Shown: one piece after another, positions 1-33,292 of the stretch
Position numbering within the stretch: position 1 is the first letter of the stretch
Layout of the letters: every line of letters starts with the position of its first letter
Assembly: GCA_030827165.1 (NCBI GenBank)
Contig: JAURFB010000023.1
Span: 1-33,292 of the forward strand
DNA from: Marivivens sp.
Lineage (GTDB): Bacteria; Pseudomonadota; Alphaproteobacteria; Rhodobacterales; Rhodobacteraceae
Direction: 5' to 3'
Length of the DNA stretch: 33,292 nt
Position numbers and translations under genes: made by a program
Notes under the pieces: model-generated
Told to the model about the DNA's origin: nothing
Database searches by the model: none
What the model saw: the letters and a program-made list of their open reading frames with translations, nothing else

Positions 1-89
1 ACCAGGCCCAGTTTGTCGCCAAAGGCCGACCAGTAAAGCTGCGCGGCATGGGCTCTGTCGTGGTGTTGAACGCCGCGGGTTATGTTCAT
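1..89 (-). CDS. N-terminal fragment of a GNAT-like acetyltransferase (cut by window edge)
   Basis: An open frame runs leftward from an ATG at 89 and leaves the window after 29 codons. Its start, MNITRGVQHHDRAHAAQLYW, continues into a motif of the type AFGDKLG. That pattern (aromatic, Trp, x-Ala-Phe-Gly-x-Lys-Leu-Gly) resembles the first helix of some Rhodobacterales GNAT N-acetyltransferases; this is recollection of the family, not a search result. The catalytic acetyl-CoA-binding part is outside the window. The gene diverges from azlC with 98 bases between the starts, room for promoters in both directions. The assignment is tentative because only about a fifth of such a protein is visible. 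Confidence 0.4.
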   Translation of the reverse strand, partial: MNITRGVQHHDRAHAAQLYWSAFGDKLGL

Positions 90-187
90 GAGTGCCGGTC
101 CTGATCTTGCTTGCAGAATGACCGCAAACCGCATGGATTGCCAATCGTTGCTGCAATAGCTAATCGACGTGCAATGCAGGATCGAGC

Positions 188-898
188 ATGACCCAGATCA
201 CACCACCCAAAGCTTTCCGGCAAGGGCTGCGCCGCAGCTTGCCTTTTGTCGTGATCGTTGTGCCTTTTGGCACGCTGTTTGGTGTAGTGGCCTCTGAAGC
301 CGGGTTCGACCTTGTCCAAACGATGGGGTTCACGGCTCTGGTGATTGCGGGGGCCGCGCAATTTGCCTCGCTCCAGATGATGCAGGATCACGCACCGATC
401 CTGATGGTTCTCCTGGCCGGGCTTGCCGTGAATATGCGGATGGCGATGTATTCCGCCTCGCTCGTGCCCTATCTCGGAAAGGCGCCGTTTTGGCAAAGGG
501 CGCTCGCCGCCTACGTTCTTTTCGACCAAAGCTATGCCGTTAGCCTTGAACGTTTCGAACACGAGCACGAGATGACGATCCCGGCGCGGATGAGCTTTTT
601 CATGGGTGTGGCGGTCCCGATTTCGATCTTGTGGTGTGGAGCCACGGCATTCGGCGCCTTGGTCGGGTCTGTGATCCCGTCGTCAATGGGCCTCGATTTC
701 GCCCTGCCGATCACCTTCATTGCCCTGATTGGTCCGATGCTCAAGTCGCTCCCCCATGTAACGGCGGCGGTCGTTTCGGTGGCCGGTGCCTTGGCGCTGG
801 GCTGGATGCCGAGCGGAGTGGGCCTTTTGATCGCGGCAGGATTGGCCATGCTGACAGGTGCGCTTGTCGAACAGTGGAGCAGCAAATGGGCGCACTAG
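188..898 (+). CDS. azlC: AzlC family branched-chain amino acid exporter, large subunit
   Basis: This 236-residue, strongly hydrophobic protein has the usual AzlC length. Its N-terminal part reads FRQGLRRSLPFVVIVVPFGT, followed by GLAVNMRMAMYSASLVPYL, both typical of AzlC. Several membrane segments cover most of the chain. AzlC works with the small partner AzlD to export branched-chain amino acids and their analogues across the inner membrane. The start is supported by an AGGA ribosome site about eight bases upstream. azlD follows with a 13-base overlap, so the two are almost certainly co-translated. No adjacent Lrp/AsnC-type regulator is visible. Substrate is inferred from the family only. 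Confidence 0.9.
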   Translation: MTQITPPKAFRQGLRRSLPFVVIVVPFGTLFGVVASEAGFDLVQTMGFTALVIAGAAQFASLQMMQDHAPILMVLLAGLAVNMRMAMYSASLVPYLGKAPFWQRALAAYVLFDQSYAVSLERFEHEHEMTIPARMSFFMGVAVPISILWCGATAFGALVGSVIPSSMGLDFALPITFIALIGPMLKSLPHVTAAVVSVAGALALGWMPSGVGLLIAAGLAMLTGALVEQWSSKWAH

Positions 899-1230
899 GC
901 TATTCCACCGCCGAGATATGGCTGATCATTGTGCTTCTTGCTGTTGGAACCTTTGCGTTGCGCTTTTCGTTCCTCGCCATTCTTGGCGACCGCACGTTGC
1001 CGCCGTTCCTGCTGCGGCTCTTGCGCTATACGCCAGTTGCGGTGATCCCCGGCATGGTCGCGCCGCTGGTGCTTTGGCCCGCGGCTACGGGAGGCGAAAC
1101 CGACCCGCTACGCCTTGCCGCGGCGGCAGCTTCGCTTTTGGTGGGCGTCGCGACGCGCAACGTGGTCTGGGCGATTCTGGCTGGCGCTGTCGTATTGGTC
1201 GGGGGAATCTGGGCTACTGGCTCGCTTTGA
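886..1230 (+). CDS. azlD: AzlD domain protein, small subunit of the exporter
   Basis: A 114-residue membrane protein whose ATG at 886 lies inside the end of azlC. It has about four hydrophobic segments and the AzlD hallmarks: an N-terminal TFALRFSFLAILG block (the family TxxxR...F pattern), then LLRYTPVAVIPGMVAPLVLW, then VGVATRNVVWAILAGAVV. AzlD is the obligate partner of AzlC. The overlapping arrangement of the pair is conserved in many bacteria. The 3' end overlaps the last 17 bases of the convergent lipoprotein gene, so there is no space for a stem-loop terminator between them. Confidence 0.9.
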   Translation: MGALGYSTAEIWLIIVLLAVGTFALRFSFLAILGDRTLPPFLLRLLRYTPVAVIPGMVAPLVLWPAATGGETDPLRLAAAAASLLVGVATRNVVWAILAGAVVLVGGIWATGSL

Positions 1231-1834
1231 TCTGGGCGTCGATCTGGGCCGCCGCGATCGATTTGTCGTCGGCATCGTCTTCGTGGTATTCCCAACGAAC
1301 AACACCTGGGAATTTCGCAAACTGCTTTTCAAGCTCGTTCGGGAAGAAGGTCACCTTGATACCTTCAAATCCCGGCAGGCGCTTGAGGAGTTCTGTGGTT
1401 GAAACGGTGCAACGTGCTTCGCCGACCGCGCCATAGGCCATCGTCTCACGCAGAGCCATTTCGGCAACCTCGGCCGGAACCTCAAGCTCTTGAATGACCG
1501 TGTAGTAGGTTTCGCGGGAGTGGTAGGAGATATAGTAATCGAGAATCCGGGGCGTAATGCCATAGATCAGGTCGTTCCGCTCGGGAATTGTCTGGTGCTT
1601 GAACGACCCCGCCGGATCCCACAGAACGCGCTGGCTGGCATTGATCAGAAGGGCGGTATGCGCCCCGCTGCCAGAGCCGACCGATTTCATCGTGATCAGC
1701 GTCAGCGAAGGGGGCGCGTCGTGGCGGTAGACGCTGGCTTCGACCAGTTCATCCGGCGCCCAGACCGCTTCGCCGGGCACACAGGCGGCCAAAGCGACAG
1801 GCAGCCCAAGCACGACGAAACGGCGGTTGACCAT
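1214..1834 (-). CDS. Putative lipoprotein with possible permuted papain-like (NlpC/P60-type) His/Cys pair
   Basis: The 206-residue product opens with MVNRRFVVLGLPVALAAC, a clear lipoprotein signal peptide with lipobox LAAC and the lipidated Cys at residue 18. No Asp follows the Cys, so outer-membrane sorting is plausible. The body contains GSGAHTALLI with His59, a WDPAG motif at 72-76, and later GEARCTVSTTELL with Cys142. A His in a short beta strand followed about 80 residues later by a Cys at a helix start is the order seen in circularly permuted NlpC/P60 (papain-like) enzymes; this fold call is inference. Start is supported by AGGT upstream. It lies only 8 bases downstream of the cytochrome oxidase subunit IV gene and probably shares its mRNA. 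I know of no assigned function. Confidence 0.75.
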   Translation of the reverse strand: MVNRRFVVLGLPVALAACVPGEAVWAPDELVEASVYRHDAPPSLTLITMKSVGSGSGAHTALLINASQRVLWDPAGSFKHQTIPERNDLIYGITPRILDYYISYHSRETYYTVIQELEVPAEVAEMALRETMAYGAVGEARCTVSTTELLKRLPGFEGIKVTFFPNELEKQFAKFPGVVRWEYHEDDADDKSIAAAQIDAQIKASQ

Positions 1835-1842
1835 TGTGTGAC

Positions 1843-1977
1843 CTAGGCGCCGACGAGCGCCAGAAAGACAACGGCGATCAAAATCACGATGACGGATTTG
1901 GTCACAAAGCTGATGAACCCGTCAAAGGTCTTTTCCTGGGCGTGGATGTTCATGGTGCCGTGCTTGTGTTCGGCCAT
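1843..1977 (-). CDS. aa3-type cytochrome c oxidase subunit IV (44 aa)
   Basis: A very short gene whose product begins MAEHKHGTMNIHAQEKTFDG and ends in one hydrophobic membrane helix finishing VVFLALVGA. This matches the bacterial aa3 oxidase subunit IV family, single-helix proteins of about 40-50 residues that associate with the CtaD/CtaC/CtaE core in Rhodobacterales. The short start at 1977 is preferred over an upstream in-frame start because an AGGAG ribosome site lies just upstream of it and because the family begins with this M-A-E-H-K-H-G type sequence. The main oxidase genes are not in this window, which is usual for this subunit. It lies between a DUF6173 gene and a lipoprotein gene on the same strand. 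Confidence 0.88.
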   Translation of the reverse strand: MAEHKHGTMNIHAQEKTFDGFISFVTKSVIVILIAVVFLALVGA

Positions 1978-2035
1978 TGCGGAGCTCCTGTCAGAAAGAG
2001 GTTTCGGGGCTGAATAGACGATATCGGCGCCTCTG

Positions 2036-2551
2036 TCACGCCTTTGAAGTGGTGTGTTTTGTCGCGTTGGGTTTTGTCTTGAGATCGCTGGCAAGCCGGA
2101 AACCGATCCTGTCGGGCTCTTCGATTTCCTCCTCGGCGGGCAGGGCGATCAGCATCACATTCAGCTGGCTGACGTGTTGGACAAGTTGGGTGCGGGCGCC
2201 GTCGTCGGTGGTGCCGTAGAAGGTCAGGATATCAGGGTCGAAATAGCCAAGGCCCTCGATCCGCACAACCCCGGCATCGCCGCCGGTAAAGCCAAGGGCG
2301 ACCTCTTCGTCCTTGTTCAACTGCTTCTCGAAATTCTGGATGTACAGGATCAGGCGCTCATAGGCCCAGCGAGCTTCGCTCTTGTCCTCGGAATACACGA
2401 AATCCTCGGGCAGCTCGCTATCCATCGCGCAGGGGGCGTCAGGATTCTTGTGAACCTCGTGCACCATCGGCAGGATCGCGTTTTCGACCGCCTCGACAGA
2501 GGTCGAGATCGTGCTTTGCGGGCTGTCCTTGCGGCTTGACTGATTCATCAT
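2036..2551 (-). CDS. DUF6173 family protein
   Basis: A 171-residue soluble protein without signal peptide or membrane segments. The conserved-looking core starts at ARWAYERLILYIQNFEKQL and includes VALGFTGGDAG, then RIEGLGYFDPDILTFYGT, then TQLVQHVSQLNVMLIALP, then a C-terminal RIGFRLASDL. I recognise this as the DUF6173 family, common in Rhodobacterales and of unknown function. The N-terminal 50 residues look variable and acidic. Two tandem ATG codons (2551 and 2548) follow an AGGA site, so either may be used. It sits 42 bases after the MBL hydrolase gene and 58 bases before the oxidase subunit IV gene, all on the same strand. No biochemical role can be read from the sequence. Confidence 0.75.
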   Translation of the reverse strand: MMNQSSRKDSPQSTISTSVEAVENAILPMVHEVHKNPDAPCAMDSELPEDFVYSEDKSEARWAYERLILYIQNFEKQLNKDEEVALGFTGGDAGVVRIEGLGYFDPDILTFYGTTDDGARTQLVQHVSQLNVMLIALPAEEEIEEPDRIGFRLASDLKTKPNATKHTTSKA

Positions 2552-2593
2552 GTTTCCTGCCTTGTCAGATCGATCCTAGCAGCTTCTGCCGCT

Positions 2594-3631
2594 CTAGACA
2601 GCCTGCCAGCGATAGGCACCGTCTTCGCCGATCCAGCGCCGCGCGCGGCCCGTCTGGTGCAGGTGGTTGAGGTGGGCGATCGCCTCGCCAAGGGCCATGC
2701 CATATTCGCCGCCCCCGATCTCGCGCTTGAACAGAGGAACGAAGCACTCGCCGCCGCGTTTGGGCTCTTTGAGGTGATCGAGAAGCCGGCCAAGCGCGCC
2801 GATATGGTTGTCTGCAAGTTGCCGCAGGCGGGTGGGCAGGCCCAAGAAGGGGAGTTTGTGACCGCCGAACACCAAATGCTCTTCCGTGGCAAAATCCTTC
2901 AAGCGCTCGCAAGAGGCGAGCCATTCGGCGACCGGATCGGCCTCGGGTTCGTTGGCATAGACGCCGAGGTTGGGGCTGATCGAGGGCAAGAGCTGATCGC
3001 CGCCGATGACAAGGTTGTCCTCAAGGCTCCAGAAGGTCGCGTGCTCGGGGGCGTGGCCGTGGCCGATCCGTGTGATCCAGCGGCGGCCGCCGATCCTGAT
3101 TTCCTGCCCTTCGACGATCCGGTCGTAGCCAACAGGAAGGGAATGCACGCAGTCGGCGAAATTGAAGGGGCGCTCGGACCGGCGCTGTTCATAGAGCGCC
3201 GGATCCATGCCCGAGCGGCGATAGAAGGCGAGGGTTTCCTCGGGCGGCACCGTCTGAACGTCGAGGGTCAACATCCGCGCCAGAATCCAGCTCGTCCGCG
3301 TTGTCGCCAGCGCGGCACCGCGCCCGACGAACCAACCCGCGAGGCCAATGTGATCGGGGTGATAGTGGGTGACGATGATCCGCTCGACCGGCTTGCCACG
3401 CAATGGGCCTGCAAGGGTCGCCTCCCAGATGGCGCGGGATTTGCGGGTGTCAAAGCCGGTGTCGAGGATCGTCCAGCTGTCGCCTTCGTCGAAGGCATAA
3501 ACATTGACGTGATCAAGCGCCATGGGCAAAGGCAAGCGCAGCCATAGAACGCCATCCGCCACTTCTACCGCCTCGCCATGGCTTGGCGGTTCGTCAAAAG
3601 GATAGCGGATAAGGGCCTCGGGCGAGGTCAA
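2594..3631 (-). CDS. MBL-fold metallo-hydrolase (TTG start overlapping acyl-CoA dehydrogenase stop)
   Basis: The protein (345 residues from the proposed TTG start) carries the metallo-beta-lactamase fold signature. HYHPDH at residues 89-94 is the HxHxDH dinuclear metal motif. A further His lies in GHGHAPEH, the bridging Asp in VIGGDQLL and the last His in FGGHKLPF. It is about the size of the glyoxalase-II-like/RNase-Z-like branch and most likely cleaves a thioester or ester; the substrate is unknown. There is no in-frame ATG before residue 37, which is too late because it would remove the first strand. A TTG at 3631 overlaps the TGA of the upstream acyl-CoA dehydrogenase, implying coupled translation. 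Context suggests acyl-CoA metabolism, for example thioester hydrolysis, but that is inference. Confidence 0.85.
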   Translation of the reverse strand: MTSPEALIRYPFDEPPSHGEAVEVADGVLWLRLPLPMALDHVNVYAFDEGDSWTILDTGFDTRKSRAIWEATLAGPLRGKPVERIIVTHYHPDHIGLAGWFVGRGAALATTRTSWILARMLTLDVQTVPPEETLAFYRRSGMDPALYEQRRSERPFNFADCVHSLPVGYDRIVEGQEIRIGGRRWITRIGHGHAPEHATFWSLEDNLVIGGDQLLPSISPNLGVYANEPEADPVAEWLASCERLKDFATEEHLVFGGHKLPFLGLPTRLRQLADNHIGALGRLLDHLKEPKRGGECFVPLFKREIGGGEYGMALGEAIAHLNHLHQTGRARRWIGEDGAYRWQAV

Positions 3632-5331
3632 AGCCCGAGGTCCGCAAGAGGGATATCGACAAGGCCCGCTGCCCCCGATTGGGCATGGGCCAAAAGCGCC
3701 AGATGCTCGGGCAAAAGGCGGCGGATGTAGAAGGCGGCAAGCGCGGACCGGCCGGCATCGCCGGTCTGGGCGGCGGTCAGGTGGTAATGCCCGCCGAGCA
3801 CACGGGCAAAGGCCCGCAAGTAGGGAACGGCTCCGGCGAAGCGGTCGTTCATGTCGGATTGGGATGCCATCCACTCGGTCGCTTCGCGGAGCGATTCGGC
3901 GGCGTTCCAGACGGCTTCGGCCAGATCGGGAAAGGCGCCACGGGCGGCTTCGGCATTGGCTTCAATCTCGTCGAGCACGCGGAAGGCGGCCTCGCCCCCA
4001 TCCATCATCTTGCGCCCCACAAGGTCCATCGCCTGGATGCCATTGGTGCCTTCATAGATCGCCGTTACCCGCACATCGCGCTGGAACTGGGCAGCGCCGG
4101 TTTCCTCGATGAAACCCATGCCGCCGTGAATCTGCATCCCCATCTGGCTGACGTCGATGCCGGTATCGGTGCCAAAGGCCTTGGCGATCGGGGTGAGAAG
4201 TGCTGCGCGGGCAGACCAGCGCGCATCGCCAGTCGCCGTCGCCATGTCGATCGCCACGGCACAATCGAGCGCGATCGAACGGGCCGCGAATATATCGCTT
4301 CGCATGGTCATCAGCATCCGGCGCACGTCGGCATATTCCGAGATCGTGCCAGTGCCGCCCGCGCGGCCCTGACGCCGCTCTTGCGCGTAATCAAGCGCCT
4401 TTTGATAGGCAGCTTCGGCAACGCCAAGCCCCTGAACGCCCACGCCAAGACGGGCGTTGTTCATCATTGTGAACATGGCCGCCATTCCGCCATGCGGCTT
4501 GCCGACAAGCCAGCCCTTGGCGCCTTCAAACGCCATCACCGCGGTGGGCGAGCCATGCAGGCCCATCTTATGCTCGAGGCTGACGACCCGCAGGGCATTG
4601 CGTTCGCCGGGGTTGCCGTTCGCATCGGGGATCAGCTTGGGAACCATGAAAAGGCTGATGCCCTTGGTGCCGGCCACACCATCGGCCAGGCGCGCGAGGA
4701 CGAGATGGCAGGTATTGGCGATGAAATCATTGTCGGCCCAGCTGATGAATATCTTCTGGCCGGTGATGGCGTAGGTGCCATCCTCCAATGGCTCGGCCTT
4801 GGTCCGAAGCGCGCCGACGTCCGAGCCGGCCTGCGGTTCGGTCAGGTTCATTGTGCCATGCCATTCGCCGCTTATGAGCTTGGGCATGTAGAGCGCCTTG
4901 AGCGCGTCGCTCGCGTGGTGTTCGAGCGCTTCGATCTGGCCTTGGCTCATCAGTGGGTTGAGCTGCAGGGCAAGGCAGGCACCCGACATCATGTCGTTTA
5001 CGGCGGTCGCCAGTGTCTGTGGCAGGCCCATGCCGCCGTGATCGGGGCTCGCGGCCATTCCGATCCAGCCGCCCTCGGCCACCGCGCGATAGCCCTCAGC
5101 GAAGCCGGGCGATGTGCGGACGATACCATTTTCAAGAACGGCAGGGTGAAGATCACCCGCACGGTTGAGCGGCGCAAGCACCTCGTCACACATCCGGCCC
5201 GCTTCGGTGAGGATCGCCTCGGTCACATCGGGCGAGGTTTCGGCAAAGCGGTCGGTTCCGGAAAGTCCCGCAAAATCGACGATCTTGTCGAGAACGAAGG
5301 TGATATCGGCTAGGGGCGAACGATAAGGCAT
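3628..5331 (-). CDS. Acyl-CoA dehydrogenase, DmdC-like long subfamily
   Basis: This 567-residue flavoprotein is longer than classical 380-residue acyl-CoA dehydrogenases. It has an extra N-terminal segment (MPYRSPLADITFVLDKIVDF) and a C-terminal extension after about residue 450, the layout of the DmdC/acyl-CoA dehydrogenase C-domain group. Family motifs are visible: LTEPQAGSDVGALRTKA at 163-179 (FAD/substrate region), ITGQKIFISWAD at 189-200, and TAIYEGTNGIQAMDL at 423-437 with probable catalytic Glu427. DmdC oxidises 3-methylmercaptopropionyl-CoA in dimethylsulfoniopropionate demethylation, but paralogues of this group are common and no dmdA, dmdB or dmdD is nearby, so the substrate is uncertain. 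The MBL hydrolase follows with overlapping stop/start. It diverges from tsaC. Confidence 0.88.
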   Translation of the reverse strand: MPYRSPLADITFVLDKIVDFAGLSGTDRFAETSPDVTEAILTEAGRMCDEVLAPLNRAGDLHPAVLENGIVRTSPGFAEGYRAVAEGGWIGMAASPDHGGMGLPQTLATAVNDMMSGACLALQLNPLMSQGQIEALEHHASDALKALYMPKLISGEWHGTMNLTEPQAGSDVGALRTKAEPLEDGTYAITGQKIFISWADNDFIANTCHLVLARLADGVAGTKGISLFMVPKLIPDANGNPGERNALRVVSLEHKMGLHGSPTAVMAFEGAKGWLVGKPHGGMAAMFTMMNNARLGVGVQGLGVAEAAYQKALDYAQERRQGRAGGTGTISEYADVRRMLMTMRSDIFAARSIALDCAVAIDMATATGDARWSARAALLTPIAKAFGTDTGIDVSQMGMQIHGGMGFIEETGAAQFQRDVRVTAIYEGTNGIQAMDLVGRKMMDGGEAAFRVLDEIEANAEAARGAFPDLAEAVWNAAESLREATEWMASQSDMNDRFAGAVPYLRAFARVLGGHYHLTAAQTGDAGRSALAAFYIRRLLPEHLALLAHAQSGAAGLVDIPLADLGL

Positions 5332-5439
5332 GGCTTTCAGTTCCTGGCGCGGCTTGGAAAAACCTGCTGCGGTCTATATGTCGGCGAGTTGACGGCAAGG
5401 TAACGTTCTGCCACCCGCCATCAACAGAAACGCAACGTC

Positions 5440-6393
5440 ATGACCGCATTGCAGACCGAAGTGCTAAGTTCTGACGCCGCCGGACTTGCCCGTGCGGCCT
5501 GTCTGCTTGCGGAAGGGGGTCTTGTCGCGTTTCCGACCGAGACGGTCTATGGCCTTGGCGCCGATGCTTGCAACGATCTGGCTGTCGCAAAGATCTATGA
5601 GGCCAAGGGCCGGCCGAGCTTCAACCCCCTGATCGTGCATCTGCCCGATCTCGAAGCGGCCCGCTCCTTGTGTGAATTCACCCCCGATGCCGAACGTCTT
5701 GCGGATGCCTTCTGGCCCGGTGCGCTGACCCTCGTCCTGCCGCTGAGGCAGGGTTCCGGCGTCTCGCGGCTGGTGACGGCGGGGCTTGATACCTTGGCGA
5801 TCCGTGTGCCGGATCATCCGGTCGCACAGGGGCTGTTGCGGGCCTTCGGCGGGCCGGTCGCGGCGCCTTCGGCCAATCCTTCGGGCAAGATCAGCCCAAC
5901 CCGTGCCGCTCATGTGACGGCCGGCCTCGGCGGGAGGATCGAGGCGGTCGTGGATGGCGGTAACTGTGGCGTGGGTCTGGAATCGACGATTATCGGCTGC
6001 CTGCCGCGGCCAACCCTTTTGCGGGCCGGTGGCCTGCCGGAAGAGGCCATCGAGGCTTGTCTGGGCTATCCGCTGGCGCAATCGCTCGGGGCTACCGACA
6101 ATCCTGTGGCCCCAGGCCAGCTGGAATCCCATTATGCGCCGGCTGGCAAGGTTCGGCTCGACGCGGATCGTGCCCAGCCCGGAGAGATCCTGCTTGGGTT
6201 CGGCCCCGTGGTTGCCCCGATCAACCTGTCGCCGTCAGGTGATCTGGTCGAGGCCGCTTCGCGGCTTTTTGGGTGCCTGCACGAGCTTGATGCCATGGGG
6301 GCCGAGCGAATTGCCGTTTCGCCAATCCCCGATCACGGCCTCGGTCGGGCGATCAACGACCGTCTTCGCCGCGCCGCGGCACCGCGCCCATGA
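5440..6393 (+). CDS. tsaC: L-threonylcarbamoyladenylate synthase (Sua5/YwlC/TsaC type)
   Basis: The 317-residue protein makes threonylcarbamoyl-AMP from threonine, bicarbonate and ATP, the first step of t6A37 modification of ANN-decoding tRNAs. The N-terminal YrdC-type domain shows FPTETVYGLGADA at residues 31-43, the KGR motif at 56-58 followed by PSFNPLIVH, and the APSANPSGKISPT motif. The length beyond about 200 residues, with the linker-like ESHYAPAGKVRL and a C-terminal GLGRAINDRLRRA helix, marks the longer Sua5 form with a second domain rather than the short TsaC form. It stands alone on this strand. Its TGA abuts the TGA of the convergent gene at a TGATCA palindrome. Confidence 0.93.
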   Translation: MTALQTEVLSSDAAGLARAACLLAEGGLVAFPTETVYGLGADACNDLAVAKIYEAKGRPSFNPLIVHLPDLEAARSLCEFTPDAERLADAFWPGALTLVLPLRQGSGVSRLVTAGLDTLAIRVPDHPVAQGLLRAFGGPVAAPSANPSGKISPTRAAHVTAGLGGRIEAVVDGGNCGVGLESTIIGCLPRPTLLRAGGLPEEAIEACLGYPLAQSLGATDNPVAPGQLESHYAPAGKVRLDADRAQPGEILLGFGPVVAPINLSPSGDLVEAASRLFGCLHELDAMGAERIAVSPIPDHGLGRAINDRLRRAAAPRP

Positions 6394-6717
6394 TCAGGCG
6401 TTCTTGCGCTCGATATAGCTGCGAAGCTCCTCGGCCTCGCGTCGGGCCTCACGCAATCCGTCCATCGCTGCGCGAAGCTCGGCCTCGGTTTGAGAAAGCT
6501 GGTTGGTCATCTCGGCTTCGCGCTGTTGCAGATAGGTGATCGCCTGATCCCGCATTTCCTCGGCTTCGTGCAGGGTCTGGGCCATGCGCTCAAGCTCGCC
6601 GATGTCGGCCTGCGTGACCCGGGTGAATCGATTGACCAGCCAGCTGGCAAACCAACCGAGACTGAAGGCGACGAAAAGGATGATCGCGGTCGCCAGAATA
6701 AACTCGGATCTGTTCAT
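6394..6717 (-). CDS. Small membrane-anchored coiled-coil protein
   Basis: A 107-residue protein with one N-terminal membrane segment (about residues 6-27, containing FILATAIILFVAFSLGWFAS) followed by a long charged helix rich in Glu, Gln, Arg and Ala to the end. The heptad-like pattern QREAEMTNQLSQTEAELRAA indicates a coiled coil. The positive residues right after the helix (NRFTR) suggest that the coil is cytoplasmic. It lies 16 bases after the OmpA-like gene and is likely co-transcribed with it. The start at 6717 is preferred because upstream in-frame sequence is low-complexity shadow of the ompA-like gene. I do not recognise a named family; similar small proteins occur next to this OmpA-like gene in related bacteria as far as I recall. 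Confidence 0.75.
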   Translation of the reverse strand: MNRSEFILATAIILFVAFSLGWFASWLVNRFTRVTQADIGELERMAQTLHEAEEMRDQAITYLQQREAEMTNQLSQTEAELRAAMDGLREARREAEELRSYIERKNA

Positions 6718-6733
6718 GGTGCTGGTTTCCCTA

Positions 6734-8623
6734 TCATTCAGTGACGGTGTCGCTGCCCTCGGCGGGGGGCGCGTCTTGCGGTGTCGCTTCACTTGAGGCC
6801 GCTGCGTCTTCAATCGCATAGACCCTGAATTCGATCCGGCGGTTGGCCTCGCGGCCTTCTTCGGTGTCGTTGTCGGCAATCGGGTCGGCTTCGCCATATC
6901 CGACGGCGCGGAAACTGCCGGTGGGCACTCGACGAGAGCGCAGCGCGCTTAGAACCGATTCCGCCCGCGATTGGCTAAGGTTCTTGTTCATCTCTTCGCG
7001 GCCCTGGCTGTCGGTATAGCCAGCGACCTCGATTGGCGCGTCCATGCACTCTCGAAGGACCAGGGAAATATCGTCAAGGATCAGACGCGATTCCGTTGTC
7101 AGGGTCGCCGAGCCGGGATCGAAGATGATCTTGCGGTCGCCGGTGACCGACAGAATTTCCGCGACGCAGTCTTCCGGCGTGGGCCCGATTTCAACCTGAA
7201 CGACTTGTTCGATGACGTTCACGTCGACGCTAAACTCCGCCGCCTGGCCAAGCTTTTCGATGAAAAGGCGCGAAATCCGGGCCGTGGTGTCCGCATCGGT
7301 CGTATTGCCACGAACCGCAACAAGATCGGGTTGAACGATGACCGAACCATTGGTGAGCATCGACAGCGCCTCGAGCCCCGCCAGAACCCTCACCGACCAA
7401 CCTTTCGGCAACCCGTCGACGACGCGCGTTCCCATTGTCAGGTTGGATTGGCCGAAGCGCGCCTTGGCATAGTTCTCGACCGTCATGTTCGTCAGATCGT
7501 CAGGAACCCGCCCGCGCAGTTGAGCCTGACCTTCAGGGCTTAGGGTTGCGCTGAACTGCGGCACGCCCTCGGGGGCGGATTCGGGCGCAATCGGGAGCGA
7601 AGCGGTCAGCGAAAAGATGTCGGGCAGCGAATTCTCGAACTCGCCGACGACCGTATCAAACAGATCTTGCGGCGTGCCTTCCAGCGCGACAAGCGAAACG
7701 TCGGCGTCCGAAAGGGTCGCGGTCCCGCCGCCCAGCCGATAGACCGATTGGATCGACATCTCTACTGCATCGGCCCAGAATCCTGACGGCACACCAAGCG
7801 CGATCGTGCAGTCGAATCCATCCTTCAGGCCGGCGGTCCGGGCTGCGGCCTCGATCCGGGCGGCAGCTTCGGCCGTATCCGCGGCACAGGCGTCAAATCG
7901 CGCCCCTTCGGAATCGAGCGAGAAGCGCGCCGTGAATGGGGTGATTACAGGACGCGGCGCGCTGATCGTCATGTTCAGTTCGATAGTCGTCGGCGCAAGT
8001 GCGCGTAGATTGGACTCAAGCTCAAGCTTCTGCTCGGGGCTATCGCTGATGGCGGTGATCTCGACCACGCCTGGCGCGACCGAAATCTTGGATCTTGGCA
8101 GGATCGCCAGGGCGCGGATGGCAAAGGTCAGCGCTTGCCTCCAGCCCGCCGGCATTGGATATTCCGCTGCTTCAAGAAGATCGTTGACCGGCTTGCCGTC
8201 TGCAATCTCGGCAATCCGCGCCGAAATGTCTGCCCGGTCCGAGGCCGAGGGGATCAGACCGATCAGCGAGACACCGGAATCATTCCGCAATATCTCGATG
8301 GCAAACTCGGGCGCAGCGATCCCCTCGACATCGGCAACCGACATATTGTCGATCACGCGGCTTGCGTCGACGATGCTTCCGGCGATTGAAATAGACCGAA
8401 AACGCGCAGCCTCGCTTGGCGCTCGGCCTTCGATGATCACCTGAAGGCCGTCGCCCAGAACAGTCGCCCAGCCTTGGCCGTCGTCGATGAGGGCCTCTTG
8501 AACCGTAATTACAGAGCGGTCTTCCACAACCGCAGCCACCGCAACGGCGGCAAAATAGGACAGAACCGCCGCGACGGCGAAACTGGCAACCCGGATCAGG
8601 ACGGTGGAAAGGCTTAGGGGCAT
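6734..8623 (-). CDS. Large OmpA-family envelope protein with BON-like repeats
   Basis: This 629-residue protein begins with a basic, hydrophobic segment (residues about 5-33), either an uncleaved anchor or a signal sequence. The middle 450 residues contain repeated alpha/beta units reminiscent of BON domains, for example LQVIIEGRAPSEAARFRSIS, VSLIGLIPSASDRADISARI and GQAQLRGRVPDDLTNMTVEN. A C-terminal OmpA domain starts near 498 with IIFDPGSATLTTESRLILDD. The peptidoglycan-contact residues appear as Asp538 in GYTDSQG and Arg553 in LSQSRAE, with GYGEADPIADNDTEEGREAN closing the domain. An acidic tail follows. It probably links the periplasmic face of a membrane to peptidoglycan. Upstream is ubiA (52 bases); downstream is a small coiled-coil membrane protein. 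The BON call is by pattern only. Confidence 0.87.
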   Translation of the reverse strand: MPLSLSTVLIRVASFAVAAVLSYFAAVAVAAVVEDRSVITVQEALIDDGQGWATVLGDGLQVIIEGRAPSEAARFRSISIAGSIVDASRVIDNMSVADVEGIAAPEFAIEILRNDSGVSLIGLIPSASDRADISARIAEIADGKPVNDLLEAAEYPMPAGWRQALTFAIRALAILPRSKISVAPGVVEITAISDSPEQKLELESNLRALAPTTIELNMTISAPRPVITPFTARFSLDSEGARFDACAADTAEAAARIEAAARTAGLKDGFDCTIALGVPSGFWADAVEMSIQSVYRLGGGTATLSDADVSLVALEGTPQDLFDTVVGEFENSLPDIFSLTASLPIAPESAPEGVPQFSATLSPEGQAQLRGRVPDDLTNMTVENYAKARFGQSNLTMGTRVVDGLPKGWSVRVLAGLEALSMLTNGSVIVQPDLVAVRGNTTDADTTARISRLFIEKLGQAAEFSVDVNVIEQVVQVEIGPTPEDCVAEILSVTGDRKIIFDPGSATLTTESRLILDDISLVLRECMDAPIEVAGYTDSQGREEMNKNLSQSRAESVLSALRSRRVPTGSFRAVGYGEADPIADNDTEEGREANRRIEFRVYAIEDAAASSEATPQDAPPAEGSDTVTE

Positions 8624-8675
8624 ATGTTTTCCAAGTGGTTCCGGATTGTCTAGGCGCTCATCGCGGCGGGTTCAA

Positions 8676-9635
8676 TCACACGAACCAGGCGATGGCGAAA
8701 AACAGCACAGGGATCAGGCCTGCGTTCCGGTTCGAGCGGAACAGCATGAGGAGACGCTCGGGCGAGTCTGGGTCAAATCGACCTAGCTGCCAAGCGAGAT
8801 GCCAACCAAAGGCCCAAATACCGCCAAGGGCGATGACCAGCGACAGGACCGAGCGGTCGATCACCGCCAGTAGCGTCGCCGCGCCCAAGAGGGCGACAGC
8901 GGCGACGAGGAAACGGCGCAGCCAGCGGGGCGAGGTATCGCCGAACAGGCGGGCAGTGGATTTCACACCGATCAGGGCATCGTCCTCGGTATCTTGATGG
9001 GCATAGATCGTGTCGTAGAAAAGCGTCCATGCTATACCGGCGATATAGAGCACGATCGCCGGCGGGGCGATCGTGCCGGTATGGGCGACCCATGCCAAGA
9101 GCGCGCCCCAGTTGAAGGCGATGCCAAGAAAAACCTGGGGCCACCAGGTAAACCGCTTGGCGAAGGGATAGACGGCGACCGGCAGGAGCGAGATCACCCC
9201 GAGGAGGATGGCGTTCGAGTTGAACGTCAGGAGAATCGCGAAGGCGATGAGCGCCTGCACGATCATCCAGGCCGCCGCGCCCTTGGCGCTGACCTGCCCC
9301 GAAGGGATCGGCCGCGAGCGGGTGCGGGCGACCTGTGCGTCATAGTCGCGGTCGGTGATGTCGTTCCAGGTGCAGCCAGCCCCGCGCATCAGGAACGCGC
9401 CGGCGGCACAGCCGAGGCCGATCCACAGGTCGGAAAGGCCGAAACGGCCGTCTGACAAGGCCGCAAGGCCAAGCCCCCACCAGCAGGGCAGAAGCAGGAG
9501 CCAGGTTCCGATCGGCCGGTCTGCGCGGCTCAGGCGCAGGTAGGGGCGCGTAGCCTTGGGAGCGATCCGGTCGACCCAGTTTCCCCTGACGGCGTCAGAT
9601 ACTTGCCCCTCTGGCGCTCCGCTGGTCCCGGTCAT
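8676..9635 (-). CDS. ubiA: 4-hydroxybenzoate octaprenyltransferase-type UbiA
   Basis: A 319-residue polytopic membrane enzyme that attaches the polyprenyl tail to 4-hydroxybenzoate in ubiquinone synthesis. Both Asp-rich motifs that bind Mg-diphosphate are present: NDITDRDYD at residues 91-99 and DTIYAHQDTEDD at 208-219. The substrate-region sequence LSRADRPIGTWLLLLPCWWG is typical of proteobacterial UbiA. The first 30 residues are a polar extension. The start is supported by GAGG seven bases upstream. Its ATG is only 11 bases from the ATG of the divergent rsmE, so its promoter must lie at least partly within rsmE. Confidence 0.95.
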   Translation of the reverse strand: MTGTSGAPEGQVSDAVRGNWVDRIAPKATRPYLRLSRADRPIGTWLLLLPCWWGLGLAALSDGRFGLSDLWIGLGCAAGAFLMRGAGCTWNDITDRDYDAQVARTRSRPIPSGQVSAKGAAAWMIVQALIAFAILLTFNSNAILLGVISLLPVAVYPFAKRFTWWPQVFLGIAFNWGALLAWVAHTGTIAPPAIVLYIAGIAWTLFYDTIYAHQDTEDDALIGVKSTARLFGDTSPRWLRRFLVAAVALLGAATLLAVIDRSVLSLVIALGGIWAFGWHLAWQLGRFDPDSPERLLMLFRSNRNAGLIPVLFFAIAWFV

Positions 9636-9646
9636 AAGCTTGCCTC

Positions 9647-10369
9647 ATGGCTTCGAAGGTTCGGCTCTATGTAGATCAGCCCTTGGGGAAAGGGCAAACC
9701 GTCTCTCTTACAAAAGAGCAGGCGCATTACCTCTTCGGCGTGATGCGGCTCACGGCGGGAGCTGTCTTGTCGCTGTTCAACGGACGGGAGGGCGAGTGGG
9801 ACGCCGAAGTGGCCCAGGCCGGAAAGAAGGGGGGTAGCCTTGCCTGCACTGAGCAGACGCGCGCCCTGCAGATTCCGCCGGACCTTTGGCTTCTCTTCGC
9901 GCCGATCAAGAAAGAGCGCACCGATTTCATCGTCGAAAAGGCGGTGGAGCTTGGTGCGCGGCGGATCGTGCCGGTGCAGACCGAGTTCACCAATTCCGGC
10001 CGCGTGAAGCAGGATCGGCTTCAGGCCCACGCTGTCGAGGCGGCCGAGCAATGCGGTGGGACATACGTTCCCGAGGTGGCCGAGATGGAGCGTCTCGGGC
10101 GGCTTCTCGATGCTTGGCCCGAAGGGCGGCGGCTGATGTTCTGCGACCAGACCATGCTTGGCGCCGCCACCGCTCTCGCCGGAGAGGCGCGCGGGCCTTG
10201 GGCGATCCTCATTGGCCCCGAGGGCGGGTTTTCCGCAGCCGAACGCTCCCGCCTCAAGGCATTGCCCTATGCCCTCCCTGTCAGCCTAGGCCCTCGTATC
10301 CTTCGGGCCGATACGGCGGCAGTGGCGGCCCTTGCAGTTTGGCAATCCGCGCTGGGCGACTGGGCATGA
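9647..10369 (+). CDS. rsmE: 16S rRNA (uracil-1498-N3)-methyltransferase
   Basis: A 240-residue SPOUT-class methyltransferase. The N-terminal PUA-like part reads VRLYVDQPLGKGQTVSLTKE and QAHYLFGVMRL. The trefoil-knot SAM site shows LIGPEGGFSAAE and LGPRILRADTAAVAALAVWQ, both diagnostic of RsmE. It methylates U1498 of 16S rRNA on assembled 30S subunits. No convincing ribosome-binding site precedes the ATG, because only 11 bases separate it from the divergent ubiA start. The next gene, a GNAT, starts within its stop (ATGA), so the two are co-translated. The neighbourhood rsmE, GNAT, small membrane protein, gshA looks like one rightward transcription unit, although gshA may have its own promoter. 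Confidence 0.95.
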   Translation: MASKVRLYVDQPLGKGQTVSLTKEQAHYLFGVMRLTAGAVLSLFNGREGEWDAEVAQAGKKGGSLACTEQTRALQIPPDLWLLFAPIKKERTDFIVEKAVELGARRIVPVQTEFTNSGRVKQDRLQAHAVEAAEQCGGTYVPEVAEMERLGRLLDAWPEGRRLMFCDQTMLGAATALAGEARGPWAILIGPEGGFSAAERSRLKALPYALPVSLGPRILRADTAAVAALAVWQSALGDWA

Positions 10370-11208
10370 TCCGCGCCCGCCCCGAAAACTGGCCCGAGAT
10401 CGAGGCCTTCCTGAAACCGCGTGCCGAATACGCGATGTTTTCGCTCAACAACACGCGATTCCACGGTTTTGACGGCGATGAGCCGCTTTCTCCGCGCTTC
10501 TGGATCGGGCGCTCTGAAAGTGGTGAGCTCACCGATGTTTTGTCCATGACAAAGAAGGGCATGATCATGCCCTATCTTCCTTCGGGCGATTTCGCTGCCG
10601 CTGCCAAGGCCGTCTCTGGCAGGGTTGCGGAAGGCATCGTCGGGCCGAGAGATCATGTTCGCGGGCTAAGAGCGGCGCTTGGCCTTGAGGAAGTGTCGGT
10701 CATACTTGATGGCGATGATCCCCATTTCCTTTTGAACCTCGATCATCTCGTGATCCCCGAGGGGCCGGGCAAGCTTGTCCCGCTGTCAGAGGCCGACCCC
10801 GAGATAATGATCGGTTGGCGCGTCGACTATTCGATCGAGGCCATCGGGATGACACCAGAGCGAGCCGCCGAAGACGGGCGCAAAGCCTATCACTCCTATA
10901 TCGAGCGCGATTCGCATCGTGTCTTGATGGTCGACGGCGCGCCTGTCGCTACGACCGGGATCAATGCCCGCCTGCCCGAAATCGTGCAGGTTGGCGGCGT
11001 TTTTGCGCCCCCTTCGTTGCGGGGCCGCGGTTTTGCGCGGCGAGCGGTGGCGCTTCACATGGATGAGGCTCGGCGCAGCGGCGCGATACGCGCAACCCTC
11101 TTTGCCGGGTCGGAGATGGCCGCCCGAGCCTATGCGGCAATCGGTTTCCGCCAGATCGGCGACTGGAGCCTTGTCCTTTTTCAACGGCCGGTGATCCTCG
11201 ATGTCTGA
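10366..11208 (+). CDS. GNAT family N-acetyltransferase
   Basis: A 280-residue protein starting MIRARPENWPEIEAFLKPRA at an ATG that overlaps the rsmE stop by four bases. The C-terminal third is a GNAT domain: a beta strand VQVGGVFAPP leads into the acetyl-CoA pyrophosphate loop LRGRGFARRAVALHMDEA, followed by TLFAGSEMAARAYAAIGFRQ, the usual motif B region. The first 130 residues have no recognised domain and may be a degenerate GNAT half, as in tandem or FR47-like proteins. The acceptor substrate is unknown. The downstream gene starts eight bases before this one ends. Longer upstream in-frame sequence is merely the second frame of rsmE. Confidence 0.85.
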   Translation: MIRARPENWPEIEAFLKPRAEYAMFSLNNTRFHGFDGDEPLSPRFWIGRSESGELTDVLSMTKKGMIMPYLPSGDFAAAAKAVSGRVAEGIVGPRDHVRGLRAALGLEEVSVILDGDDPHFLLNLDHLVIPEGPGKLVPLSEADPEIMIGWRVDYSIEAIGMTPERAAEDGRKAYHSYIERDSHRVLMVDGAPVATTGINARLPEIVQVGGVFAPPSLRGRGFARRAVALHMDEARRSGAIRATLFAGSEMAARAYAAIGFRQIGDWSLVLFQRPVILDV

Positions 11209-11701
11209 TTTCCTCCGCCCCGAAGCCCGCGCGTTCCTGTGGCGCTGGCGCGATGTCTGGATTGCCCTCGCGCTGGGTGGTTTCGGGTTGCGCTGGGGCC
11301 TTTGGTCGTTCGGCATTCTGCAATGGGTTGGCTGGGCGATGGTCGCGCTCGGGGCTGCCTTTCTCATCTCCGGCATCCAACGCGCCCGCTTTCGCAAGGG
11401 ATCGGGAGGGGCGGGCATCGTGCAGCTTGACGAGCGGCGCCTGTCCTATTTCGGGCCGGTGACTGGCGGCGTCATTTCAGCCGAAGAGATATCTCGTGTT
11501 GCGCTTGGCCCCGCCCCCGACGGCGGCAACGAATGGCGCTTTGCCACCCGAGGTGGCGAACGGCTTCACATTCCGGTGAATGCGGAAGGGTCGGACGCGC
11601 TTTTCGATCTTTTCGCCAGCCTTCCGGGCCTGCGCACACAGGCCATGATCGACGCCCTCGACAAACCGCTCGACGAGGCGGTGGAAATTTGGCGGCGATA
11701 G
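11201..11701 (+). CDS. Conserved small membrane protein of unknown function
   Basis: The 166-residue product has two adjacent membrane segments near the N terminus, roughly residues 18-35 and 38-58, in the stretch around LALGGFGLRWGLWSFGILQW. A cytoplasmic domain of about 100 residues follows that looks like a PH-like or beta-rich module (IVQLDERRLSYFGPVTGG, then EISRVALGPAPDGGNEWRF and a C-terminal helix). This two-helix plus beta-domain layout recalls bacterial PH-domain membrane proteins, but I cannot confirm that. Its ATG overlaps the end of the GNAT gene by eight bases, so expression is coupled. The position ahead of gshA is a familiar arrangement in related bacteria. No function is assigned. 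Confidence 0.75.
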   Translation: MSDFLRPEARAFLWRWRDVWIALALGGFGLRWGLWSFGILQWVGWAMVALGAAFLISGIQRARFRKGSGGAGIVQLDERRLSYFGPVTGGVISAEEISRVALGPAPDGGNEWRFATRGGERLHIPVNAEGSDALFDLFASLPGLRTQAMIDALDKPLDEAVEIWRR

Positions 11702-11779
11702 TCGTTTTCGCCGGATTGACTTCGCCCGCCCAAGCCTACACCTGTGGCATCAGGAAAACGTGATGAAAGAAGCCGACCC

Positions 11780-13150
11780 ATGTCCATCCCCCAGTCCGGC
11801 GGCGGCCTGATCGAACGGCGCGAACAGCTCGCGGAATATCTGGCCAGCGGCTGCAAGCCGAAAAGCGATTGGCGGATCGGCACCGAGCATGAAAAATTCG
11901 GCTATCTAACGGATTCCCTGGCGCCGCTGCCCTATGACGGCCCGCGCTCGATCAAGGCGATGCTGGAGGGGCTGCAAAAGCGATTTGGCTGGGATCCGGT
12001 GCTCGAAGGCGGGAATATCATCGGCCTGACCAAGGACGGCGCCAATGTCAGCCTCGAACCGGGGGGGCAACTTGAGCTTTCTGGCGCGCCGCTGGAGACG
12101 ATCCACCAGACCTGCGACGAGGTGAACAGCCACCTGCGCGAAGTGCACGAGATCGCCGATCAGATCGGCGCGCGGTTCATCGGCCTCGGAGCTGCGCCAA
12201 TCTGGACGCACGACGAGATGCCCTTGATGCCCAAGGGCCGTTACAAGCTCATGGACGGCTATATGAAGACCGTCGGCACCCACGGCACCCAGATGATGCG
12301 GCGGACCTGCACCGTGCAGGTCAACCTCGATTTCTCTTCCGAAGCTGACATGGTCCAGAAGCTGCGCGTCGCCTTGGCGCTGCAGCCGGTGGCGACCGCG
12401 CTTTTCGCCAGCTCGCCCTTCCTTGAAGGCAAGCCTAACGGCCACAAGAGCTGGCGCAGCCGCATCTGGCGCGGCCTTGATAATTCGCGCACGGGGATGC
12501 TTCCGTTTGCTTTCGAAGACGGCATGGGATTTGAACGCTATGCCGAGTGGGTGCTCGATGTGCCGATGTATTTCGTCTACCGTGATGGCAAATACATCAA
12601 TGCCCTCGGCCAATCCTTCCGCGATTTCCTCAAAGGCGAGCTTCCCGCGCTGCCGGGCGAAAGGCCGACCCTGTCGGACTGGGCCGATCACCTGACCACG
12701 GTCTTCCCCGAGGCGCGGGTCAAGAAATTCATCGAGATGCGCGGCGCCGATGGCGGCCCGTGGCGGCGGCTTTGCGCCCTTCCGGCATTCTGGGTTGGGC
12801 TGACCTATGAGCAATCCTCGCTCGATGCGGCGTGGGATCTGGTCAAGGGCTGGGATGCCGAGACCCGCGAGGCGCTCCGCGTGGCGGCCTCGGTCGACGG
12901 CTTGCAGGGCAAGGTTGGCAAGATCTCGATGCACGATCTGGCGCGTGAGGCCGTCGCGATTGCCGATGCCGGCCTCAAATCCCGCGCGCGGCCCGGCGCG
13001 GGCGGTCTGGTGCCTGACGAGACCCATTTCCTCAACGCGCTCAAGGAAAGTGTCGAGACCGGCAAGACGCCCGCCGACGAGATGATCGAGCACTACAACG
13101 GGGCGTGGCAGGGCGATCTGACGCGCATCTACGCGGATTATTCCTACTGA
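11780..13150 (+). CDS. gshA: Glutamate-cysteine ligase (alphaproteobacterial/plant type)
   Basis: A 456-residue enzyme catalysing ATP-dependent formation of gamma-glutamylcysteine, the first step of glutathione synthesis. The sequence WRIGTEHEKFGYLTDSLAPL is the N-terminal ATP/glutamate signature of the GCS2/plant-type family, with GGNIIGLTKDGANVSLEPGG and the metal/substrate region GQLELSGAPLETIHQTCDEV after it. FAPP-type details differ from the E. coli enzyme, as expected for this class. The ATG at 11780 is preferred to one 36 bases upstream because the family begins MS(I/P)PQSGGG. A 78-base gap precedes it and contains TTGACT near 11716, a possible -35 element, though no convincing -10 goes with it. 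It converges on a MORN-repeat gene 32 bases away. Confidence 0.95.
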   Translation: MSIPQSGGGLIERREQLAEYLASGCKPKSDWRIGTEHEKFGYLTDSLAPLPYDGPRSIKAMLEGLQKRFGWDPVLEGGNIIGLTKDGANVSLEPGGQLELSGAPLETIHQTCDEVNSHLREVHEIADQIGARFIGLGAAPIWTHDEMPLMPKGRYKLMDGYMKTVGTHGTQMMRRTCTVQVNLDFSSEADMVQKLRVALALQPVATALFASSPFLEGKPNGHKSWRSRIWRGLDNSRTGMLPFAFEDGMGFERYAEWVLDVPMYFVYRDGKYINALGQSFRDFLKGELPALPGERPTLSDWADHLTTVFPEARVKKFIEMRGADGGPWRRLCALPAFWVGLTYEQSSLDAAWDLVKGWDAETREALRVAASVDGLQGKVGKISMHDLAREAVAIADAGLKSRARPGAGGLVPDETHFLNALKESVETGKTPADEMIEHYNGAWQGDLTRIYADYSY

Positions 13151-13160
13151 CCCTTCGGCC

Positions 13161-13175
13161 GGCGCGGCAAGCGCC
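13161..13175. terminator. Short GC hairpin between convergent gshA and MORN-repeat gene
   Basis: GGCGC (13161-13165) pairs with GCGCC (13171-13175) across a five-base loop. It lies in the 32-base gap between the stop codons of gshA and the convergent gene. No T tract follows on either strand, so it is a weak candidate for an intrinsic terminator. It could instead be a processing or pausing hairpin. It is listed because it is the only one of the eight convergent junctions here with space for such a structure. Confidence 0.25.
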
Positions 13176-13182
13176 TGTCCGG

Positions 13183-13407
13183 TTACCTGGCCTTCATCCT
13201 GGTGGTCTTGACGATGTTTCCATCCTTGGCGAGCGTCGTCCATTCGCCCACCTGAACACCGCGATCCATATGTCCTCGCCGCATCACGGTTCCATCCTTG
13301 CGGAAGAACTCCCAGTATCCGTGCATCTCTCCGTCAAGCGTCTGCCCGCGGGCCCAGATTGAGCCATCGGCGTGGAATTTCTCGTAAGGAACGGTTTCGG
13401 TCATCAT
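13183..13407 (-). CDS. MORN-repeat (YwqK-like) small protein
   Basis: A 74-residue acidic/basic mixed protein starting MMTETVPYEKFHADGSIWAR. It contains three imperfect repeats of the MORN/YwqK type: FHADGSIWARGQTLDGEMHG, YWEFFRKDGTVMRRGHMDRG and a third ending in VGEWTTLAKDGNIVKTTR. YwqK-family proteins are sometimes labelled antitoxins, but there is no toxin gene beside it, so that label should not be trusted. A GGAG ribosome site five bases upstream supports the first of two tandem ATG codons (13407). Longer in-frame sequence upstream belongs to the plsY region. It lies 64 bases downstream of plsY and may be part of that transcript. Function unknown. Confidence 0.75.
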   Translation of the reverse strand: MMTETVPYEKFHADGSIWARGQTLDGEMHGYWEFFRKDGTVMRRGHMDRGVQVGEWTTLAKDGNIVKTTRMKAR

Positions 13408-13471
13408 CTTTGCTCCATGGCGGAAGCTGCCCGGCGGGCAGTCCCTATGCTGGCGACGATCGAGGCGACAG

Positions 13472-14077
13472 CTATTTCTGGCCGATCTTCGTCTCGGTTC
13501 CGTCGCGGAGCCGAGCGATATTGGCACGGTGACGCCAGTAGATGAGGGCGGCCAGCACAACCAGCAGCCAAACGAGATCACCCCGCCCGAGAGCCGCGGC
13601 AAGAACGGGAGAAAGACCTGCCGCCGTTAGCGCGGAGAGGGAAGAATAGCGCATCACGACAGCCATCACGAGCCAAGTGGCGCAGGCGGCGAGGCCTAGC
13701 GGCCAATGCAACGCCAAGAGAAGGCCAAGGAAGGTCGCGACGCCTTTGCCGCCCTTGAACCCGAGCCAGATCGGAAAGCAGTGGCCGAGAAACGCGGCCA
13801 GCGCCGCAAGCTGGGCGGCGCTTTCGACCGCATAGGCCAGAGCGATCAGGACCGCCACCGCGCCCTTGCCGCCATCGAGGATCAAGGTCAGCGCCGCGGC
13901 GCCCTTGTTGCCCGTCCGCAAGACGTTGGTCGCGCCGATGTTGCCCGAGCCGATCTTTCGCAGATCGCCAAGGTTCATGGTCTTGGCAAGGATCAGGCCG
14001 AAAGGGATCGAACCGAGACCATAACCAAAGGCGGCCCAAAGGGCCAAAACGCCGGCGCTGCCGCTTGAAAGGTCCAT
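13472..14077 (-). CDS. plsY: Acyl-phosphate:glycerol-3-phosphate acyltransferase
   Basis: A 201-residue membrane protein with about five hydrophobic segments. It transfers the acyl chain from acyl phosphate to the sn-1 position of glycerol 3-phosphate, starting phospholipid synthesis. All PlsY motifs are visible: IPFGLILAK near the start, motif 1 IGSGNIGATNVLRTGNKGAA, then LILDGGKGAVAVLIALAYAV, and the third glycine-rich motif GFKGGKGVATFLGLLLAL. Its ATG shares one base with the TGA of the upstream pyrC homologue (TGATG), so it is the third gene of a pyrB-pyrC'-plsY operon, tying pyrimidine and phospholipid genes to one transcript. Length is typical for the family. Confidence 0.95.
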   Translation of the reverse strand: MDLSSGSAGVLALWAAFGYGLGSIPFGLILAKTMNLGDLRKIGSGNIGATNVLRTGNKGAAALTLILDGGKGAVAVLIALAYAVESAAQLAALAAFLGHCFPIWLGFKGGKGVATFLGLLLALHWPLGLAACATWLVMAVVMRYSSLSALTAAGLSPVLAAALGRGDLVWLLVVLAALIYWRHRANIARLRDGTETKIGQK

Positions 14078-15357
14078 CAGGCTCCTCCGAATACCCGTTT
14101 GCCACCAACCCAGGTGCCGATGACCGTGCCCTGCATCCGGGCGCTGTCAAAGGGGGTATTCTTGGATTTCGACAAAAGATCGTCGCGGTTCAGAACAAAG
14201 GGCGCGTCGGGGTCAAATAGAACGAGGTCAGCCGGGCAATCCGCCATGAGGCGCCCCGACGACAGGCCGAGCCTGCGGGCGGGATTAAGCGCCATCGCGC
14301 GGAAAAGTTTGGGCAGGCTGATTTGCTCGGCGTGATAAAGCCGCAACGCAGCCGGAAGGAGCGTCTGTAGGCCAACAGCCCCGCTCGCCGCCTCTTCGAA
14401 CGGGAGGCGCTTGCTTTCTTCGTCCTGCGGCGTGTGCATCGAACAGATGACGTCAATCAGCCCGCTTTCGACCGCCTCTATCACGGCGATCCGGTCGCTT
14501 TCGGCGCGCAGCGGCGGCTTGAGCTTGAAGAAAGTCCGATAATCGGCGATGTCGAACTCGTTCAGCGTCAGGTGGTGCACGCCTACGCCGGCCGTAATGT
14601 CGAGCCCGTTGCGCTTTGCCCGCTCAAGGGCGGGCAGGGCGCGGGCCGTGGTGATCTGGTCGGCGTGATAGCGCGCGCCGGTTATCTCGAGAAGCGAGAT
14701 ATCGCGATCAAGGCCCATGCGCTCGGCCATTGAGCTTACGTCCGGCAGGCCGCGCAGCGAGGCAAACTTGCCTTTGGTCGCGGCTGCGCCATCCGACAGG
14801 ATCGGCTCTTGCACATGACCGATCACGAGAGCACCGAGCGAGCGGGCATAGGTCAGGGCGCGGGCATAGACCTTGGTGTCGGTGACCACGCGGTCGCAAT
14901 CGGTGAAAGCTACTGCGCCAGCATCCAGCAAGAAGCCGATCTCGGTCATCTCGCGGCCGGCGCGGCCCTTGGTCAGCGCCGCCATCGGCAAGACGTTGAC
15001 GATCGACTCAGCCGCGGCGCGGCGGGCGACGAATTCAAGGATTTCGGGCGAGTCGATCGCCGGACTGGTATCTGGGCGGGTGACCATGGTGGTCACGCCA
15101 CCAGCCGCCGCCGCTTTCCCTGCGGAACGAAAGCTTTCCTTGTGCCGCTCGCCCGGTTCGGAGACCTTCACGCCGATATCCACGATCCCCGGCGCCAGGC
15201 AGAGTCCGCCGCAATCGATGACCTCACCTTTGGGTTCAGGCGCCTTGCCGTCGCCGCTGTCGACGATCTTGCCCTTGGCCACGCGCAGCCAGCCGAGCGT
15301 GTCGGTCAGCGTTACCGGATCGATCAGGCGAGCGTTGGTGAAAAGGATCTCGCTCAT
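14077..15357 (-). CDS. pyrC: Non-catalytic dihydroorotase homologue (PyrC')
   Basis: A 426-residue amidohydrolase-fold protein related to type I dihydroorotase. The metal-binding HxH of the first strand is absent: where active enzymes have D-x-H-x-H-x-R-E-P-G this protein has [10 protein letters not shown] at residues 60-69 (Gly62 and Lys64 replace the two His, Ser66 replaces the substrate-binding Arg). The catalytic Asp of the T-D-H-A-P-H motif is also gone, the site reading SMHTPQ at 306-311, with Met307. It should therefore be inactive. In Pseudomonas, such PyrC' subunits are needed to assemble aspartate transcarbamoylase, and the four-base overlap with pyrB here fits that role. A functional dihydroorotase must be encoded elsewhere. 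Confidence 0.93.
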
Positions 15358-16322
15358 GCCCAGGCCCCCCGGTCATTCCTGGCCGAGGCGCGGCGTTGCT
15401 TGAGGTTGCGCGCCAGAAGGTCCATCGCGGCCATGCGGACGGCGACGCCCATCTCGACCTGTGTCTGGATCACCGAGCGGTTGATATCGTCGGCGATGGT
15501 GCCGTCGATCTCGACCCCGCGGTTCATCGGGCCGGGGTGCATCACGATAGCATCGGGCTTGGCGCAAGAAAGCTTGGAAGCATCAAGGCCAAAGCGGTGA
15601 TAGTATTCCCGTTCGGACGGGACAAAGCCGCCATCCATCCGCTCTTTCTGAAGCCGCAGCATCATGACCACGTCCACGTCCTCAAGGCCCTTTGCCATGT
15701 CCTCATAGACCTCAACGCCCAACTCGGCCGCGCCCGCAGGCATCAGGGTCGGCGGCGCGACAAGGCGCACGCGGTTTTCCATCTTGCCAAGAAGAAGGAT
15801 GTTCGACCGAGCGACGCGGCTGTGCAGCACATCGCCGCAAATGGCGATCGACAGGCGGTGCAGCCGCCCCTTGGCGCGGCGGATGGTGAGGGCATCGAGA
15901 AGGGCCTGGGTAGGATGCTCGTGCCGCCCGTCGCCGGCGTTCAGAACCGCGCAATTCACCTTTTGCGCCAGAAGATCGACCGCACCCGACGCATTGTGGC
16001 GCACGACCAGAAGATCGGGGTGCATGGCGTTGAGCGTGAGCGCCGTGTCGATCAGGGTTTCGCCCTTCTTCACGCTCGATTGGGCCATCGTCATGTTCAT
16101 CACATCGGCCCCGAGCCGCTTGCCGGCAAGCTCGAAGCTCGCCTGAGTGCGGGTCGAATTCTCGAAAAACATGTTGATCTGGGTAAGGCCGGCCAAAACA
16201 TCGCGGTGGGCGATCCCGTCGCGGTTCTCGTTCGCATAGCGGTCGGCGAGATCGAGAAGCGTCGTGATTTCGTCCGGTGCGAGGTGTTCGATGCCGAGAA
16301 GATGCTGGGCGCGGAAAGTCAT
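15354..16322 (-). CDS. pyrB: Aspartate carbamoyltransferase catalytic subunit
   Basis: A 322-residue enzyme that condenses carbamoyl phosphate and aspartate in pyrimidine synthesis. The carbamoyl-phosphate site [20 protein letters not shown] (STRT at 56-59) is intact, as are the [12 protein letters not shown] loop, VVRHNASGA, the [10 protein letters not shown] motif and [13 protein letters not shown]. The start at 16322 is preferred over upstream in-frame sequence because an AGAGGG ribosome site precedes it and the family begins with a short FxxxHLL(G/S)I block. A recognisable promoter lies 26-54 bases upstream. No pyrI regulatory subunit is present; the adjacent PyrC' probably forms the holoenzyme with it. 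Confidence 0.96.
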
Positions 16323-16347
16323 GAGACCCTCTGTTCGGATTTTCCTG

Positions 16348-16376
16348 CTTATAGGAAGCGCGCCGCGTCGCGGCAA
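16348..16376 (-). promoter_or_regulatory. Predicted promoter of the pyrB-pyrC'-plsY operon
   Basis: On the minus strand, TTGCCG (16376-16371) and TATAAG (16353-16348) are separated by exactly 17 bases. This is a good sigma-70-type -35/-10 pair (4 of 6 and 5 of 6 to consensus). Transcription would start near 16341, giving a leader of only about 18 bases before the pyrB ATG. That leaves no room for a pyrimidine-responsive attenuator in the leader. Regulation, if any, would have to act on initiation, for example through start-site choice. Confidence 0.55.
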
Positions 16377-16438
16377 GGCTGGTTTGGGGCGGCCGATTGC
16401 CCCTGCACATTGACGGCAATCCATCCTATCCTTGGAGA

Positions 16439-17242
16439 ATGGAATCTCATGCGGAATATTGGGCCTCGCGGGCGGCGCTTGAATGGCAAGTCGAGATGGG
16501 CGCCGACGAGGCGATGCTCGACGCGCCCGTCGATCGCTATGCCGCCTCGGCCGACGAGGCCGCTCCGCGCGCCGCCGCGATTCCCGCCTCGCCTTCGCGC
16601 CCTGCGATTCCCGAGCCTGCGCCCGCGATTGACGCCGCCGCCATGGCCCGCGCCGCCGCCGCCCGAGCCGAGACCCTCGACGACCTGCGCCAAGTGATTT
16701 CCGGCTTCGAGCTTTGCGAATTGAAGCGGGGCGCCAAAAATACCGTCTTCGGCGATGGCAACGCCACCGCGCGGGTGATGATCGTCGGCGAAGCGCCGGG
16801 GCGGGATGAGGACATCGAGGGGCGGCCCTTCGTCGGCCGCGCCGGTCAGCTTCTCGACCGGATGCTTGAGGCGATCGGTCTCAGCCGGACGAGCCCGGAT
16901 GCACAAAACGCTGTCTACATCACCAATGTCTCGCCCTGGCGTCCACCGTCGAACCGCACGCCTGACGCCGCCGAAATCGCCATGCTCTTGCCGTTCGTGC
17001 AGCGGCATATCGAACTTGCCGACCCGGATGTGATCGTGATGGTCGGCAATACGCCCTGCCAGGCCCTTCTCGGCCAGACCGGCATTACCCGCCTGCGGGG
17101 AAACTGGGCGCAGGTCTTGGGCAAGCCTGCCTTGCCGATGTTTCACCCCGCCTATCTTTTGCGCAATCCCGCCGCCAAACGCGAAGCCTGGGCCGATCTT
17201 CTGGCCCTCAAGGCGCGCCTGAAGTCCTTGAAGAAAGCCTGA
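16439..17242 (+). CDS. Family 4/5-like uracil-DNA glycosylase lacking Fe-S cysteines
   Basis: A 267-residue protein of the uracil-DNA glycosylase superfamily. The catalytic motif [20 protein letters not shown] (117-136) and the second motif [11 protein letters not shown] (234-244) match family 4 UDGs. In classical family 4 enzymes four Cys hold a 4Fe-4S cluster; here the corresponding positions appear as Phe90, Cys93, Trp167 and Leu183, so the cluster is very probably absent. Residues 38-80 are a Pro/Ala-rich linker. I chose the ATG at 16439 ([20 protein letters not shown]) rather than one 42 bases upstream because relatives begin MES and GGAGA adjoins it, though the spacing is short. Active on uracil in DNA by inference only. 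Confidence 0.88.
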
Positions 17243-17243
17243 C

Positions 17244-17786
17244 ATGAGCCGTATCGACGAAAGCAAAGAGTTCATTCCCGTGCGCATCGCTGTCTTGACG
17301 GTGAGCGATACGCGAACTCTGGCCGAGGATCGTTCGGGCGATACGCTTGTGAGTCGGATTGCGGAGGCGGGGCACAAGCTGGCGGATCGCAAGATCATTC
17401 AGGATGAAAGGGCGCAGATCGCCGATCAGCTTCGGGCCTGGTGCGCCGATCCCGTGATCGACGTGGTGATCTCGACCGGCGGCACCGGCCTGACGGGCCG
17501 CGACGTGACGGTCGAGGCGCACCGCGATGTCTATGAGAAGGAAATCGAAGCCTTCGCGACCGTCTTTACGATCGTCTCGATGCAGAAGATCGGCACCAGT
17601 GCGGTGCAATCCCGCGCGACCGGGGGCGTCGCCAATGGCACCTATCTTTTCGCCCTGCCGGGAAGCCCCGGCGCTTGCAAGGATGCGTGGGACGAGATCC
17701 TCAAGGCGCAGTTCGACTATCGCCACCGGCCCTGTAACTTCGTCGAGATATTTCCAAGGCTCGACGAGCACCTGCGGAGGAAGTGA
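17244..17786 (+). CDS. moaB: Molybdenum cofactor biosynthesis protein B
   Basis: A 180-residue MogA/MoaB-family protein that adenylylates molybdopterin or supports that step of molybdenum cofactor synthesis. The first strand IRIAVLTVSDTR-type segment (VRIAVLTVSDTRTLAEDRSG), the glycine-rich STGGTGLTGRDVTVEA loop, and the C-terminal ATGGVANGTYLFALPGSPGA are all characteristic. It starts one base after the UDG-like gene stops and its own TGA overlaps the next ATG (TGATG), so it is the middle gene of a tight three-gene unit with two DNA-repair-like genes. Other moa/mog genes are not in the window. Confidence 0.95.
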   Translation: MSRIDESKEFIPVRIAVLTVSDTRTLAEDRSGDTLVSRIAEAGHKLADRKIIQDERAQIADQLRAWCADPVIDVVISTGGTGLTGRDVTVEAHRDVYEKEIEAFATVFTIVSMQKIGTSAVQSRATGGVANGTYLFALPGSPGACKDAWDEILKAQFDYRHRPCNFVEIFPRLDEHLRRK

Positions 17787-18451
17787 TGCGCAGCTTCGAC
17801 GAGCTATATGCAATTGCCATTCAGCGGAAGGGCAGCAATGAGGCCGTCGAGGCGCATCTGCCCAAGGCCAGGACCAAGGCCGAGCTTGCCGCCTTACCCG
17901 ATAGTCGCTGGCTGGCCGAAATGGCGCGGGCGATCTTTCAGGCGGGGTTTAGCTGGAAGGTGATCGAGGCCAAGTGGCCGGGGTTCGAGGCAGCGTTTGA
18001 AGGATTCGAGCCTTCGCGGGTCGCCATGTATGGCGACGACGAGCTTGCCCGACTGCTTTCCGACAAGGGGATCGTGCGGAACGGCCCCAAGATCGTGGCG
18101 GTGATCGACAATGCGGTGTTTCTGGCCGACCTCGCCCGCGAACATGGCTCCGCCGCCAGGGCGTTCGCGGACTGGCCCGACGAGGATTACATAGGCCTGC
18201 TCGATTTCCTGAAAAAGCGCGGCTCTCGGCTAGGGGGCAATACCGGCCAGCGGGTCTGCCGCGCGGTCGGCAAGCCAAGCTTTATCTTCAGCTCCGATGT
18301 CGTTGCGCGACTGATCGCCGAAGGAATTGTCGACAAGGAACCATCGTCTAAGCGCGACTTGGCGGCGGTTCAAGCGGCGTTCAATGGCTGGAGCGCTCAG
18401 TCCGGCCGAACGCATAGCGAAGTGAGCCGCCTCTTGGCGCTGACGGTCTGA
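17786..18451 (+). CDS. DNA-3-methyladenine glycosylase I (Tag)-like protein with altered active site
   Basis: A 221-residue HhH-GPD-type protein. It aligns by eye with E. coli Tag around AGFSWKVIEAKWPGFEAAFE (Tag: AGLSWITVLKKRENYRACFH), FEPSRVAMYGDDELARLLSD and GIVRNGPKIVAVIDNA (Tag: GIIRHRGKIQAIIGNA). However, Glu38 of Tag, which contacts the 3-methyladenine base, corresponds to an Ala here, while the stacking Trp is kept. The Cys/His residues of Tag's zinc snap at both termini are missing as well. So the fold is confident but the specificity is not. The ATG at 17786 follows GAGGAAG and overlaps the moaB TGA. The gene converges on the DsbD-domain gene; both stops meet at TGATCA. Confidence 0.85.
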   Translation: MRSFDELYAIAIQRKGSNEAVEAHLPKARTKAELAALPDSRWLAEMARAIFQAGFSWKVIEAKWPGFEAAFEGFEPSRVAMYGDDELARLLSDKGIVRNGPKIVAVIDNAVFLADLAREHGSAARAFADWPDEDYIGLLDFLKKRGSRLGGNTGQRVCRAVGKPSFIFSSDVVARLIAEGIVDKEPSSKRDLAAVQAAFNGWSAQSGRTHSEVSRLLALTV

Positions 18452-19255
18452 TCAGCCGCCGGGGCAGCCGAGAATGTCGACCGCACGCTCAGTGCCCAGG
18501 ACCGTGATCCGCATGGCCGAGCGGGTCAGCGCGATCGGCTCGCCAAAGAGGTTCACCATCTCCGCGCTCGCGGTCAATACGCCGCCAACCCGCGCAGCCG
18601 TTGCCCCAGCCACCCAGATTTCGCCGTCACCCGATTCGATGACGACAACCTCGGGTGTTCCGGTCGAAGGCATTTCCAGTCGCGCGGTGATCTTGACACC
18701 TTTGGCCGTCGGCTCTGCCTGACAGATGACAGAGCCAACGCTGGCTCTTTCGGCCGAGACGGGCTGGTCTATCATGGCAGCGACGATGGCGGGCGTCTTG
18801 CGGTCATCATCCGTCATGTCGATCGCAAATTCGAAAGACATCGGAACGCAGATGTCGTCGCAAACTCCGAATTCGGCGTGTCCGGCAAAGTGCACGGGTT
18901 CGCCCGCCTGTGTCGGGGTGATCTCGATCGGGATCACCACCTGTTCGTGATAACCGATCACGGTCATGCCCGCGTAATCAAAAACTTCGGGCACGGGCCA
19001 GTGAATATCGACGCCCGAGATGTTGCGGCTGCCGGACCAATCCAGATAGGGCGGGATGCCTGCCTCGCCCGGAGCGCGCCAATAGGTTTTCCAGCCTGGC
19101 GCCATCGAAATCTCGATCCCGACAAACCTTTGCCCGTCGGTGCCAAGCCAGCCTGGCAGGATGCGGATACTGGCAGGCTCGTCGCCACTGTTGGCGAGGA
19201 GCGGGGCGGGCGCAAGAAGCGCTAGCGCGGCAAGAAGGGTTCGAAAGCGGATCAT
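18452..19255 (-). CDS. Stand-alone periplasmic DsbD alpha-domain-like protein
   Basis: A 267-residue secreted protein with a typical signal peptide (MIRFRTLLAALALLAPAPLL, cleavage likely after LLA). The mature part resembles the N-terminal immunoglobulin-like domain of DsbD/ScsB: PGWKTYWRAPGEAGIPPYLD, then HEQVVIPIEI, then FGVCDDICVPMSFEFAID with Cys132 and Cys136 as the likely redox pair (CxxxC; E. coli nDsbD has a longer spacing). Two more Cys lie near the C terminus. The membrane and thioredoxin domains of full DsbD are absent, so an electron donor must be elsewhere, perhaps CcdA-like. An upstream in-frame ATG at 19285 would spoil the signal peptide. It diverges from yqgE, with a TlpA-like thioredoxin gene one further along. 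Confidence 0.85.
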   Translation of the reverse strand: MIRFRTLLAALALLAPAPLLANSGDEPASIRILPGWLGTDGQRFVGIEISMAPGWKTYWRAPGEAGIPPYLDWSGSRNISGVDIHWPVPEVFDYAGMTVIGYHEQVVIPIEITPTQAGEPVHFAGHAEFGVCDDICVPMSFEFAIDMTDDDRKTPAIVAAMIDQPVSAERASVGSVICQAEPTAKGVKITARLEMPSTGTPEVVVIESGDGEIWVAGATAARVGGVLTASAEMVNLFGEPIALTRSAMRITVLGTERAVDILGCPGG

Positions 19256-19359
19256 CGCGCCGACAATAGGAACTACGACGGCCAAGGAAAGTCACGTTGT
19301 GGCGAGGATCGCGTGTCCGGCCTCTTGAACGTGGCGGGGACGCACCACATCCTAGGGAT

Positions 19360-19929
19360 ATGAAGCAGGTTTCCTCAGATTTCACGGGCAAGATGCTCAT
19401 CGCGATGCCGGGAATGGGCGATCCACGGTTCGAGCATAGTGTTGTCTATCTCTGCGCACATTCCGATGACGGGGCGATGGGGCTGATCGTCAACAAGCCC
19501 GCCACGGACATTCGCTTTGCCGATTTGCTCGAACAGCTCGGAATTCCCGTGGGCGCTGGCCTGCGCGATATCCGCGTGCATTTCGGCGGGCCGGTCGAAC
19601 ATGGGCGGGGGTTTGTCCTGCATTCGGCCGATTACGAAGCCGAGACTGGCACGATGAAGGTCGACGATGCGGTGTCAATGACCGCCACGACCGAGGTTCT
19701 CGAGCAGATTGCCAAGGGCGACGGGCCCGCCGCGTCGATGCTGGCGCTCGGCTATGCGGGTTGGGGGCCGGGGCAGCTTGAGGACGAGATCGCCGCCAAC
19801 GGCTGGCTCACCTGCGATGCTCGCCCCGACATCCTGTTCGGCCGCGCCAACGAGCACAAGTGGACCGCCGCTCTCAAGACGATGGGAATCGATCCTTTGA
19901 TCCTGTCGGCATCGGCAGGCCGCGCCTAG
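19360..19929 (+). CDS. yqgE: YqgE/AlgH family protein
   Basis: A 189-residue protein with the complete family pattern: FTGKMLIAMPGMGDPRFEHS near the start, VVYLCAHSDDGAMGLIVNKP, then VHFGGPVEHGRGFVLHSADY and ALGYAGWGPGQLEDEIAANG. The function of YqgE/AlgH is unsettled; AlgH affects alginate production in Pseudomonas. The ATG at 19360 is used rather than an in-frame one 63 bases upstream because the family begins just before the FTGKML block. AGGG lies close in front of it. TTGAAC at 19325-19330 may be a -35 element, with a poor -10. It ends in a CTAG shared with the convergent TlpA-like gene. Confidence 0.92.
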   Translation: MKQVSSDFTGKMLIAMPGMGDPRFEHSVVYLCAHSDDGAMGLIVNKPATDIRFADLLEQLGIPVGAGLRDIRVHFGGPVEHGRGFVLHSADYEAETGTMKVDDAVSMTATTEVLEQIAKGDGPAASMLALGYAGWGPGQLEDEIAANGWLTCDARPDILFGRANEHKWTAALKTMGIDPLILSASAGRA

Positions 19930-20480
19930 CTTTTCTGGCCAATCAGGGCCGCGATAAGGGCATGCGCACTGTCGCTGTCCCACTCCGCGCCGCCGACCAG
20001 CCGCGCCACCTCTCGTCCCTCGCGGTCAATCAGGACCGTGACGGGCAAACCCATCACGCCCATATCGCGGGCCAGCTGCTGCTTGGGGTCAAGGTAGACA
20101 GGCATATCTTCCAGACCGATTTCCGAGAGGAACTTGTCGATCGCCGGCGCAGGATTGCGGCCCGTGGCAATGGTCACGATCGCGAAATCCTCGGCCGCAA
20201 ACGCCTCGCCGAGGGCGGCGATCGAGGGCATTTCCTCGCGGCAAGGTGCGCACCATGTCGCCCAGAAATTCACCAAAAGGACTTTGCCCCCAAAATCCGC
20301 GAGGGTTGTCTCGCCTTCGGGGCCGACAAACGGCTCGCTGCTGATGGCCATCGGCTCTTCATGGATGGCCAGCTTCATCATGTCGCCGTCGCGCAGCTCT
20401 TGAAGGGCGGACCCAGCAATTGCCACGTTTGCAACGAGGGCAAGCGCCGTATAAAGAACCGCTGACTTCACTATCCGCAT
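19926..20480 (-). CDS. TlpA-family periplasmic thiol:disulfide reductase
   Basis: A 184-residue thioredoxin-fold protein with an N-terminal signal or anchor ([20 protein letters not shown]). The active site is [20 protein letters not shown] with WCAPC at residues 76-80, as in TlpA/ResA/CcmG proteins that reduce disulfides of apocytochrome c or oxidase copper-site proteins. The cis-proline loop is [13 protein letters not shown]. The start at 20480 is preceded by GGAGG with a four-base spacing. Only 12 bases separate it from the argH start, and the two ribosome sites overlap on opposite strands. This tlpA-argH divergence is familiar in Rhodobacterales. The target protein is not evident. Confidence 0.9.
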
Positions 20481-20492
20481 AGGACCTCCGAC

Positions 20493-21881
20493 ATGACCAA
20501 GACCTCGAACCAGATGTGGGGCGGGCGGTTCGCTTCCGGGCCGGACGCGATCATGGAAGCGATCAACGCCTCGATCGGGTTCGACAAGCGACTCGCCGCG
20601 CAAGATATCGCCGGCTCGCGGGCCCATGCGGCGATGCTTGCCGCACAAGGCATAGTTACGGATAAGGATGCCGAAGCCATTCGGGAAGGCCTGCTCACCA
20701 TATTGTCAGAAATCGAGGGCGGAAAGTTCGAATTTTCGACTGCGCTTGAAGACATCCACATGAATGTCGAGGCACGGCTTCGCGATTTGATCGGTGCGCC
20801 GGCGGGCCGCCTGCATACCGCGCGCAGCCGCAACGATCAGGTGGCCGTCGATTTTCGCCTGTGGGTGCGCGACCAATGCGACGCCGCCGATCAGGCGCTT
20901 GTGGCCCTGATGCAGGCGCTCTTGGGGCAGGCCGAGGCGGGGGCCGATTGGGTCATGCCCGGCTTTACCCACCTGCAAACGGCGCAGCCGGTGACATGGG
21001 GCCATCATATGCTGGCCTATGTCGAGATGTTCGCCCGCGACCGCAGCCGCTTTGCCGATGCCCGCCGCCGGATGAACGAATCTCCGCTTGGCGCCGCCGC
21101 GTTGGCCGGAACGTCCTTCCCGATCGACCGCCATGCCACGGCCAAGGTGCTTGGCTTTGACCGGCCGACCGCCAACAGCCTCGATTCGGTCTCGGATCGC
21201 GATTTCGCGCTCGAGTTCCTTGCCGCATCGTCGATCTGTGCCATGCACCTGTCGCGCTTTGCCGAAGAGCTGGTGATCTGGTCTTCGGCCCAGTTCCGTT
21301 TCGTGGCCATGTCCGATCGCTGGTCGACCGGCTCGTCGATCATGCCGCAAAAGCGCAACCCCGACGCCGCCGAGCTGATCCGCGCCAAGATCGGACGGAT
21401 TTTCGGGGCCAATGTGGCGCTGATGACGGTGATGAAGGGCCTGCCGCTGACCTATTCCAAGGACATGCAGGAAGACAAGGAACAGGTCTTTGATGCCGCC
21501 GACAGCCTGATGCTGGCGCTGGCTGCGATGACCGGAATGGTAGGCGACATGACCGCCAACCGCCCCAATCTCAAGGCGGCGGCGTCTTCCGGCTTCTCGA
21601 CCGCAACCGATCTGGCCGATTGGCTGGTGCGCGAATTGAACCTGCCGTTCCGCGACGCGCATCATGTCACCGGCTCGCTGGTGGCTGTGGCGGAAGGCAA
21701 GGGCTGCGATCTGCCCGACCTGACGCTTGAGGATATGCAGGCGGTTCACGCGGGCATCCGCGCCGACGTGTTCGATGTGCTTGGCGTCGAAAATTCGGTC
21801 GCTTCGCGGATGAGCTATGGCGGCACCGCGCCGGTGCGCGTTCGCGAACAGATCGCCCGCTGGAAAGAGGCCCTGAAATGA
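20493..21881 (+). CDS. argH: Argininosuccinate lyase
   Basis: A 462-residue enzyme of the fumarase/aspartase superfamily that splits argininosuccinate into arginine and fumarate. The start [20 protein letters not shown] is typical. The substrate loop [20 protein letters not shown], the [17 protein letters not shown] segment with the catalytic His, and the superfamily signature [20 protein letters not shown] are intact. AGGA eight bases upstream is the ribosome site. It heads a rightward chain in which the next two genes each start within the previous stop (ATGA), followed by lysA, so arginine and lysine synthesis genes are likely co-transcribed. Confidence 0.97.
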
Positions 21882-21979
21882 GAGCGGCGCTTCTGCTTTT
21901 GGTCCTTCTGGCGGGGTGCGGGGCCGACGGGCCGCCGCTGAAGCCGACCGCGGGTCTTGTCGCACAAGAGGCCAAATGA
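21878..21979 (+). CDS. lptM: Tiny LptM-like lipoprotein (33 aa)
   Basis: A 34-codon frame between argH and the DUF2834 gene, overlapping both by four bases (ATGA at each end). The product [20 protein letters not shown] continues [13 protein letters not shown]. It has a perfect lipoprotein signal: short basic start, hydrophobic core and lipobox LAGC with Cys14. The segment right after the Cys, G-x-x-G-P-(P)-L-x-P, is the signature of the LptM/YifL/LppL lipoproteins, one of which (E. coli LptM) helps mature the LptD-LptE lipopolysaccharide translocon. Such mini-genes commonly lie beside lysA. Short enough to be missed by many gene finders. Family assignment is from motif and position; function in this lineage is inference. 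Confidence 0.8.
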
Positions 21980-22296
21980 TGCCGCCGCTGCGCATTGCCT
22001 ATCTTGCCTTGGCAATCTGGGGCGCGGTGCATCCGATGATCTATTATGCCCGCTGGATGCGCGAAAACGAAGGTGGCTTCGGCGGTCTGATCGGCGCATG
22101 GCACGCCAATTTCGCCACCGCCGGCCTTGTTCTCGACCTTCTGATTGCGGCCATTGCCCTGACCCTGTGGATTGTCGTTGAAACATGGGTTCGCAAGAAC
22201 TGGATCGCGCTTCTGGCGATTCCTGCGACCTTCCTCGTCGGTGTCAGCTGTGGTTTGCCGCTTTTCCTTTTTCTCCGCACGCGCCCGATCGTTTGA
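21976..22296 (+). CDS. DUF2834 membrane protein
   Basis: A 106-residue protein with three hydrophobic segments: residues about 5-25 (LRIAYLALAIWGAVHPMIYY), about 47-68 (ATAGLVLDLLIAAIALTLWI) and about 78-100. The ending ATFLVGVSCGLPLFLFLRTR matches the conserved C-terminal helix of the DUF2834 family. Between helices one and two is a charged stretch with RENEGGFGG. Two tandem ATG codons (21976, 21979) follow within the stop of the small lipoprotein gene; the first gives an ATGA overlap. No function is known for the family. Its location between argH and lysA suggests co-expression rather than a shared role. Confidence 0.85.
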   Translation: MMPPLRIAYLALAIWGAVHPMIYYARWMRENEGGFGGLIGAWHANFATAGLVLDLLIAAIALTLWIVVETWVRKNWIALLAIPATFLVGVSCGLPLFLFLRTRPIV

Positions 22297-22358
22297 ACAG
22301 GCCTTGGGTTTGGCTCGTAATCTGCTATGACGCTGCGGAAGATTTCGCAGAGGCGCGC

Positions 22359-23624
22359 ATGGACCACTTTCTCTATCGCAACAGTCAGCTATTTGCCGAA
22401 GACGTGCCGGTGGATGAAATCGCCGCCTCGGTCGGGACGCCGGTCTATATCTATTCGACCGCGACGCTCGTGCGGCATTTCGGACTGTTCGATCAGGCGT
22501 TGGCGGGAATGCCTCATCTTGTCTGCTTTGCGATGAAGTCGCTCTCCAACGTCGCCGTGCTGCGTGTTCTGGGGCAGGCGGGGGCGGGGATCGACGTGGT
22601 CTCCATCGGCGAATACCTGCGGGCCAAGGCGGCGGGCATCCCCGGCGAGCGGATCGTCTTTTCCGGCGTCGCCAAAAGCCGCGAGGAAATGCGCATCGCG
22701 CTTGAGGGCGGCATTCGCCAGTTCAACGTCGAAAGCGAGCCGGAAATGGAGACGCTGAGCGCCGTTGCCACCTCGATGGGGCTTGAGGCGCCGATCACCA
22801 TTCGGGTCAATCCGGATGTCGATGCCAAGACCCATGCCAAGATCGCCACGGGCAAATCGGAAAACAAATTTGGCATCCCGATTGCCAAGGCGCGCGCGGT
22901 TTATGCCCGCGCGGCGGCGTTGCCCGGCATCAGGGTCGTCGGGATCGATGTGCATATCGGCAGCCAGCTGACCGATCTTGAACCGTTCCGTCTTGCTTAT
23001 CGCAAGGTCGCGGCGCTGACCGAAGATCTGCGCGCCGATGGTCACCAGATCGACCGCCTCGATCTCGGCGGCGGCCTTGGCATTCCCTACGAGCGGTCCA
23101 ACGCTGCGCCGCCGCTGCCCGAAGACTATGGCCAGATGATCGCCGAAGAAGTCGGGCATCTGGGCTGCGAGATCGAGATCGAGCCGGGGCGGCTTATCGC
23201 AGGCAATTCCGGGCTGATGGTGTCCGAGATCGTCTATGTCAAGGAAGGCGAGGGGCGCGATTTCCTCATTCTCGATGCGGCGATGAACGATCTTGTCCGC
23301 CCCGCGATGTATGACGCCCATCATGACATCGTGCCTGTCGTCGAGGCGAAGGCTGGCGCGGAGCAGCGAGCCTACGACGTTGTCGGCGGCATCTGCGAGA
23401 CCGGCGATACCTTTGCCCGTGGTCGGATGATGCCGCCGGTGAAGGCGGGCGATCTTGTTGCATTCCGCTCTGCGGGGGCCTACGGGGCGGTCATGGCGAG
23501 CGAATACAACTCGCGCCCCCTGATCCCCGAGGTTCTGGTCGATGGCGACAGATGGGCCGTGATCCGCCGCCGTCCGTCCTATGACGAAATGATCGCACGA
23601 GACATCATTCCCGACTGGCTCTAG
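22359..23624 (+). CDS. lysA: Diaminopimelate decarboxylase
   Basis: A 421-residue PLP enzyme that converts meso-diaminopimelate to lysine. The PLP lysine is expected in CFAMKSLSNVAVLRVL (Lys60). Other family landmarks are GIDVVSIGEYLRAKAAGIPG, the phosphate-binding DLGGGLGIPYE, GCEIEIEPGRLIAGNSG, and the C-terminal GGICETGDTFARGR with the substrate-contacting Cys and the LVAFRSAGAYGAVMASEYNS segment. GAGG five bases before the ATG at 22359 fixes the start; in-frame sequence upstream overlaps the DUF2834 gene and is not coding. The stop TAG forms a CTAG shared with the convergent zinc-ribbon gene. Confidence 0.97.
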   Translation: MDHFLYRNSQLFAEDVPVDEIAASVGTPVYIYSTATLVRHFGLFDQALAGMPHLVCFAMKSLSNVAVLRVLGQAGAGIDVVSIGEYLRAKAAGIPGERIVFSGVAKSREEMRIALEGGIRQFNVESEPEMETLSAVATSMGLEAPITIRVNPDVDAKTHAKIATGKSENKFGIPIAKARAVYARAAALPGIRVVGIDVHIGSQLTDLEPFRLAYRKVAALTEDLRADGHQIDRLDLGGGLGIPYERSNAAPPLPEDYGQMIAEEVGHLGCEIEIEPGRLIAGNSGLMVSEIVYVKEGEGRDFLILDAAMNDLVRPAMYDAHHDIVPVVEAKAGAEQRAYDVVGGICETGDTFARGRMMPPVKAGDLVAFRSAGAYGAVMASEYNSRPLIPEVLVDGDRWAVIRRRPSYDEMIARDIIPDWL

Positions 23625-24418
23625 CTTCCGGCCTTGTCCTTCATCAGCGCGATGAGATCTTGCATCCGCAGATCGACCCACAGCCGCAGATCGTTCACGA
23701 TATCCACATAGTCCACCAGGATCGGCGCGACAGATGGCACTGCCTCAGCCAGCCGTGGCGCGAGATTGTAGACCATCAACGCAATAATGGCGACCAAAAG
23801 GATCAAGCTGAAACCAAGCCGAAAACCTGAACGCTGACCTCTTTCCCGCTTCTCGACCACTTCCGGTTCGTCAGATCCGCGCTCGTCAGCCGAACGCAGG
23901 CTGGAATTGAAATCTTCGATATCCGGCAAAAGATCGCTGCGCGAGCCGGCTCCGGCTTTGGATGGCAGGGGGGCCATTTCGCCTTTCAACCGGGCCATGC
24001 GGCGGCGAACTTCCTCGACCCTCTGGGTTTCCTGATCCGGTTCTTCATCAATTCCAAGGTCAGGCTGACTTTGAAGGCCCGCCGCAGCCTCTTCGCGGCG
24101 CTGGGCCTCTTCACGTGCCGCTTCCTCTTTCAGAATGTCAGCGACAGATGAGGAAAGCGGCTTGCGCTCTCTTGCTGGCGGCGGAACCCAAAGATCGTCG
24201 TCGTCAGAGTCATCGAACTCTTCAGCGTCTTGGGCCGGCGAACCAAGGGTTTCGCTCTCTTGGGGAGCCGCAAGGACCTCTTCTTCCGAAAACGAGGCGC
24301 CGGGGCGTTCGAACCATGTAAAACCACAATTTGAACACTGCACATCCCGCCCGCCGGCAGGAATGACATCATCCGGGACTTCGTATTGTGCGCCGCAGTT
24401 GGGGCAAATCAACCGCAT
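23621..24418 (-). CDS. MJ0042-type zinc-ribbon, single-pass membrane protein
   Basis: A 265-residue protein starting MRLICPNCGAQYEVPDDVIP and carrying a zinc ribbon with Cys5, Cys8, Cys28 and Cys31, the MJ0042 family pattern. Residues about 40-200 are acidic and low-complexity (an Asp run near DDSDDDDLWVPP, then Glu/Arg-rich helices). One membrane helix lies near residues 205-223 (RLGFSLILLVAIIALMVYNL), and a C-terminal segment of about 40 residues should be periplasmic. This architecture, with a zinc ribbon at the cytoplasmic face tethered by a long disordered linker, recurs in alphaproteobacteria next to ftsEX-like operons; function is unknown. It diverges from ftsE with 171 bases between starts. 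Confidence 0.85.
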   Translation of the reverse strand: MRLICPNCGAQYEVPDDVIPAGGRDVQCSNCGFTWFERPGASFSEEEVLAAPQESETLGSPAQDAEEFDDSDDDDLWVPPPARERKPLSSSVADILKEEAAREEAQRREEAAAGLQSQPDLGIDEEPDQETQRVEEVRRRMARLKGEMAPLPSKAGAGSRSDLLPDIEDFNSSLRSADERGSDEPEVVEKRERGQRSGFRLGFSLILLVAIIALMVYNLAPRLAEAVPSVAPILVDYVDIVNDLRLWVDLRMQDLIALMKDKAGS

Positions 24419-24525
24419 CCGAAATGTCCTTTCCGCTCGATTGGTCTCGGCAGTTGCCTGCCATGACAGCTTTTGTCTACCAGCTAGGGTCGGGCGCGCC
24501 AAGAGTTTGCACGCCCCTGACGCAC

Positions 24526-24552
24526 GCCACGATTGATGTTGCGTGGCTTTTT
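24526..24552 (+). terminator. Hairpin plus T5 upstream of ftsE (attenuator-like)
   Basis: GCCACG (24526-24531) pairs with CGTGGC (24542-24547) around a ten-base loop and is followed directly by TTTTT (24548-24552). It lies 37 bases before the proposed ftsE start, in the intergenic region, and points toward ftsE. As a terminator it has a short stem and is of modest strength. No upstream rightward gene needs terminating (the neighbour is divergent), so if real it would act as an attenuator or pause for ftsEX-plsC. It could be chance. Confidence 0.35.
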
Positions 24553-24589
24553 GGGCAGAACCGGAGCAAGCGGCAAAAAGGGGCCTCTC

Positions 24590-25264
24590 GTGATCGAACT
24601 CGAAAGAGTTGCCTATACCTACGGCGGCGCCGAACTTTTCGCCGACCTTTCCATGACGCTTGCTCCCGGCTCGTTTCATTTTCTCACCGGTCCTTCAGGC
24701 GTCGGAAAGACTACGCTTCTCAAGATGTGTTATGGCGAACTGATCGCGACCTCTGGGATGGTGCGGATCTTTGGACAGAATTCCCGCGAGATGGACCGCG
24801 ATCAAATTGCGCTTGCCCGCCGCCGCATCGGGGTCGTGCATCAGGATTGTCAGTTTCAGGACCATTTGCCGATGGCCGAAAACGTGGCCCTGCCTCTGAC
24901 AGTTTGCGGGCGGCAGGAGGAAGCCGACGAATACCTGAGCGACCTTTTGGCATGGGTCGGGCTTTCAGATCAGGCCGGCCAGCTTCCGCCCCAGCTCTCG
25001 GGCGGCGAACGTCAAAGGGCGGCGCTGGCGCGGGCGGTCATCATGTCGCCCGAGGTTGTGATTGCCGATGAGCCCACGGGCAATATTGATTGGGAGATGT
25101 CGCAAAGGCTTTTGACCCTGCTTGTCGAGCTGAACAAGATGGGAAAGACCGTTTTGGTTGCTACCCATGATCTCAACTTGATCCGCGCCGCAAAAACGCA
25201 GGTTTCGGCCCGCGTGTTGCGGTTGCGTGGCGGTCAGTTGCAAGCGGCGGGGGCCGAGCTGTGA
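24590..25264 (+). CDS. ftsE: Cell-division ABC transporter ATP-binding protein FtsE
   Basis: A 224-residue ABC ATPase from a GTG start at 24590. Walker A is GPSGVGKTT (34-42), the Q-loop Gln85 lies in HQDCQFQD, the signature is LSGGERQR (136-143), Walker B VVIADEP (156-162) and the H-loop His193 in THD. HFLTGPSGVGKTTLLKMCYG is the FtsE-specific version of the Walker region. FtsE with FtsX senses or drives activation of cell-wall hydrolases at the divisome. AGGGG six bases before GTG supports this start over an ATG 57 bases upstream that falls inside the hairpin. ftsX starts within the ftsE stop (GTGA). Confidence 0.94.
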   Translation: MIELERVAYTYGGAELFADLSMTLAPGSFHFLTGPSGVGKTTLLKMCYGELIATSGMVRIFGQNSREMDRDQIALARRRIGVVHQDCQFQDHLPMAENVALPLTVCGRQEEADEYLSDLLAWVGLSDQAGQLPPQLSGGERQRAALARAVIMSPEVVIADEPTGNIDWEMSQRLLTLLVELNKMGKTVLVATHDLNLIRAAKTQVSARVLRLRGGQLQAAGAEL

Positions 25265-26154
25265 GCGATTGGACCTCCGTCCTTGTCGGCGATCCGCGGG
25301 CTGATCGCATGGTCCCCAAAACGGGGTTTACGGTCCAGTTGACGGTATTCAGCGCGGCGGCGATGGCATTCCTGGCGGTCTTCGCGCTGGCGTTGTCGCT
25401 TGCAACAGAGCGTCTGGCCGATCGCTGGTCTGCCGAGCTGGCTCGCACCTCGACCCTCCGCATTTCCGCGCCGCAAGATCAGATCGCCGCCCAAACCGAG
25501 GCTGCGCTTCGGGTCTTGCAAACGACGCCGGGCGTAGGTTCGGCCCGTGCGCTGAGCGACGAAGAACAGATCGCCCTGCTCGAGCCGTGGTTTGGCCCCG
25601 ACCTGCCCGTTGCCTCGCTGCCGATCCCGCGGCTGATCGAGATAGTAGAGACAGGGGATGGCTTTGATGCCACCGGCCTGCGGGCCCGCCTTCAGGCCGA
25701 GGTGCCGGGCGCCGTTCTGGATGACCACACCCGCTGGCGTGCGCCGCTTGTCGCTGCGGCCGACAGGCTCCGTTCGTTGGGCTATATCTCGCTGGCGCTC
25801 ATTGGCGGCGCGACGGCCGCGATGATCACGCTCGCCGCGCAGGCGGCTCTTTCGGCCAATGCGCAAGTCATTCGCGTAATGCGGCTTGTCGGGGCAACCG
25901 ATGCCTTCATTGCGGGTGCCTTTGTGCGCCGGTTCACGCTTCGGGCCTTTGCCGGCGCCGCTTTTGGAGCGATCTCTGGCGCGGCGGGGATCTTCTTTCT
26001 GCCGGAAGCCGACGTTGCAGGCGGCTTTCTAACGGGACTTGGCTTCGAGGGGCTGCATTGGCTGTGGCCGCTTGCTATTCCACCGCTGGCGGGGTTTGTG
26101 GCCTATGTCGCGACCCGCGCCGCCGCGTTTCGCCGTCTTAGGGAGCAGTCATGA
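25261..26154 (+). CDS. ftsX: Cell-division ABC transporter membrane protein FtsX
   Basis: A 297-residue protein with the FtsX topology: a cytoplasmic N-terminal tail, one membrane helix at about 23-48 (GFTVQLTVFSAAAMAFLAVF), a periplasmic domain of about 120 residues, then three further helices near YISLALIGGATAAMITLAAQ, AFAGAAFGAISGAAGIFFLP and WLWPLAIPPLAGFVAYVATR. The segment ANAQVIRVMRLVGATDAFIA matches the conserved cytoplasmic coupling loop (family: E.eI.vMrlvGAT). The GTG start overlaps the ftsE TGA. plsC begins inside its stop codon, giving a fully coupled ftsE-ftsX-plsC unit. Confidence 0.92.
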   Translation: MSDWTSVLVGDPRADRMVPKTGFTVQLTVFSAAAMAFLAVFALALSLATERLADRWSAELARTSTLRISAPQDQIAAQTEAALRVLQTTPGVGSARALSDEEQIALLEPWFGPDLPVASLPIPRLIEIVETGDGFDATGLRARLQAEVPGAVLDDHTRWRAPLVAAADRLRSLGYISLALIGGATAAMITLAAQAALSANAQVIRVMRLVGATDAFIAGAFVRRFTLRAFAGAAFGAISGAAGIFFLPEADVAGGFLTGLGFEGLHWLWPLAIPPLAGFVAYVATRAAAFRRLREQS

Positions 26155-26885
26155 GATACGCCATCCAGTGGGTCCGCTCGCTTGTATTCAACGGTCTTAT
26201 GTATGTGGCGATGGTGCCCTATGCGATCTTGTATCTGCCTTGGGCCATGTTCGATCGCCGCGGGGCGGTTGCTGCGGCGCATGGCTGGACCGGATTTGTC
26301 CTGTGGTCGGCGCGCTGGCTCATAGGGCTCAAGGTGGAATACCGCGGAACGCCGCCAACCGATGCGGTGATGATCGCGCCCAAACATCAATCCTTCTTCG
26401 ATATCATCGCGATCTATTCCGCGATCCCGCGCGGCAAGTTCATCATGAAGCGCGAGCTTCTGTGGACACCAATCGTCGGACAGTATGCGCTGATGGTGGG
26501 CTGTATTCCCGTCAATCGCGGCAAGCGCGCGCAGGCGATCAAGAAGATGCTCGCAGACGTGAAGGCGGGCCGCGCCGATCCGGGGCAGTTGGTGATCTAT
26601 CCGCAAGGCACGCGCGTCGCGCCGGGGGCCAAGAAGCCCTACAAGACCGGCGCGGGGGGTCTTTATCAGGAACTTGGCCAGGATTGCGTTCCGGTGGCTT
26701 GCAATGTCGGGGTGTTCTGGCCCAAGCGGGGCGTCTACCGCAAGCCGGGGACCGCGGTTGTCGAGTTCTTGCCAAGGATACCGGCCGGCAAGCCGATCCC
26801 GGAATTCATGAAAGAGCTTGAACGGGTCGTCGAGACCCGTTCGGATGCGTTGATGAAAGAGGCCGGGTTCGTTTTCCCCGACTAG
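26151..26885 (+). CDS. plsC: 1-acyl-sn-glycerol-3-phosphate acyltransferase family protein
   Basis: A 244-residue lysophosphatidate acyltransferase-family protein with an N-terminal membrane segment (about 10-32). The catalytic HX4D motif is HQSFFD (His79-Asp84) and motif II resembles [18 protein letters not shown]. Motif III, normally F-P-E-G-T-R, reads YPQGTR (150-155), with Gln instead of Glu. Motif IV appears as [12 protein letters not shown]. The reaction would be acylation of the sn-2 position of lysophosphatidate, although related enzymes act on other lyso-lipids such as lyso-ornithine lipid, so substrate is not certain. Translationally coupled to ftsX by a four-base overlap. Its TAG shares CTAG with the convergent accA. 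Confidence 0.88.
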
Positions 26886-27844
26886 GCGGCAAGGCCCTTC
26901 GCGCCAAGAGCAAGGTATTTCTTGCGGCGGTTGTCGCGGATGTCCTTGCCCTTCTTGCCTTTGAACTCGCCCAACATGGCCTTGATGGCGCCCCCGACCG
27001 CGGCGATGGTCGCATCCTTGTCACGGTGGGCGCCGCCCACGGGCTCGGGGATGATCCGGTCGCAGACGCCAAGCTCGGTCAGAGACTGGGCGGTCAGGCG
27101 CAGCGCTTCGGCGGCTTCGCGCATCTTGTCAGCGTCTTTCCAAAGGATCGAGGCGCAGCCTTCAGGCGAGATCACCGAATAGATCGAATGTTCAAGCATG
27201 GCGACGCGATTGGCGGTGGCAAAGGCCACGGCGCCGCCGGAACCGCCTTCGCCAATGATCACGCTGATCAGCGGCACCTTGACCTGCAGGCATTTCTCGG
27301 TCGAACGGGCGATGGCCTCGGACTGGCCGCGCTCTTCGGCGCCCTTGCCGGGATAGGCGCCGGGCGTGTCGACAAGGGTGATGATCGGGATACCGAACTT
27401 GTCGGCCAGCTCCATCAGGCGGATCGCCTTGCGATAGCCCTCGGGGCGGGCCATGCCGAAATTGTGCTCGATCCGGGTTTTCGTATCAAAGCCCTTCTCG
27501 TGGCCGATCACCATCACCGGATTGCCGTCAAGCCGCGCAAGGCCGCCCATCACGGCGTGATCGTCGGCAAAATTCCGGTCGCCGGCAAGGGGCGTGTATT
27601 CGGTGAAGAGCGCGTCGATATAGTCGCGGCAATGCGGCCGGTCGGGGTGGCGGGCGACCTGACATTTCCGCCAGGCGCTGAGATCGGCGTAAAGGTTTTT
27701 CAGAAGGTCGGCCGCCTTCTTGTCGAGGGCCGCCGCTTCTTTTTCGACATCCATCTCCTCGTTGGCCCGCGCCATCGCGCGCAGCTCTTCGGCCTTGCCT
27801 TCGATCTCTGCGAGAGGCTTTTCGAATTCGAGGTAGTTGGTCAT
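26882..27844 (-). CDS. accA: Acetyl-CoA carboxylase carboxyltransferase subunit alpha
   Basis: A 320-residue subunit that, with AccD, transfers the carboxyl group from biotin to acetyl-CoA to make malonyl-CoA for fatty acid synthesis. The start [20 protein letters not shown] and the sequence [20 protein letters not shown] are typical. The core motifs [40 protein letters not shown] and [19 protein letters not shown] are intact. GGAG seven bases before 27844 sets the start; the in-frame extension upstream is not coding. The gene follows the proline-racemase-family gene by 70 bases on the same strand and may have its own promoter. Confidence 0.97.
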
Positions 27845-27914
27845 CCGCTCACTCCACTGGGCTTCCGCCGATATAAGGCGCGGGCGGAGGCGATTGCAAC
27901 TCGCGATCCGCCAA

Positions 27915-28943
27915 CTAGCGCGCGCCCCATGTATCACTGAGCCGGTATCCTTCGGGCCAGGGATCGGATGGGTCAAGCATGTGCTGGTGCGTGCCGGTGA
28001 TCCAGGCCCGCCCGGAAATTTCGGGCCGGATGGCGGGCCGGCCGCCCACTTGGGTGGTGCCAAGGATCCTTCCAGTGAACTGGGACTCGATGAGCGAAGT
28101 CGCTGTCAGATGGTCGCCCACGCCCATCAGGCCGCGCGCCGCCAGCACCGCCATGCGCGCCGAAAGTGCTGTTCCCGTGGGCGAGCGATCAACCTTTCCG
28201 GGCCGGATCGCCACGGCGGAACGGGCCTCATAGGCACCGTTTCCGCCCGACAGAGGGCCGGCAAAAAGGCAGAACGAAATATGCCGCCAATCCGGATTTT
28301 CGGGGTGGCCGAAGCCCAGAGCCTCATTTGCCGCGGCGGTTATCCGCACGCCGAGGCGGGCGATATCGTGCGCTTCGTCCGGCACAAGGGCAAGGCCGAG
28401 GGCGGCCGCATCGACGACCACGAAACTGTCGCCGCCATAGGCGGTGTCAACCCTCAGGGCTCCGATACCTTCGACCTCGAGCGGCGCGTCGATCCGGGCG
28501 GCAAAGCTCGGCAGGTTTTCAACATGGATCCGCTCGGCCTTGCCGTTCCGGCAATCGGCGCGGACCTGCACGAGCCCGCCGGGCGCCTCGAGGATCATTC
28601 GCGTTTCGGGCTCTGTCATCTCGATGATGCCCGAATCGAGCAGAACGGTCGCCACGCAGATCGAATTGGAGCCCGACATGGGGGGCGTATCCTCGGGCTC
28701 CATGATGATGAAGGCGGCGTCGGCGCGGGGATCTTGCGGCGGCACAAGCAGATTGACGTGCCGGAACACGCCTCCGCGGGGCTCGTTGAGGACGAAATTG
28801 CGCAGGGTTGCGTCGCGCGCGATCCAGCGGCTTTGCTCCCAGAGCGTCTCGCCCGGCGGCGGCGCGACACCGCCAACGATCACGTCACCCACCTCGCCTT
28901 CGGCGTGGGCGGAAATCACATGGATTGTCTTGCTGGTGCGCAT
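27915..28943 (-). CDS. Proline racemase superfamily enzyme, probably trans-3-hydroxy-L-proline dehydratase
   Basis: A 342-residue protein of the proline racemase superfamily (start region [19 protein letters not shown]). Two acid/base residues face each other in these enzymes: Cys/Cys in proline racemase and many 4-hydroxyproline epimerases, and Cys or Ser/Thr in trans-3-hydroxyproline dehydratases. Here the first site reads PPMSGSNS (Ser90) and the second DRSPTGT (Thr256). Thr at the second site argues for dehydration of trans-3-hydroxy-L-proline to pyrroline-2-carboxylate rather than racemisation. The ATG at 28943 is preferred to a GTG at 28979. No pyrroline-2-carboxylate reductase, transporter or hydroxyproline gene is adjacent, so the pathway link is unsupported by context. 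It lies 63 bases after mcl1 on the same strand. Confidence 0.85.
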
Positions 28944-29006
28944 GGCGGTCTCGGTGGTTGCTTGGCCTCTGCCTAGCACGCGCCGGGCTGGCGAGGCTAC
29001 CGCGGG

Positions 29007-29966
29007 CTAGTTGCCAGCGATGAGCTCGAACTGCCGCACGATCACCTCGGCCTGCTTCATCGAGGCAATGTCGATCAGCTTGCCCTTGTAGGTCGTGGCC
29101 CCAGCGCCGGCCTTCTTGGCCTCTTCCATCGCCGCAAGGATCGCGCGGGCGTCGGCTACGGCCTCGGCTGAAGGGGTGAAGACCTCGTTGGCAATTGCCA
29201 CCTGCTTGGGGTGGATTGCCCATTTGCCGACCATACCAAGCGTGGCAGACCGCAGCGCTTGGGCGCGGAACCCTTCATCATCCGAGAAATCCCCGAAGGG
29301 GCCGTCGACCGGCAAGACCCCATGGGTCCGGCAGGCGGCGACGATGGCGGTCTGGGCCCAATGCCACGGGTCCGACCAGTATTTCTGCCCCTCGCGGAGC
29401 ATATAGTAATTCTCCTGCGTGCCGCCGATGCCGGTCGTCGCCATGCCCATGGAGGCCGCGAAATCGGCCGCCCCTAGGCTCATCGCCTGAAGGCGGGGCG
29501 AGGCGGCGGCGATTTCTTCCACATGGGCGATGCCGGCGGCGGATTCGATAATGACCTCGAAGCTGATCGGTCTGATCCGACCCTTGGCGCGCTCGACCGC
29601 AGTCACCAGTGCATCAACAGCATAGACATCGGCCGCGCAGCCCACCTTGGGGATCATGATCTGATCGAGCCGGTCGGACGCGTTTTCCAACAGGTCGACG
29701 ACATCGCGATACCAATAGGGGGTATCAAGGCCATTGATCCGCACCGAAAGCGTTTTGCCGCCCCAATCGATATCGCCAATCGCCTCGATGATGTTCTTGC
29801 GGGCCTGCGCCTTGTCATCGGGCGCGACCGAGTCCTCTAGATCGAGGTTGATCACATCCGCCGCACCGGCCGCCATCTTTTCAAAGATCGCCGGTCGCGA
29901 ACCGGGGCCGAACAGCTGGCAACGGTTGGGACGGGCGACAGGAGCGGGCTGGATACGGAAGGACAT
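29007..29966 (-). CDS. mcl1: L-malyl-CoA/beta-methylmalyl-CoA lyase
   Basis: A 319-residue CitE/HpcH-family lyase closely resembling Rhodobacter Mcl1 from the first residues (MSFRIQPAPVARPNRCQLFG). Mg/CoA-site segments include VINLDLEDSVAPDDKAQARK, FEVIIESAAGIAHVEEIAA with the metal-binding Glu, and SLGAADFAASMG with the metal-binding Asp, then MVGKWAIHPKQVAIANEVF. In Rhodobacter the enzyme cleaves beta-methylmalyl-CoA to glyoxylate and propionyl-CoA and handles malyl-CoA in the ethylmalonyl-CoA pathway of acetate assimilation. AAGG precedes the ATG. A promoter with an internal palindrome lies 48-76 bases upstream, in the region shared with the divergent transaminase gene. Confidence 0.96.
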   Translation of the reverse strand: MSFRIQPAPVARPNRCQLFGPGSRPAIFEKMAAGAADVINLDLEDSVAPDDKAQARKNIIEAIGDIDWGGKTLSVRINGLDTPYWYRDVVDLLENASDRLDQIMIPKVGCAADVYAVDALVTAVERAKGRIRPISFEVIIESAAGIAHVEEIAAASPRLQAMSLGAADFAASMGMATTGIGGTQENYYMLREGQKYWSDPWHWAQTAIVAACRTHGVLPVDGPFGDFSDDEGFRAQALRSATLGMVGKWAIHPKQVAIANEVFTPSAEAVADARAILAAMEEAKKAGAGATTYKGKLIDIASMKQAEVIVRQFELIAGN

Positions 29967-30013
29967 GATCGGCCTTGTAATCTTGTTGCGTGGAAAGGTC
30001 TGGGTTTTGGTAG

Positions 30014-30042
30014 ATTATTGCGCACATTGCTGCAAGTGCGAA
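30014..30042 (-). promoter_or_regulatory. Predicted mcl1 promoter
   Basis: Reading leftward, TTCGCA (30042-30037) and AATAAT (30019-30014) are 17 bases apart, matching the sigma-70 consensus at 4 of 6 and 5 of 6 positions. Transcription would begin near 30007, about 40 bases before the mcl1 ATG. The spacer and -35 box are occupied by the palindrome listed separately, which suggests a regulator binding on the core promoter. Confidence 0.45.
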
Positions 30043-30059
30043 TTTGCAGGCGCAGCAAA
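30021..30059. promoter_or_regulatory. Candidate operator: 20-bp palindrome plus TTTGC-N7-GCAAA
   Basis: Positions 30021-30040 form a near-perfect dyad: CGCAC, an unpaired A, TTGC, a central T, GCAA, GTGCG. Immediately beside it TTTGC (30043-30047) and GCAAA (30055-30059) form a second inverted repeat with seven bases between. TTTGCAAA-type half-sites are what I recall for the ScfR/RamB/PccR regulators of short-chain acyl-CoA metabolism, so a regulator of that class is plausible. The identity of the binding protein is inference; the dyads are directly visible. Confidence 0.45.
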
Positions 30060-30139
30060 GCACAAAAGGTCGCGTCCCGCGCCGCTTGACGGCTGCCGCG
30101 CCGCGCGTCAGAGCATGGGCAACTTTGGAGGAGACCACA

Positions 30140-31003
30140 ATGCCCCGCACCGTCTATGTCAACGGCAGCTACCTGCCCGAAGCCGAAGCCACCGTTTCGA
30201 TCTTTGATCGCGGTTTCCTGATGGCCGACGGGGTTTACGAGGTGACGTCGGTTCTCGGCGGCAAGCTGATCGATTTCGGCGGCCACGCCGCGCGGCTTGA
30301 GCGGTCGCTCACCGAGCTCGACATGGCAAGCCCGGTGACGATGGACGCGCTTCTCGAAATCCACCGCGAGCTGGTTCGTCTCAACAGCATCGACGAGGGG
30401 CTGATCTATCTCCAGATCACCCGCGGCAATCCCGGCGATCGGGATTTCGCCTTCCCCGATCCGGAAAAGACCCCCTCGACCATCGTTCTTTTCACCCAAG
30501 CCAAGCCCGGCCTTGCCGACAACCCGACCGCCAGGAAGGGCCTCAAGGTCATCAGCATCGACGACATCCGCTGGGGCCGCCGCGATATCAAGACGGTGCA
30601 GCTTCTCTATCCCTCGATGGGCAAGATGATGGCCAAGAAGGCCGGAGTCGATGACGCGTGGTTTGTCGAGGAAGGCGAAGTGACCGAGGGCACCTCGAAC
30701 AACGCCTATATCGTCAAGGGCGGCAAGATCATCACCCGCGATCTGTCGAGCGATATCTTGCACGGCATCACCCGCGCCGCCGTTCTGCGCTTTGCCCGCG
30801 AGGCGCAGATGGAGGTTGAAGAGCGGTCCTTCACCGTGGCCGAGGCGCAGGGCGCGGACGAGGCCTTCATCACCTCGGCCAGCGCCTTTGTGCTGCCGGT
30901 TGTCGAGATCGACGGCGTGGCGCTGGGCAATGGTGTGCCCGGCCCCGTCGCCACCCGCCTGCGCGAGATCTATCTCGACGAGAGCCGCAAAGCGGCGGTC
31001 TAG
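30140..31003 (+). CDS. D-amino-acid transaminase-like class IV aminotransferase
   Basis: A 287-residue fold-type IV PLP aminotransferase starting MPRTVYVNGSYLPEAEATVS. Visible landmarks: SIFDRGFLMADGVYEVTSVL (residues 20-39), the PLP lysine in RRDIKTVQLLYPSMGKMM (Lys151), and EEGEVTEGTSNNAYIVKGGK with the cofactor-binding Glu and phosphate-contact Thr/Ser. This pattern is closest to D-alanine/D-amino-acid transaminase, though branched-chain and aminodeoxychorismate-lyase members share it. The GGAGGAG ribosome site a few bases before the ATG at 30140 is strong. It diverges from mcl1 and converges on the DODA dioxygenase gene at a shared CTAG. Physiological substrate not evident from context. 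Confidence 0.88.
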   Translation: MPRTVYVNGSYLPEAEATVSIFDRGFLMADGVYEVTSVLGGKLIDFGGHAARLERSLTELDMASPVTMDALLEIHRELVRLNSIDEGLIYLQITRGNPGDRDFAFPDPEKTPSTIVLFTQAKPGLADNPTARKGLKVISIDDIRWGRRDIKTVQLLYPSMGKMMAKKAGVDDAWFVEEGEVTEGTSNNAYIVKGGKIITRDLSSDILHGITRAAVLRFAREAQMEVEERSFTVAEAQGADEAFITSASAFVLPVVEIDGVALGNGVPGPVATRLREIYLDESRKAAV

Positions 31004-31797
31004 CCGATCCGGTAGCTCGAGGCGGTGACCCCGCCGAAAAGATCGGTGTCGTGATAGACCCGCGTCGCCTTTTCGCCTTCTGCCGCGCCGAGGGCCGCAA
31101 AGAGTGGCACGAAGTGATCCTCGCGCGCATGGCAGATGCGGGCGTAGGGGGCGCTTTCCCAGTCGATAAGGCCCCTGGTTCGCTCCTCCGGCGTCATCGC
31201 CATCACATCGCCAAGCCATGCATCAAAGCCTGCCGAGGGCTCTTTCGCGCCCGGCCCGAAAAGGCGCAGGTTATGATAGCTCAGGCCCGAGCCGACGATC
31301 AGCACGCCTTCGTCGCGCAAGGGGGCAAGAGCGCGGCCAAGGGCGAAATGCAGCGCCGGATCATAACCGCGTTTCATCGAGACCTGATAGACCGGCACAT
31401 CGGCTTGCGGATACATGACATAGAGCGGCGCAAATGTGCCGTGGTCAAAGCCTTGGGCGTCGTCGAGATGCGTGGGCAGGCCAGCCGCCGAGATCAGGCC
31501 CGCAGTCCGCTCGGCGAGCGCGGGCGCGCCGGGGGCGGGATAGACGATCTGGTAGGTCTCGTCGGGAAAGCCCGAATAGTCGTAGACCATCGGCGGCTTG
31601 GCGGAGTGCATCACGGCGAAATCCGCGCCTTCCCAATGCCCCGAGATGACAAGAACGGCCTTCGGCTTGACGCCGATCTCCTCTGGCATCCGCTTGAGCG
31701 AGGCCTCAAGATTGGCAAGCTGACGGCGCATCCCTTCGAGCCAGGGCCAGGGGCCGCCGCCATGCGAAATGAAATAGGTGGGTAATCTGCCCGACAT
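31000..31797 (-). CDS. DODA-type (LigB/YgiD family) extradiol dioxygenase
   Basis: A 265-residue single-domain protein of the class III extradiol dioxygenase family. Probable metal ligands and active-site residues are His12 (YFISHGGGPWPW), His54 (ISGHWEG), His119 (FDHGTFAPLYVMYP) and His228 (AREDHFVPLF), with a further conserved His in GLSYHNLRLFG. E. coli YgiD, of this size, is a zinc-containing 4,5-DOPA-type dioxygenase, and plant DODA makes betalamic acid; the substrate here is unknown. The ATG at 31797 follows GGAGG by five bases and is preferred to the in-frame ATG twelve bases upstream. The 100 bases up to the DUF1244 gene show no clear element. Confidence 0.9.
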   Translation of the reverse strand: MSGRLPTYFISHGGGPWPWLEGMRRQLANLEASLKRMPEEIGVKPKAVLVISGHWEGADFAVMHSAKPPMVYDYSGFPDETYQIVYPAPGAPALAERTAGLISAAGLPTHLDDAQGFDHGTFAPLYVMYPQADVPVYQVSMKRGYDPALHFALGRALAPLRDEGVLIVGSGLSYHNLRLFGPGAKEPSAGFDAWLGDVMAMTPEERTRGLIDWESAPYARICHAREDHFVPLFAALGAAEGEKATRVYHDTDLFGGVTASSYRIG

Positions 31798-31897
31798 CTG
31801 GGCCTCCATCCGTTCTGAACTCGGACCAAGAATAGGCCTCAAGAGGTGGCGCGAACAGGTGCTGTTGCCGCACAGGCGTTGTGCGGATGTGCATCGC

Positions 31898-32212
31898 CTA
31901 GCCCTTCTTTCCCACGTTCTCTGCGAAGGCTTTTTCAAAGGCTTTCTGCTTTTCAGGCCCGGCCTCGACCTGATTCTGGGTTCGCCAATCCTCGTAGGGC
32001 ATCCCGTAATAGATCTCGCGGGCCTCTTCCTTGGTCATCTCGATGCCGCGCTCGTTCGCGGCTTCCTGATACCAGCGCGAGAGGCAGTTACGGCAAAAGC
32101 CGGCAAGGTTCATCAGGTCGATGTTCTGCACGTCGGTCCGCTTTTCCATCAGGTGATGGCGCAGGGCGCGAAAGGCGGCAGCTTCGATCTCGATACGGGT
32201 CTGTTCGTCCAT
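31898..32212 (-). CDS. DUF1244 family protein
   Basis: A 104-residue soluble helical protein. The core IDLMNLAGFCRNCLSRWYQE, with a CxxC at AGFCRNCLS, and the sequel MTKEEAREIYYGMPYEDWRT are characteristic of DUF1244, a proteobacterial family of unknown function. The CxxC could bind a metal or be redox active, but I see no second pair. GGAG six bases upstream supports the ATG at 32212 over one 30 bases further out. The C-terminal tail is Lys/Glu-rich. It lies between the LysR gene and the DODA-type gene on the same strand. Confidence 0.88.
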   Translation of the reverse strand: MDEQTRIEIEAAAFRALRHHLMEKRTDVQNIDLMNLAGFCRNCLSRWYQEAANERGIEMTKEEAREIYYGMPYEDWRTQNQVEAGPEKQKAFEKAFAENVGKKG

Positions 32213-32278
32213 GGGGCGCTCCGTTCTCTGTTCTGTCAGCATTTAGGTCTTCAGCGTAGCTATTGCCAGCGCGGCCAG

Positions 32279-33163
32279 CTAGCGCAGGCGTTCGGCGAGA
32301 AAATCAAAGACAAAACGCAATCGGCGGCTGCGGTGGATTTCCCGATGCGCCACAAGCCAGACCGGAAAGGCGAACGCTGCATGATCCTTGAGCGCACGGG
32401 CCATCTCCGGTTCGGCGTCGCCAACCCGCTCGTCGATCATGGCAAGCCCCAGGCCCCGCTTGGCCATCGCCCACATGGCCATATAGCTGGAACAGTTGAG
32501 CCGGACGTTGGATTTGCTCACCCCGATCCCAAGCTGGTTGAGGGCCGCGAGGAAGGTTTCGGTCTGCTGCGGGGCGATGATGTCGGCCTTGGCAAGATCG
32601 GCTGGTCCGTCCATCGGCCCCAGCGAGGCGATGTAATCGGGCGTTCCGTAAAACCGTGCTGCGGCTTCGCGCAGGCGGCGGGCCACAAGGTCGGGCTCGG
32701 TCGGGCGGAAATTGCGGATCGCGATATCTGCCTCGCGCCGCATCAGGTCGGCGGCGGAATTGTCCGAGATGATCTCGACCGTGATCCGGGGTTCAACCGC
32801 GCGCAGTTCCTGCAAGATGGGGGGCAGCAGCGTTCCGGCATAAAGATCGGAGGCCGAGATTGTGACGTTTCCGTCCATGGCCTCGTTCTGGGCATATGCC
32901 GACATCGAGAGACGGCTCGCCGCATCCGCCATTTCGCGGACATGGGCGACCAGTTCGTGACCCGCGGGGGTAAGTTGAAGGCCGCGCCCGAAACGTTCGA
33001 ACAGAACGACGCCAAGTTCCTGTTCAAGGGCGTCGACCTGACGCCCGAGAGTCGGCTGCGCCATCCCGAGCGCCCGCGCGGCTGCGGAAAGTGATCCTTC
33101 CTCTGCGGTGACCAAGAATGCCCTCGCCCGGTTCCAGTCGAATTTTACGGGCCGCCAATCCAT
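32279..33163 (-). CDS. LysR family transcriptional regulator
   Basis: A 294-residue LysR-type regulator. The winged helix-turn-helix covers residues 8-66: FDWNRARAFLVTAEEGSLSA, then AARALGMAQPTLGRQVDALE, then VLFERFGRGLQLTPAGHEL. The effector-binding domain follows, with EPRITVEIISDNSAADLMRR and DIAIRNFRPTEPDLVARRL. Two ATG codons are possible (33175, 33163). Neither has a ribosome site, but a predicted promoter would start transcription within a base or two of 33163, so I chose that as a leaderless start; relatives also begin MDWR. No divergent partner gene is visible within the 60 bases upstream, so its target is unclear; the DUF1244 and DODA genes downstream are possible. Confidence 0.9.
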   Translation of the reverse strand: MDWRPVKFDWNRARAFLVTAEEGSLSAAARALGMAQPTLGRQVDALEQELGVVLFERFGRGLQLTPAGHELVAHVREMADAASRLSMSAYAQNEAMDGNVTISASDLYAGTLLPPILQELRAVEPRITVEIISDNSAADLMRREADIAIRNFRPTEPDLVARRLREAAARFYGTPDYIASLGPMDGPADLAKADIIAPQQTETFLAALNQLGIGVSKSNVRLNCSSYMAMWAMAKRGLGLAMIDERVGDAEPEMARALKDHAAFAFPVWLVAHREIHRSRRLRFVFDFLAERLR

Positions 33164-33170
33164 GCGTTTA

Positions 33171-33198
33171 TGCATAGCAGATCGGCAATATAGGTCAA
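33171..33198 (-). promoter_or_regulatory. Predicted lysR promoter with flanking dyads
   Basis: Leftward TTGACC (33198-33193) and TATGCA (33176-33171) are 16 bases apart. The expected start point falls at about 33164, next to the ATG at 33163. The AT-rich stretch also holds TATAG (33189-33193), nine bases, CTATA (33203-33207), an inverted repeat covering the -35 box, and the palindrome TATGCATA (33169-33176) on the -10. LysR regulators often repress their own gene from such sites. The -10 match is only moderate. Confidence 0.4.
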
Positions 33199-33223
33199 TT
33201 TTCTATAGAACTCATTTCGCCTA

Positions 33224-33292
33224 TCAAGACCTCACCGCGCCAAAGTCGGGGCGGACATCGACATTGACAGCTTGAGCCAACCGGCGGGCACA
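33224..33292 (-). CDS. C-terminal tail of an unidentified leftward gene (cut by window edge)
   Basis: Reading leftward from the window edge, 22 codons end at a TGA (33226-33224): CARRLAQAVNVDVRPDFGAV followed by Arg-Ser. The amino acid pattern (a helix ending in AQAVNVDVRPDFGAV) and GC-rich third positions look like the real end of a protein. The 60 bases between this stop and the LysR start are AT-rich and non-coding, as expected for a promoter region. Too little is visible to name the product. Confidence 0.45.
   Translation of the reverse strand, partial: CARRLAQAVNVDVRPDFGAVRS

Follow-up and report, generated by a model that had tools for sequence, protein, structure and literature searches.

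Two putative operators of 14 bp, each quasi-palindromic and set three helical turns apart, overlay the sigma-70-type promoter of mcl1 in Marivivens sp. Sequence comparison suggests, with a probability of about 0.6, that they form a repressor-type operator pair of an ethylmalonyl-CoA (EMC)/acetoacetyl-CoA regulon, whose regulator would be a tetramer, probably of the ScfR type. The window, by which we mean the whole stretch of DNA analysed, is contig JAURFB010000023.1, positions 1 to 33,292 (33,292 nt).

Results

The conserved mcl1 promoter

In the window, mcl1 (29007..29966, minus strand) encodes a malyl-CoA/beta-methylmalyl-CoA lyase of 319 aa, which carries PF03328 and matches the malyl-CoA lyase of PDB entry 4l9y with E 1.2e-184. 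All but two of the 198 genomes of the family (196) contain a match to this protein, in some cases a weak, distant one. The upstream regions of 110 mcl1 loci of Rhodobacteraceae, minus six duplicates, gave 104 distinct promoters for footprinting. On the mcl1 strand these promoters share, in order, TGCTGCRnCYGCAAAA (box A), CTTGCR, CGCAAYWTWMTAnC, about 20 poorly conserved bases, CGnAAYWTCMTTRC, the ribosome-binding region and the start codon.

The promoters have the sequence features of the alphaproteobacterial sigma-70 type: TTG and TA are each present in 104/104 promoters, their distance is 23 in all 104, making the 17-bp spacer invariant, and there is no T at -7. In the window the -35 element is TTGCAG (30030..30035, minus strand) and the -10 element TACCAA (30007..30012, minus strand), so read from sequence the mcl1 promoter is of the sigma-70 type, TTGCAG-N17-TACCAA, with a transcript start predicted near 30000. 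An earlier note on this DNA had placed the -35/-10 pair at TTCGCA-N17-AATAAT (30042 to 30014, minus strand). Those letters are there, but not as a conserved promoter; in the 104 promoters the invariant TTG and TA sit 7 bp downstream of them. In the available part of PMC8407463, most alphaproteobacterial promoters analysed lack the T at -7, and CarD is proposed as a helper. The mcl1 promoter resembles the sigma-70 promoters described there in its TTG at -35 and missing T at -7, and differs in its two overlaid boxes; we infer that mcl1 also depends on CarD.

Box 1 (CGCAATAATCTACC; 30009..30022, minus strand; -22 to -9) is a putative operator that lies between the -35 and the -10 and reaches the -10, and box 2 (CGCAACAAGATTAC; 29977..29990, minus strand; about +11 to +24), likewise putative, lies in the leader, 32 bp from box 1. 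Over the 104 promoters the two are 31 bp apart in 95 and 32 bp apart in 9, or about three helical turns, and both follow one 14-bp quasi-palindrome, CGnAAYWTnMTnnC. On the forward strand, each of the two box matrices gives its second-highest score at the other box. The two boxes are also where both matrices peak on the reverse strand, shifted by one base, as expected for a quasi-palindrome GNAA-N5-TTNC. By these scans the two boxes share a single motif. A weaker third peak overlaps the -35 region in three of the four matrix scans. The mcl1 pair is the best in the window, with a score of 30.6 against 16.6 for the next, mcl1 scores being not independent of a matrix that was built from mcl1 promoters. 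That second-best tandem lies at 5399-5444, with a spacing of 32. An early idea of a TTGC-N10-GCAA operator was dropped, its TTG being the -35.

The previously noted dyad

The earlier note had instead proposed as operator a 20-bp dyad at 30021..30040, CGCAC-A-TTGC-T-GCAA-GTGCG, and had named its conservation upstream of mcl1 in relatives as the check. The letters (CGCACATTGCTGCAAGTGCG) are present and overlap the promoter. The dyad is complete, however, in only 1/104 distinct mcl1 upstream regions, that of the window itself, and its absence from the other 103 overturns the proposal on the note's own terms. In two close relatives (L005 and L034) the left part is kept and the right arm lost. With an extra base on one side, the arm pairs lie off a common axis, the outer arms centring between bases 10 and 11 and the inner TTGC/GCAA on base 11. 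Symmetric pairing about the 20-bp centre holds at 6/10 positions, a value equalled or bettered at 970 of the 33,273 20-bp positions in the window, and such a scan is unsuited to offset arms, which are suited by arm-wise pairing over the 104 promoters. Counted in that way, the inner arms are fully paired in 4/104, and the outer arms pair at four or more of five positions in 2/104. Mean pairing is 2.46 of 9, no better than the 2.38 ± 0.07 obtained with permuted right halves (139 of 1000 permutations as high). That the dyad itself is the operator is extremely improbable; by this comparison it is a chance feature of one genome.

Box A and the divergent gene

The flanking TTTGC-N7-GCAAA (30043-30059) fared better, since its letters are present and overlap a truly conserved element, box A, of which it is one face. 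Box A (TGCTGCGCCTGCAAAT; 30042..30057, minus strand; -57 to -42) lies upstream of the -35, with a TGC-to-GCAA distance of 6 in 84/104 promoters. Its TGC/GCA half-sites resemble those of PhaR, whose sites are defined by the spacing YGCR-N-YGCR in the accessible text of PMC12542648; in mcl1 the half-sites are separated by N2 (84/104), one base more than the N1 of PhaR. PhaR was rejected as the mcl1 box A protein on this one-base difference. At phasin-type loci of the family, YGCR-N-YGCR was found in 23/30 and the N2 form in 11/30, which is roughly the level of chance. The ecm promoters (L177-L206) carry a strongly conserved TGCCGCRnCGCRGCGAA, which has the PhaR-like N1 spacing and abuts TTGACA upstream of the -35. 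This ecm element hints at a possible second input from storage-polymer (PHB) status.

On the other side of the intergenic region, a D-amino-acid-transaminase-like gene (30140..31003, plus strand; NF005209, 363.8 bits, cut-off 320) diverges from mcl1. Joint control of this gene, which the earlier note had considered, does not hold as a general rule: the transaminase is directly divergent in 6 of the 103 loci whose upstream sequence spans 500 nt or more, and the boxes are kept in the other loci. These six (the window, L005, L034, L083, L103 and L105) belong to more than one lineage. A further 5 of the 103 have partial transaminase matches at greater distance. The divergent transaminase is not part of the operator story.

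The tandem at other pathway genes

A first, stricter pattern gave 11 hits in 61 genomes, at least 10 of them at mcl1 coordinates and the eleventh in G009. The strict tandem (31-bp spacing, up to 2 mismatches) returned 79 matches in 61 genomes, as against 9 for the reversed pattern, at least 31 of the 79 lying at listed mcl1 coordinates. When the box was loosened (up to 1 mismatch), there were 317 hits, spread over 121 of 149 genomes, compared with 14 in 11 genomes for the reversed form. In this looser count a palindromic pair may score on both strands.

Among the 48 strict matches outside listed mcl1 coordinates, 40 were fetched, and these stood at ecm (11), phaB (7), MaoC (phaJ-like; 2), acs (2), ccr (1), phaA (1), prpE (1), pntA (1) and a MerR/acyl-CoA-dehydrogenase unit (1), with no pathway link in 13/40. 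Forty matches to the looser pattern, hand-picked among those listed outside known mcl1, ecm and phaB coordinates, fell at phaB (11), MaoC (10), ecm (8), mcl2 (2), prpE (1) and mcl1 (1), with no pathway link in 7/40. Most target names come from translations read by eye and from the coordinates of the protein matches listed. For ecm, phaB, MaoC and ccr a single representative apiece was checked against Pfam and/or NCBIfam, the MaoC assignment of L147 comes from its neighbourhood, and the genes called mcl2, acs, prpE, pntA and phaA are putative, being named by resemblance. Several of the fetched tandem sites were flagged within predicted ORFs, which are probably 5'-extended or antisense.

Rare or single hits occurred at pntA (L128), acs (L141 and L151), prpE (L164 and L289) and the MerR/acyl-CoA dehydrogenase unit (L144); these hits, upstream of further acetate, propionate or NADPH genes, may reflect chance or regulon members peculiar to some lineages. 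Two candidate regulators encoded beside sites were set aside: the MerR protein at L144 was seen once only among 80 fetched hits, and at L287, where a TetR gene adjoins the site, the site suits the MaoC gene on the opposite side.

The pair was also scored upstream of ecm and phaB, at test loci that were the 30 best protein matches for each and not a random sample. Scored initially with an mcl1-only matrix at spacings of 31 and 32, the pair reached 20 (a cut-off chosen in this analysis) upstream of 16/30 ecm and 10/30 phaB genes, while the mean score of five shuffles reached it in 0/60 regions; 14/30 ecm and 20/30 phaB regions scored below 20. With the spacing left free between 15 and 60, 31 was the best in 21/30 ecm and 15/30 phaB regions. 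The mean best score at 31 was 18.6 for ecm and 14.1 for phaB, whereas spacings outside 31-32 averaged 3.9 and 2.7.

As in mcl1, box 1 of ecm falls within the -35/-10 gap and box 2 downstream (seen in the 25/30 regions that have the TTGAC anchor). These promoters read TTGACA, an 18-base gap and TA (T 21/25, A 19/25), the conservation of TTGAC being by construction, since it anchored the alignment. In the phaA-phaB intergenic regions (L207-L236), phaB box 1 often lies inside a GC-rich inverted repeat, for example GGGCGCAACAATGTTGCGCCC; this hairpin could be the phaA terminator, or could double as operator and terminator.

In the window's own genome the pair scored 30.6 at mcl1, 26.7 at phaB, 17.8 on the sense strand and 21.4 on the other strand at ecm, and 23.7 on one strand and 14.6 on the other upstream of ccr. 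Since the same pair, 31-32 bp apart, occurs at ecm, ccr, phaB, a MaoC (phaJ-like) hydratase gene and mcl2, it would mark a regulon that runs from acetoacetyl-CoA through the ethylmalonyl-CoA pathway. The retention of the tandem at EMC genes across much of the Rhodobacteraceae points to one shared regulator.

Might the boxes belong instead to the basal promoter or the leader RNA, as discriminator, leader or sRNA site? Box 1 overlaps the -10, box 2 lies in the leader, and the T at -7 is absent as in CarD-type promoters, all of which would suit such a role. Against it, the motif occurs twice, is near-palindromic on both strands and keeps a rigid 31-bp distance, and the pair is also found at genes with differing core promoters. 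We regard this account as highly improbable beside that of a protein operator.

Candidate regulators

ScfR proteins are the leading regulator class in this analysis. PF09856 matches were found in 184/198 genomes; a closer look at 27 genomes gave a strong match in 14 and a weak relative in many. The strong ScfR protein adjoins pccB in 4/5 neighbourhoods (in G088 it lies elsewhere), and hence was named PccR. Carter and Alber reportedly described in 2015 PccR sites at pccB with the motif TTTGCAAA-N4-TTTGCAAA. Such sites share with the mcl1 boxes GCAA/TTGC half-sites and a CoA-related pathway, and the presence of PccR tracks the boxes. The likeness of half-sites had been pointed out in the earlier note, as had the difference in spacing, and both remarks are borne out by the conserved mcl1 boxes: their half-sites are GCAA/TTGC-like, and their spacing is unlike that of TTTGCAAA sites, which makes a distinct site type the right call. 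No TTTGCAAA was found in the mcl1 intergenic region of the window.

A PccR orthologue (an XRE/ScfR protein of about 465 aa, usually encoded with pccB, pccA and mcm) might have, in addition to its sites at pccB, another type of site by which it controls EMC genes. Boxes scoring at least 20 are present in 48/49 mcl1 promoters from genomes with a strong ScfR protein and in 7/15 without (2 weak, 6 lost; n=64), 14 ScfR-poor and 20 control promoters having been selected by ScfR status and low mcl1 identity. Among mcl1-carrying genomes, 108/118 with the protein and 4/13 without it have tandem hits (Fisher 2e-6, uncorrected for phylogeny). ScfR absence requires 13 changes on the mcl1 tree, of which 5 are forced by well-supported branches, the tree being poorly resolved (12/61 inner branches starred). 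The sister pairs G088/G152 and G118/G102, which are well supported, differ in ScfR as well as in boxes, but G001/G066, also well supported, differs in ScfR and not in boxes. Moreover, the near-complete genomes G184 and G066 lack any ScfR match and yet retain the mcl1 pair, G050 and G048 keep ecm pairs without PccR, and G040 has PccR yet has lost the pair.

The pccB promoters themselves also speak against a PccR role at mcl1. Six of the seven pccB-like promoters that we read carry TTTGC/TTTGCAAA sites (in L319 exactly TTTGCAAA-N4-TTTGCAAA) and not the tandem pair, so that within the family TTTGCAAA belongs to pccB promoters and a different box to mcl1. Upstream of pccB, two TTTGC-type boxes were seen 32 bp (L313, L324) or 40 bp (L315, L323) apart, near whole helical turns. 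In the part of PMC10370305 available, deletion of the PccR homologue of P. denitrificans left growth and the ccr/icl reporter patterns unchanged. Taken with the genomes that keep boxes without PccR, these points make a PccR orthologue a rather unlikely answer.

RamB offers a close architectural parallel. According to the accessible text of PMC10370305, RamB of P. denitrificans requires two near-identical boxes with an 18-bp spacer, and by our count on the oligo given there these boxes lie 32 bp apart, start to start. The class 2 RamB arrangement and the mcl1 pair (31 or 32 bp in 104/104) are alike in this tandem geometry and share an acetate/EMC physiology, the oligomeric state of RamB responding to CoA esters of the pathway. 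It is also reported there that without RamB, on acetate, EMC transcripts rise 8- to 15-fold, as they would if RamB, where present, bound the pair directly and repressed EMC genes. The box sequences differ, however (GACA-N4-TTAC for RamB, GNAA-N5-TTRC here), and so does the position: the RamB site, an activating one, is found 82 bp upstream of ms, whereas the mcl1 boxes lie over the -10 and the leader. In the model of that paper, as far as available, EMC products act on RamB, which fits an indirect RamB effect. Most genomes, furthermore, have one strong ScfR match, which lies in the PccR cluster where neighbourhoods were inspected. Direct repression by RamB is thus very unlikely.

Discussion

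Promoter and tandem-box architecture are of known kinds, and the earlier expectation that the mcl1 promoter holds conserved regulatory elements common to other ethylmalonyl-CoA genes is supported by both the footprint and the tandem hits. We found no description of the mcl1-type box or of its gene set in the literature searched (open-licence PMC papers). In the repressor-type reading that we favour, a tetrameric, probably ScfR-like regulator would occupy both boxes from one face of the DNA and obstruct RNA polymerase; a CoA thioester from C2 assimilation would then release the regulator. MtPrpR is a CoA-binding tetramer, according to the part of PMC6765138 available. A protein sitting in the -35/-10 gap and over +11 to +24 would stand in the way of polymerase, which speaks for a repressor. 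We infer this sign from box position, and an activator may work from these positions. In P. denitrificans, Ccr and Icl reporters rise on a shift to acetate (PMC10370305, in the portion available).

A wider proposal, which we put forward tentatively and would not yet bet on, is a master operator for acetyl-CoA assimilation across the Rhodobacteraceae. One regulator, possibly not of the ScfR class, would act through quasi-palindromes of 13-14 bp in a rigid 31-32 bp tandem at phaA/phaB, the MaoC hydratase gene, ccr, ecm, mcl1, mcl2 and, in some genomes, acs, prpE and pntA.

In the available papers on how the EMC pathway is switched on in Rhodobacteraceae, PccR is linked with pccB and RamB with the glyoxylate cycle, and a direct EMC regulator would have to account for the rise of EMC transcripts without RamB. 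An operator common to the pathway genes would serve as bait for isolating that regulator. It would also allow targets to be predicted in genomes of the family and be a source of control elements with which acetate or PHB flux could be engineered. If the master operator is true, the partition of C2 carbon between storage polymer and growth would be under its control.
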